Shown here: positions 1-64,000 of the stretch, in pieces
How the letters are laid out: each line of letters opens with the position of its first letter
How positions within the stretch are numbered: the stretch's first letter is position 1
NCBI RefSeq assembly: GCF_026151205.1
Contig: NC_087079.1
Location: forward strand, 5,227,230 to 5,291,229
DNA: 64,000 nt
Reading direction: 5' to 3'
From: Bolinopsis microptera
Taxonomy: Eukaryota > Ctenophora > Tentaculata > Lobata > Bolinopsidae
Made by a program: the position numbers and the translations under genes
The notes under the pieces: model-generated
Seen by the model: the letters and a program-made list of their open reading frames with translations, nothing else
Database searches by the model: none
Told to the model about the DNA's origin: nothing

Positions 1-889
1 CTGCTTAAACCGTTAATATTTGCAACGCAATATTTTCATCGTAATTTGTCATTGCGCGCGTGCAGGATTGCATGTTATCGAATATTTAGACGCCGCGCAC
101 AAATTTTGGGCTAATTTAATTTGAACGACATCGTTTGACATAACAATTGAAATTCGCGTTGGATACTGCAATTAACTAACACATGCTGAACGTCACGCGC
201 AGCATAACAGACGCTTCCTATACACTTAATTATAGGGGAGTGGTCTATATTGCGAAGGAGCAGACTTTTGTCGTCACCGCAGGTCCATCGGGATAGCTCA
301 TATATCCAAACCCGATTACTTATTCCCTACGATCTTTTTGCCTTCGGCAAGAGCAGGGAAAAAAATTGGGTAGAGTGGAAATTGTTCATAACGAAAAGAA
401 AGATGTGTAAATTTCCACAGTCGTGCTTGCCACCATTGTGATAAGGCAACATATTTATATTGTATTAAGCTTGAAGCTAGATTTTAATACTAATAGGTTC
501 TAATACTGAATTTTAAATACTTTTATTATACTTATAGAAGACATTCTGTTTCATTTCATCTGTGACATATATTTGTGGTAATCCTTGATCCTGCTTTTAA
601 TGCATTGCACAACATTGTTTAGATTCTATTTAAAAACTTGTTTGATTCTGGCTCTACTCTAATATCATTTTATTGTTATTATATTATTATTAGTGTAATT
701 ATCTAATTAATGTAATTATCTAATAATCTATTTAGTATTTACACTTACAGTTTTCTGATTCATTGTTTATTTTGGTCTGTCTATAAACATTAAACTGTAA
801 ACGAACATCATTATAAAAAGCTGTACAGTCGTATACTCAATATTATGACGTTGAGAATCAGTTGCTACTCGTAGTCGTACCGAAATATA
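1..889. other. unassigned AT-rich DNA
   Basis: I see no gene here. Short open frames occur but show no coding character or splice context. The right edge is the TA target of the next transposon. Confidence 0.5.
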
Positions 890-2109
890 CAGGGTGGGCC
901 AAAAGTCAGTACCCATACGTTGGCCATAGCTCCGCCGTGTTTTATATTTGAGAGCTGTTGCTTTGCAGATGGCAAACTGTACTTACTGGTTCGAGGATTC
1001 CGTCGTCAAAATTTGAAAATTCGAATATTTTAGACCACGCCCATTCAATATTAAAACACCTATTTTGTTTTCTCTGAACATGAACATACTGAACGCCTAA
1101 TTTTTTCAGAGACGGTAGATTATCAAATGTTGCATATGATCTGAAAACATGAGGCAAAACGGATCAGAAATGACGAAGTTATCAAGCATTTTCTGTATCT
1201 CGTTAACAAAATCGACTGGGTGATTATGTGACAGTGACACGACACCTTAATTGGGCACCCTTAACAATTCCCATAATGTTTAACGGGGTAGTTAACGGGG
1301 GCACCTTATCACGTGATTAGGTAAACCAATCACCTGATCGCACGTAATGAATAAACTCGTTATGCTTTCTCCTTTTATAACTGGGTTTATTTAGAAGCAT
1401 TCAATTCTGTATAATAAAATATCTCGGTCATCTGAGAAGCTACAGTTCTAATTCTTTCAGGACAAACGTAATTCGAATGGCCAAACACAATTTAATAACA
1501 TTTAGCTTGATCTTACTGGGCGGCGCTCAGCCTGTCATTCCGCTGAATCTTTATTATGTTTATGAACATAATAGCCCGGGGTCCCCAGGCTATCCAAACT
1601 ATCAAATAAATGTAAAAAATGAACCTCCATTTGAAAAAAATGAACGCGAATATTTTTCGAGTTGACAAATTCCTCGAACCAGTGGTGGTACTAAGAGTAA
1701 GTCATACATTGTACATACCAGAAAGAAGTATTTAAATTGGGCACTCAGTGACCCCAGCAAACCCTACCGGCCGGGGAATATCTCCAAAAGTAAAATAGAT
1801 AGAACCTTCCGGTTTTCAACAAAATGTCCGTCTTGTAAATTTAAAAGAGGCTCCCCAGGAGCACAATTTGGGACAACTTAGATTCTGAATTAAACCGAAA
1901 ACTTTGCAAAGTCATGTCGTTGTCATGACTACTAAACTAAATGCAGCGTGCGAAAGGTAAACTCGATGTGACGCGCGACGCCAAACGTGCTGTTGAAAAT
2001 CTATCACCTCTAGCGAGCCCAGCAGGCGGTAAGGTTTTCTGGGACTGAGCTATAATAAAGGCCAATATAAAGGCCAACGTATCTAGGTACTGACTTTTGG
2101 CCCACCCTG
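890..2109. mobile_element. non-autonomous TA-flanked DNA transposon, Tc1/mariner-like
   Basis: The left end starts CAGGGTGGGCCAAAAGTCAG and the right end is its exact reverse complement. After about 24 bp the match continues imperfectly through a second block around TACGTTGGCC; on the right that block carries an extra copy of GGCCTTTAT. Both ends abut TA (888-889 and 2110-2111), the target duplication expected of Tc1/mariner elements. The 1220-bp interior has no transposase frame that I can recognise, so the copy must depend on a helper in trans. Superfamily assignment rests only on the TA target and the terminal sequence. Confidence 0.75.
1513..1590 (+). repeat. short dispersed repeat, copy 1
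   Basis: This 78-bp segment starts TTACTGGGCGGC and ends in a GGGGTCCCC-centred hairpin. It recurs at 2382-2449 in the same orientation with about 10 bp missing. This copy is inside the 890-2109 element; the other is outside it. Confidence 0.6.
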
Positions 2110-2381
2110 TATTATTTTTTGGAATACGAGCGTCAACATTTTGCGGCGACAAAAAAATTAGCGGTCGCGGTTGGATAGTCGAGGACTTCGCCGCTTCACG
2201 CTTCGACGCGCCGCGCAAACTATGAACTAGCATTCTTGCTTCGCATCGACTGCAGAGAGAAAGTTAATACGACAATGCAAATGTTATACGTGTTTTCAAA
2301 TATAATAGGCGGGTGTGGTGCGGAGTTAACAAGGGTTAATTTCTATAACGATTTAAATAAAAATGGAAAGTGGTTCAAAAC

Positions 2382-2449
2382 TTACTGGGCGGCACTCAGC
2401 CTGTCATTCCGCCAAATCTTTATGAACATAATAACCTGGAGTCCCCAGG
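2382..2449 (+). repeat. short dispersed repeat, copy 2
   Basis: Same repeat as 1513-1590, including the CAGCCTGTCATTCCGC block and the CCTGG...CCAGG hairpin at its 3' end. It lies about 270 bp outside the TA-flanked element. Confidence 0.6.
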
Positions 2450-2810
2450 TAATTCAAGACGGGAGTGATGAGGTGTAATAGTCGGTGTGCAGACCTTATG
2501 ATCATGGAATGTGGTGCCTAATGGCTAATAATGACTTAATTATTCACAAGCTAAAGAACTGATTATGAAATTATTGTTTAAAATGCTATTGGGTCACCTA
2601 ATGCGGGTTTTGACTCAGCGGGTAATTACTCATACCCTTTTTAACTGCGACAGTGAAATCCCGGCCGAAGGCCGGGTTACATTAGTAAATTAAATAAAAT
2701 GAAGTGAGATTCACAACGTGGGACAAATGATTTGCAAAACAACAATCGATCGATTTTGTCAGCTCAGGTGTTTTAAAGAAATATAGTATAAAGGGTGCTT
2801 TGATCACTTG

Positions 2811-2922
2811 AAGTTGTTCTATCCAGAGCCCTTGCGCTTGCAGTAGCGCGCGCCCGCCTTACGGCGGTTGACTTGTGAAACAAGCGCGCCCGAAGTGGCG
2901 CGAAAGCACATGGTTAGGTGAA
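2811..2922 (+). repeat. dispersed repeat with variable GC-rich middle, copy 1
   Basis: The outer blocks AAGTTGTTCT, CCAGAGCCCT and ACATGGTTAGGTGAA recur in the same order at 8890-8955, but the middle differs in length and is GC-rich here. It could be a short SINE-like or MITE-like fragment; I cannot find clear ends. Confidence 0.45.
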
Positions 2923-3277
2923 CACTTGAAGCGAAGCAAGCATTGCGCGCGGCGCGTCGAAACAGCATCCAGCGACGTCCTCAAAATGCCAAAGTATTTA
3001 CTAATTAAACTTTGTTTAAATTTTACTTGAGGGCTGCGGCCTATGGGCGCGGGCCCAGGCCAATAATTTTTATAAACATAAGCATTAAATTTGCAGCAGA
3101 ATGACAAACTAAAATTAAAATTAAAATTTCAACTAACAAATTAAAAGGCCACAATTAATATTGCGTATACTGTATGTATTTGTTACACGTTGTAGATCTG
3201 CCGCGCACGAGTGCGCGGCTGTACTATTGACTATAAAAATTAAAAAAAAAAGAAAAAGTGTAACGACAATGGCAAAT

Positions 3278-3526
3278 CACAGGGGGAGCTGAAACCAGGT
3301 TTTCGATCAAACGCTGCCATGTGTAGTCAAACGTTGCCAAAAGTTGCTCTCGTCCAATGAAATCGCTGCATTATGTAAGCCAATCTCCGCATATGAATAT
3401 ATGTAATTCAATTATGCATTCTAACTTGCAAAATGCAGCGATTTCATTGGACGAGAGCAACTGTTGGCGACGTTTGACTACAAATGGCAGGATTTGATCG
3501 AAAACCTGGTTTCAGACCCCCCTGTG
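3278..3526. mobile_element. foldback MITE, 249 bp, Chapaev-like termini
   Basis: The two halves are nearly perfect inverted repeats of about 100 bp, beginning CACAGGGGG and ending CCCCCTGTG, separated by a short AT-rich loop. AAAT flanks both ends (3274-3277 and 3527-3530), so the target duplication reads as 4 bp. Termini of the CAC type with 4-bp duplications are described for Chapaev transposons, so I propose that family tentatively. It has no coding capacity. Confidence 0.7.
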
Positions 3527-3530
3527 AAAT

Positions 3531-4343
3531 GGGAGTCACGACGTGATATAAACACATTTAGAATAGCGCTATTTCAAGTTTACTTATAAACCTTTCTTTT
3601 ATTCGGTGGGTTTGGCAAAGTCGTCCTCTCGGATTGCAACATCCTCCTTGCGAAAGAAGTGGATATCTTTAAATTGCACAATTAAATTTTATTGATCAAT
3701 TTTAAAATACCGAATATATCGTTTGTTTAATTGGGCTTGGTATGTTATTATTGTTATAAATCAGGTCAGAAGTTATTTTTAAATCTTGGAAGTCACTTAA
3801 GCATATAATGCAAATGCTAACATTGCTAATTATAATGACAGCTGATCCCTATCAGGTGTTAAAGTTATCAATCAAATCAATGATTCATGATTATCACAAA
3901 ATGCGATCGAAAATAGAAATAAAATCGTAGAAAGTCTCAGATCTCTGGTAGTTCCAGACACTGCAACAAAACAGCTGCTGCTGTACTTTTATTATTTATC
4001 TGAAGTTGCTGATCTGAAATCTAAATTGAAATTGTTCCTAGTTAACCCCTCAAATTGAAAGGCTGGGGGAATAGTAGACAAAGCGTCTCAAGCTACAAAT
4101 TGTATAATGCATATTTTTGTTAAATTAAGTAAAAAAGAGCTAATAATATAAAGTCATTTGATTTTGCAAACTGCTTTACGTCGCAATATTTGATTTTTGT
4201 TAAATCAACTTGGCTATTGAAATACCAATTTTGACTCTATATCCCCAGTTATTCACCATGGATTTGTTTGTTATTAAATAGTTTTTCATAAATTTTTGGA
4301 TTTAGATTAATTCGATGTAATGGGTCTAAGTTACTGCGGACAT
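3531..4343. other. intergenic, one weak coding-like stretch
   Basis: A 55-codon open frame at 3891-4058 (+) reads like a helical segment (key part SLRSLVVPDTATKQLLLYF). It lacks a convincing donor or start and matches nothing I know. The rest is AT-rich with no feature. Confidence 0.3.
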
Positions 4344-4351
4344 AGTTCACT

Positions 4352-4644
4352 CAGTGGCGTAACGATGCCTGTTGGCGCCCCCGCCGAAAAAGCGCCCCCC
4401 TGTTGGCGCCCCCTCCTCTTTTGGTACGCCTCCCTAAAATTGAACAAATTAGGTGATTTTAGAGGATACAGGGGTAAAATCTCTAAAAAAGTGTGCATCT
4501 AGAGCAAAACGCGCAGTTTTGCTAGTACTTTAGTTGAGTTTTCGAAATTGTCCCACATTCAAACGACGATTTGGCGCCCCCCTAAGACGGCACCCCCCCC
4601 CCCCCTGCACACCGGGGTCAGTGGGGCCATTCGTTACGCCACTG
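4352..4644. mobile_element. hAT-type MITE, 293 bp
   Basis: Ends are CAGTGGCGTAACGA and its reverse complement. They are flanked by identical 8-bp copies of AGTTCACT (4344-4351 and 4645-4652), the duplication length of hAT elements. The interior is a C-rich tract with two copies of TGTTGGCGCCCCC and no coding sequence. A diverged fragment of the same family lies at 24424-24490 in inverse orientation. Confidence 0.85.
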
Positions 4645-4652
4645 AGTTCACT

Positions 4653-5420
4653 ATGTGTCTACCGTGTTTGGGTGCCCATCATATTTTACAGATGGGGGCG
4701 ATATTTTGAACGATTCTATTTTATATTCATCTATTGCTGTACTCTGTAAAATTTGAAAAGTATTTAATTTAAAAAAATTGCAATTTCGTGGCATATGCCA
4801 CAAATAAACAAATAAATAAAATGACTGCACACTTGTATACGGAAGTTACCTAGCATGCCAATCCTAATGCGCGGCACTCTTTTTATACAATTTTTCCCCA
4901 TAATAAAAGTCAACCAAAAAAGCACCCCTAAAGTTGCAACATGCTGCAAATAATATACCATGGACCTTACAGTATTGTGTAAGTGAGGTGCATGCTCGTT
5001 GTACAGTGCAAATTGATAAAACTATCGATGGGTGAGATTCTGTGCTCAACAATGTACAATACAGTTTTATGGGGTCAGGAAGCGGCAGCACTCATAGTAT
5101 AGCGGATGGCCTTTCAACTGTGGTTTTCAAAACACCTGAAATATATTATGTCAGTGCACCACACAAGACATAATATCTGAACATACGAAATGTCTGTATA
5201 ATGTGTATTATATCACAGAATTATTATGTCACACTATGCAAGACAGCATAAAAGCATGGTAATACATAGAAGATCAAATACAAAAATATCATACCACTGC
5301 TTTTAAAACCTAACCATGAGATCCTAGCCTACGGGGCTCCTGTGGAAGCTACGCCTAGATGATTTGATTTGAAACTCTTTAAAATTAGCATATTATATTC
5401 TAATGTACAGCAAATCGAAC
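4653..5420. other. intergenic DNA
   Basis: I see no gene or clear repeat. Short open frames on either strand have no supporting start context or family signature. Confidence 0.5.
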
Positions 5421-5431
5421 AAACATATAAT

Positions 5432-8400
5432 ACTTACTTACTTTGGGCGATCCTCAATCGAAATCCCATTCACTGTCTGCCTCCACACGTCTCGATCGCA
5501 CATAACAGTTCGAAGGTCGTCTAACTGGAGCCCAGTGTCACGAGCTACTACGTCCAGGAAGGTGAGTGGTCTCCTTCCACGGCCCGATTGGGCAAGTCGC
5601 CAGGGGAGGATAGTGGAGATAACTTGGTCAGAAGCTCTCATGCAATGCCCAGCAAATCTGGAACGCCTCGACGCAACCACTGAGGCAATAGATGGAAGGT
5701 TGCCATAGATCTGCTTGAGGGTTGGATGCTTCTTCCACGAGATGTTCTTGGCCTTCATTAAAAGACGGGTGTAGCATCCGTTGAGGCGTTTCTCAAGCTG
5801 CTTGTTTATGGTCCATGTCTCTGATCCATAGAGCAATACTGGTTCGACACAGGCTCTAAAGAACTTGACTTTCAGTTGTTCGGAAATGCCAGAGGACCAG
5901 ACTTTTTGCAGTTTAATACAGGCTGACCAGGCCATTCCTTTCCTTGTGTTGAAATCCTTTCTACTGTCCGCAATGAAAGAGCCGAGGTATTTAAAGTCAT
6001 CAACCTGTTTAATCTGGCGGCCTGAGATAGAATGTAAGTCGACAGTGTCAGGGATATTGATGGACATGAACTCGGTCTTAGAAGCATTCATAGCAAGACC
6101 AACTTGTGCGGCTGCATTTTCAAGGTCTGTCAGCAGAAGTTGGACTTGCTCTATGGTGTCTGAAATTAAGGCTAAATCATCAGCAAAGTCAAGGTCTGTG
6201 ATTTTGACCGCAGGCACTCTTCGGCTTTTCCTAGGCACGATGGTAAGACCGAATTCGTCACCCATGCAGCTTCTGAGGACATAGTCAAGGACGACGATGA
6301 AGAGAAAGGGTGCTAGAGTGTCCCCTTGAAGAACTCCAATAAGTGTCCTAAAAAAGTCAGTAAGGCCGTCGATGGTCTGGACACGAGAGAACGATGAGTC
6401 ATAAAGAAGCCTGATAGCATCTACAAGTGGAGTAGGGATACCGTAGAGGGAGAGGATGTGGAAAAGGGCATCCCGGTTAATGCTGTCGAACGCTTTCGAA
6501 AAATCGACAAACACAATTGCGGCTGAACGATTTCCGATCTTGCATTCCTCGAGTATACGACGTAGGGCAAGGACCTGTGGGAGTGTGGATCTTCCTCTAC
6601 GGAAACCATTTTGGTTTGGCCGCAAGAGGGGATCAATGAATGGGTAGATCCGGTTGAGGATGAGCTTGTTAAAAACTTTCGCTGCAACCGGTGCCAGTGA
6701 AATGCCACGGTAGTTTCCTGGATTAGTAAGATCACCCTTTTTGGGGATAGGAATGATAGAGGCCGTTTTCCAGGCTTGGGGGATCACACCATCCATGAGT
6801 GCTTTATTACAGAATCCGAGGAGGTTTTCACGTAGCTGGGGAAGCTTCCAGACTGAGGGAGGGATGCTATCTAGACCGGGTGACTTGGAGGACTTGGCGG
6901 ACTTCAGAACCGTGTCGAGTTCTGACATGCTGAAGGATGAGCAGCTGATGGGCAGGGTGTCAGAGACTCGCTGGTTGAAGAAGGGGAGGGTGAGGTCCGG
7001 CGGAGGCTGTTCTGTGCCTAGAAGGGACTTGAAGTGCTCGAACCAGATGTTGAGCCGTTCTTCGGTAGTGCCTCCTGGCACTTTGCAGTATGGCACAGTG
7101 TCGGAAGATGTTAGTTGCCTGATGATGTGCCAGGAACTGCGATGCCTGTGCTCAGGGTTAGTTTTCTCCAGCAGGTCAGTCTGTTGTCGAATGTGCTGTG
7201 AAGTAGCAGCATTATAGGCTTCGTCCAGTTGCTTCTTTGCGTCTTCAAGCTTTTCCTTGGACGAAAAAGAGGGGGAAATCCTGTGACTCAGGGACGCATC
7301 CTTTAGGATATTGCGATGGTGTGCAATATTAGGATCGTTGTAAGGATTTTCCCGTTTCCTCTTTCTCTTTTTTGGCAACACCTTAAGTGCTGTGCTTGTA
7401 ACGCTTTTAACGAGCAGGTCGTAGTCGGACTCGAGCTCTGCTTCCTCTAGGAGTGCACTGTACCTGTTTTTCACTTCCACTGCATACTGGTGTTTCATGT
7501 TGGAATCGTGGATCAGTGGAGTCCAGTCAATGCTCCTAAGAGGGTCCCGTGCTGGAGTTTTGTTGACTCTGTAGCTGGCTTGAACAAAACATGTTACAAT
7601 CCGGTGATCTGAACCGACAGTTTGCATGATGTTGTACGCTTGACAGTTCTTCACACTATTTGCCCACTTCTTCCGCCAGAGTACAAAGTCAATTTGATGC
7701 TTTGCTCTTTTGGGGTCTTCATAGGTCCAAATTTTATTAGCCGGTTTCTGGAAACAGCGGTTAGCAACTATCAGCTGGTGTTGGTCTACCAGATCCAGTA
7801 GTCGTTCACCGTTGTCGTTGGTTGACATATGGTATGTGAAACCGTAGCTATTACTGAGCTTCGCGTTGAAATCACCGCACACTGCTAGCATGTTGTGAGG
7901 AGGTACCTTAGAGATGATCCTGGTTAGAGCGTTGTAGAATGCAGTTTTTTCTTCAATATCACTGCAGTTAGTAGGAGCATAACATGAGAGGACTGTGAGG
8001 CGAGGATTCCCGTTTACATGGAGCAAGATGATTCTGCTATTAACTTTCTCTACAGATAGGAGAGATTTCTGAATTCTAGGAGATAAAAGAAACCCAACAC
8101 CACCAACCGATGCATTAACTGAATTCTTCGTAGCAGAAGCAGTGATGAGCTGATATGATAAGATGTTTTCAATTCTTAGGGATTCTTTGTGGTGTTGGCG
8201 ATGCTCTTGCAAGGAGATAACATCATTATGATGCAGGAAGGCTGAGTGAGCTAACTCCTGTTTACGTGATACAGGGTTGAGAGTCCTACAGTTGAAGGTG
8301 CTAACCTGAAAAGGGATTTTCCTACGAACTAAAAGGGTAGTAACAGGGTTGCTGCAACTATCAGGACCCACCCCTCCCGGGGGTTTTAGGGAGGGCCCGT

Positions 8401-8830
8401 CATACAGGGAGCTAGCTGCCACTGAGTAGTTAGGGGCTTGAACCCTAGTGCTGTTATCGTGTGTCATCATAAAAGTGAGGGGGGATTTTGTCTAATGGCT
8501 AGACATTGTCCAGGCACGGCGCCACTGCAACCTGGATGTGACACTATAATCCAATACCCTCATCAGTAGGTACAATCACGGGTGCAGGTCTTCATAAACC
8601 CGGCTTGTTTTTCGAGGTATGTGCTCCTCTAGATCCGCCGTGTTTAGTTGACCCAGACAGTCGGATTCTTCAATGACATGCCGGTCTAGCAGGGTCACCT
8701 CGTGCAGGATGTGGCTCTTCACCACGCACGGACGGTCTAAGCTCGATCTAGAGTCTAGACCGAGCCCTGGCCCATATTACAGGACCTTGAAACGGATCAG
8801 TTCAAAATGAAACAGAACATGACCCTCCCC
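5432..8830 (-). mobile_element. full-length RTE-type non-LTR retrotransposon, 3.4 kb
   Basis: The element reads right to left. It has about 360 nt of 5' leader (8471-8830), one long ORF, and almost no 3' UTR: the stop codon lies in a short AAGTAAGTAAG tail, as RTE elements typically end in a brief microsatellite. The 11-bp word AAACATATAAT flanks both sides (5421-5431 and 8831-8841) and is the target-site duplication. An intact ORF, a complete 5' leader and a perfect duplication all indicate a young insertion. It sits upstream of the NBEAL-like gene in opposite orientation. Confidence 0.85.
5438..8470 (-). CDS. endonuclease/reverse transcriptase polyprotein of the RTE element
   Basis: This 1010-residue protein is the single ORF of the retrotransposon. 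Residues about 50-300 are an apurinic-type (EEP) endonuclease that nicks the target DNA: conserved points are FN near 60, LQEH near 87-90, GDFN at 199-202 and the SDH triad at 287-289. The middle is a reverse transcriptase with NYRGISL, the FSKAFDS block, LQGDTLAPFLF and the catalytic FADD about two thirds along. The C-terminal part, with RRSRFAGHCMRA and GRGRRPLTFLD, is typical of animal RTE-like endonuclease-reverse transcriptases. It would carry out target-primed reverse transcription in the nucleus. I chose the methionine at 8470, the first of the open frame; a second Met follows immediately. I see no frame break or missing catalytic residue. Confidence 0.95.
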   Translation of the reverse strand: MMTHDNSTRVQAPNYSVAASSLYDGPSLKPPGGVGPDSCSNPVTTLLVRRKIPFQVSTFNCRTLNPVSRKQELAHSAFLHHNDVISLQEHRQHHKESLRIENILSYQLITASATKNSVNASVGGVGFLLSPRIQKSLLSVEKVNSRIILLHVNGNPRLTVLSCYAPTNCSDIEEKTAFYNALTRIISKVPPHNMLAVCGDFNAKLSNSYGFTYHMSTNDNGERLLDLVDQHQLIVANRCFQKPANKIWTYEDPKRAKHQIDFVLWRKKWANSVKNCQAYNIMQTVGSDHRIVTCFVQASYRVNKTPARDPLRSIDWTPLIHDSNMKHQYAVEVKNRYSALLEEAELESDYDLLVKSVTSTALKVLPKKRKRKRENPYNDPNIAHHRNILKDASLSHRISPSFSSKEKLEDAKKQLDEAYNAATSQHIRQQTDLLEKTNPEHRHRSSWHIIRQLTSSDTVPYCKVPGGTTEERLNIWFEHFKSLLGTEQPPPDLTLPFFNQRVSDTLPISCSSFSMSELDTVLKSAKSSKSPGLDSIPPSVWKLPQLRENLLGFCNKALMDGVIPQAWKTASIIPIPKKGDLTNPGNYRGISLAPVAAKVFNKLILNRIYPFIDPLLRPNQNGFRRGRSTLPQVLALRRILEECKIGNRSAAIVFVDFSKAFDSINRDALFHILSLYGIPTPLVDAIRLLYDSSFSRVQTIDGLTDFFRTLIGVLQGDTLAPFLFIVVLDYVLRSCMGDEFGLTIVPRKSRRVPAVKITDLDFADDLALISDTIEQVQLLLTDLENAAAQVGLAMNASKTEFMSINIPDTVDLHSISGRQIKQVDDFKYLGSFIADSRKDFNTRKGMAWSACIKLQKVWSSGISEQLKVKFFRACVEPVLLYGSETWTINKQLEKRLNGCYTRLLMKAKNISWKKHPTLKQIYGNLPSIASVVASRRSRFAGHCMRASDQVISTILPWRLAQSGRGRRPLTFLDVVARDTGLQLDDLRTVMCDRDVWRQTVNGISIEDRPK

Positions 8831-8841
8831 AAACATATAAT

Positions 8842-9533
8842 GGAATGTGCCGAAATTTATATAAGCTAAAAAGCGTGGGTCATTGATACAAGTTGCTCTA
8901 ACCAGAGCCCTCTCGCTTACGTCCTGTAGTATGCAAAGACACATGGTTAGGTGAATGATACAGATGTTAGCTTTCGAAAAAGGAGTTTTATGGCTGCCCA
9001 GAGTCTTGACAACTTATGAATAAAATAATGAAATGTTCAACAAGTGTGAACAAAATCGAAAAATATAGTACATAAATACAATTGTCTCTAAAATATAGAT
9101 ACCGCCAGAATTAACTCTATATTATATGTATGATACTCATACATATACTCACCAGTGTCCTAGAGACATAAATTACTTCATGGTGTCCTTATAACACAGT
9201 TACAGACCTCCCTGTGCCGGATGTAGTGGCTGAGGTGAATCTGTTCAGTCCTATTCTTCTTCAGGTCAGTGATCAGATCTTCAGATGCTTCCTTCCTGCA
9301 AGCTCTTCACTGGATCTATGGTTACAGATCCATACATCTTTGTGGATCTGAGATAGCCTTAGTCTCCCTGTTTTGGCAGGTGCATTTGTTTTGGCATCTG
9401 TCAACGATTCTTGATATTTATTGGTCAATGCTGGAAGTTGACTAGTTAATTGCTGTACATGTCAGGATGAATGTGGTTTACCTCTCCACTGATAATTGAA
9501 CATTTAGCTCTATGAATTTGAAATGAGAAAGCA
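8842..9533. other. region upstream of the NBEAL-like gene
   Basis: This stretch separates the retrotransposon from the proposed first coding exon. It contains the second copy of a dispersed repeat (8890-8955). A promoter or 5' UTR could lie here; I see no TATA box or other element that I would defend. Confidence 0.3.
8890..8955 (+). repeat. dispersed repeat, copy 2
   Basis: It shares AAGTTGCTCT, CCAGAGCCCT and ACATGGTTAGGTGAA in order with 2811-2922, with a shorter middle. It lies just outside the retrotransposon's 5' target duplication. Confidence 0.45.
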
Positions 9534-9583
9534 ATGAGTGGAGTGCAGTATGTTGGGTCAATGACCCCAGAGCAGGAATCAAG
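9534..9583 (+). CDS. NBEAL-like proposed first coding exon
   Basis: ATG at 9534 has a purine at -3 and an in-frame stop (TGA, 9519) just upstream. It encodes MSGVQYVGSMTPEQES and ends AG before GTGAGC. Phase 2 matches the next exon's single leading base. The resulting N-terminal length before the lectin domain fits the family, but the start is inferred. Confidence 0.5.
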
Positions 9584-12500
9584 GTGAGCAAACCTGTCAA
9601 TTTAAATAAATGATGCAGATGTACACTTGCAGAATCAAGGTTATATTGCTCTGAGCAGTGAGTACAATATTTTGAGCAAATTTCATTTAACTGGCTTCTC
9701 GTCTCTACAACTAATATACAAAGAAGAAACTAAGAGAACAGTATTAAACTGAAGTTTCTGGACTTTGACAAGGTAAAATTGATCTAGGAATAACATTGAC
9801 CTGTTCTGCAGTTTGGCAATAACAAAGCTAAAATATTTACTAATTTATGATATAATTGTGTTAAGTGCACGTCGGGGGTGCATTCTGCATATTAGGAAGT
9901 AAAGCTAAAAAATGCATTACATATTACAAGCTGACATGTGAGATCGTTTCCACATATATTATTCAGTTTAGGTTTTATGTATGAACATTGCAAGCATGAA
10001 ACCGAAACTGAATAATAGGAGTGGAAACGGTCTTGCAGATTAGTAATCATGCATGATGACTCTAGGATCCCCCTAATATCCACCATGCACTGTACACGTA
10101 ATTTTACATAATTTGGCGACTGTTTTACAATACTGTGGGACAGGGGCTCAGTGTTATTCCTGGTCCAGTTTTACTTTGTCTAGGACAAGTACGTGCCACA
10201 ACGTTGGTTTATTACTATACTCATTGTTTTGTGTTGTTCTTTGTGTATTAGTTGCAGACAGACGTGATATCAGTGATAAAAATGCCTCCAAACAAAGAAT
10301 CAATGTCTGTAAATAGATCGAACAACGCGAACGTTTTTATTAAACATTCAATTGGGATCATGGGTGAACTACATGATCACAAATATAGTCCCTACTTTTT
10401 GACTTAACATCCGATCCCTGCAATCCTACCTTTCAAGATTCTCAAATTCAAACATGATTCTAGTAGTGATCCGTGTTTGATTTTAGATCCCTCTTGTTTT
10501 GTTTCAAAATATGAAATTATAAAAAATACCCCGTTTTTATACTATCACCAAGTAAATAAACATTAAATTTCAGAACAATACAAAGTGCCAAGTTGCGAGC
10601 AACATGGCAAAGATTTGCCACGTCCCACCAAGTAGGAGACATTGAAGCAACAAATGCCAGCTTGGACATCCACCTGAAGGAGATGAGATCGGTGTATGGG
10701 TTTCATCATGACACTCTCCAGCAATCTCTGACCAGCTCTCTATCCAAGTAAGCTCAAATCACTGAACTATCGATAGAATTTTTTAAGTACAAAATTTTTG
10801 TGTTCTACAGTCTTGCAAACCATGAAAAATGTAAATAAAGAAGTTTTCAAAATGGCTTTGAATCTTTCCAATTAGTTTATACATACTCTATCGAATACAA
10901 TTTGCAAAGATTACCTGTTAGAAACAACATTATTTGTCTTCAGGCAACAGGAAGCCCAGCTAAATCTGAAGAATCATCAGAATGACCTTCCAAAGATCCT
11001 AGCTAAAGAGCTGGAGAATCAGATGAGCTACCTTAAAGAAGGTTAAACAGAGTTTAAACCGACATTCATGTAAAATGAAATGAGTCATTTATCATATCTC
11101 AACTTTTCATCACTTTTATATCATTATTATACACGATGCTACTACTACTGCTACTGTATATAATATATTATATAAAGTAAATCTTGTATTTAGTTTGAAA
11201 GAAAAGGGAATACAGACTTGATAATACGCTCTACAACTAACTGTCTATTTGGATTAAGTACAGACCACTACTGAAACACAGAAAATCGATAATTCACATT
11301 ATAACTCTATATTTTCAGTTTTTGACTCAGGAGGGGACGCTACGCTGCCCCTATCTCGAGCTCACGGTCTCATACTTTATCTGGTGATATTATCGAGGTA
11401 CTCGTCTTTATCTTTAGTGTTCGAGTGGATATGACGTTAAATTCTTGAAAATTCTAGGTTTTTAAGAGAGACAAAGAAATTGTCAAATTACATGCTTAGC
11501 TAAACTGTTCAAGAAAAATGTTTTCCAACCAAATAAGTTTCTTACTTGAACAAATTTTTAACAGCTATACTCTACCTTTATTACATAATATCATAAAACC
11601 AGAACCAATCTCCTCAGATGCAGCGAGAACATACAGCCACTATCGCAAGCTCAGCTGGACGTGTCCATATCATACGCAGCAGTTGTCACTTCTCAGACCC
11701 TTACTAAGACGTGTATAGCTGTTGTGAACAATGCTAATCTGCCTGTCAGTAATGTCAACGCTAACCAAGCAGTAGCTAACTGGCTACAAGCCATACTTTT
11801 AGAGGTAAATTGAGAGAAATGTGGGTAATGGCTAAAGTTAATTATACTAGAACTTCTAGACAGTTTAAAATTGAGGAGTTCAGCTACATTATAATATTAT
11901 TATATTATTATACGATTGTTTGCTCTACTTGAATAACAAAAATAATACCTTGAGAAATTATGCATTCAAGTTTTAATCAGACATTGTCAAGAATGCAGAC
12001 ATGCTATAATGATGATTGGAGAGTGTAATTAGTGAAGATTGAGTTGGTCTGTTGTGTTAGAATATTGTTATTTCACACCACCTGTAATAACAAGAGTATG
12101 TTTTCAGATAACATGCTATTACAGTTTCATGTGCGATAGACAGAACAACTGGATGAACATTGTCAAGAGGTAACGATTATTACATTCGATATTATATTAA
12201 ATGTTTAATATTAAATTAATATATTAAATGTCAAATTTTAGTAAATTTGAATATTCTGATTACGACAGTCCTATGTCTGATCATCCCCACCAGAATCCAA
12301 ATTACATTACCAGATACTAAATGTTAATGTTGGGCAAGTAGAGACTGTCTGTTTAAGATCTTTAAAATGATGATTCCGAAACACCACCGCTGGCTTTAAC
12401 CCCCCCCCTATCACTATAACGACCCCACTTTACAGCTGTAAAGAAGAGACCCTGCTAGACGCACTAGCACTAGACGACCCCGCCAGTATACAAGCTCCTG

Positions 12501-15500
12501 TAGTAGTGTCTAACCTCAGCGCTCACAGCGTTCTCAACACCACTGCTAGAGGCAACTTTAGGATTGCCATTAATGGTAACATTATATATGTTTTAATTAT
12601 ATTAGTGGAGTTATGTAGTTCTAGCTACCAATTATGATAAAGGAATGCTGTTATCTCAATATCAGTTGTGACCTCATGATAGACCTTTACCGATAGTTGA
12701 AATTCGTCATCTAGCGCTAGATTATGCTATGACGATAGATGACACTAGATAACGCTATCTAGCGTCAGATAACGCTAACTACGCGACACTGTCGCCAGAA
12801 TACTCACTATTTGAAGAGAATTTTGGACTTTTTGTGGACAACATCTAGCACTAGATGTCGAATTTTAACGATCGGTAAAGAGGTAAAGGTCTCTCATGAT
12901 CTGGTAGGACGTCATAATAGGAAATGCATTATTCCTCATACTTTTCTGACTTACAGGTATCTTCAACAGTAAAGAGTGTAAAGTTAAGCACAAGCTCTTA
13001 GCTTTGGATTTGTTAGGAACATTCCTTTGTGGAGGAGAGGTAAGCAAGGAATTTATGATTTTGACGACAGTGACGACAGTCTACTTTGTGATGACAGTCT
13101 ACTTTGTGACGACAGTCTACTTTGTGACGACATCTAGTCTTATTCAATGACGATCGTTTTTCAATTTATTTAAATTAAATGTTTCGTTGGTATGGAATTT
13201 CTTTTCGATTTCCTGAACTTTCTATATTTTCACTTTCTATAATTTATTCACTGTAATTCTACATACAGTACTTTATAAATTTATAAAAATTCGAAACCTT
13301 GAAAATTTGGTTAAAGGCAAACCGGCTATATTCAATATTGTGACCCAGTTTTTCTTGTTTATTTATGTCAGCCCTTTTCCCAGATTTGTGTCCAACCACT
13401 TTATTTCAAACTGTAAGATTTCAATTTGGAACCCAATGAATAGAAGGCATCACAATAGTTCTAACGTTCTTTTTTATTATGTGATTTTATCACACCGTTT
13501 TCTGTGCGATTTTATCACACCGTTTTCTGTGCGATTTTATCACACCGTTTTCTGTGTGATTTTATCACACCGTTTTCTCTGTGATTCATCACACCGTTTT
13601 CTCTGTGATTTCATCACACCGTTTTCTCTGTGACTTCATCACACCGTTTTCTCTGTGATTTTATCACACCTTTTTCTCTGTGATTTTATCGCACTGTTTA
13701 TTGTGTGATTTTGTCACACCGTTTCATTGTGTGATTTTATCGCACCGTTTCATTGTGTGATTTTATCACACCGTTTCATTGTGTGATTTTATCACACCGT
13801 TTCATTGTGTGATTTTATCACACCGTTTCATTGTGTGATTTTATTATACCGTTTTCCGGTTTTCTGTGTGATTTCATCGCACTCTTTATTGTGTGATTTC
13901 ATCCCGTTAACCTGCAGTCTCCTCACGTGATTCTGACTGAAGTGTGCTACAACATGTCCTGTCTGGTGTCGGTGAGGGTCTTAGTCCGTGGTAGCACCGT
14001 TATACTGATAAACACCTGATTAATGATTACACGTCATATTACCTTAGTTCTCCCCCCCCCCACTATAACTCCCCCCACTCCCCCTCCCCGTGGTAGCACC
14101 GTTATACTGATAAACACCTGATTAATGATTACACGTCATATTACCTTAGTTCTCCCCCTCCCCCCCCCCACTATAACTCCCCCCCACTCCCCCTCCCCGT
14201 GGTAGCACCGTTATACTGATAAACACCTGATTAATGATTACACGTCATATTACCTTAGTTCTCCCCCCCCCCACTATAACCCCCCCCACTCCCCCTCCCC
14301 GTGGTAGCACCGTTATACTGATAAACACCTGATTAATGATTACACGTCATATTACCTTAGTTCTCCCCCCCCCCCACTATAACTCCCCCCACTCCCCCTC
14401 CCCGTGGTAGCACCGTTATACTGATAAACACCTGATTAATGATTACACGTCATATTACCTTAGTTCTCCCCCCCCCACTATAACTCCCCCCACTCCCCCT
14501 CCCCGTGGTAGCACCGTTATACTGATAAACACCTGATTAATGATTACACGTCATATTACCTTAGTTCTCCCCCTCCCCCCACTATAACTCCCCCCCACTC
14601 CCCCTCCCCGTGGTAGCACCGTTATACTGATAAACACCTGATTAATGATTACACGTCATATTACCTTAGTTCTCCCCCTCCCCCCCCCCACTATAACTCC
14701 CCCCACTCCCCCTCCCCGTGGTAGCACCGTTATACTGATAAACACCTGATTAATTATTACACGTCATATTACCTTAGTTCTCCCCCCCCCACTCCCCCTC
14801 CCCGTGGTAGCACCGTTATACTGATAAACACATGATTAATGATTACACGTCATATATTACCTTAGTTCTCCCCCTCCCCCCCCCCACTATAACTCCCCCC
14901 CACTCCCCCTCCCCGTGGTAGCACCGTTATACTGATAAACACCTGATTAATGATTACACGTCATATATTACCTTAGTTCTCCCCCCCCCCCCCCACTCCC
15001 CCTCCTCGTGGTAGCACCGTTATACTGATAAACACCTGATTAATTATTACACGTCATATTACCTTAGTTCTCCCCCTCCCCCCCACTATAACTCCCCCCA
15101 CTCCCCCTCCCCGTGGTAGCACAGTTATACTGATAAACACCTGATTAATTATTACACGTCATATTACCTTAGTTCTCCCCCTCCCCCCCCACTATAACTC
15201 CCCCCCACTCCCCCTCCCCGTGGTAGCACCGTTATACTGATAAACACCTGATTAATGATTACACGTCATATATTACCTTAGTTCTCCCCCCCCCCCTCAC
15301 TCCCCCTCCTCGTGGTAGCACCGTTATACTGATAAACACCTGATTAATTATTACACGTCATATTACCTTAGTTCTCCCCTCCCCCCCCACTCCCCCTCCC
15401 CGTGGTAGCACCGTTATACTGATAAACACCTGATTAATTATTACACGTCATATTACCTTAGTTCTCCCCCTCCCCCCCACTATAACTCCCCCCCACTCCC

Positions 15501-18500
15501 CCTCCCCGTGGTAGCACCGTTATACTGATAAACACCTGATTAATTATTACACGTCATATTACCTTAGTTCTCCCCCTCCCCCCCACTATAACTCCCCCCC
15601 CACTCCCCCTCCCCGTGGTAGCACCGTTATACTGATAAACACATGATTAATTATTACACGTCATATTACATTAGTTCTCCCCCTCCTCCCCCCACTCCCC
15701 CTCCCCGTGGTAGCACCGTTATACTGATAAACACCTGATTAATTATTACACGTCATATTACCTTAGTTCTCCCCCTCCCCCCCCCCCCCACTCCCCCTCC
15801 CCGTGGTAGCACCGTTATACTGATAAACACCTGATTAATGATTACACGTCATATTACATTAGTTCTCCCCCTCCTCCCCCCCACTCCCCCTCCCCTTGGT
15901 AGCACCGTTATACTGATAAACACATGATTAATTATTACACGTCATATTACATTAGTTCTCCCCCTCCTCCCCCCCCCCACTCCCCCTCCCCGTGGTAGCA
16001 CCGTTATACTGATAAACACCTGATTAATTATTACACGTCATATTACCTTAGTTCTCCCCCTCCCCCCCACTATAACTCCCCCCCCCACTCCCCCTCCCCG
16101 TGGTAGCACCGTTATACTGATAAACACCTGATTAATTATTACACGTCATATTACCTTAGTTCTCCCCCCCCCCCCCCCCCCCCACTCCCCCTCCCCGTGG
16201 TAGCACCGTTATACTGATAAACACCTGATTAATTATTACACGTCATATTACCTTAGTTCTCCCCCTCCCCCCCCACTCCCCCTCCCCGTGGTAGCACCGT
16301 TATACTGATAAACACCTGATTAATGATCACACGTCATATTACATTAGTTCTCCCCCTCCTCCCCCCCCACTCCCCCTCCCCGTGGTAGCACCGTTATACT
16401 GATAAACACCTGATTAATGATTACACGTCATATTACATTAGTTCTCCCCCTCCCCCCCCCCCACTATAACTCCCCCCCCACTCCCCCTCCTCGTGGTAGC
16501 ACCGTTATACTGATAAACACATGATTAATTATTACACGTCATATTACCTTAGTTCTCCCCCTCCCCCCACTATAACCCCCCCACTCCCCCTTCTCGTGGT
16601 AGCACCGTTATACTGATAAACACCTGATTAATTATTACACGTCATATTACCTTAGTTCTCCCCCCCCCCCCACTATAACCCCCCCCACTCCCCCTCCCCG
16701 TGGTAGCACCGTTATACTGATAAACACCTGATTAATGATTACACGTCATATTGTAACCTTAGTTCTCCCCCCCCCCCCCCCACTATAACTCCCCCCACTC
16801 CCCCTCCCCGTGGTAGCACCGTTATACTGATAAACACCTGATTAATGATTACACGTCATATTACATTAGTTCTCCCCCTCCCCCCCACTATAACCCCCCC
16901 CACTCCCCCTCCCCGTGGTAGCACCGTTATACTGATAAACACATGATTCTACTACACGTCATATTACCTTAGTTCTCCCCCTCCTCCCCACTATAACCCC
17001 CCCCCCCCCACTCCCCCTCCCCGTGGTAGCACCGTTATACTGATAAACACCTGATTAATGATTACACGTCATATTACATTAGTTCTCCCCCTCCCCCCCC
17101 CCCACTATAACTCCCCCCCACTCTTCCTCCCCGTGGTAGCACCGTTATACTGATAAACACCTGATTAATTATTACACGTCATATTACCTTAGTTCTCAAA
17201 CATTTGAGCGACAATAAATTTAGGTGGCCCTCTCTTTCAAAATTACCTCGTCTAAAAAAAGTAAAAAATGAATATCCTGCCGAAAGTTTTGGCACATAAA
17301 TCTTTGGGAACTAAGGTTTAATATACTGCTATTAGTGGTGTTAACACCTGATTCTCTGAAATATTATAGTATTTTAGTATGTCTGATCTCTTGTTGGTGA
17401 AGATTAGATTTAACTTTGATTCCGAGATTTGATCCCCCGGTCTTAGTGACCTGATCCCTTGTTCTTAGTAATGTGATCTTTAAAGAATAGGATCGTTCAA
17501 AGAGGAGATCCACTTGTATTAAAACACTTAGCAGAGATTCAATTAATGTTACGGTATCTCTTAAATTGAACCTAATTAGCTTTATTAGTCCTATTAGCCT
17601 GGTCAGCTGCTCTTCACTGTTATATCTATCATTGAAATGATCAGCCTCCTCATTTTTCATTGATCTGAGTTCTGACCCGTCTTTGTCTAGAAATATCATC
17701 TTATATCTCGTACATTTGATATCAATGTTAACCGGGATGTAATTATATCAAATAAGCACAGGTTTTATGTGTCCTCTGATTAACTACAGATTTTCAGGTC
17801 ACGTGATTATTAATTATGACTAATTAATTATGACTAATTAATTATGACTCATTGTCAATACCTGTCTTAGCTCCTGAGAGGTATGATATTGGGAATATTA
17901 ATTGAACTGAATTATATAACTGATGAACTGGTTATTTTTCTCATAAATTTCTAATTTTCTGGTAAAACCCACCCCAAATTTAACCTGTCTCTAATATTAT
18001 AATATTATAATAACCCAGGAAACAGCGTGTGGTATTATAAACGACAGTACGTTCACAGCCTTACTCTCCCTGATAAACACGTGCCCTGAACACAGAGACC
18101 TAGTTATACAGTGTGTTCTTATCTACATTCAGCAGACCCACAACTCCAGACCTGATAAGGTAGGACATCCTTCGTTCGTTCGTTCGTTCGTTCGTTCGTT
18201 CGTTCGTTCGTTCGTTCGTTCGTTCGTTCGTTCGTTCGTTCGTTCGTTCGTTCGTTCGTTCGTTCGTTCGTTCGTTCGTTCGTTCGTTCGTTCGTTCGTT
18301 CGTTCGTTCGTTCGTTCGTTCGTTCGTTCGTTCGTTCGTTCGTTCGTTCGTTCGTTCGTTCGTTCGTTCGTTCGTTCGTTCGTTCGTTCGTTCGTTCGTT
18401 CGTTCGTTGTATTTTGTGTTACTTGATATTAGTTCTGATTTGGAGCGCAGCTAACATATTATGTAATAATGAATATGTCGATTATAATGGTAATCGGTAA

Positions 18501-21500
18501 CGCACGTGATTATTATATTTATCATTTAATAATAGTGTAAATTCACACGATCATTCGAGTTAATATTCACAAATAATGATGTTCTTTATTGTTTCAGAGA
18601 CAAATTGACGTCAGATCCCTGCTGAGCATTTACCTTCAGGAAATTTCTCTCAAGTAAGTAAATTAGCAAACAGTTGAATGATTTTAAGCAGATGCCCGCT
18701 TTATTAACAAATATACTAGGGATCTGTTTACAGAATAAGGATGTTTGGAGATATCATGAAGATTGGCAGGGGTTTTGTTTTTTTGACCAAATCTGTTTGC
18801 AATGATCAGATGAATCGAAACAAAACTTGATATCCAAAATTAGCAAGGGATCACAATTGCATCCAAATATAATATTCTCATCAACATTTAAAGTTATCCA
18901 GCACAACATTGACAGATACAATGAGGCACAGAAACTGCTCCGTAGAAGCAACAATATATAAACTGTCACGTTAGGTATTTGATATACATGTTAGGTATTT
19001 GATATAACAGATTCAATACTAAACGTACCTCGGTTTCCTTCCGGAATACTATTGTATTGTTGCCATATCCCCTCGCCTAATATGTCATAACCACATCGAC
19101 TACTCAGTTGTTACTTGTCTTTATTTACTGAATTCTACTATTAAGTTTAAGAGAGTTTAACCGTCCAATAGAAAGCCCGGAATCACACCAATCACAAAGT
19201 GCTCTCAGATATTGCCACGGGCCTACTGTTTGACACAAGAATAAAGATGCAGTTCAGTGCTGTTATTGTATACGACACACATTGGAACTTCGGCACAGAA
19301 CAATGTGGACCATTTCTTTGACCTCAGTGTATAAAATAATTCTATAAAATACTTCTCACAGTATATTAAATAAAATAATTATATGAAATACTTCAGTATA
19401 TTAAATAAAATACTTATATGAAATACTTCAGTATGTTAAATAAAATACTTATATGAAATACTTCAGTATATTATGTAAAATAATTACATGAATAACTGAA
19501 GTACATTGTATTACTCCTTACCTCACAATAATTATTAACAATTGCCTCACCTTGTAATAACCTTTCCGTAACCAATACCACATGGCAGGTAAGAGGAGGT
19601 AAAAGGAGGAGCCATACATTTACATACCAAATATTTAAGCGTACATACTTACTTTGAGTACTTTGAGTACTTTGTACAATACGCAGAGACCACTGAATCA
19701 CCGGGATTAAGCTTTATCGTTGTCTTTATATCGATCACGTGATGCCCATATATGGTAACACGTGATGCCCATATATGGTAATAATATCTGGTGATGTACT
19801 CTGTGTAGTGTGTACTCGTATATTCGCATAATGAGAATAAGTTGACACCAGATGTGACCATTTCTAGGTCACGTGACCAAGTTTAAAACTAATATTTAAC
19901 GTGTGATTTCCTTGTTCGCTTAAATATGTAGTAAATTATACATAATACCTTGGATAAGCCTTGAAACATGATTAATGACAGAAGCTGTTTTGAACCCTGT
20001 ATTTACAGTTATTATATTACGTAGACACCGCATCATATTGATGTTAAAAATACTTTAGTGAAATCCAATGCTGCTCTAATATCTGTAAATACCATCCTGT
20101 TATCTTTATCGCCGAGCAAGTGGTTTCGTATATGTGTCGTAATTTGGAATACTTCAAAGGGAAGGATACAAACTTCCTCATTAGAATATATCTGATAATT
20201 GGTAAAACACAGTGTCTATAATTGTTACTCTGTTACTTCATAACAGTGCTGATGATAGTACGGAAGCAGTACTCGACAAGGCGTACTGGCGTGTCAATTT
20301 GAAATGTTGGGTGGAAACTGTACCATGTATACCTGATAAACCATTGTATAAGCACATGTGTAACAGGACATCATGTGTAACAGCACATCATGTGTAACAG
20401 GACATGTGTAACAGGACATGTGTAACAGGACATCATGTGTAACAGCACATCATGTGTAACAGCACATCGTGTGTAACAGCACATGTGTAACAGCACATGC
20501 AATGTGTAACAGCACATCATGTGTAACAGCACATCATGTGTAACAACATATCATGTGTAACAGCACATCATGTGTAACAGCACATCATGTGTAACAGCAC
20601 ATCATGTGTAACAGCACATCATGTGTAACAGATACCAACTGAAGGGATGTAGTGAGTTGCCTAAATATTGCTTTGTTTCAGAGCCAAGGATGAGGAGTAT
20701 GAAATGCTTTCCCTGTACATCGGTAAGTGACATTCCGATCATATCCACTGTCCGATTATAAATTTGAGTTTTTCTCATTTCTGTCACTGGACTCAAGATT
20801 GTGTTTGTACTGATTAACCTTGTAAATATTACGAACACCGTGTATATGGTCGTGTATTTTGAGTAGATTTTATGAAGTGACCACTGCGTAATCAGTTATA
20901 CAGACAATACCCAGACATTCACTGCGGCAATGCTCTGCATTTTGGTGGTCAAAGGGTCTACTTAATTTTAAATTGGAACGCGCGAGTCAAATTATTTTAT
21001 GTTTATCGCGCGAACGTCATGATATTCCCATGAAATATAGAATTTAAGATTGCAAATGAAATGGATCGAGAAAGCAAGTAAAAACAATCCCATAATCTGA
21101 TCTTTCGTTAACTAATAAACCCCCAACATTTCAGAACTAATCCCCCGGATTCTGAGAGTGAAGGACCGACCGTCTCTCCAGTCGTCTTTCCTCGGAGTGT
21201 TCGTGTTCGATAAGTTGTTCAGAGTTTTGAGCGAGTGCAACGCTCGAGAAGCTGTTATTATCAGTTGTATCAGAGCCTACTCTTCACTGATGAGAAAATC
21301 ATCCTCATGTGAGTTATAAATCAGGCTGGGTATTGATTCTGTTTGCTCTGGTGTGAAGCTATGTAATGATGAAAAAACAGTTAATCTTGTAATTAGTAAC
21401 TTGATAGGAGATAATAATATTATGTAGCAATGACATAAATCGTGCTCGAATGTTTGCAGCATTCTTTGAAATTATTGAATTTTGCTCAAATTTGTTTAAC

Positions 21501-24500
21501 TGAATTCCTGAACATCTTGTTTAGCTCGTTTAACCCTTCATTGGAAGTTATATTTAAAGTTAAACATACCTATGTTTAACGATTACATGAGCTTGGATTG
21601 GGTTTAGACAACGTTCCTTAAGCGTTTGCAAATACTGTGTCATCCTTCTACACATCGACATAGAGACAGAGAGATGAGAAAAATAATCAGAAAATTTGCT
21701 TTTTTAGATTGCAAGACTTTAATTCTACCATGATTTAATAGTATGATAGTTGGGTGATATTAACGTACTATACACATGTATCAGCGTGTTTAAAAATGTA
21801 TGGCCTGTTTCTCACTTAATACTTTCTATTTCCAGCCAAAGAGGAGTTCGAAGCCCACATAGGGTATTTAAAAATGCTGGATAATATAACATCCCCCTCT
21901 CTCAAGATCATACAAGCTATCCTTGACATGGTGAGCATTGATAATCGTCCTGAAATCTGTGTTTTCCAATCCAAGCACAACTCTGACATTTCTTAAATAT
22001 CTTAGGTTATATCCACTCTGCTCTGAACTATTGAACGAAAGCAAGGAGTATGTGTCTTACTTAAAGTATTTATATTGAAATTTTAGTCTCACCTACAACC
22101 CCCTGACTAGGTCGTGGAAGGACAACATAAAGCAGAGTTTATTGTAATCCAGAACTTGGAGCTGCTAAAAGTGTTTCTCAAGTGGTCCTTCACCATGCCT
22201 GGGGATTCTGAGAACGAGTTCTTATCATATCTTCTAGATAAGATCCTGGATATAATCACTGCCAACATGCTATCAGTCATGAGGTAAGAACCTAACAATA
22301 TGGTTATATCTGTATTCTATCCGTGAAACTGATAATTTGGATCCCATTTGGATAACTGGTAATGAAAAACGCCACACGACGTGTTCAGCTTTAGGCTAGG
22401 AAGAATGTCCTAGAATAAATAATGTGAAAAACCGTGAGAAGATCGCGCAGAAAGTGGAATTTCTGCAATTGTTTCAATATTATTTCAATACAAGTACTAA
22501 AGAACTAAGCATGATTTAACACTGAGATGGTTACAGGTGCAGCAGTGGCGGGATAATAACAGTTATAACAAGTTTCCTGTCCTCCCCCACACGACCCCTC
22601 ACCTCACATCTTGTCGAGCAGCTCCTGGCTATAGTGGAGAAAATAGGAGGGTACGTCACATTTGTGTCTCTTTTAAAGAGACGTGTCATTTGTACAATGT
22701 ACAATGTACAATGTACATGTTTCTCTTGTTGTCAGTTATTATATCTTTATATTCACTATTATCTTGTGTGTATATTTGAACTGCTATACTATAATGGTCT
22801 GGCAACCATCTAATGTTCGCATGTTTGTTATCTGAAGTTTCACCCAGCTTTTGTCGCTCTACCATGAGAATAGCCATATGGAAAATAATTTCCCTCCCCA
22901 CAATTGGTACTTTGCAGGTATTCTATATCTGCGATCGAGGTCCGACAATTCATCCTCCTATTTCAAGTAGATTATCAGATTGTGAGTATTAAATATTTAA
23001 AACGTATCTTACATTTTTCTAGCCTTTATTTCCGAATTGAAACACTTCACATGACTACATTTTTCCAGCCTCTATTTTCCGAACTAATAAGCCTAATAAA
23101 GAGGTCCGGTCATTTCATCATTAATTACGGCAGTGTAAGAAACGACCGAGGTACACAGAACATGTAAAATCCGGATTGGAATATTATTTATAAGTCGCAT
23201 AGTTGAAATGTTCTCTTGGGTAAATTTCTATTGATCCCGTTTGATGCGACAAGAAAAAGGCTCTTATCAGGAAAGGAATTATTCAACGTTTCAATGTGAC
23301 AACATCGTATTCATGATCTCAATAAATGTATTTAATTGTAGTTGTGAAAATAGTTTAAAAACTTCTTTAAAAAAAACCATTTTCACAACTACAATTAAAT
23401 ACATTTATTGAGATCATGAATACGATGTTGTCACATTGAAACGTTGAATAATTCCTTTCCTGATCATAAGAGCCTTTTCCTTGTCGCATCAAACGGGATC
23501 AATAGAAATTTACACAGAACACTTACTTACTTAAAATTTGATCATGACGGGAGTATTGTTAATTTCAGCCGAATTTCACGGAAAGGTTACAAGTTTCTCT
23601 TGAAAGGATGGCGAAAGGAAAAGGGGCTGAGGGTCCTAACCACTTCTTCGATCTACAGCACCAAACTGCCGTAAGTATTGTTACCACACTGGACTGGGAG
23701 ACTCGCCCGATCAAAAGGAGTGCCCGGTGAGATTTACTAACTATTTTAGAGAGGCAACTTGGTCGTTTAGCTCCGGACAGTCTATGCAACGTCTATGCAA
23801 CGTCCATGCAACAACAAAAGAACCGTCTATGCAACGTCTATGCAACGTCCCTGCACAATGAACACTCTATGCACACTCCCTGCACGGTCAGTCTATGCAA
23901 CGTCTATGCAACGTCTATGCAACGTCTATGCAACGTCCCTGCACAGTACCATATGAACACCGGCTACTAGCCGGCTACTAGCCGGCTAGTAGCCACTTTT
24001 GTAATAACAGCTCCTCAACTTCACATTACCAACCGGCTACTAACCGGCACTTGAAAAGTGGTCACTAGCCGGCTACTAACCGGCTACTAGCCGGCTAGTG
24101 ACCACAAAGTGGCTACTAACCGGCTACTAAGCGGTCACTAGCCGGCTAGTAGCCGGTTTAGAACCGGCTACTAATAGGTCTGCTTTAGAGCCGGCTAGTG
24201 ACCGGTTAGTAGCCGGTTAGTAGCCACTTGGTGGTTACTAGCCGGTTAGTAGCCGGTTAGTAGCCGGCTAGTGACCGCTTTTCAAGTGCCGGCTAGTAGC
24301 CGGTTGTTAATGTGAAGTTGAGGAGCTGTTATTACAAAAGTGGCTACTAGCCGGCTAGTAGCCGGCTAGTAGCCGGTGTTCATATGGTACTGTGCAGGGA
24401 CGTTGCATAGACGTTGCATAGACGTTGCCAACAGGGGACGCTTTTTCAGCAGGGGGGGGGGGCGCCAACAGGCAACGTTGCACCACTAAACCAGTGTAGT

Positions 24501-27500
24501 TGTCATGGTAACTAGTGTAGTTGTCATGGTAACCAATCTAATTGTCACGGTAACCAGGGTAGTTATCATATAAACACTGCTTTTCTGCAGGGTATAACTG
24601 TTCCAGAGATAAAAGTGTGGCCGCACGGTAAGAATTGTTACACGTTTGTGTGCTGGTTTAAACTAGACCTGAAGAGTGCCGGACGTCGTCCCATGTCCCC
24701 CGACACAACCCTCTGTGAAGAGAGATATACCTTATACAGGTTAGAGAACTGGTGTACATGTATCAGATTAAGAAACTTTGACGAAAGTTTGGGCATTTTC
24801 GAAATACATTTTGTACATATTGGAAATATTATAATTAAGGTTATTTCATGATTGAAAATATATTGTTTTCATGACACAAATAACTTTATTAAGACATGTG
24901 TTTTCAGTTTTTACAATGCTAACGGCTACGGGTTCGAAGGATTCTTCCGACCGGACGGAACACTACACATAGCAGTTTGTAACCGAAAAGAATTCACAAC
25001 AACTTCTGTTGATCACAACTTTCTAGACAACAAATGGGTAAGCAAGAGATTCTGAACCAGTTTCTGAGTTCTTAGAATCGTTTGATTGGAATCAGTTTCA
25101 GATGTGAACCCTGGCTTGGTGCTTGGTGGGTTTTACTATAATAGTAGGACGACTCCGAAAGCCGATTCCAACAAAATTACAAATTTCGGCTGAATCAGTT
25201 ATTATTAGAACCATGCAACTATGAGAAACCCCATTGATATGTCATATGGTAATACCATTCTCACTAACACATATTTATACATATTATAAACAAATAAAGA
25301 CTCCAACAATACTACTATAACTAGTGTATAGTTCTACCATATGTATAATATAATTTCAGCATTTCCTTGGTATTTCTCACCGTAGCCCCCCGCCAGTACC
25401 CACCAAATTCCCGGTACAACCTCGTACTGATCCCACTTTCTCTGCCAGCCCTCACGTGATGCCCTTATATGGGCATCATCTCACGTGATGCCCTTATATG
25501 GGCATCATCTCACGTGACCTATGGATCTCGGTAATCAGCGGGGAGGTGACCCATATTGACGCTACAATAAGCGAGACTTTTCGTTTAGTAGTCAGATTAA
25601 TCCGAATTACGCATAGTTCTGGAGTTGCATGTTGATTTAAACTGATTTTATCGAGTTTATTTTTTGGAATCGACTCCAGAAAAAAACTTCGATGAAATCA
25701 ATTTAAGCACTCAATGAGATCAGTAAAGGCATAATATTTGTTTAACTGTGTGCCCTCTACGTTTTTATGGGAGAAAATATGCGTCACCTCTCCATGAAAA
25801 CCGTTATTCATTTAACCATGATCATGCCCAACATATCGGACTCAGTAATTCTTATCACGCCCCTTTTCAATGTAGATTTTAGGAGCATCCCTACATCTTT
25901 AGGAAACTACGCTTGGTAAGTTGTCATGGTAACCAGTGCCACAGGGTGCCCAAATTATGTACTTCTTACAGCCATGTTTCTTCTCACCAAGTCCTTAATT
26001 CTTTATCTTATTGGAGCTCGATGCTTTATCTGTTGAGTGGATTGTTCTACTATAGATGCTCATAAACTTTCAAGGGTTTATGAAATTATCGACAGCTTTA
26101 TTAATATTATCGGTATTAGGACGGTTAAAAATCATGCTGCTTCACATTTCACTTCATCCAATGCAATGTAACGATCCAAATCATCCCCGATTCACATACA
26201 GCAGCCTCTATGATTGTATCCTTGTAATCAGGATGATAATCGTGTATTCTACATCTTTACACTGTTCAGAAGATAAGAGAAGTGTTGTACAGTGTACTCC
26301 GTGTACATTGTACAATGTACATTGTACACGGAGTTGTACTGTACTTCTTGAGGATTAACTTTGGGAGACTCTAAAACCAATTCTACCCCTTAATTATTAG
26401 CTCCTTTATTTTTGCATGATGCATAATTTCAATGGGAAATGATTATACTTTTATCTAAATTTCATTCAACTTATTTCAAGTTAAACCCAACTTTTCAGCA
26501 CTTTCTGGGCATCTCCCACCGCGGGTCTCCCCTCCTGGGAATGGGTGAAGTGTGTGTCAGGATAGACAAGAAACTTACCAACAAACTCCAACTAGCTTCC
26601 ATTAACTGTAATCAGGTAAAACTACCACAGGGATATTTTAAACAATTATATCGATATATGATAATTATTAATATATTATTATATATATATATTTATAAAT
26701 AAACTACATGTAAATAATAAATATACATGTAGTATATTTATAAATATATAGCTTAGTAATGTTATTGGGATAATATTATAATAGCTATAATAGAATAATT
26801 TCCGACATGTTCTGATTCTAACCCACTTTAAATATATTCCTGGAGGGGGATTTGTTTGAAAACATATAATATAAGATATACGAAAAGTTTGTTTTAGCAG
26901 GAGCTTTCAAAATACACGTGTAAATCGTCTTATATATTCCATTTGTCAGAGGAAGGGTTTTTTAATTTTCTACGAAAGTGGAAGGTAGGCCCCCGCCTAA
27001 CTGCCGGACTTAAGTTCATCTTATCAAGGGGTAAAACATTGTCATACAGCGCCGGGCCCATCATATTGATTAATGGGTCGTTGAAGGGGGTGCATGCGAA
27101 AGGGGTGAATGCTGCATGTGGAGCCGTACTTGATATGAGTCATGTCTTCACTCATCAATATCAGATTCGAATTGGTGATAAGAGCCACTAAATAGGGCCC
27201 TAAATAACGGTTGATTTCTTGAGAAGCCCCGGAGATAATTGTAAAATAATGATGTGGAGATAAAGCTTGTAATTTAAATTGTATTATACTAACATAGTCA
27301 GATCGAGGCCAGGTTTTAAGATTTGATTACTGCCGAGATAACCGGAAGCGGACTAGTTAACGACCGGATCGGAGTTGTTGATATGGAGTACAATGTTATC
27401 ACGACATGTGGTGAACAATGCGCGCTCATTATTGCACGTGTGTCCTGAGGACGTGATATTATAAAACAACTGTTATTATTAAATTGTCTTGATGAACAGC

Positions 27501-30500
27501 GCTTCGTAAAAACCTCGTACATAATGAACAGTGAACGTTATATATCAACAGTAAACAGTTAGGTAGGTTATGGGAAGTTAAGTAGGTCATGGGCCCCAAT
27601 TCGCGTCGCACATACTGGGGTATTATTTGTGAAGCAGAAGGAAAGTCGGATGAAAATACAGAGATTTGGGATGAAACTAGACAAAGTTGGGGTCTAATTA
27701 TCGCAAAATTAGGCCCCCGACTGAGAGCCGGTCAACAACCGCCCAGTCTAACTGATAACCAATTTTATTTTTTCTTGGTTCTCTATGGCGGTAAATTTTT
27801 TGATCATAATTTCTTGCTTAATTGTTGAATAATTTTTTAGATCGGCTCCTTTACACTTGATTAAAACGTTCAATTTTATGGTGGCCCAGTTCAACTACCT
27901 TTTACGTCATATTCATGAATTTAAATATTTCTTTTTCCTTTTAGACGGATCACGTGTTCACCGTATGGTACTGCCTTGGAGCCACCTTGAATTTTATAAA
28001 TCTGATCCTAACGTGGCCATATGATGGCTTGTTTTAATGGAAGAGGAGTTTGTCAGGTAGAAAAAACCTTAACCTTTTTGCTTCTCCAAGAACAATTCCA
28101 ACTACACATGTTTTTGGTCATATATTTTGTGACCAAACTAATATGAATCCTATCTGCACAAAATTATATGTTGTCTGCACACTAAACTTCTTTCAACTTT
28201 TCAAGGCATGGTTTGTTATTTACTCATTGGATGCTTTTACTTTATGAAGATTTTACGTACACTAAATGAAAAATCGCTGATAAACTGTAAAAACTTATTA
28301 AAATTAAAATACAGTATAAAACAATTATAATGTACCGTCGTTTCGGTGAACTGAAATTAAAAACATGTAAGTTCAACACAGCAATAGATTGGAAAGAGTT
28401 TATTAACTAACTTTTCTAATCTGAGGGTTTAAAATAAATTATTAAAGTTAAGTTAATAACACTCGTTCATCAACTTTAGGAGAGACCTCAAGATTAAAAG
28501 CATGCTGCATCTAAAGATCGAAACTGCAATTATATCTGAACAACGTGATTTAAACGGACAACCGCTAGTTTTATTAAGTACAATTCAAGTCATCACATCG
28601 ATATCAAATGCTGTAGAACTAAAACTTAAACTGTTCTTTCACTTGATATATAATATCATGTAAAACATGCATAAAGCTGAACTAGAGATCTGAACCTGGG
28701 GAGGTGAACCATGATTTGTTCTGACAAGTGACAGTGATCGACAAGCCAGCTTGTGACCAATCAAAAGCCATGATCACCATCACGTGACAAAGCAAATACA
28801 GTTCACCTGCCCACCCAGAATCCAGATCTTGTGGGTATCTACAATAACGTAAAAATACTTTTACTGCTGTTACTGCAGTTCTCGTAGCGTTAAAATACTT
28901 TAACTATTGATGACGGTAACCATGGTTACACATCATCTACTGTTCGAGAGTTTATCTGGGAGGTTATGCGGAGGATCCGGAGCCAGCCATATCCAACACA
29001 GCCGTGGAGACCATGGTAACACCATTCACGATGAGAAGGAGGGTGAGGCCGACTTTGTAGCCGCTCTTATTAAGGTATCGGGTGAAGTAAAGACCAATAG
29101 GGGAGGCCATTATAGCCACCACTGCACACACAAGGTACAGCCAGATGTCCTCCATGACAAACCAAGTGGTACTACCGTACTCCTCTGGGGGTGGGTTAGC
29201 CAGATAAGTGATAATTCTGACGCATGTGTTTACTGCAGCGATGACCGCTCCGTTTGCTTTTACCTCTACTGGAGGAAACTCGTATACGAAGAAGAATATT
29301 ATAAGGGGTGGACTTCTCACACCAATGAGTCCGGCGAGGAACCCGCTGAATAGACCAGCTACACACATCCAGATTATCTTCGGCCTGATTGGCCAGAAGG
29401 TCTGACTTATATCCTTAATTACCATCTTCATCTTGGTCTTGTTGTCTGTGGACTCCTTCTTTCCTGCCATCTTGCCGTTTTCCAGTAATCCGTCGTGTTC
29501 AGCATGGTTTCCGTTGGTGAGGGGCATGACAACGAGGTCAGTGTTGTGTTTTTCAAGGACGAGCCTCTGCTTCTCACTCCTGTCCCACTCCTTCGGGTTA
29601 TCTTCTCTCATAATGTCGTTTCGTCTTCTGGAGTCCTTCATCGTGAGTTGTCCTGAATTCCTCTATCTGATTCTTGCTGACTTTAGGTTTACTCTTGCTC
29701 ACTGTTTTGTAGCCCAGGTCTTTCATCTCGGAGAAGCATGCAGATTCGATCAGTTTAACGTCCTCGTCAGTTAGTTTACCGGTAGCCTTCCATCCTTCTG
29801 TCTGCTTGGTCTTTGTCTTTTTCTCGGGGGCCCCTCCAGACAGGAACTCATCCAGTTGATCCATCTGTTTACCCTTGTCTCCGACCACAGACTCGTAGTT
29901 AACCCTGTAGACACTGCCCTCTGGAAGTTCAGCTGCGGTTCTCTGCAGTTTAGCCCAGTTCTCTGCTTCAACGTAGACGTGGGAGTTGGCGTTGCTGGTG
30001 CTCTGGATCACGTCTCTGGGGTCTCGGTAAAGGTACACGAACTTGATTCTGCTTCCGAACTGTTTCTTTAGTTCCTCGTGGTATTCACCGGTTGTTTCCG
30101 ATTTGCAAAGCCAGGTGTTGCAGTTGTGAGCCTCTGTGTAGGTGTCCATTACAGCCTCAAACACAGCCGCTAGGGTGCGCTTCTCTCCGCACATCTTCAG
30201 GATGGAGTTGGACTCGAAGGAGAGTGGGTTTTTGCTCGAATCCAACCATGGAAGCGGGTTACTTTCGATGAACTCACACACTGAGTTTATCAGGGTTCTG
30301 AAGTTCTCCTCAGCAGTAAGGTCTCCGAAACTCTCCAGGATGGGAGCGAAGTGTTGGAAGATACCTGCTGCAGGTGGAGAAGCTATCTGTGGGTTCCTGT
30401 CGCTGATCAGCCCATGAAGCCAGTCACTGTCCTCCTTCTGGGATCCTACCACGAAGAACACGTCACTCTTTGCAGTTCCGTTAGTCCCTTCTTCCAGACC

Positions 30501-33500
30501 AACCTCTACCATCTCATATTTGCTTTGTTGTTTAGCAGCCCTCCAACCCCTCCATAAGTTAAATGCCTGCCATGCAGCTACCGCTATCGTTACAACTCCT
30601 ACGATTATCTTTAGGACTTCCGAAGGGGTGTAAGCTTGTAGGATTTGTCCGAGAGGAGCTCCAACCAGTTGCATTGGCACCATGGTCAGGATTAGATCCC
30701 ATCTAAAGTTCTTCCGGAGGTTCACGTTCCAGAGGACTATTGGTTGGATGACGGTCATGCCTATGGTCTGGATGAATACCGCATACTTTAGTCCAGGTAG
30801 TGCGCAACACTCTGTTAGTCCTGCTAGTGCACCGATCTGGTATACGAACAGGTAGCAGATGGCCATGCCGAAGCCCATGGCACTGAAGGCCACATTTCCG
30901 AAGAAAGTTGCCGCGGCAAAGTGTGCGATCACAGGAATGTTAAGCATCTTCCTAAGATAATGTTGGGTTAGTAAAATGTATGTCGATCATCGGGAAGATG
31001 TCTAAATGTAACATTTGGAAAATATTAAGATATATTTCGGTTTTAACAGTTTTACTATTTAGTAAAATGTCAAGCAATGGAGAACAGAACTAGACTAATA
31101 GAATGATAAATTATAGAAAATTCTACTGCAACTAAAATCAGGTCATAAACAAATATCGGGTCAGGTAGAAATGTTGTGCTGAGTTTCAGAATTACAATGG
31201 AACTTTGTTGGCCGGGTCACTTTATGCTTTAAATCCAAACTAATCGAAATTTAGGAATTTTTCATCAAATTAGATGACCTAGGAATTAGATTTTCGGTAT
31301 GTAAATGCAAGTAAGCTGGTCCGGCTAGTATAAATTTCAGATTGTGAGGGTCCAAAAATCAGCGTTTCACCTCTGCAGAAAATGCGAGTAGAATGAATGA
31401 ACTGGAGAATTAACGAATTATGCATCAATTACGTACCTGATTAATAAATTGTCTTGATGAGTATGTATTGGATTTCCGAGAATTGGATTTGGAAATGTGA
31501 ACCCTAATTCGATCAGTACCAGTAAAGTGCAACAAGGAGTTAAAACCGCAAAAAATAAACAATGCCGAAACAAAAGCTCTCGCAAACATCACTCTAAAGT
31601 CACGATTACGTAATCACTACGATAAAACAATAGCAACACACATTAACTACCTAACAGAAGCAGATAATTACTTAATAGCTAAACGTAATGCTCCTTACCG
31701 CCAAGTTAAGACCATTATGACGGCTAATTAGTAATTAAAGGGACTTTAATATAACACGTCATGCGGGGGGTGGGAATTACAAGTTCACGCACGTGGGGAG
31801 TTAGTTCACGTGTGGGCTTGCAGTCGGTTGCAGTACACGTTTTGCCCACACCCCCAATGAGTTATACTAGCTGCTGGAGAGAGAGAGAGAATACAATGTA
31901 CATCATGATGGATGATGGTGCACGGGGTTTCATGCGGGTCAGCATTAGCTCCGGCACTTTCTAGGTAGTGACACGCTGCACTGTCAAGTAGATTTATCTA
32001 GATTGTATCTACCTTACTGCCTTGTTCTGACTTGGGCGGGAGGGGGAGTTGGGGGCAACAGGAACTCAGTCCCTTTCGGTCTGCTTCAGTTTCGCTCTTA
32101 ACTATCTAATATCTTGAGTGTTGGTTTGGTTTGAATTGTCGAACAAACTTAGGTTCAGGACCTTCCCCCGTGGACGTATATAGGCAAGGTGCTAGAATAT
32201 GGGACACTATCGGCTACCGTTCTAACTTTAAATAAGCCATATAGTGAACACTGCCTCACCCTCTTGGTATTATTGGAGAAGTCAGGGGGTCAGTTCCTAG
32301 CATCGTGGTATACTTTCCTAATTCTTTTGTATATATACATCAAGAGGAGGCTATAAATGGTCACTGGTAAATTTGTGGTGGACTGGGGATATTATAAGCA
32401 ATTCATCTCATTACTTTGCAGAGTTTTGCAGGTCTTTAGTCTAGATTTTCACTGGCGAATGATTCGAATTGAGGCCGAGAAAATGATTTAAGTTTTAAGT
32501 TTCAAGGAACTAAGGTCAAGGAGGCTTCGTTGTATGAGTGTTTTTATAGCTTATATTGTTATTAGAATGGGATTTAAGCAAACATTTAGTAAGCAAGTGA
32601 CCGGATTTGAAATAAAACTTTGTGATAAAAATGGGATAAAAAACCTCGCAGGAAAAAATTGGAGCACTGAATAATGAACCAAAATAAATGATCGAAGCAC
32701 AAAGATGTTTTCTTTATATAACTGATACAAGTTATATCACGACCGACCGATCAGGATGTGTTGGGGGTGCCAAGCCGGATATTTCTGGAAGCATTCCCAC
32801 AAATCTGAATAACAAAATCACGCAGAAAATCCATTTTATAAAAATTTCTGCGACCAAGATCTGCATAATCTCATCCGCTTCACAGAAATTAAGTTCCCGG
32901 TAAGAGGAAATTTAAACATGATCCCCGGCATCGCGATTTCAATTTGGAATTCACTCAAGATTCGTTCTGAAAATTCGATCGATAATTTCGTCATCAAAAT
33001 AAACTTAAACTAAACTTATTTTAAGTTTAACAGGTTGTATTTTCGATGCGTGTTATACACGTCATAAACCTGGCTCCTATCAATATCGTGATCAATAAAC
33101 CTAGTGATTTTAAAATTAGTTTAAATTCGCTGATCAGCTCGCTACCTAAAATTTCTGAAATGCTGGTGAAATGCTGGAATTGTAAGAACATCCTGATCGT
33201 GATTTAATTTATTTTCTTTACATTTCCTTATTTATGTGAACGGAGTCCTCGTGCTCTCCTTCCTACCGTATGCAGCCGCAAATTAAAGCCCTCTTCCTTT
33301 CGCCTTTGACCATTCTTGCTAATGCAAATACGGTCTAGGAAGAATTGAAGCCTTTAATTGAACTGAAAGAGCACTATCTGGCAGAAATAAACGAGGAAAA
33401 ATGGAAAACCTTTAAATTAAAAAAGCTGCCCGTTAAAAACAAAGAAAAAGACAATACGATAAGATAACAGAAACCTGTACGTGCTATTCTAAAGAAGCGA

Positions 33501-36500
33501 GGTGTTAGTGTTACCTCGTACATTTGGCCTCAGCAATAGTCCGGAAATGCGGACAATACTCTCATATTATTCTTAAAACATTGTGTCTGAACAATGCGGA
33601 GCCCTACGGCACACTCGGATGAGTTACTGAACATAAACTAAGGCACTTGAAAAATTGAAAACAAGTTTCCTGTTAGAGGGTAGTGAGACGTATCACCATT
33701 GTTTGGATTGATGCCAAAAGTCGCCCAAATTATTCTGGACTACTTCTGTCCTTCCTGGTCGTGCGATGTGTGCATTGGCAAACTCCCAGCCATCTCTTTG
33801 TGATTTGGCACAGCTTCCTGGACAAGGAGGAGCTAAAAATGGCAACAATACGTTGGGTAGAGATTAGAGTTTGGGTTTAAAGTACTTATACTCTATAGTT
33901 ATTTGAACCTTTGCATGGTATGGCCGACCAAGACAAAGCTATTTTCACCTGAAGGAATTTGGGACAAACTCTAAAGAGGAACTGTGAACCCTGATGTGGG
34001 ACAGGGATATATGGAAGAGGTTATCTAGCGTAGATCGGTCTTAGTTTCGACCTAGTGGTAGCAGTAGTACTCGATGTACTCCAACTACCTCTTAAGTGAT
34101 TTAGCACGGTTGTCCGGCAAGAAGCTTCCCGGGCAAGAATGTATGGAGCTACGAAAAGGCTAATGTGGAACCACGAAAAGGCAAAAACGTAGAGTTTAGA
34201 TTTTAGATTTTTTAGTGCTCCCACGATCTTCCTTATGACGTACGGATATAAGATAAATTATTTTCCCCGACGTCAGCAGGGAAAATACGTCAGGAGAAGC
34301 CCTTTGGCATGCCCTGTACGACACAAAGTGTGATTCAGACAGAAATTAAAACTATCATAAGCTAAACTATTTGCGTGGAATGGATATTGTGTTCCTAAAT
34401 TACTTTGTGGTTAAAACTTAACCCCCTTGCACGCAAAGTGTGGAGCTACTTGGAGGAAAAGGTTAAAATACGTGAGGTTAATGAGTGATCACTGATCGCC
34501 TTGTTGTAGTTACCAGCAAACGACAAATTATTTTCTCCGATGTCAGAAAAATTTCCCAGAGGGTGCTGAAAATTCAATTTCCCGGATGACCTAGAAGAAA
34601 ATAAACCGCGAAGTATTGAAGAATGCTGCCTTGTCCGCTTTATAAACAGACATTCCGACTCCTATCTTATACTAAAGTTGCCCTGAACAAGGCATCGGGG
34701 GTCCCCTTCACTATTTGAAACTTTTACAGTTACACCCCGATATCTCCCCTACCAAAAGTATGAATTTCATTGCCTAATAAACGTTTGGGAGCTGGTACAT
34801 CAAGGAAGTTGGAGTTTGGATTATATCTAAAATTAGTCAGCACTGGATGCCCTATTCATCAAGAACGTTTCCGAGGAACTTCAGGACCTTCAGGACACCT
34901 GAAGTTCAGGTGTCAGTGTTACTAACTATCTAACAGGATGAAGTTTGAAGAGGAAAGTGGGACCTGCGCCGGCCTCGGTCAGGGGATCAGACCAAGTGAC
35001 GCTTCTGCTTTTGTACTCAAACCACTGACAAAAGTGTTCTCATGGTTCAAGGGACACTTGGGTGGCCGACATCAAAGGAATACCTTTTGCAATTTCTGGC
35101 AAAACGAGATTGAGTATAAATTCTAGTAAATGCACCAATAGGACAGTAATTATAATTACATTGAGCTGAACTATAAGAACTAAAGTAGGACGAATATAAA
35201 CTCGACTATTTCATCCCAGTTCCCCAGAAACGAAACTTGGAATACAGCCTTCATTACGGTGGTTAAACTGAATTTTCCATCAACATAACCTAATTTAAAA
35301 ACTAGATTAACAAGATTAATCATCGCGATCGTCATTCACGCCGGTTCACAGCCAATGCGAGGAAAGAATATTATTTCCAATGTTGGGAAAGTGCTGGGCG
35401 TACAATGGGGCCACCGACTGGCAGTCGGAGAAGAAGATGGCGTACGATTAGAGTTAGACCCGGGGGGGTCAGACGAATGAGTGAAAATGACGCCACTGTT
35501 GTGAGCAACAGGGAGTATTAGAAAATTAGAGGAGCGGTTTAGTCGTGTGATAATCAGATGTGGGTTAAGAAGGCAATTAAGGGAGACAGCTAGAATTGAT
35601 CCAATTATTATCGACTAGCACTTTGTGGGTGTACTGAGCTAGCACTTTGTGGCGGTACTGAGCTAGCACTTGTTATTTAAAGAAAAGATACGTGACGTGG
35701 TACTCCCGCTCGTACGTGGGTTTATAAATTGTGCAAAGATGGAAATAATGAACAAATAACGGTTGATATTCCTACAATTTAAATGGGTGAGAGGCCCCTA
35801 TTAGTTTATTGAACAGTATCTGAAGATAGATAAGATTATCTTCTTCCTGCGTACGGTCATATATGAACATAGTCATCAAAACGTAATTCAATTTAATCGT
35901 CGATAAACTGTTGTGCTGAACTCATTTTTAAGAGCGTGTGGCGGTGAGTCACTCACATGGTGATGTGAGCCTTATCGGCAACTTTTCGGCAACTTATCGG
36001 CACCAAATTTCTATATTTTCAAACGTTTGTACCTCATTGGACACTTTTAACTATGCATGATTACGATGATATCTTAGTATAAATATGAACAGTCGTCCCA
36101 GTTTTTTACAATGTTATATTTAAAACTTTATTGTATATCTGGACTTTTAATCATAATTCAAATGAAATCTGTTTGCTAAAGCATGTTAGGTTGCCTGCAC
36201 CTTACATGCGACAAGCTTGCAGTTCATGAGTTATGCTAATATTTTAACGAATTTCATGAGTTATGCTAATATTTTATCGCGATTGTAGCTTATCCATTCC
36301 AATTCGATCAAAAGGTGCACGGTATAGAAGTATATAACCTGGTATAATGAAGTTCACCTAATCCCCGGTAGCCTCTCGATTCTCGAATAACCTGACAAGC
36401 GAATTTTATGTACTCCATTATTGGGCCCTATATGCATGGCCATGTACTGTGACGTTTTGTCATGGAATACAGCTCGACGTGTACTAAAGTGCGATATGAG

Positions 36501-39500
36501 CTATGTCAAATCACATTTCTTGCACGAATTGGCCAATAATACGGGTGGATCGACTTAAAGTTTGGGGGAAAAGAATAGGCCTGGTATATTAGAGTACCCG
36601 GTATAGAGAGACACGGTATATAAAGTTACCCAAAATGCAAAGGTTCGAAGTTGTAATTTGATAATTTTGAGTTAAATTAAATACTTAATCGAATCGATTT
36701 ATACGAAGAAGGACTGACTTTATCAACACAAATTTTTGGTTTCACGCTTTTTTGGCTTTTCTATTGTTCCGATCCAGTAAACGTATTAAAATAGACTTTA
36801 TTCCGAAGAAAAATGTCCTGTTTCCTGGTACAAATCAGTGCACTATTAAATCAATCGCTATGTTTTAAGATGGAAAATTATGCCCTTTCTCGAATGTTAA
36901 AATGAAGCTATCGTTCTATTCGAGGCGAGTCTGACGGCAAAACGGAGCTCTGAAGTTGAATAGATGATAAAATATTTGTAAGTTTAACATAATAGTTAAT
37001 CGTTAAATCATCATGACCGCACGCGCAGATCAAAGGGCGGGAAAAACAAAAAACATGAGGACTATCGTGATAAACACAATAACCTATTCAAGTCTTAAAA
37101 TTAAGTTTATTAAAGTTTCGGTTTTGCGCATAAACTGTTATTCTAAGCTACGGGTATATGCCTCACAGAATGGCCAAAAAAAAGGAAGGTCTCTCAAAAT
37201 CACAAAACACACTTTATTCCAGTTTTTATCTCATAAGAAGCTAAGTTGACACTCATATTTTTCTTCCCGGGGGTTGATTTAATCTCATAACCATTTTTTC
37301 TTTGAGAAAAATTGGCCGGAAACTCTTCCTCCAAAAAAACATGCCTCACAGAATGGCCAAATCTGAATTTCTATAATTTTTTGATGGAGATATTTTTTAA
37401 ATTTCTATCACCACACGTTGTTAGAAAACCTATTAAGGAATGGGGTAATAACCTAAAACTCACGAAAAAACTGAGCTGTGAAAAATTATTTCACAAAAAA
37501 GAAAAATGCCTCACAAAATGGCCAAAAAGAAATGAAAACGAGAAAATTTTATTTTTCTAAAACCTTTGGCTCTTGTTTCAGGCATGCTGCTGGTATTAAT
37601 ATGCCTTGTTAACACCCCCATATAGGTGAAATTTCTTAGAACTGAATAAAAAGGGCATAATTTCCTACACCAAAAATGGCCATTTTGTGTGGCGTTGTTC
37701 ATATTCCCTGATTTCATGATTTATAACCTTCATTCGGCTGTAAAAACACTCCATCTGGGGTGTTATTGTATGATAAATAGCTTGTGAATACTTTAGACTT
37801 ATTGTTTCATTGAATAAAAGGAGTTTTAAATTTTGGCCATTTTGTGAGGCATATTTTGGCCATTTTGTGAGGCGTTTAGCCATTTTAGCATTTTTTTTCT
37901 TCCTATATTGAACAATGTTCGTTTTGTTTGATGAATACTATTCTTTAAACATCTTCTGTCATACTGGTGCCAGAAGTTCTCACCAAAATGCAAACTTAGT
38001 TCAAAAATTTGAAAACAAATTTTGTGAGGCATATTTTGGCCATTTTGTGAGGCGTGTAGCCATTTTAGCATTTTTTTCTTCCTATATTGAACAATGTTCG
38101 TTTTGTTTGATGAATACTATTCTTTAAACATCTTCTGTCATACTGGTGCCAGAAGTTCTCACCAAAATGTAAACTTAGTTCAAAAATTTGAAAACAAATT
38201 TTCAGTGCTCAAAATTTCTACATAAACAGTCATATTTATGCCAGAAAATGTGGTCCTAGTTAATGATTTCACCACAGGAAGTGTTGCCAGAAGACTTTTG
38301 TTTCATATGGTATCCACAAAAGCTACCAGTCTTATATAAAAAATTAGTTACAAAAACATTTACAAATTTGGCCATTCTGTGAGGCTAGCCATTCTGTGAG
38401 GCATTTACCCGTAAAGTAATAATCTTTGTTAAATCAAAGCTAATGTAAATAAACAACTGGAGTCACAAACCAGGAGTTAATATTCAAAAGAGGGTTTACT
38501 CCCGTGTATCATTAAAGGAAGGGAAAAGAAAACAGGGCTCGACATAGCAGCTAACGTTTTTTGGTCACCACTCCACAAGGCAGAAGAGAAAAACAAATGT
38601 ACGCTAATTAAGAGTTTAGAGGTAAGCTCTGGGTGACCCGTATGTAAAGTAAGCCCAGGATTAACCATGTGAGATTTATAGTGTGTACATGGACACTGGA
38701 AAGTATTGTAATCCACAATATGTCAAGATGAATGCATAAATTAATCAAGTTTTTGTAAGATCTCGAAGTTTAGTTAATTGTAGGCCCCAGTATAACACGG
38801 CCAATTAACCGTGGCTAATGGCCACAAAATGACCAGAAAAACAGAAGAAGACGTGAACTCCAGTGATCATAAAGCCCGGTTTCAGCGTTATAACCACATA
38901 GTAAACAAACCGAGCTTCAATCCAGGAGCAGGAGCCTTTAACCGATAAGAGGCCGTCAAAACAAACTTTAGATAGTGATTACTGTGAGAGGGCTCGCCTT
39001 AAATAGTGAAAACAATCGTGACGTTATCGGGCTAGCCTGCATTTCCTGTTGTATTCATTTCATAGGGTTTCAACTTCCCTGATGACGCTCAGTTTTGCTT
39101 TTAATTATATTTAACTTCAACCTTTCCCACCTTTAATTCTATTTATCTCTCAAGATTCGATTTCCGGCTGCAGGAATTTGCCCTACAGACTTCCTGTAAT
39201 TTCAACGATTTTTCACCTTTCTACCATAAAATTCGCTTAATAATATTCGATACGGATCTACCTTTCTTGGTAATTAACCAAGCGGACAGTATCGGTGATG
39301 AGATTTGCACTAAAACTGCCGTCTATTTTGTAACGATAGTCCTCCTTCCTTCCAGTATGTGTTTACATAATGTGATCAGCTGATTTCAGCTCCATTTCTG
39401 GTATTAAAGCTTTCCGCATTTGCAGGGTCAACCTGCAAGTTTTAATTACAAATACAACGTTTTGGACCTTGGTTCATACCAAGGAAATGCTTCGTGTTAA

Positions 39501-42500
39501 CCGAAGATAAATCAGAAAAAGCTAAAAGAAAGCCAGTTACAACTTTATGCAGTTTAAGTGAAGCTAGCGACTACTTTGAATGCCTATCACTATTCACTAT
39601 CAGAGACATATAATTTGAAACTTTCATCAAATAGTACAGAATTACACCTGGCAATGAAACTAGATAAAAACAATAGCGACAAAGAATTTGTATGCTTGGG
39701 AAATTCTCAGACTGGTTAGGGCAGGCACAAGCAAACAGAAAGGAGCCCTCCATAAAGAAGACTTCCATAGCTTGAAAAGAAGATGCCTTTACATCTTCAT
39801 CATGACATAATCTTAGTAAAAATAGAATAATTTTGTAACCAGAAATTCCTGGAACAATTGCATTAGAATTTCTCGATGCTGTTTTTTACGGAAATCATGA
39901 GGTAATAATCATCGATGTTACAGTTTAGGACAATGACAAACAATGATGCAATCTAAACTTGTTTATCGAGTTTTCCTCACTGAAGCAGATGTAACAGATA
40001 TGATTACTAGGAAGTGTTTCCTTGTGACGTAGTTTCTTGTGGTATGGATGCTGAGGGTGGGAGGGAAGGAGTTACCCAAAAATGACGTAGATTAGAAAGA
40101 GGCTGTGGGTAGTGAGACTGAGGTGATCTGATTTGTCGTGTTAGATTCGATAGATGGAGAATGATGAGCTCATAAACTATTAGAAGAGAAATGCGGAAGT
40201 CTGCATCTGAAGCTCACAAAATAGGATTTCATGATTACAAACAAGAACAACAGGGTGAAATCGTCTTATCTGATTAAGCAGTTTTTTTATTGGCTTTGGT
40301 TCGTCATCATCCCATGGTAGCCTGATCTGGCAAAGCGATTTAAGATGGGTTGAGAAAAGGAAGTATGCAGACTGCAGAGTGTTTCAGACCAGAAGGGTTC
40401 GAGGGGGGGGGGGCCAATGGCATAAATGGAGAAAATGGAGAATTACTCATGGGTTTTTCCATTTTCTCCATAGAAATAGTCTCCATTTTATGCCATTTTA
40501 TGCCATTTTATGCCATTGAAAACCTGAAAAATTTAGAATTTCGAGAAAAATTATTTAAAAAAAAGATATTTTCGGCCAATAATGAACAGGGTATCATGAA
40601 ACATGGAGAAAAGTGGTTTATAGAAAAACTTTGAAAAATTTTGAAAAATGTTGACTTAGAAAATGTTCGGTCCGAGTCATTTTCGATACGTACCTCCCGT
40701 ATCGAAAGCTCCCGATTCCGAGCTCGTGTTGCAAAGGGGAGGCCTGCCTTCCGAGATCGCATTACCTCGAGTCCAAAATTGTGTATCGAGGGGAAGGTGT
40801 GGACTTCAAAAAACCGAAAAAATATTTTCGGCAAATAATGAACAGGGTAGCATGAAACGTGGAAAAAAAGCGGTTTTCAGAAAAAATTTGAAAAATTTTG
40901 ACCGAAAAAATATTTTCGGCTTATAATGAACAGGGTAGCATGAAACGTGGAAAAAAGCGGTTTTCAGAAAAAATTTTGACTTAGAAAATTACCCCTCGGT
41001 ACACAATTTTGGACTCGAGGCTTCCCCCTGGTAATGCAAATGCGATCTCGGAAGGCAGGCCTCCCCTTTGCAACACGAGCTCGGAATCGGGAGCTCTCGA
41101 TACGAGAGGTACGTATCGAGAATGACTCGGGCCGAAAATTTTCTAAGTCAAAATTTTTCAAAGTTTTTCTAAAAACCACTTTTCTCCACGTTTCATGCTA
41201 CCCTCTTCATTATTAGCCGAAAATATTTTTTTGGTTTTTCGGTTTATCGAAGTCTGCACCTACCCCTCGATACACAAATTTGGACTTGAGGCTTCCCACT
41301 GGTAATGCGATCTCGGAAGGCAGGCCTCCCCATTGCAGTGCGAGCTTGTTTCGACTTTCGAGGATGTAGGTCTCACTTCTCAGTGCCTATTACTCTCCCC
41401 TATTACTCACTCCTGCTGTAGCCTGTTGAAATAACTTTACACTAGTCTTGAGTAATTATGAGTTTGCCTGAAGTGTGCCTCTACTAACCTAGTATAACTA
41501 TAAGCATCTAGTAGCCTACTATGAGCTTTCATAATCTTGTTACGCCCCTAGTAAGCGTAAATAAACATGTTAGGATGTCCAATTTAGGTGTTAAATAGTG
41601 TTAAAGATGAAATTTCGAAGACAAAATTCATGGCATAAAATGGAGAAAATGGAGAATTACTCATGGGTTTTTCCATTTTCTCCATAGAAAAAGTCTCCAT
41701 TTTATGCCATTTTATGCCATTGGCCCCCCCCCCCCCCCCCCCCCCCCGGTTCGAGTTTAAATGAATATGTCTTATGTCTCATAATTATAATATGGATAAT
41801 ATGTCTTATAGATGCATATGAATATTTTTCTTCAGTCTATTTGCTCCAACAAAAGAGTATGATTAATAGGCCTGGAGACCGGAGAGTAACACCTTCTTCG
41901 GAATTGAAGATATCCTAGGCGACAGCTTGGCTGTTAAAATAATATTTCTTACACGAATTAGCCAATAATACGGGTAGATCGACTTAAAGTTTGGGGAAAA
42001 AGAATAGGCCTGGTATATCGAAGTACCTGGATTAGAGAGGCACGGTATATAGACTTATAGAGTTACCCAAAATGCAGAGGTTCGACTGTAATTTGATAAT
42101 TTTGAGTTAAATTAAATATTTAATCGAATCGATTTATACGAAGAAGGACTGACTTTTATCAACACAAATTTTTGGTTTCATGCTTTTTTGGCTTTTCTAT
42201 TGTTCCGGTCCAGTAAACGTATTAAAATAGACTTTATTCCGAAGAAAAATGTCCTGTTTCCTGGTACAAATCAGTGCAACAATTAAATCAATCGCTATGT
42301 TTTAAGATGGAAAATTATGCCCTTTCTCGAATGCTAAAATGAAGCTATCGTTCTATTCGAGGCGAGTCTGACGGCAAAACGGAGCTCTGAAGTTGAATCT
42401 GAGACTGGAGAGTAACATCTTCTTCGGAATTGAAGATGTCCCAGGCGACAGCTTGACTGTTAAAATCAGGAGCCACTTATAGCCAGCAATGAGGCAGGAC

Positions 42501-45500
42501 AGGCGAAGCATCCCTTGATGATAGCCTTGCCTGCCCTGAGAATATCTCCAGAAAGCTAACATATTATTTCTCTAAGTCTATCGTATAGTAGGTATTTCTG
42601 TGCTCAAGATTCCGGATAATATATGGCAAAATGCTTAAATTTTCTAAAAAAGAACTTGTCGACCCACAAGTTTTGTTTACAACGTTTTAATAACCAAATT
42701 TTAATTAAAACACTTTAATTATAATAGCCTCATATTATGTTGACCAAATACTTCGTAACTTCGTGTCATCAGCGACTTTATGCCCGGTTGTAGTGAATTT
42801 GGCGACTACTTTGAATCCCTATCAGTGAAGACTTCCATAACTTGATGAGTCTTATCATAACATAATAATAATCGTCAGAAATTCATGATTAATAATAATC
42901 GTCAGAATTTCACGGAAGTATGGGATTGAAATTTTTCGATGATTTTTTTACCGAAATCTAATTACAACCCATGAGGTAATAATCATTAATGTTACGGTTT
43001 AGGACAGTGACACACAATGATGCAATCTGGCCTGACCTGTCTCATTGCTGATCTTAAGTATTCTGAAATGTCACAGTCAGTCTAGCCGTTACTTTTTAAA
43101 GGAATGTTTGTGGATGTACCAGGAAGTTATCTTCCTCTGAATGTAACAACAGCTACTACACTTTCGGCCTTCACCTCAATTTTTAAACACCTCCTATATT
43201 ATGGCACTAACAGATTGATCAAATTAAACACGAAAAACAAGTTTAAATAAAAATTGCGTTATTTGTTTGTTATTATTTCAACCTTGGAATTTCCGAAAGA
43301 TACTATAAACCTACCACAATTTGATTGCTCATTGGATTACAACTAATAATTGTTAGGGAGATTTGATGAGCCGTGTAGACTGGTACCGATGCGTTTTTTC
43401 CGGTTACTCTAGCCAAGTTAGACTAAAGTCTGACCTCAAAATTCTATTTCACAACACCACTGCCAAGTTCCAGCACGAATGTATTTTATTCTAACAAAGA
43501 AAGTAGACAAAAACCTCGACCAGGTCATGACAACAATGAAATGAAATGAAATGAAATAGAGCATTTATATCCCGCTTATATCAACACAAATTTTACCAGT
43601 CCTGATAAAATAACAAGAAACATTAAGAACATAAATAGGTTTTGGTTTTGGTTTAAAGAGCTTATACTTGCCACATATGTCCAGGTGCATTATAATAATG
43701 CAGGACTTCTAGGCAATGGGCTTCGTTGTGGGACACACTTAACTAGGGAAGTTGAGAGGCCTCAATCAAGTCTCATTAAAGAGATATCAACAGAGTGTGA
43801 ACCACTGCCAAGAACATAATTAACATTGAAACAAGAAACATAATTAACATTAAAACAAGAAACATAGATAAAGTCTAATGACGATCGTAATCATTTACAC
43901 CTAGCACCTGGTGTATTCGGCGTATCTTACTGTTATTTTATGATTTACGAAATTAAAGTTCAATTTATCATCTTGTTATTAATTTTTAAACTTAAAAACT
44001 TATATATTATGACACAGTGAAACTATGGGACTACGATGTACGGGGACTTGCCACCCCATGGCAACATTAAAATGTATTGGCTCTGTTACATCGTTTCCTG
44101 TTAATATAAAATTAAGTTATATATTAAGTTATTCATAAATCATGGACTGACGGTGTTTTATAGGTAGTAACAATCAAAATAGTGAAGCAGGTTCAGCAAA
44201 ATTTGTAGCATTTGACAGTTTCATGTCCTTGATACTCAAGGAAGTTTGCAGTTGACGTGAATCTTGGAACTCGTTTAATGATGTCATGATGCCCCTTATA
44301 ATAAACTCAAGATATCATTGTTAACACGATAAACAATGATACAATCTCATTATCTTCTCTACAATGCAACTGGGGCACTTAAAGACCTAGATAGTATCCA
44401 GAACATCCCCGGGGTGGCGGAATTGGTAGACGCATCCGATTTAAGATCGGACGCCGCAAGGTGTGCAAGTTCAAGTCTTGTCCCCGGTAATTCTTTTCGA
44501 ACGAGTTTACTTTATCATTAATGCAGTAGGAAAAATATTGGTAATAAAATAGCGGACAGATGTAAAATTAAAACCTCATTATTCATGAACTGCATGAGGA
44601 GGGTTGAGAGAAGATATCCGAGACAGTCCTTAGATATTTGAGGAATTGCACGAGAAAAACGGTTAAAATATAACAATAACGGTAAACTGTTTATATAAGT
44701 GAGAATATGACGAGTGTTTAAAGAGGGGGCGAGTGACAATGGGCGAGTGACAAGGGTATAACACCCCTAGGGAGTAATATTTATTGTATTTTATTGAATA
44801 AAATTAAATAAAATTGAATAAAAATGGGGTTTATTTCATATTCTGATATCGTGATTTATAGTGAAACTTGTGTGTAGCATCATTATCAATAAATTATAGA
44901 CAATGAAACGAAAAAACTTTCAGTCGACCCGCCTTTTTGTCACCATTTTATGTCTATGACCTAACGGGAAATTGGTATTGTAGGATATTCTAATTCTACC
45001 AATTCTACCGATCCAAAAATTTCATTAAGTCAGCGGCAAAACGTTGATGGCGCCCCCAACCCCTCCCTTTCTTAGTTTAATTAAATTCCCGGTTTTAACT
45101 GCAGTGATTAATCAGATAAACTTAACCACTTTCACCCATTTCAGCCGTTCACCTCCAACACTATTGGTGGAGCGGGATTACGGCAAGCAAACAGTAAAGA
45201 TAGAAGAGGGAGTGGCAATATTCTGACCGAGTTCGGCAGCTTTATATCCAGCAAAACAACCGCTAACAAGGTGAGGTTGAGTTGGAAAATAACTGTTAAT
45301 TATATCGACTTAAACTAAAATAATCCATGATAGAATCTAATAAAGTTTGTTGTCATGTAACCACTTCATATTTCGGGACGGTTATCCTGTGGTTTTGGAT
45401 GCCAACTAGGTAACAAGATAACAACTTTAAAACGAGACTTATCAAAACGTTCCATCAGATAAATCCTCATTATATTTGTGTGATCAAATTCTCTCAATCA

Positions 45501-48500
45501 TCTCCAGAAATTAAGAAATAAATATCATCTTATCAAGACTATGGCTGCAGCAGTTAACTCGAAATAAGCTCGATTATATTTCTCTGCAGAATAAACCTGC
45601 AAGGATGCAAACTATAACTATAAAATGGATAATCGATTTTTTTTAATAACTCGACATTATTTTGACTACCGGCGGGAAATCACATGCGGCCACTTTCTAA
45701 CGACCAGATCAAACAGGAACCATTCAAAATAATCATATCATTGCACGGTTTCGGCATTCCGCTGTATTAAATTATATAAACTTGTTTAACTTAATAATCA
45801 GTTAACAAGTCCCACCTTAAACTGAAGGATTATATAAAACAAGAGGAGGTCTAGCGAAACAACACAAAATAGAAACTCTGCTCGTACGATGTCGCTATAT
45901 TCCTTTGTGAAGGATAATCCCTTTTAAACCAACAACCATGTGGCTCGAGATCGTTTGATCAGCTAGTTCAAACACAAGCACAGTGCTAAATAAACTGTGA
46001 TAAACTCACAAAAAACTTGCCTTCTTTTCAGATCGAGTTGTGTGCTTGTTAACTTGTTACCTGCACTTTACTTGCCGTATCGGAGAAAGAGCGGGCGGCG
46101 CTGTGATTTAACCATAACTTTTTAAACGTGACTATATATATATATCTTTATTCTGATTGGTTTGCAGCGCAGTCTCGTGTGCAAGCTTTTGTTTTTCTTC
46201 TTAGGTGCTAGGCTGGCTTCATATACTTGCCTAAGAAAAAATAACTCTACTTTTCTGGAGAATTTTATTGTTCGGCAGAAATAGGCCAGACTTCTGCAGA
46301 ACAGAGTCTATTTAAAATAAAAATCGAAGCACACGAAAGTCGATAGATGGAATTTTATAAATTTCAGAGAAATGTAGTTTCGAAGAAGTGCAAGCAGTGG
46401 CAAGTTTAAAAGAAATATAAAATTGCTTCCAAGATCAGATGATGTGATAAACTAAAGACGTGTCAAGCAAGCTCTATTCATCTTATTCTCAAAGCGAAAC
46501 ATGTAGGAGGGTGGTAAACGTATTGTAGTGCGACACGTACTTTAGTGCCAAACCTGAAGTTCGACAAGACCTCCCTCTTTCGCACTAAAGTTCGTGTCGC
46601 ACTACAGTCCAGGTATCGTACTGTATAGTGCGACACCAGATCCTGTCATATTTCCAAGTTCAGGTCAGATCCTATCCTTCTTATGGACAATTAAGTGATT
46701 CGTCGGGTAGGTTCAAGCCACGTATGTCGAAGCGATCCACTGAGTCAGTTGTAGGCAGCAGATGATCCTAATTCCTATCACACGCATCGTATGAAGACAT
46801 ATCTCTGATTGGGATAACAAGTTCATATGCTTGGGCCATATATAAGGTCACGATGATTCTACCGAAGCATCCAACAACATGTCCACCTTTATTCATGGAC
46901 GTACTTCTGGTTCAAGAAACGTTATCCACGACGGATACCGCTACTGCCTGGATAAGACCTACTGCCTGGATAAGACCTACTGAAGATGCACTGATAAGAC
47001 CTGCTCCGGACGCCTCAATCTGATGAACGACACTACTGTGACGAATACGAAGCCTCATTCCCACCCTCCTACTCCTGAACTCAGTCTAGACACGTTTCGC
47101 ACTACAGTACGGGAGGAGGGTTCCTGAGTATTCCTTATTTTTTGGCCCTGATTTAAGGTTTTCACGACAGGAATCGTTTAGGGCCAGAAAAAGGGCTGTG
47201 AACAGGTTTAGTCTGGAAACTTAGGGCCATCCTCAAATTGAGCTATTTTCCACTTTCAGTTTCGGCTAAAATTGTTCGCATGTTCATAGCAATTTTAATG
47301 CAATTTCATGGAGTTAACGATTTTCCGTCTACTTGGTAGTTAGTCGCGGTCTTAAATTTAAATTAGTTGAACATTTGTCCTTGATTTCATTTATTGCTAC
47401 AAGCGGTAAGTCCAGAACGTACCAGGTATCTCTTCTCTTCCGGGGTAATTTCCGTACAATGAAAGAATATACTGGAATATAGATGGTGATTAAACTAGAG
47501 TCCGCAGAAACAGTCTGACCTTTTTTCATGGTAACTAGAAAACGTACGTTGCTCTAATTCGGAGGAGATTGTGAATTAGAAACCAAAAGTAGTCCTGTAG
47601 TCTACCGGGCCGCAGTTCAGTTCGCAACTTTATTTTTATTCCTCACGTTTAAATTGGAGAAATGGTCTCGTGAATGTTTAACTTCAGATATCGCACGTGG
47701 GGATGTAATCTTCAAAGTAAAATATAGCTGTCTTGTCCCTCGTACAATTAAATAGTATCTATTAGTATTACCTTTTTAATTTGTCTTGTAGAGCATAGAA
47801 TGGGTAGAGCATAGAATGGCAAATTACTCAAGAGTCAAGAAGTACCGTCTATTCAAGGGTCTTCAAGGCAATAATGATAATTATATGGCCCTTATAATGT
47901 GTCTATATGGAAAAATCAATCCTAACACCATCAACATCACAAACTGTAAATGTAACGCACCAACCCACCAAAGGTAAGTTTTACCTTTGGAAATGTACTG
48001 TGAAGACTGATTGGAAAATAATAGGAAAAAAGGAGATTTTTAGAAGGTAATTTGGTTTAGTGTAAAAAACCTTTGTTACTACACTTTTTACTACACCATA
48101 CACAAAAAAAAGGCAAAAGTGTATTGTAAAAAAGTGTAACAGAAAAAGTGTAGCAGACCCCCCCTCCCCCTCCCCCTCCCCTCCCCTCCCCTCCCCCTCC
48201 CCTCCCCTCCCCTTCCCCTCCCCCCACCACTATTTCAGATCTACCGGGGCATGAGCATCCACATATCGGGCCTAGCCATTCCAAAACGTTTGCAGTTATA
48301 CAATACAATTGATTGAGGTCAGTTGATAGAAATTCCTTTGCTAAATGAAGTTTGAGAGTGGCCGCAGAAAGAACCATTGACAATTGACATGGTTCTTTCT
48401 GATCACGTTTATTTGAGGGTGAAGTTTCCGCGCGCGCTGCACTCGCCAGCGAATGAATGAAATATCAGTCCACTATCAGCTCATACCCATTAGGGGTAGC

Positions 48501-51500
48501 GGAAGACCCACTCCTATCTCAGCACTGACTAATTGATGGAGCACTAATGACTAATTATCTAATTATCTACAGGGCAGCTAGACAGTGCGATTGTCTTGTT
48601 TCCAAACTTCAACAATCCCCAGTCGTTGGTTAAATGGTATATTTCCTACTTTTGGCCCGATTAAATCTTACATAATACAGATAAGGTTTCGGTGAAGAGG
48701 GTTTGAACGGTGATAAAGGGCGAAAGCCTTGTCTTGTACGGAGCGAAATTATAATAATTTGGATAGGATCATAAAATTTAATTTACTGATTGAATTTGCT
48801 GTGAGCCTTATCTCCTCCATTTCTAATGATCTGCGATGATATTCACTAGTAAAATGTAATTCATTCGTACCTCCTCACGTTCAGTCATGCTCAGGAGCAC
48901 GGGGTAGAGCGCCACTGTTCGTTTTTAATATGAAACTACTGTCGTGGAAATCCGCTAGATAGTAGATAAATTAAAAATGGTTTGGAAATTACCATTTCCA
49001 AACCATTTTTAATTTATCTACTATGTTACTTGAGAACTTCTTATAGGATTTTAATTTTGACCATCAAAACATATTTTAGGGATGTCTTCGCATCCATTTG
49101 ACTTTCGATGCAACACGTTACAATTAAACCTGAGTTATAAAGCTTTCTGCTAAAATTTCCGAAGGTTATTACACGGATTAGAACAAGTTTAAGACATTGA
49201 ATGGTGGAAAACTAAATCAAAATTACGTGAAACTCTGGTCCTAGTCGAAAATGTATGGTTTAACGAACCAAAATTTTACCTGTCATTGAGTAATATTGCA
49301 AGGATCGACTGCTTAGTCGACTTCCAGGTAAACTTTAAACTGATACCACATCACGCGAAGCGTCTAGCGATGCTTTTAACATTGTCATTGACCACTGTTT
49401 GCCATTTTAACGGTCAAACACAGATACTAGTACTTGATAGCACGAAGTGTACGCAACAAAATAGAAATGAACGCGCGCGAATACAATCACGTACTTGACA
49501 CGTGGATAAAGTGTGCTTTGCAGTTGCACGTGGAGCGCGGCGTTGAGCGTTCTTATTACATGATTATATACAATTGTTACGATACTCATACATTGAAAGT
49601 AAATACATATTGTAATAGTAATACCATTCCAAGTTGAGCCCTCTTTACCTTTTCTCCTATCTGACATCTCCAAAAGGTTAAGAACTTTGATTATATTCCG
49701 GCACAGATGGTGCTTAATGAATAGTCTACATCGCAGCCTAATATAACTGCACGTCACAGGATGTGAACGTTGTAACGGTAACGCCCGGACTACAAGACGA
49801 ACACTACGGTATCCCCACCTCACTTCACGGCCAGCTAGGTCCTGTGGCTCTCTTCTGGGAATCTCTTAGTCCGCAGGAACTCATCGATATTCACACTGTT
49901 GGTAGGTTTACCGCCGTAGTTATCATAATAACCAGGGTAACCGAGGTCACCATAATGACTGGGATAACCAGGGTAACCATAGTTAGTACCGGGGTTAGCA
50001 GTGTTAATTTATAATCGCCGGACTGAAAACACGCTACGCCTTCAGTTTATTTTCAGTTTTTAATATCAACGTCTTTCTGTGTGTCATTCGGCTTTCAATG
50101 GATTTTTGTAAATGAATAACAATTTTAATACAATTTTAGTGTCGAGTTCTGACTCTGGTTAAGGCTCCTCAATCAATCAGTCAAATCTGAGACGAAGACA
50201 AAAAGTCCCATTTTTGTTGTTGTCGAAAAATCGGCACGATTTTTTGGAAAACTGCCTAAAATCAACCAAATTATGAGTTAGAATCAAATGAGAGGCAAGA
50301 ATGAAATATGTAAAGTTTATGAACTGATAGCAATTCACCTTTCAAAATTTGCTCCTTCATTAAATAAATTATCGATTTTTACTTTCCACACACTATTTTC
50401 AACTCACCCTGTATATTCTGGATCCTCCTCTAATATTTATCGTTATTTCATGGAATGTTTAGAGAAAGCAAATCACATTTAAGTGATTGATTTCTATATA
50501 ATTTGTCCGGGATTGAATAACCCAGCTGCATTCCAGGACTAAACAACTTGGCTCTGTTCCAGCCCCATTACTCTGGACCCCGGAAGGAAACTCTTTGTGA
50601 TCTCTCAGACAAACTTATACTTTACTACAGCGCCAAGGTATTGTCACACCCCTTTAGAGTGAGCTTTATTTTCTTGAAATGTTTGCTTCAGGTCGGCAAA
50701 TCAGTTTGATGCGCGGGCGATTGGGACCCTCATCCAGGATCATAATAATAAAACCAAATCACAATTAACTGTTTTTATAGGAGGAATTGTCCCCAGGAAT
50801 TATGCCTCGTCTGGCGACAATTATTAAATTATTTTGATAAAAAGTTTAACCCGGTGAAAAAATATGATATCCATTTAAACAGGCGTCAAAGGAGCACGTG
50901 GTACTAGACCTGGTAGCCAACAAGACACCAGCAGAGCGGTTAAACGGCCGACTCACTGGACACAATCTCAGCACCTGGAACATTAAGGTAGATTAAAATA
51001 CTGTATAGTAAGATGGTAGGCCGGGCAGGCTTCTAAATTTTAGGGATTAGGGATGAGATGTGCGCCAAGTTCGAGGAATTTGTCGTTACAATTTTCTTGG
51101 AAATGTTGTTTTTCTTGAGTGACGTCATCGAAGAAAGGGCTTATTACATACAGAGCACATGCTCTTGGAAAAGTTTAATGTGCAGGTAACATATGCATGG
51201 TAAAACGTAAAATGCGTGTCATCTGTGTGTGGAACTGGACTGTGCGCCAAATGGCTGTTCGTTAACTGTACGCCAAGAAACAGCCGCGATCTATCGGGGT
51301 TCGCCGTGAATCGGGGTTTTGATTGTTCACATTATGTATGTTACTGGTGTAACCCGTGCCAACAGCCGGGACTTTACTATCGCAGTTGAATTGCAAAAAT
51401 ATAAATTCGCTCAGTCGAAACTGGCCGCATAATAGAGTAAATTTAGTTGAGAGCGCCTCTTACGTATCCAAAAGTAATACTTAATAGACAATCTCGCAGC

Positions 51501-54500
51501 TCCTGGCTCGACTGCCAGATTACCTCGTGAGTTATGTCCAATTTAAGGTTGGATCTGCAGGAGTCATTTTTATAGGGCCTACGAAATAATTTCCACAGGT
51601 ATTTTCTCGAGCTGAACCTTCTACACCCTTTGAAAATCTTCTATTTGCTTGAATCTCAAAAATGGCGAGCTGGAGGCCAGTCTTACAGGTTCTAATCGGA
51701 CGTATCAGAGCTACTTCAGCTAGTGAGTTATGTCTTATTGAAGGTCAAGACTGGATCTGCAGGAGTCATTTTAGTGCCTACGAAATAATTTCCACCGGTA
51801 TTTTGTCGAGCTGAACCTTCTACACCCTTTGAACATCTTCTATTTGCTTGAATCTCAAAAATGGCGAGCTGGAGGCCAGTCTTACAGGTTCTAATCGGAC
51901 GTATCAGAGCTTTTTCAACTAGTGAGTTATGCCCAATTTAAGGTTAAGACTGGATCTGCAGTCACATTTTGGGTACAAAACCATCAATTAAATCACTTAC
52001 CATTTTTTAATTTGCTTATTCATATTGGCTTCGTTAGAGTTTTGTCGAAACTATACCGAAAAAAACAGTCTCATATAAACTATTACCGTTTTTTATTAAG
52101 CCGTTCGTAAATAAACGCGTACGCTCAGACCCACGCACTTTTTGGGATTATATTAGTATAAAATGCAGCCATGATAGTTATCTTCATTTGGGAGAAGGAA
52201 ATGGCCTCAGAAAATCGGGGTTTACCGTTTATCGGGGCGTGGTTAATCGGGATCTTATATTACCACCCCCGCTATTACAATGTACGACCAGAATTTTAGG
52301 GAGATGAATATTGTTTAATAATAATAGTAGTTTAATTTATTGTGAGCCATTACGTCAGTTTACAACTGGAAGGTGACAATTTTCTCCATTTTATTATCAT
52401 AAGATGGGCAAATATGATCAATACTCAGTTGTGGGGATACGCATAATTTAACAATAACAACCATAGAAAAACATAACTTTTATTTATAATAGTACAATTA
52501 ATACATATTATATTATTCTTATAAATAATTCAAAATTCTAAGTTCAACCAATGACACAGCCCGCCGCAGTCTGCACACGCAGCCACATGGATCATTGGTC
52601 ATTTGAAAATCACCAGATGCGGGTGTGAGCGCCGCGCGTAGGGCCTGTTCAGTTTTAATCATCACCTTACAACTACAAGTCACCTTTATTAATTACCGAG
52701 CTTAATAATTTTCAGGATCTTAATAATTTTGAAAAATAATTCGATCGTAAGGGGCCATCTACTTAGGGCGTCCGGCAAATAGGGAGGGGGTGGTTTTGGA
52801 ATTTCGGAAAAATCGGGACAGGGGGAGGGGAGGGGGTGGTTTCTGAAAATCCGGACGTCTGGAAATTTTGGCGGATTAACGAAAAAGTCTCATTTATTAA
52901 TTATTTCAACTGTTTGAATTTTATTAACAATGAATTTGAGTTGGTTTTATTTGTACCCTTTAAACTTAAAGTAACTGGAAATCCGGACGTCCGGGGGAGG
53001 GGGGTGGTTTTGAAAATTCGGACACAACCGGACAGGGGGAGGCCAGGAGGGGTTGGTCTGAAAATCTGCGATTTTGGCGGACGTCCTAAGTAGATGACCC
53101 CTAAGAGCAGGCCGTGCGCGTGTGGCCGTCAACGTCGCCAATCCGCCATATTGCCAATATTATTATTAATAATGAATAAGTTAAAAAACCTTAACGGGTG
53201 ATACTCGTAGAATTAGGTAGTGCTCCATCGACAGTGAGCCGCGCGTGCCGACTGTAGGATGGTTTTTTAGCGCTAATTTCGGCCAGCACAATTTTCTTCA
53301 AACAAATAGATATTAAGTATCCTTCCCGACCTCTGATTGCAACAAAAATTGGTAAGCTTACTCATAGACTTACAAGGAAAGTGTCCGAAAAGTTTAAAGC
53401 ATATTCAACCATCAGAAATTATGTTACAGCTAAAAGCAACGTATTTCGCCCCATTTTCATCACTATATCAACTCCGATATCCACCAAATTTTTCGGACAG
53501 TTGTGAAAGCCCTATTGGAAGGTCGTCGCCAATTTTCAGAATGATCTCATTCAAGGAACTGAAGATATATCCAAATAATACGACAAAAATCAACGAATTT
53601 GGTCAAATTTGGTCAAATTACGCGACTTTTACAGCTAATTTTGCTCCAAAAGCCGCGCACCATCAATTATGGCATCTAGGCGAAACTCACTGATCTTTCC
53701 AAAAAGGTATGACAAATTTTGTATTGTGAAAATTCTCACAGTCTCTAGAAAACAATGGTACAAAAATTTTTAAAATCCGAGCAAGTTTATTTTTATGGTG
53801 CACCACCTAGTAGAATATTTGTTCCAATTATCAGGACCGTCGACGAGTCGAACTCGGCGCGCGTCCTGGTAGGTTGTAAACCTACATAACAAAACCTACA
53901 TAACAAACAAAACCGCACGCTCGTGATCGAGCACGCGACTCCGCGAACATCAAGAAAACAACAATTTTTCTCAAGAAACAATTTGAAGCAGCGGCGCTGC
54001 TCGAGCTTGGAACAGTACGCGGTTCTACGTAGTCGTCTAGAGCTCGACCTTCTTTCAACCACTTAATTATGTGACATGTACTTTGTAATTGTATTAAGAC
54101 AGAAATTATATCAATTTTAATAATAATTATCATTAACATGTGCTAGCAAGTTATTATTTGCATGTTGATGTACGTTTACACAACTATTTCTATAGAAATA
54201 AATTGATTAATTGCTTCGGTTTTCAACACTGCTAAAAACAAATCATGCCGGCCCACCGAGGAAGCAGTCGCTGAAACAACACTCAAAGTTAATCAGCCTT
54301 CGTACTTCCTTTCGGAGACTGTAAAATGTCAATGAATCATCAGTAATTGAGTAATGCTGTAATGGTGTCCTTGATGGACAAGCACTCGTCACACGAGGCC
54401 GAAACAAACGGCGCAGGCTCCGCCTTGCAACCACGTACTAATTTAAGGTGGGGTGGTGTACGCCGTCTGCACAATCTACAGTACGTCTTAGTAAGACACT

Positions 54501-54678
54501 CAACCGACACTCTCTCAGGATATCCTGGCATGTGTGGGTGGAGTGCAGCTGATATTTCCTCTTCTGGAGAGTATAGGACCGGTTCCTGAACCTGCTAACT
54601 CCTCTCTACACTCACAACTTAAACCGGTTTACCTCCGGTCCCATTACACCAGTGATTCCTCTGTTGGCATCCACGAAG
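9534..54678 (+). CDS. neurobeachin-like (NBEAL1/2-type) BEACH protein, 5' part, 26 exons
   Basis: Spliced in order, the listed exons give about 950 residues with every intron phase matching and no stop. Neurobeachin-like proteins are very large cytoplasmic scaffolds of membrane traffic and granule biogenesis: an N-terminal helical solenoid, a ConA-like lectin domain, then more helices, PH, BEACH and WD40 domains. Residues 1 to about 650 here are helical. The next exons give the lectin domain, with GITVPEIKVWP, the NGYGFEGFFRPDGTLHIAVC strand pair (residues like the family's GFEAFF...GTLVVAVC), GQLGPVALFWESLSP and NGRLTGHNLSTWNIK followed by DILACVGGVQLIFPLLES. These match NBEAL1/2 better than neurobeachin or LRBA. 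Downstream domains are outside the window. The intron between the exons ending at 26615 and starting at 49760 is 23 kb and contains another gene on the other strand. Family confidence is high; individual splice sites are inferred by eye. Confidence 0.85.
9584..10573 (+). other. NBEAL-like intron 1
   Basis: About 1 kb of AT-rich sequence between donor GTGAGC and acceptor TTTCAG. No other feature is seen. Confidence 0.4.
10574..10747 (+). CDS. NBEAL-like exon 2
   Basis: Follows AAATTTCAG and ends before GTAAGC. It encodes 57 full codons including GDIEATNASLDIHLKEMRSV, an amphipathic helical stretch. Entry phase 2, exit phase 2. Confidence 0.75.
10944..11041 (+). CDS. NBEAL-like exon 3
   Basis: Acceptor TTGTCTTCAG; donor GTTAAA is weak. 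It encodes QQEAQLNLKNHQ through ENQMSYLKE, highly helical. Phases 2 in, 1 out. Confidence 0.7.
11319..11397 (+). CDS. NBEAL-like exon 4
   Basis: Acceptor TATTTTCAG, donor GTACTC. It encodes FDSGGDATLPLSRAHGLILY followed by LVILS. Phases 1 in, 2 out. Confidence 0.7.
11618..11804 (+). CDS. NBEAL-like exon 5
   Basis: Acceptor CTCCTCAG, donor GTAAAT. 62 full codons, starting CSENIQPLSQAQLDVSISYA and ending NWLQAILLE. Phases 2 in, 0 out. Confidence 0.75.
12108..12169 (+). CDS. NBEAL-like exon 6
   Basis: Acceptor GTTTTCAG, donor GTAACG. It encodes ITCYYSFMCDRQNNWMNIVK. Phases 0 in, 2 out. Confidence 0.75.
12436..12575 (+). CDS. NBEAL-like exon 7
   Basis: Acceptor CTTTACAG, donor GTAACA. It encodes CKEETLLDALALDDPASIQA and onward to ARGNFRIAIN. 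Phases 2 in, 1 out. Confidence 0.75.
12681..12892. mobile_element. hAT-like MITE, 212 bp
   Basis: Inverted ends AGACCTTTACC, extending through an imperfect CATCTAG(C/T)GCTAGAT block, are flanked by 8-bp copies of CTCATGAT (12673-12680 and 12893-12900). The interior is rich in variants of GATAACGCTATCTAGCG. The element lies in the intron between exons 7 and 8. Confidence 0.75.
12957..13039 (+). CDS. NBEAL-like exon 8
   Basis: Acceptor CTTACAG, donor GTAAGC. It encodes IFNSKECKVKHKLLALDLLG then TFLCGGE. Phases 1 in, 0 out. Confidence 0.8.
13063..13131. repeat. 18-bp tandem repeat
   Basis: About three and a half copies of GACGACAGTCTACTTTGT, one with a T for C change, start about 20 bp after the exon 8 donor. 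Confidence 0.8.
13480..13905. repeat. 17-copy array of a palindromic 22-26 bp unit
   Basis: Each unit carries TGTGATTTTATCACA, a 6-bp perfect inverted repeat around TTT, followed by CCGTTTTC or CCGTTTCATTG. Two subfamilies are ordered: the TTTTC type on the left, the TTTCATTG type on the right. The array stops about 12 bp before the acceptor of exon 9, so it replaces much of the usual polypyrimidine-upstream region. An open frame through the left half is an artefact of the repeat. Confidence 0.9.
13918..13971 (+). CDS. NBEAL-like exon 9
   Basis: Acceptor ACCTGCAG, donor GTGAGG. It encodes SPHVILTEVCYNMSCLVS. Phases 0 in, 0 out. It is squeezed between a 17-copy array and a 32-copy minisatellite. 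Confidence 0.8.
13986..17197. repeat. C-rich minisatellite, about 32 copies
   Basis: The unit is 88-112 bp. A conserved core of about 64 bp starts GTGGTAGCACCGTTATACTG and ends TATTACCTTAGTTCT. It is followed by a spacer of runs of C broken by TATAA and CACTCC that varies from about 20 to 45 bp. Core variants recur (TAATGATT/TAATTATT, CACCTG/CACATG, ACCTTAG/ACATTAG). The array starts 14 bp after the exon 9 donor and fills most of the 4-kb intron. The C-rich strand is always the + strand, so the RNA would carry C runs and the template strand G runs able to form quadruplexes. Confidence 0.95.
17198..18018 (+). other. rest of NBEAL-like intron 9
   Basis: AT-rich, with three copies of TAATTATGAC near 17810-17850. 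No gene is recognised. Confidence 0.4.
18019..18159 (+). CDS. NBEAL-like exon 10
   Basis: Acceptor TAACCCAG, donor GTAGGA. It encodes ETACGIINDSTFTALLSLIN and on to IYIQQTHNSRPDK, a clear helical-repeat pair. Phases 0 in, 0 out. Confidence 0.8.
18171..18408. repeat. (TTCG)n microsatellite, about 59 copies
   Basis: 238 bp of uninterrupted TTCG, starting 11 bp after the exon 10 splice donor. It supplies a CpG every 4 bp in otherwise AT-rich, CpG-sparse intron. Confidence 0.98.
18598..18653 (+). CDS. NBEAL-like exon 11
   Basis: Acceptor TTGTTTCAG, donor GTAAGT. It encodes RQIDVRSLLSIYLQEISL. Phases 0 in, 2 out. Confidence 0.8.
19331..19495. repeat. AT-rich tandem repeat, about 4 copies
   Basis: Units of about 36-45 bp containing GAAATACTTCAGTATATTAA and TAAAATACTTATAT repeat with small changes. 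Confidence 0.75.
20352..20630. repeat. 17-copy array of a 14-17 bp unit
   Basis: The core TGTGTAACAG(C/G)ACATCA repeats 17 times; shorter units lack ATC. It ends about 50 bp before the acceptor of exon 12. Confidence 0.9.
20682..20722 (+). CDS. NBEAL-like exon 12 (micro-exon)
   Basis: 41 nt between TTTGTTTCAG and GTAAGT, encoding AKDEEYEMLSLYI. Phases 2 in, 1 out. Both splice sites are strong. Confidence 0.75.
21135..21308 (+). CDS. NBEAL-like exon 13
   Basis: Acceptor ACATTTCAG, donor GTGAGT. 57 full codons from LIPRILRVKDRPSLQSSFLG to AYSSLMRKSSS. Phases 1 in, 1 out. Confidence 0.8.
21309..21835 (+). other. NBEAL-like intron 13
   Basis: A 527-bp AT-rich intron. I see nothing else in it. 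Confidence 0.4.
21836..21930 (+). CDS. NBEAL-like exon 14
   Basis: Acceptor TATTTCCAG, donor GTGAGC. It encodes KEEFEAHIGYLKMLDNITSP then SLKIIQAILDM. Phases 1 in, 0 out. Confidence 0.8.
22111..22283 (+). CDS. NBEAL-like exon 15
   Basis: Acceptor CCTGACTAG, donor GTAAGA. 57 full codons, with IQNLELLKVFLKWSFTMPG and FLSYLLDKILDIITANMLSV. Phases 0 in, 2 out. Confidence 0.8.
22537..22650 (+). CDS. NBEAL-like exon 16
   Basis: Acceptor GGTTACAG, donor GTACGT. It encodes CSSGGIITVITSFLSSPTRP then LTSHLVEQLLAIVEKIG. Phases 2 in, 2 out. Confidence 0.8.
22918..22981 (+). CDS. NBEAL-like exon 17
   Basis: Acceptor TACTTTGCAG, donor GTGAGT. It encodes YSISAIEVRQFILLFQVDYQ plus I. Phases 2 in, 0 out. 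Confidence 0.75.
23069..23134 (+). CDS. NBEAL-like exon 18
   Basis: Acceptor TTTTTCCAG, donor GTAAGA. It encodes PLFSELISLIKRSGHFIINY then GS. Phases 0 in, 0 out. A 294-bp foldback element follows within the next intron. Confidence 0.7.
23220..23513. mobile_element. near-perfect foldback element, arms about 135 bp
   Basis: The left arm begins GTAAATTTCTATTGATCCCG and the right arm ends in its reverse complement. By eye the arms differ by a couple of substitutions and a 3-bp indel (TGA present only on the right). The loop is about 25 nt, A/T-rich and itself partly self-complementary. No clear target duplication is visible. It may be a MITE or a recent inverted duplication. As intronic RNA it would form a long duplex between exons 18 and 19. 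Confidence 0.85.
23569..23670 (+). CDS. NBEAL-like exon 19
   Basis: Acceptor TTAATTTCAG, donor GTAAGT. It encodes PNFTERLQVSLERMAKGKGA then EGPNHFFDLQHQTA. The FFDLQ leading into the lectin domain parallels the family's YFDL motif. Phases 0 in, 0 out. Confidence 0.8.
23772..23940. repeat. GTCTATGCAAC tandem and interspersed repeats
   Basis: The 11-bp word GTCTATGCAAC and variants (GTCCATGCAAC, GTCCCTGCACA) repeat about 12 times. Its inverted counterpart GTTGCATAGAC lies at the far side of the adjacent foldback. Confidence 0.8.
23908..24428. mobile_element. large foldback element built from CCGGCTACTAG modules
   Basis: The outer arms carry GCAACGTCTATGCAACGTCC, then CACAGTACCATATGAACACC, then many CCGGCTACTAG / CCGGCTAGTAG words, which are themselves near-palindromes. 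The two arms, each about 255 bp, are inverted copies including the non-repetitive block TAATAACAGCTCCTCAACTT. The centre is near 24165. It has no coding capacity. It lies in the intron between exons 19 and 20. Confidence 0.85.
24424..24490 (-). mobile_element. diverged hAT-MITE fragment
   Basis: GCCAACAGG...CGCTTTTTCAGC, a G run and GGCGCCAACAGGCAACGTTG match the left part of the 4352-4644 element in reverse orientation. The terminal CGTTACGCC is eroded to CGTTGCACC. Confidence 0.55.
24591..24739 (+). CDS. NBEAL-like exon 20, start of the lectin domain
   Basis: Acceptor TTTTCTGCAG, donor GTTAGA. It encodes GITVPEIKVWPHGKNCYTFV then CWFKLDLKSAG, the opening strands of the ConA-like domain (family pattern VPxxxxWP...FTFxxWxxLD). 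Phases 0 in, 2 out. Confidence 0.9.
24908..25037 (+). CDS. NBEAL-like exon 21, lectin domain
   Basis: Acceptor GTTTTCAG, donor GTAAGC. It encodes FYNANGYGFEGFFRPDGTLH, IAVCNRKEFTTTSV and ends DNKW, before the family's WHCVAIVH-like strand. Phases 2 in, 0 out. Confidence 0.92.
25360..25488 (+). CDS. alternative or relic copy of NBEAL-like exon 22 (22a)
   Basis: After the acceptor ATAATTTCAG, in the phase set by exon 21, the frame reads HFLGISHR, identical to the start of the exon at 26499. Seven of the eight codons differ only at the third base. It then diverges to a proline-rich stretch SPPPVPTKFPVQPRTDPTF and stops at TGA (25486-25488). It could be an alternative terminal exon, a poison exon that truncates the lectin domain, or the left half of a tandem exon duplication whose 3' part has been replaced. 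A GTGATG donor exists at about 25456 but is poor. Confidence 0.5.
   Translation, partial: HFLGISHRSPPPVPTKFPVQPRTDPTFSASPHVMPLYGHHLT
25453..25517. repeat. two-copy 29-bp repeat with a palindromic centre
   Basis: CACGTGATGCCCTTATATGG followed by GCATCATCT occurs twice. GATGCCC...GGGCATC is inverted around TTATAT. A relative, CACGTGATGCCCATATATGG, is doubled at 19736-19781. Confidence 0.75.
26287..26344. repeat. 58-bp palindrome
   Basis: GTACAGTGTACTCCGTGTAC and its near reverse complement surround a core of GTACATTGTACAATGTAC. It could form a cruciform or hairpin in the intron before exon 22. Confidence 0.75.
26499..26615 (+). CDS. NBEAL-like exon 22 (22b), lectin domain
   Basis: Acceptor AACTTTTCAG, donor GTAAAA. 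It encodes HFLGISHRGSPLLGMGEVCV then RIDKKLTNKLQLASINCNQ, matching the family's WHCVAIVH...VxVYxDG strands when joined to exon 21's final W. Phases 0 in, 0 out. Confidence 0.85.
26616..28963 (+). other. start of the 23-kb NBEAL-like intron
   Basis: AT-rich. An exon-like open stretch follows an acceptor-like TTCCTTTTAG near 27944 (TDHVFTVWYCLGATLNF..., stop TAA about 28040), but it has no homology that I know and no donor. Otherwise nothing is recognised. Confidence 0.35.
28964..29641 (-). CDS. C-terminal half of a TauE/SafE-type anion exporter
   Basis: This 225-residue frame begins with about 85 charged residues and then has several membrane segments: about 87-107 (GLFSGFLAGLIGV), 111-122 (PPLIIFFFVYEF), 131-147, 165-186 and 195-212. 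GFLAGLIGVRSPPLIIFF is the second copy of the internal repeat of TauE/SafE proteins, which export sulfite, sulfoacetate or similar anions. Alone it is only half a transporter. It overlaps the upstream sulfotransferase frame by 44 nt in the +1 frame. The start ATG at 29641 is inferred; its own frame is closed by TAG about 21 nt upstream, so any frameshift must happen inside the overlap zone. No intron signals are evident. Confidence 0.85.
   Translation of the reverse strand: MKDSRRRNDIMREDNPKEWDRSEKQRLVLEKHNTDLVVMPLTNGNHAEHDGLLENGKMAGKKESTDNKTKMKMVIKDISQTFWPIRPKIIWMCVAGLFSGFLAGLIGVRSPPLIIFFFVYEFPPVEVKANGAVIAAVNTCVRIITYLANPPPEEYGSTTWFVMEDIWLYLVCAVVAIMASPIGLYFTRYLNKSGYKVGLTLLLIVNGVTMVSTAVLDMAGSGSSA
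29598..30947 (-). CDS. N-terminal TauE/SafE half fused to a sulfotransferase domain
   Basis: Residues 1-135 of this 449-residue frame form four predicted membrane segments (about 8-40, 54-73, 84-105 and 110-132) like the first half of TauE/SafE exporters. Residues about 162-400 form a PAPS-dependent sulfotransferase. FFVVGSQKEDSDWLHGL (164-180) is a degenerate 5'-phosphosulfate loop, keeping the K, S and WL positions but with ED for the usual SG. KFVYLYRDPRDVIQS (302-316) is a textbook 3'-phosphate binding motif. RVNYESV and a C-terminal ACFSEMKDLGY complete the domain. The exporter's other half follows in an overlapping frame. The probable role is handling of sulfate groups or sulfite at a membrane, by inference. 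The minus-strand sequence CTAACCCAACATTATCTTAG just before the start looks like a branch point and acceptor, so a 5' exon may exist. The gene lies antisense inside an NBEAL-like intron. Confidence 0.85.
   Translation of the reverse strand: MLNIPVIAHFAAATFFGNVAFSAMGFGMAICYLFVYQIGALAGLTECCALPGLKYAVFIQTIGMTVIQPIVLWNVNLRKNFRWDLILTMVPMQLVGAPLGQILQAYTPSEVLKIIVGVVTIAVAAWQAFNLWRGWRAAKQQSKYEMVEVGLEEGTNGTAKSDVFFVVGSQKEDSDWLHGLISDRNPQIASPPAAGIFQHFAPILESFGDLTAEENFRTLINSVCEFIESNPLPWLDSSKNPLSFESNSILKMCGEKRTLAAVFEAVMDTYTEAHNCNTWLCKSETTGEYHEELKKQFGSRIKFVYLYRDPRDVIQSTSNANSHVYVEAENWAKLQRTAAELPEGSVYRVNYESVVGDKGKQMDQLDEFLSGGAPEKKTKTKQTEGWKATGKLTDEDVKLIESACFSEMKDLGYKTVSKSKPKVSKNQIEEFRTTHDEGLQKTKRHYERR
30948..36514. 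other. long stretch of NBEAL-like intron without recognised features
   Basis: 5.6 kb of AT-rich DNA. A short GA run lies near 31878 and a G-rich stretch near 32035-32055. No protein family, RNA gene or terminal repeat was recognised. The nearest part, up to about 31100, could hold the promoter or 5' exon of the TauE-sulfotransferase gene. Confidence 0.4.
36515..36961 (+). repeat. segmental duplication, copy A
   Basis: About 445 bp, from the block ATTTCTTGCACGAATTGGCC to CTCTGAAGTTGAAT, recurs at 41943-42398 in the same orientation with scattered substitutions and small indels. Confidence 0.9.
37151..38411. mobile_element. 1.26-kb element with multiple subterminal GCCTCACARAATGGCC motifs
   Basis: Ends CGGGTA(T/A)ATGCCTCACAG and the reverse complement are bordered by TA on both sides, fitting a Tc1/mariner-like insertion. 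The motif TGCCTCACAGAATGGCCA and close variants occur three times direct in the left part (37161, 37342, 37507) and at least six times inverted in the right part (37675 to 38405). A 181-bp segment is tandemly duplicated (about 37855 and 38036). No transposase is seen. Repeated SQNGQ/HKMAK peptides in short frames here are artefacts of the motif. Confidence 0.7.
38412..40395. other. intron DNA, partly duplicated
   Basis: No gene is recognised. The segment 39567-39954 has a diverged copy at 42802-43028. Confidence 0.4.
39567..39954 (+). repeat. segmental duplication, second block of copy A
   Basis: It shares GCGACTACTTTGAAT, GAAGACTTCCATA, CATGAGGTAATAATCAT and CAATGATGCAATCT in order with 42802-43028. 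Several indels separate them. With 36515-36961 it forms a colinear duplicated pair. Confidence 0.7.
40404..41747. mobile_element. 1.34-kb hAT-like composite element with G/C homopolymer ends
   Basis: An 8-bp duplication GGTTCGAG (40396-40403 and 41748-41755) flanks the element. The left end is a G run then GGCCAATGGCATAAA; the right end is the inverse, with a C run of about 25. The terminal blocks also contain a direct copy of GGAGAATTACTCATGGGTTT at both ends. Inside are several inverted modules of about 100-200 bp (GAGGCCTGCCTTCCGAGATC; AAATATTTTCGGC; CATGAAACGTGG) at about 40660-40880, 40900-40980, 40990-41260 and 41270-41345. No transposase is seen. Short Arg/Ser-rich frames inside are repeat artefacts. 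Confidence 0.8.
41874..41940 (+). repeat. 67-bp direct repeat flanking copy B, left
   Basis: GGAGAGTAAC, CTTCTTCGGAATTGAAGAT and GGCGACAGCTTG...CTGTTAAAAT recur at 42401-42466, immediately on the other side of the 41943-42398 duplication. Confidence 0.85.
41943..42398 (+). repeat. segmental duplication, copy B
   Basis: Copy of 36515-36961, lying exactly between two 67-bp direct repeats. Confidence 0.9.
42401..42466 (+). repeat. 67-bp direct repeat flanking copy B, right
   Basis: Partner of 41874-41940, differing at several positions. Confidence 0.85.
42802..43028 (+). repeat. segmental duplication, second block of copy B
   Basis: Diverged and shorter copy of 39567-39954. It contains its own short duplication of ATAATAATCGTCAGAA. 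Confidence 0.7.
43029..44407. other. intron DNA
   Basis: AT-rich, with a (GAAAT)4 run near 43537. No other feature is recognised. Confidence 0.4.
44408..44489 (+). tRNA. tRNA-Leu(UAA), bacterial/organellar type
   Basis: An 82-nt cloverleaf. The acceptor CCCGGGG/CCCCGGT pairs at six of seven positions, with a C-T mismatch at the first. The D arm is GCG...CGC, with loop GAATTGGTAGA. The anticodon stem TCCGA/TCGGA is perfect, with loop TTTAAGA (anticodon TAA). The long variable arm GCC-GCAA-GGT is a class II hallmark, and the T arm is GCAAG-TTCAAGT-CTTGT. The D-arm text TGGCGGAATTGGTAGACGC is that of bacterial, plastid or demosponge-type mitochondrial tRNA-Leu, not animal cytosolic tRNA-Leu. 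CCA is not encoded. It still fits the Pol III A box (TGGCGGAATTGG, TRGYNNARNNG) and B box (GTTCAAGTC, GWTCRANNC), and TTTT follows at 44494-44497. Confidence 0.85.
44490..46518. other. intron DNA
   Basis: AT-rich, with an AT microsatellite near 46133-46144. No bacterial gene or other organellar gene flanks the tRNA. A 60-codon open frame at 45044-45226 has no recognisable character. Confidence 0.4.
46520..47110. mobile_element. possible 590-bp inverted-repeat element
   Basis: GTATTGTAGTGCGACACG at the left and GTTTCGCACTACAGTAC at the right are inverted. A further inner inverted pair (TAGTGCGACACGTACTTTAG with its partner ending near 46606) makes the left end fold on itself. AGGAGGGT occurs just outside both ends, but at slightly different distances, so the target duplication is uncertain. 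Confidence 0.5.
47792..47973 (+). CDS. exon-like ORF of unknown gene (exon A)
   Basis: It has a strong acceptor (TTTTTAATTTGTCTTGTAG), a perfect donor (AG then GTAAGT), and only one of three frames open. That frame encodes 60 full codons: SIEWVEHRMANYSRVKKYRL, KGLQGNNDNYMALIMCLYG and NCKCNAPTHQ. I do not recognise it. Its exit phase (2) fits the single entry base of 48573-48628. It does not fit between NBEAL-like exons 22 and 23 without further exons, so it may belong to a separate nested + strand gene or be chance. Confidence 0.35.
48155..48232. repeat. C/T low-complexity tract
   Basis: CCCCCT and CCCCT units, pyrimidine-only for most of 75 bp, giving a glycine-rich phantom frame on the minus strand. 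It ends close to an acceptor-like CACTATTTCAG. Confidence 0.9.
48573..48628 (+). CDS. exon-like ORF of unknown gene (exon B)
   Basis: 56 nt between ATTATCTACAG and GTTAAA. Joined to 47792-47973 it reads AARQCDCLVSKLQQSPVV, continuing a cysteine pattern (CKC...CDC). In another frame it reads QLDSAIVLFPNFNNPQSL, which is vaguely lectin-strand-like. Low confidence; no family is recognised. Confidence 0.3.
48959..49024. repeat. perfect 31-bp hairpin
   Basis: The arms 48959-48989 and 48994-49024 are exactly complementary around the tetraloop TACC. The arm starts ATAGTAGATAAATTAAAAAT. It could be a tiny foldback element or a hairpin RNA precursor. Confidence 0.9.
49025..49759. other. end of the 23-kb intron
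   Basis: AT-rich. Nothing is recognised before the acceptor of the next NBEAL-like exon. Confidence 0.4.
49760..49901 (+). CDS. NBEAL-like exon 23, lectin domain end
   Basis: Acceptor CGTCACAG, donor GTAGGT. It encodes DVNVVTVTPGLQDEHYGIPT, SLHGQLGPVALFWESLSPQE and LIDIHTV, matching the family's closing lectin strands (GxLGxVxxFxExL). Phases 0 in, 1 out. Confidence 0.92.
49902..50536 (+). other. NBEAL-like intron 23
   Basis: 635 bp. Several GGTAACC-like words occur near 49930-49980. Nothing else is recognised. Confidence 0.4.
50537..50637 (+). CDS. NBEAL-like exon 24
   Basis: Acceptor GCATTCCAG, donor GTATTG. It encodes LNNLALFQPHYSGPRKETLC then DLSDKLILYYSAK, matching the family's L.KLL.YY.PKAC segment. 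Phases 1 in, 0 out. Confidence 0.9.
50883..50987 (+). CDS. NBEAL-like exon 25
   Basis: Acceptor TTTAAACAG, donor GTAGAT. It encodes ASKEHVVLDLVANKTPAERL then NGRLTGHNLSTWNIK; the DGRLTGH...W.IKD motif is diagnostic for NBEAL-type proteins. Phases 0 in, 0 out. Confidence 0.92.
50988..52750 (+). other. NBEAL-like intron 25, first part
   Basis: AT-rich apart from the tandem repeat at 51527-51965. Direct copies of ATCGGGGTT lie at about 51295-51320 and 52215-52250, on either side of it. No gene is recognised. Confidence 0.4.
51527..51965. repeat. 196-199 bp tandem duplication, 2.2 copies
   Basis: GTGAGTTATG marks each copy start (51527, 51723, 51922). GGATCTGCAGGAGTCATTTT, GAGCTGAACCTTCTACACCC and AATGGCGAGCTGGAGGCCAG repeat at fixed spacing with few changes. 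Confidence 0.92.
52751..53101. mobile_element. PIF/Harbinger-like MITE, 351 bp
   Basis: Inverted ends GGGGCCATCTACTTAGGGCG and CGGACGTCCTAAGTAGATGA with flanking TAA on both sides (52748-52750 and 53102-53104); Harbinger elements duplicate a 3-bp TWA target. The subterminal regions are G-rich with repeated GGTGGTTTTG and AATCCGGACGTC. No transposase is seen. Confidence 0.75.
53102..54518 (+). other. NBEAL-like intron 25, last part
   Basis: No gene is recognised. A GC-rich stretch at 53838-54055 gives short antisense frames without a family signature. Confidence 0.4.
54519..54678 (+). CDS. NBEAL-like exon 26, last one recognised
   Basis: Acceptor CACTCTCTCAG, donor GTTAGA. It encodes DILACVGGVQLIFPLLESIG then PVPEPANSSLHSQ and SHYTSDSSVGIHE. 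This parallels DVVNxVGGMxxLLPLLE, which directly follows the TGH...WDIK motif in the family. Phases 0 in, 1 out. I could not find the following exon. Confidence 0.9.
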
Positions 54679-57511
54679 GTTAGAAAGCTACCTTATTTTT
54701 TTCAATCAGCTAAATTATTATCTAAGTTAATTTCTCGACTGTATTGCTGTTAACATAACGGTAAACCCCAATGCAGTGATGGAGAAAAGTTCGAATTGTT
54801 TACATATTTTTGTAGTTTATTATAGTGGCGGCGAAGTATTACACCGCACGGCGCACGTGTTCAGTGTTGTGTCGGCGCACGTGTTGTGTCAGCTATGAAC
54901 AGTTCTCAAAGGAGTTTACGAATATTGTAAGATCATTGGTCCAAAGAATTAAAAATTTATAAACTTGAACCGTCTTGATATGTCTTTCAAAAAATACCGT
55001 ATTTCGCGTGACATTATACTGATTTTTGTCGTGATTATTTTCGGTTACTGAAACGTATTCTGACTGAACGGAAAACATGGTGTAAAAGATAACGTAGCCT
55101 ACTATAAACTTATCACTTCTTAACGACAACAAATTATATGAGTGATGATAAAGTTCCCAATTTATCATCACCATATAAGATGCAATCTCATAAGCGCACG
55201 CAGTCTTGGGGTACAATTGAAACGACGAATGGAAATTTTACTCACCCATCACCTACAGTGATATTTGCTGTTCCCTTTGTCAATCTGCAATGGGACTTCA
55301 ATAAAGTTCTTTGTGCTTTCAAAACCAACTTTCTCTCACTTCTCAATTACGAATAACAGTAAAATTATCAACAAATATTTCGAATCGTTGAAGAAGCCCG
55401 TTCACCTCGACACCTTACTCGCCTGTATGAACTGATACTAGATAAAGATCAGTTACTAGCAATTATTTGGGGGCCAGATCGTCATCTTGTTGGTCTCAGC
55501 TGTGGAAAACCTCCTCGCCGTGCGCCATCAAATCATCATAATACAATTGTTTTCTTCCCTGTTCCGATCTTTAACTTGAACACGATATAGTACTCATATT
55601 AATAAATCACAGGGCTGCGGCACCGGTCGGGGCCATGTCAACCACTTTGTCGTTATGAAGATCATTTGTAGTTGCCGTTGGTTCTTAAGGATCGCGATTT
55701 AATCTACATATTTAACATATTTAACATGTTTAACATATTTAACATATTTAAGTATTTACGGTGGATTTACACACTCAACCCGGGTGCTGGCTGCCGCGGG
55801 GGAAACATCTTTATAGTTGTATTTAATCGGTACACTAACACGACTACCAGTAGCAGATCTGTAACATAATGACACTGAAAATACCAGGTTATCTACAGGC
55901 TGTAAGCGCACTTTTCAGGGTTACTCTCCTTTGACTTACAAAGTTTGATATGTAGAGAGCAAGACGTGTATTTGAGTAGAAAGTTTATAACTGTATAGTT
56001 CTCCAGTTCGAGCGTCAGTGTTGAATTGCTGAGATCCATGAATTGGATCTAATAACTGTACTGTAAATAAAAAGAGTAACGGATTAATAAAAAGAGTTTT
56101 AGCGGGAATGTATTATGAATTATCTAACGCAGAGGGTATAGGCTCTGTTTGTAGTGATAATAGTAATACCAACTATTTTGGTACTTAAGATTATGTTAAG
56201 CGCTACGCTCAGAACAGTACATAATTTAAACGAGAGATTGTAGTTGATGGAAGCCTAGCACTCAATTTCTACCCTTCATAGTCGAGTTCGGGAAAAGTCG
56301 AGTTCATCCACAAAATTGTGATCAATCAGGTTTTCTACAACGCTGACTTTTACAACTACAATTGGTGTGTGATGACCATGAGCAACTACAAGACTTGTAA
56401 AGATAATGCCAATAATGTAGATGTGTCAGTGTACCAAGGAGAAGAACACCATAAATCTTGTGGAACCCTCCAACTTTCATACGGACTAGAACGCTCAGAT
56501 CAGATCTACACCTTTTTTCTGTAATGTTGTAGGAGATTCTCTACGACTGTCAAAGAAAAGTTTGACCATTGTTAATGGTCTGGCCCGGCGCGCGCTTCTT
56601 CGTAACACTTGCCATCGGGCCATATAACTATATTATATTTCGAGAAGAAAGCAGCGCGCGCTACTTCGAAGAAATTTAGACGAGTAACATCCGTCAAAGA
56701 AAAGTATGCACATTTCCATCATCATATACTCGTGACCAGTTCCCAAGGTAAAATATTTATACCTCATGGCTCTTTCATATCCCTTGTTCTTCCCTATCTC
56801 AGTGCCCAGGCTCTTACTCTATCCCAGTATCTTAAACTATCTCTGGTTCTTCCAGTTCCCATCCCTAACTCTATATATATATACCCTCGATTATCAGATT
56901 GTAACCTTAACTCTGTAATATACCTTTACCTGATTCCCGGCCAAATTTTAACTTTAACTCAGATATGATAACAACAAGAACATTTCATCCTTGGTGGATC
57001 AGTTGATTTTATTGTGTTAAGTGGTTTCCTCAACTGAAAAAAAAAATGTAAAAATTAAAATTGATTGATAGTCAAATAGAGCATAAAATTAAAGGCAGTA
57101 ATTGGGATTTTAAATTACCATAAAACCAGCTGTACATTAATTACATTACACAACAATGATTACATTTTACAACAAAAATTTGAATTTAAACCATCGAAGA
57201 AAAACCCACGCCATTTAAAAGTATGATAAAATTGGAATTTTCACTAAAATTGTAAGTTCTGGTATACGAAATTGGCGCACTACAATTACTTTCGCCTAAC
57301 AATCGCCTACGACGTGCAGCGAACTAAAAGTACGGAAATTTTCATCAAACTTCAGACAAATCCGAAATCAAAAATGTTTATGAACAATTAATAGAAACTA
57401 CTTGAGCGTTCACTGCGCGCAAAACTTATCGACATGCGCTATTTCATTTACCAGGACTTTTAAGTTGCAGAACGAAAATTCTTAAATGCTTCAAGATTTA
57501 ATAAATTACAA
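54679..57511. other. putative NBEAL-like intron or 3' sequence
   Basis: Several open stretches with mild coding flavour occur: 55138-55353, about 55373-55591 (SPRHLTRLYELILDKDQLLA...) and about 56300-56524 (...NYNWCVMTMSNYKTCKDNAN...). None has convincing splice sites in the required phase or a known family, so I do not call them exons. Confidence 0.3.
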
Positions 57512-58884
57512 CTATTTGATGGCCAGGAACACAATATAAGTACTGAGACTGCCAAGTACTCTACCAAGTGCCCCATGGACACCCATAATAGTGCCAATAG
57601 TTGCCTTATCTGCACTACTACTCCCGATCTCGGATGCGTACCTCAAACAGAGAGTTAGGATCTGACCGCTGGTTGCTGCGAACAACAACACCAAGATGGA
57701 CGGTGTGATATCATCCAGGAACCAGACCGGAACACCTTCAGAGCGGGGTTGGAGGTTACACATTACCATCAGGAAAACAAAGAGCAGCCGCGCAGTGGTA
57801 TACCAGGGTATAACACGTCGTCCTGGAAACTCCGCGACGCGTGCAAATAGACGTCCTAGTAGATCTCCCACGTTGAACACCAGAAACAAGACCACGGGCA
57901 GGAAATACCGGACTGCCCAGGTTGAACTGGGATCTCGTCCGTAGACGTGAGGGTTGACAGGACTGCGGGAAACATGATGAAGGTGACGTAGAGGACAGAG
58001 AAGCAACAATACCCCTGGGTAAAGGTGTCCTTTATCAGCTGGTACATTGGGGTCCTTTCCGTCTTAGACTCAGTTGACTCCACGTCTGGTGACACTGGAG
58101 ACTTAGAGTCCACCTCCTTGTAACTCTCCTGGTAGTAATGGCAGTGGAACTGGGAGAATAACACCAGGGACACTAACAGAATCACAGCTGCTGCTACAAA
58201 GTACCAGAACCCTGCCTCCACGAAGTCTATCCCGGGGATAGACAAAGTGACGATATTGAGCACTGATGCGATTATCCCTGCCAAGGTCATGCCGATCAGG
58301 AACGCTTCAGTGTAGATAGTGTTCATAGAGGAGGTGACAGCCCACATGGTGCTGATAAACATAGCCCCACCACCGCACATCATACAAAAACATACTTCCG
58401 TCAGGAGGAAGAAGTCTTTAGCCCACAACGTGGAGTCCACTTTAGCCAAGACCGCTGTCAGCACGAACATGCTGAGCATGACTGAGTTTGAGAAATAAAT
58501 CAGTTTTGGGATCTTGATGTAGCGAACTAAGGGTACCGTCAGGAAACTGATACACACGTCCGTGCATATTGCTCCGGTTTGGAAATAGTTCTGGAAGTTT
58601 TCTTCGATGGCCGGAGTGGAGCCGTTGAACTTGGACTCGAAGTAGGAAGTTGCTGTGATGAACATATTCCAGGGTGTTAGAGACGCAATCCCGAACATCA
58701 CGAACATACAGAACAAATGGCCAGACCACGGCTTCGTGTCGGAGTCCGAGATCTGTGTTTTGTCGACGTCCTCGCTGATGGGCTTGTACAATAAGCCGTT
58801 AGACTCCAGAAAGATCGCCTTCCTAGTCTCTCCTAGTCGGGGGGACAGGATCTGTACTTCCATTTCCTGGATGAAATTTGGCAA
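57512..58884 (-). CDS. equilibrative nucleoside transporter (SLC29/ENT family), one frame break
   Basis: The upstream frame (58884 to about 57930) carries a cytoplasmic N-terminus, then GIASLTPWNMFITATSYF, the ENT signature of membrane helix 1, and further helices through FWYFVAAAVILLVSLVLF. A charged loop (about residues 235-265) and the start of helix 7 follow. The rest (about 57960 to 57512, YFLPVVLFLVFNVGDLLGRL to VHGALGRVLGSLSTYIVFLA) lies one base off, near the codons for STDEIP/DPSSTW. ENT proteins have 11 helices and move nucleosides down their gradient, and the joined frames would supply them all. There is no GT-AG intron at the break, so it is either a sequence error or inactivation. 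CTAATTGCCAAATTTCATCCAG before the second Met (58863) looks like an acceptor, so translation may start at MEVQILSP rather than at 58884. Confidence 0.9.
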
Positions 58885-60109
58885 TTAGTGATAGAGTTTA
58901 AAATTGTAAACTATTCACCTAAAGATAATAATGATAATATATAATAATAAAATCACGATCTCAACACACCAGCATCAAATCTTCGCTAACATTTATGGAT
59001 TAGAGATATAACTAATTAACTACACTTTTGACCTATTTCTCGGCCACTCATATTTTTCAAAATAATAGAGTATTAGTATTACATCATATTGTGTAATATT
59101 ATGTTGAGTCGGTGCAGTAATTACTGATGGGAAAACAAACACAATCATATGAGTTACAAGTACCTCGGCATTTTACGGTGGGCCAGAGTCTGTTCTATTG
59201 TACCGAAGAGGAACACAGCAAGGCTCGGAACGTTCAGTGGTCAGTAAGTCCAGACCAACCCTATAAACTACAGACTGAGAATCCTCAAAATGTGATAGTA
59301 CTCTCGCTTATTCACTTGTAGAGTCTTTGTATGAGAAAGAATACGATTAAGTGTAATGTATTTGAAGCATAAATTCATGAATAAATCAGGGTAGGTAGTA
59401 CTGGAGTATGTGTCATTGTATTAATATTTATAGTGTACACTGCACTTATATTCCGGAGGGCTTGACAGAAGAGGGTGGGTATGGCTGCAGAGGCACCATG
59501 TAGGTGCGGTATTATATACAATTAGTGCGATACCACACTAAAACGTTTTTATGTGCGGCAAATTTTGAGACAAAAAACACCGCAATTAATTATTAAGCTG
59601 AACAAGTCGCCAAATTTGCAGCATTTAGGTTAATTTCTTCAGGTTGGATTATACATTATATAACAGCGTAGTATAAACCGTTGCATTACACAATTGTTCA
59701 GTCAACATAACTTACAAGGATATTTTCTTACTCCGAATTTCTGACAATTCGAGATGCACAATTATAGAATTGTCCTCATTGAAGTTTTTACAATTAGATG
59801 GACAGGATGACTGGGGCTAACTGAGCTGGTCATGAGCATAATCGAGGACTTAGTATTGAATATTGTAATTTTACATCATAATATTCCAACACATGGTGTG
59901 TATGATCGACTATTGTGACTAACGTGACTTAATTTAAATCTATCGCAAACTGATGATAATAGCAAAGAACTCTCAGGAAAAGATGTTACTAACAGTAACA
60001 TCATGTTAGGAAGAAAATTGTTCTATATATATATATATAATATATATACAACTGGTTTTCTTCTCTTATAGAAAAAGGGCTCTACTAGCTGTAGCTAGGA
60101 GCATGAAAT
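58885..60109. other. intergenic or intronic DNA
   Basis: An open frame at 59127-59318 (+), MGKQTQSYELQVPRHFTVGQ..., contains a perfect internal donor (TCA then GTAAGT at 59248) but is unrecognised. TGCGGTATTATATAC and AGTGCGATACC near 59505-59535 resemble words near 46530 and 63160. An AT run lies at 60026-60050. Confidence 0.3.
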
Positions 60110-60694
60110 ATCGGTACAAAGCAAACTATGCAATTGTCAAACTATAAGTTTCATGTTTGAAAAGCAATCTTCAGTGACATAATTAACATAACAAGAATTG
60201 CGCCGGTTAGCGGACGCTAGATTTCCATCAACCGTAGTGATTGCTATGCCTTTTAAAATTTAAAATTAAAATTAACGATAGTTTCATGTTGGTCAAAATA
60301 TTAAATAATGGTTCTTTATTCACCATTCTTGGGGCGCTACGGAACACAAAATGAAGGAGTTGCCATTGTCAATTAGTCAAATTTAAAAAGTTAAATGACC
60401 GGACACCTTAGCGCCTGCGCCTGTGTGGTGATATGCAGTTAAAAGTCGTGAAATCCGTAGTATGTAATGCAACTCATAATAACCGAGCGTACTAAATCAC
60501 TCTACAGTCGATCTTCGAGATTGTTCTAAAAGGGCCCCCGACAGTTGAAACCAACTTCAATAGATGTATTTTCGGACGCTGATTCCGAATCACCCCCCAT
60601 GACATAGGGTTAAAATGCTCCCCTGACGAGATATAGGTGAAAAACTGTTTCGATCACGTGATATGACCGCATAAGGAAGTTAGTCTAATTTCTT

Positions 60695-60779
60695 GTTAGG
60701 GTTAGGGTTTCGGCATATGCTTTTGTTAAGGATTGGGTTAGCGTTAGGGTTGGGATCAGATAAGAGGGTTAGGGTTTCG
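60695..60779 (+). repeat. degenerate TTAGGG (telomere-like) repeats
   Basis: GTTAGGGTTAGGGTTT, GGGTTAGCGTTAGGGTTGGG and GGGTTAGGGTTT are separated by non-repeat bases. The metazoan telomere unit is recognisable but interrupted. It lies inside the insertion that splits the left Penelope-like arm. Confidence 0.75.
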
Positions 60780-61406
60780 AATAGTCGTTCAGGACCAGCT
60801 AGAGAACGGGTTGAAAAGTCACGTGACAGTCGAGTGTAGAGTGATTAATTATCATCCCATAATAACATTTATGGTCCATTTCGTATAACAAATCAAGCAC
60901 TCACAACAAAACGAGAAGTTACTATGTTGTTCTGCATCATGATCAATGATCAAGTAAAGAAAAGCGTGAGCTACTTAACACATCCGGGAAATCGCTTGTT
61001 ATCTAAATCAATTGGCGCCGCGCAATCGAAAGTGTAATTCGATCAATCGTCAAATCGTACAAACGTATACGGAGGGTAACCATGGCGACTACACCATAAC
61101 TGCTCTGCGCGCAGAGAATATGCATTAAAATAACGTATGCGGAGGGTTATGCATGTTTTCCTTTGTGACACGATTCATGACTCACGTGACACGAAAAAGC
61201 TACCTACCCACTATACCCATTCTCGAATCCTTTCACTTCTATACATCTATTGCCTTTTTAAAGAAAAAGACAGTTGATGTAAAAAATGGCAAACATAATA
61301 CAACACAGTGCTCCTTTATCAAATTTTATAATTAACAATTAACAATTACTCAATACTACTAAACCTATATAAATAACTACAAATCCTAATAACTAATAAA
61401 TACTAA

Positions 61407-61614
61407 CTAAATATGTCTAACTAAGAATTTTCTAGAGTGCCTACATTTAGAAATAATTTCTGATCTTTTATTAATAATGCCTGGGGTTTTAAGTATGTAT
61501 AGTTTCTCGTCTAAGCAGAGGCCACAATGCCCCGCTCCAGCCTTATATTTCTTCGATTTAGTAATAATCTTCCAGTCTATGCTATATTCAATCATCTTCT
61601 CCTTGAGGTCCCAT
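61407..61614 (-). pseudogene. inverted C-terminal fragment of the Penelope-like protein
   Basis: The frame encodes the same 62 residues, from MIEYSIDWKIITKSKKYKAG to KCRHSRKFLVRHI, as the end of the + strand protein. Homology ends abruptly at 61614, at the junction with the right copy. It is a truncated copy, not a gene. Confidence 0.9.
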
Positions 61615-61620
61615 TACTAA

Positions 61621-62730
61621 AAAATAAAAAAGATCATTCCGCAGCAGTACCTAGGATTATACCGGGATGACGGACTTGCAGTAATTAATAAAACCAACGG
61701 CCAGCGTCTTGATAAAATTAGGAAGCAACTACACTCACTATTCCAAAAAGAAGGCCTAAAAATAACGGTGGATCTCTGTCAGCATTCGGTTGATTTCTTA
61801 GATGTCGTGCTCGACCTAACAGACAAGTCATACAGACCTTATAGGAAACCAAATGACACACCATTGTACATTAACGCAGAATCCAATCATCCTCCCATCA
61901 TATTGAAGAACTTACCCTCAATGATAGAATCACGATTGATAAGCATATCCAGCAACAAGACATGCCTAAATGAAGCCAAAAGCGATTATGAGAAGGCAAT
62001 TAGAGATAGCGGATATAGTCACACCATCGATTATAAAACACCACCGCCTAAAAAGAGAAAGAGATCGCGGAAGAGGAACATCCTATGGTACAATCCCCCA
62101 TTCAGTGCAAACGTTTCAACCAACATCGGAAGAAAGTTCTTCGCTCTTATCGATAAGCATTTCCCGAAAAACCTACCGTTACATAAAATCATCAATAGGA
62201 ATACCGTGAAAATAAGCTATTGCTGCATGCCCAGTTTGGGAAGGATACTCAAAGGGCACAACAAATCAGTCCTAGAGAAACAATCTGAAAAGAAAAAAGC
62301 TCCAGAAAAAGAGTGTAATTGCAGAGACGCCTCGAAGTGCCCCCTCAAAGGACAATGTCTGGCCAAATGCATAGTATACCAAGCAACCGTTAAAACGGCA
62401 TCTAACAAGGAAACGGCCTATATTGGATTGACTGAAAACAGTTTTAAGACACGGTGGTACAATCATCGACAAAGTTTTAAGAATTCTAAGCACAGACTGA
62501 GTACCGAGTTATCAAAATTGATATGGGACCTCAAGGAGAAGATGATTGAATATAGCATAGACTGGAAGATTATTACTAAATCGAAGAAATATAAGGCTGG
62601 AGCGGGGCATTGTGGCCTCTGCTTAGACGAGAAACTATACATACTTAAAACCCCAGGCATTATTAATAAAAGATCAGAAATTATTTCTAAATGTAGGCAC
62701 TCTAGGAAATTCTTAGTTAGACATATTTAG
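61621..62730 (+). CDS. Penelope-like RT C-terminus with GIY-YIG endonuclease, 5' truncated
   Basis: The open frame runs from a TAA at 61618 to the stop at 62730 and has no proper start, because the 5' part of the element is missing. It begins inside the reverse transcriptase palm at YLGLYRDDGLAV, where YRDD is the catalytic aspartate pair, followed by the thumb region (KEGLKITVD...DFLDV, PYRKPNDTPLYINAESNHPP). A basic stretch (KKRKRSRKRN) and a cysteine cluster (CNCRDASKCPLKGQCLAKC) precede the GIY-YIG endonuclease: VYQATV, AYIGLTENSFKTRWYNH, with the catalytic arginine in KTRW. This order is that of endonuclease-bearing Penelope-like elements, which nick DNA and prime reverse transcription at the target. 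The fragment is incapable of autonomous movement, yet its frame is uninterrupted. Confidence 0.9.
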   Translation, partial: KIKKIIPQQYLGLYRDDGLAVINKTNGQRLDKIRKQLHSLFQKEGLKITVDLCQHSVDFLDVVLDLTDKSYRPYRKPNDTPLYINAESNHPPIILKNLPSMIESRLISISSNKTCLNEAKSDYEKAIRDSGYSHTIDYKTPPPKKRKRSRKRNILWYNPPFSANVSTNIGRKFFALIDKHFPKNLPLHKIINRNTVKISYCCMPSLGRILKGHNKSVLEKQSEKKKAPEKECNCRDASKCPLKGQCLAKCIVYQATVKTASNKETAYIGLTENSFKTRWYNHRQSFKNSKHRLSTELSKLIWDLKEKMIEYSIDWKIITKSKKYKAGAGHCGLCLDEKLYILKTPGIINKRSEIISKCRHSRKFLVRHI

Positions 62731-62936
62731 TTAGTATTTATTAGTTGTTAGGATTTGTAGTTATTTATATAGGTTTAGTAGTATTGAGTAATTGTTAATT
62801 GTTAATTATAAAATTTGATAAAGGAGCACTGTGTTGTATTATGTTTGCCATTTTTATGTTAATTATGTCACTGAAGATTGCTTTTCAAACATGAAACTTA
62901 TAGTTTGACAATTGCATAGTTTGCTTTGTACCGATA

Positions 62937-64000
62937 TAATATATATATATATATATGTTTTTCCATATTTTTAAGAGTAATTACAATACTTTAGTATATA
63001 GGGTGGTGTCTGAGGTTAAAAACTCGTGCGCTGTGAAAGACGTTTGACCTTAACCATAATTATGGACATGTAGATTTGCGATCTTATATCATTGTACACA
63101 GCGATATAACTAAGTTGAAGTAAACAAATCGGATAGAAGAAAAACGGCCAGTAATGCAAAAAAGTGCGGTATTTATAGGTCGATTCTACATTCACCGCAC
63201 TTACATTCTGCCTCTGGCATGGCTGCAGATCTTAAGGGATGTAATCTGGCTCTCTGATGTATCATAAGCAAAGAATATTTACTAAAGATGACACCTTGGA
63301 CGCAGACTAGCCCTCTTGGATGGCAATCTCGCCATGAATGTATGTAAGAGCTAGAAAAGTGGCTGTAATTATAAAAGCGACTCTCTGTATCAGCTAAGAT
63401 TTTGGTTTATGCAAAAGCGCGGGCGCTACATTAGTGTTACTCTACACGTCCTGAAGAGCAGAATTTCCAACTCATAATTATATAGCTTATGTCTTAAGGT
63501 TGCTTTAACATAATTGACCTATAAATGCAGGAATATTGTGTTAAAGCGATCGGTTACGGAACATATTACATACTCCACTATAATCCATCTGAATCTAGAC
63601 ACGTAGACTATCACTAATAAAACCATACAAATGGTGCATCTCTTAACTTTAAAGTCTTACAAATTAAACATGTCAAGATAATCTACATTTATACACTAGT
63701 TTTGCAACTAACTGTCCTCAAATAAAATAGGACTGTAAAGTGTAAAATGAACAAATAAAAAGAAATGTAAGTGTCGCTTTATTCAAACGGAGTTCAAGTA
63801 TAAAAAGTAGAAGACGGGAATAAATCAGCAGCTGCACTACTCTAATCGCTTATATGGCATGATAGAGGTGACGACGTTATTGGTCGCTGACATTGACTGG
63901 CGTTATTACCATACATTACATATTATCTACACATATTCCTTTGTATTGGTCACATATGGATTATGTTGTAGCTCAGAATAATGCTTTTGCACAGAGAACA
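62937..64000. other. unassigned AT-rich DNA
   Basis: No gene is recognised. TGGCTGCAG and GCCTCTG near 63210-63230 echo words near 59485-59495. Confidence 0.4.

What the first reader, a model, noticed from the sequence alone, without database searches (positions are those of the whole stretch)
28964..30947. Sulfotransferase domain inserted between the two halves of a TauE/SafE exporter
Seen: four membrane segments, then a sulfotransferase with a canonical 3'-phosphate motif (YRDPRDVIQS), then the second TauE/SafE repeat half (GFLAGLIGVRSPPLIIFF), all colinear on one strand. Known: TauE/SafE proteins export sulfite and other small anions; sulfotransferases use PAPS in the cytosol or Golgi. I know of no described protein with this order. 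Inference: a membrane machine that couples transfer of sulfate groups to export of a sulfur anion, with the enzyme domain in the cytosolic loop between helices 4 and 5.
Basis: partly seen in the sequence, partly recalled or inferred. Interest (0 to 1): 0.88.

Follow-up and report, generated by a model that had tools for sequence, protein, structure and literature searches.

The report
Sulfotransferase enclosed within a membrane transporter
This animal gene encodes a membrane transporter with a whole sulfate-transferring enzyme inserted between its two halves, an arrangement shared with microscopic algae and echoed in bacteria by neighbouring genes, but in the copy in this window the enzyme part has lost residues it probably needs to work.

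Summary
On the minus strand, Pfam finds TauE half 1 (profile 2-114), a Sulfotransfer_3 domain, then TauE half 2 (121-237). This copy is split into two overlapping frames at 29598-29641. A 98%-identical database protein (P0003) is one open frame, as is a 702-aa paralogue in the same genome (P0019). At least 23 database proteins carry both Pfam labels, two of them from a dinoflagellate; some add protein kinase or PP2C domains in the same loop. The insert spans nearly all of a 335-aa bacterial sulfotransferase. In 71 of 80 bacterial loci that enzyme lies within 500 bp of, and on the same strand as, a chromate-transporter-family gene; 27 of 80 carry APS kinase. Best reading: PAPS-dependent sulfonation coupled to export through an anion carrier. 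But the window copy and five relatives lost the phosphosulfate loop and PHPPHI motif that the other 18 rows compared keep, three with small departures, so here the domain is probably non-catalytic. One relative in that clade lacks the domain. My paper searches found no description of this architecture. Substrate, species and activity are unknown.

The parts
29598..30947 (-). ORF 1, 449 aa (P0001): TauE half 1 plus sulfotransferase domain
30537..30917 (-). TauE/SafE first half (Pfam PF01925 profile 2-114)
   Evidence: residues 11-137
29841..30455 (-). Sulfotransfer_3 domain (PF13469 profile 3-210 of 216)
   Evidence: residues 165-369; the bacterial-family profile covers residues 161-448
30420..30446 (-). 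position of the 5'-phosphosulfate loop, degenerate here: GSQKEDSDW (GSQRSGSNW in the paralogue)
30360..30377 (-). position of the PHPPHI motif, degenerate here: PPAAGI
30000..30029 (-). 3'-phosphate motif YRDPRDVIQS, intact
29598..29641 (-). overlap where the reading frame changes between the two ORFs; relatives read through here in one frame
28964..29641 (-). ORF 2, 225 aa (P0002): linker and TauE half 2
29012..29392 (-). TauE/SafE second half (PF01925 profile 121-237)
   Evidence: residues 84-210

Best explanation
The gene belongs to a eukaryotic family in which a nearly complete sulfotransferase of bacterial type is inserted into the loop between the two halves of a TauE/SafE anion transporter. 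In members with intact motifs (for example P0019 in the same genome) the domain most likely transfers the sulfonate group from PAPS to a small cytosolic acceptor, and the surrounding transporter moves the sulfated product (or a linked sulfur anion) across the membrane. Bacteria appear to do the same with two adjacent genes, the same sulfotransferase and a chromate-family transporter, in a third of the loci with a PAPS-making enzyme nearby. In the window's copy the transporter is conserved, but the enzyme domain has lost its phosphosulfate loop and PHPPHI motif and is probably a pseudo-enzyme kept for a structural or regulatory role. Shown: architecture, relatedness, motif loss, gene neighbourhood. 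Inferred: PAPS use, cytosolic placement, export direction, substrate coupling.
Against: No activity, transport or expression data. The bacterial partner transporter is of another family (CHR, not TauE), so the parallel is functional and not homologous. 9 of 80 loci lack an adjacent chromate-family gene and 53 of 80 show no APS kinase in the fetched stretch, some of which are short contigs. The two transporter representatives tested pass NCBIfam's subfamily model but not its ChrA or ChrB equivalogs, so what they carry is open. Two ST-less relatives (P0012, P0013) show that the carrier can do without the enzyme. Kinase and PP2C domains in some members could point to signalling instead. No PF05935 arylsulfotransferase was found in the window's genome. 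Faster divergence of the dead domain is not clear-cut: the ST/TauE divergence ratio is 2.5-4.7 in four close degenerate pairs, but 2.75 and 2.15 in the two closest canonical pairs. The bacterial scan itself used QRSG and PPHI patterns, so motif conservation among those loci is partly a matter of selection.
Confidence: 0.5

Rival explanations
1. The inserted domain is a nucleotide sensor: it binds PAPS or PAP and gates the TauE transporter, so sulfur anion export follows sulfation status. In the window clade it is a pure pseudo-enzyme sensor or scaffold.
Against: The canonical members keep what looks like a full active site from bacteria to animals; bacterial neighbours include PAPS-making enzymes, and one relative is fused to CysQ; P0004 and P0007 depart in the 3' motif too.
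Confidence: 0.25
2. The enzyme acts on proteins at the membrane, as tyrosylprotein sulfotransferases do, and the TauE part mainly anchors it or recycles sulfur anions; kinase and PP2C domains in protists make it a membrane signalling hub.
For: Nearest solved folds are tyrosylprotein sulfotransferases; kinase-ST and ST-PP2C chains with TauE halves.
Against: Only 14-17% sequence identity to those enzymes; the nearest solved relatives by sequence are polyketide-synthase sulfotransferases (4gbm, 4gox); TPSTs act in the Golgi lumen (recalled), whereas this loop is predicted cytosolic (weakly); bacterial pairing with a transporter.
Confidence: 0.15
3. The window copy is a decaying or dead gene: frame broken, active site lost, function carried by the paralogue on C2.
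For: Two frames in this assembly; motif loss; an intact 702-aa paralogue in the same genome. The noise-like duplicate on C10 shows that copies of this stretch can be far decayed, or the assembly noisy.
Against: P0003, 98% identical, is one open frame of 683 aa; TauE halves are 88-91% identical among P0003, P0004 and P0005; apart from the one frame change each part is open over its domains. If the C10 stretch is unpolished sequence, one frame break here may be an error as well.
Confidence: 0.15
4. Two unrelated neighbouring genes on one strand.
For: Two ORFs in different frames.
Against: Single open frames with the same order in P0003-P0009, P0019 and others; complementary halves of one Pfam profile.
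Confidence: 0.02

Closest known systems
TauE/SafE (TSUP) family transporters, Pfam PF01925
   Same: Both halves match the profile above the curated cut-off
   Different: A whole enzyme is inserted between the halves; I recall no TSUP member described with one
Sulfotransfer_3 family (PF13469) and the ~335-aa bacterial sulfotransferase next to chromate-family transporters, without a match in NCBIfam
   Same: Near full-length homology; QRSGSN and PHPPHI motifs shared by the canonical eukaryotic members
   Different: Bacterial form is a separate gene beside a CHR-family transporter (71 of 80 loci); window copy lacks both motifs
Tyrosylprotein sulfotransferases TPST1/2
   Different: 14-17% identity; not in a transporter
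CurM and olefin synthase sulfotransferases (4gbm, 4gox)
   Same: Nearest solved relatives by sequence (E 1.5e-06 and 2.3e-04)
   Different: They are modules of biosynthetic synthases, not of a transporter
Transporter-enzyme fusions in general, for example SulP carriers fused to carbonic anhydrase (recalled, not from a call)
   Same: Enzyme and carrier in one chain
   Different: Enzyme at one end of the carrier, as I recall; here between the halves of the carrier

Membership tests
TauE/SafE transporter (PF01925) | Both repeat halves above the curated score | tested here: met
   40.8 and 44.5 bits against 32.6
TauE/SafE transporter (PF01925) | Transport of sulfite or another sulfur anion | not testable with these tools
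   no assay
Sulfotransferase (PF13469) | Domain match above the curated score | tested here: met
   38.4 bits against 27
Sulfotransferase (PF13469) | Intact 5'-phosphosulfate loop in the window copy | tested here: not met
   QKEDSD instead of QRSGSN
Sulfotransferase (PF13469) | Intact 3'-phosphate motif in the window copy | tested here: met
   YRDPRDVIQS
Sulfotransferase (PF13469) | Intact 5' loop and PHPPHI in the paralogue P0019 | tested here: met
Bacterial ~335-aa sulfotransferase beside CHR transporter | Homology along the length of the enzyme | tested here: met
   profile 2-334 of 335 in P0019; 3-306 in P0001, which ends at the frame change
Bacterial ~335-aa sulfotransferase beside CHR transporter | PAPS-dependent activity | not testable with these tools
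   indirect only: APS kinase in 27 of 80 loci, one CysQ fusion
Tyrosylprotein sulfotransferase | Same fold | tested here: met
Tyrosylprotein sulfotransferase | Acts on protein tyrosine in the secretory pathway | not testable with these tools
   none

The most novel reading that the evidence does not exclude
An ancient eukaryotic machine for vectorial sulfonation: an enzyme housed in the loop between the halves of an anion carrier tags a small molecule and hands it to the carrier for export, with on-board kinase and phosphatase control in algae. Bacteria built the same pairing separately with another carrier family. In one animal lineage the enzyme died in place, was kept as a regulator, and in at least one relative was then deleted while the carrier lived on.
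Probability: 0.33. Interest if true: 0.85.

Novelty: new variant of a known kind. Interest (0 to 1): 0.74.

Why it matters
TSUP transporters are poorly characterised (passage of PMC5840216), and I recall no established substrate for animal or algal members. A sulfotransferase built into the carrier, and the recurrent bacterial pairing of the same enzyme with a chromate-family carrier, suggests a testable class of substrates (sulfate esters or linked anions) for two transporter families, and gives a natural series from active enzyme to pseudo-enzyme to domain loss.

Tried and rejected
Two chance neighbours: rejected because intact relatives read both parts in one frame. Catalysis by the window copy: judged unlikely after the motif table. 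A viral carrier of the enzyme: 34 pattern matches in viral contigs, none a relative. The bacterial arylsulfotransferase relay in this animal: PF05935 not found in its genome, searched exon by exon; PF14269 was not tested. Naming the species: the COX1 search (PF00115) did not complete and a genome-size paper search gave no paper, so I say only that it is an animal, from MAM, LDL-receptor and Ig exons around the paralogue; this is an inference. Papers: ten searches. Searches gave no paper; others (6; 8; 1; 3; 2) listed all they found; one search listed 20 of 115. In those lists I saw titles and abstract starts, and none speaks of this architecture or of a CHR-sulfotransferase pairing; I read passages of one paper only, PMC5840216. 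Taxa of most database proteins are not given by the source; among the eukaryotes only Prorocentrum cordatum, Thalassiosira exigua and Ditylum brightwellii were named, and T. minuscula for P0015, a TauE protein without the enzyme. Tree rows dropped before the count: P0001, P0022, P0032 by choice and sequences covering 230 or fewer profile positions. The TauE tree has long branches and 6 starred forks of 19; P0013 may be a gene-prediction artefact. My first ORF pass lost some genes by its overlap rule, so counts come from the HMM recount. Faster decay of the dead domain was looked for and is not clear-cut. The TauE halves got no fold match of their own: the listings are filled by the enzyme domain, which is inconclusive. 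The bacterial neighbourhood was not searched for TauE, and the other 91 of 171 bacterial relatives were not examined.
Full report
What is there. The window is 64 kb of a genome of 264.65 Mb in 232 contigs, an animal's by the MAM, LDL-receptor and Ig exons around the paralogue (inference). On the minus strand two ORFs overlap by 44 bases in different frames: 449 aa (29598-30947) and 225 aa (28964-29641). Pfam places TauE profile positions 2-114 and a Sulfotransfer_3 domain in the first, and TauE positions 121-237 in the second.

One gene, not two. A search of 5.8 billion proteins gave 13 relatives of the first ORF. P0003 is 98% identical and reads through both parts in one frame of 683 aa; its first 23 residues lie before the window's start codon and may be untranslated. 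P0004-P0009 do the same at 80 to 39% identity. The same genome holds a second gene on contig C2, one open frame of 702 aa (P0019), lying between MAM, LDL-receptor and Ig exons on the same strand, so it looks like an intronless gene nested in another gene (nesting is inferred). A search of the genome with the bacterial enzyme found it at these two places only. A third place, on C10, is an 88.5%-identical duplicate of at least window 25496-34631 with many gaps, diverged by 13.7% substitutions in the gene and 11.8% in the flanks, with 57, 50 and 61 substitutions at the three codon positions: no sign of selection on the protein, so a decayed copy or unpolished sequence. Whether the frame change in the window is a sequencing error, an allele or real decay cannot be told here.

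How widespread. Over, at least 23 database proteins carry both Pfam labels (lists and candidates were capped), and two more (P0005, P0007) are recognised by my sulfotransferase HMM. They include two sequences of the dinoflagellate Prorocentrum cordatum, P0145 and P0146, with a sulfotransferase, then PP2C, then TauE half 2, and two TauE stretches each (half 1 is at the start by the sequence, for P0145). P0162 shows TauE half 1, protein kinase, sulfotransferase; P0153 shows kinase, sulfotransferase, PP2C, TauE half 2. Both look partial, so a full TauE-kinase-sulfotransferase-PP2C-TauE chain is inferred from overlap, not seen whole.

Origin of the insert. Apart from fragments, the nearest relatives without TauE are proteins of about 335 aa at 34-41% identity in most rows; two were named as bacterial there, and the scan of bacterial and archaeal genomes found 171. 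P0066 has no NCBIfam match. Their HMM covers positions 2-334 of 335 in P0019, including the tail, in which one Q is conserved in all nine aligned rows, so nearly the entire enzyme was inserted. In a tree of 113 domains, the 36 rows of the fused kind and their eukaryotic or unnamed kin form one clade (100/100), consistent with a single entry into eukaryotes; most of these rows have no species name.

Bacterial neighbourhood. The best 80 of 171 loci were fetched. By HMM, 77 of 80 stretches hold a chromate-transporter-family gene; 71 have it within 500 bp, in all 71 on the same strand, 50 upstream and 21 downstream: Pseudomonadota 31 of 37, Bacteroidota 13 of 14, Nitrospirota 8 of 8, Kiritimatiellota 3 of 3, Cyanobacteriota 10 of 11, Planctomycetota 1 of 1, Myxococcota 1 of 2, Thermodesulfobacteriota 2 of 2, Vulcanimicrobiota 2 of 2. 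APS kinase, alone or with ATP sulfurylase, is in 27 of 80, arylsulfotransferase in 9 of 80 (Pfam on representatives; the L068 arylsulfotransferase was not Pfam-checked). Two checked representatives pass NCBIfam's chromate efflux subfamily model but not its ChrA and ChrB equivalogs, and P0183 joins the enzyme to CysQ. The changing gene order with kept strand suggests selection for the pairing. Two unlike anion carriers joined to the same enzyme, one by fusion and one by neighbourhood, is the main argument for sulfonation coupled to transport. It is an inference.

State of the active site. In a table of 24 proteins, 18 keep QRSGSN and PHPPHI, with departures in three of them, P0140 (ERSGSN), P0149 (QRSGSS, PQPPHI) and P0153 (PHPPHM); the window copy and P0003-P0007 have lost both. 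Among the bacterial loci I also saw L065 with PRSGSN and L037 with PHPAHV. The 3' motif is kept in the window copy but departs in P0004 and P0007. The degenerate rows are one clade inside canonical ones (99/96). The ratio of sulfotransferase to TauE divergence is 2.5-4.7 in four close degenerate pairs, about 2 in two distant ones, and 1.1-2.75 in six canonical pairs; at like distance the two kinds overlap, so faster decay is not shown. P0012 groups inside the degenerate clade (100/98) and has no sulfotransferase match; its residues from 215 align from position 481 of P0006, where the enzyme envelope ends at 496, a thin hint of deletion after decay. P0013, in the canonical group, also lacks the domain but may be mispredicted.

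Verdict. The architecture is real, conserved and, by my paper searches, undescribed.

Noticed in passing
window 13986-17197: Tandem array of about 32 copies of a 103-base, very C-rich unit; GC skew to -0.62 in this stretch.
   Followed up: partly
window 18171-18408: Perfect (TTCG)n run, 59.5 copies.
   Followed up: no
window 5438-8470 (-): 1010-aa LINE-type ORF with endonuclease and reverse transcriptase domains, open frame.
   Followed up: no
window 57512-58884 (-): Two overlapping ORFs that match successive parts of a nucleoside transporter (PF01733), probably exons of one gene.
   Followed up: no
window 61768-62730 (+): 320-aa ORF without Pfam match at E 0.01; to my eye, from memory, like a retroelement-linked endonuclease.
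   Followed up: no
L010 (G000 C10:14154500-14163500): Noise-like duplicate of window 25496-34631 at 88.5% identity with hundreds of gaps: old decay or unpolished assembly.
   Followed up: partly
L028, L029, L030, L068, L070, L075, L082, L086, L087: Arylsulfotransferase match in the same stretch as the PAPS-type sulfotransferase, in eight of these nine with the chromate-family gene within 500 bp of the latter (not L086); L070 also has a GH123 glycosidase. A possible relay of sulfate groups across the membrane.
   Followed up: partly
P0183: Sulfotransferase fused to CysQ, the enzyme that removes PAP.
   Followed up: no
P0154: Protein with isochorismatase, sulfotransferase and PP2C domains in one chain.
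   Followed up: no
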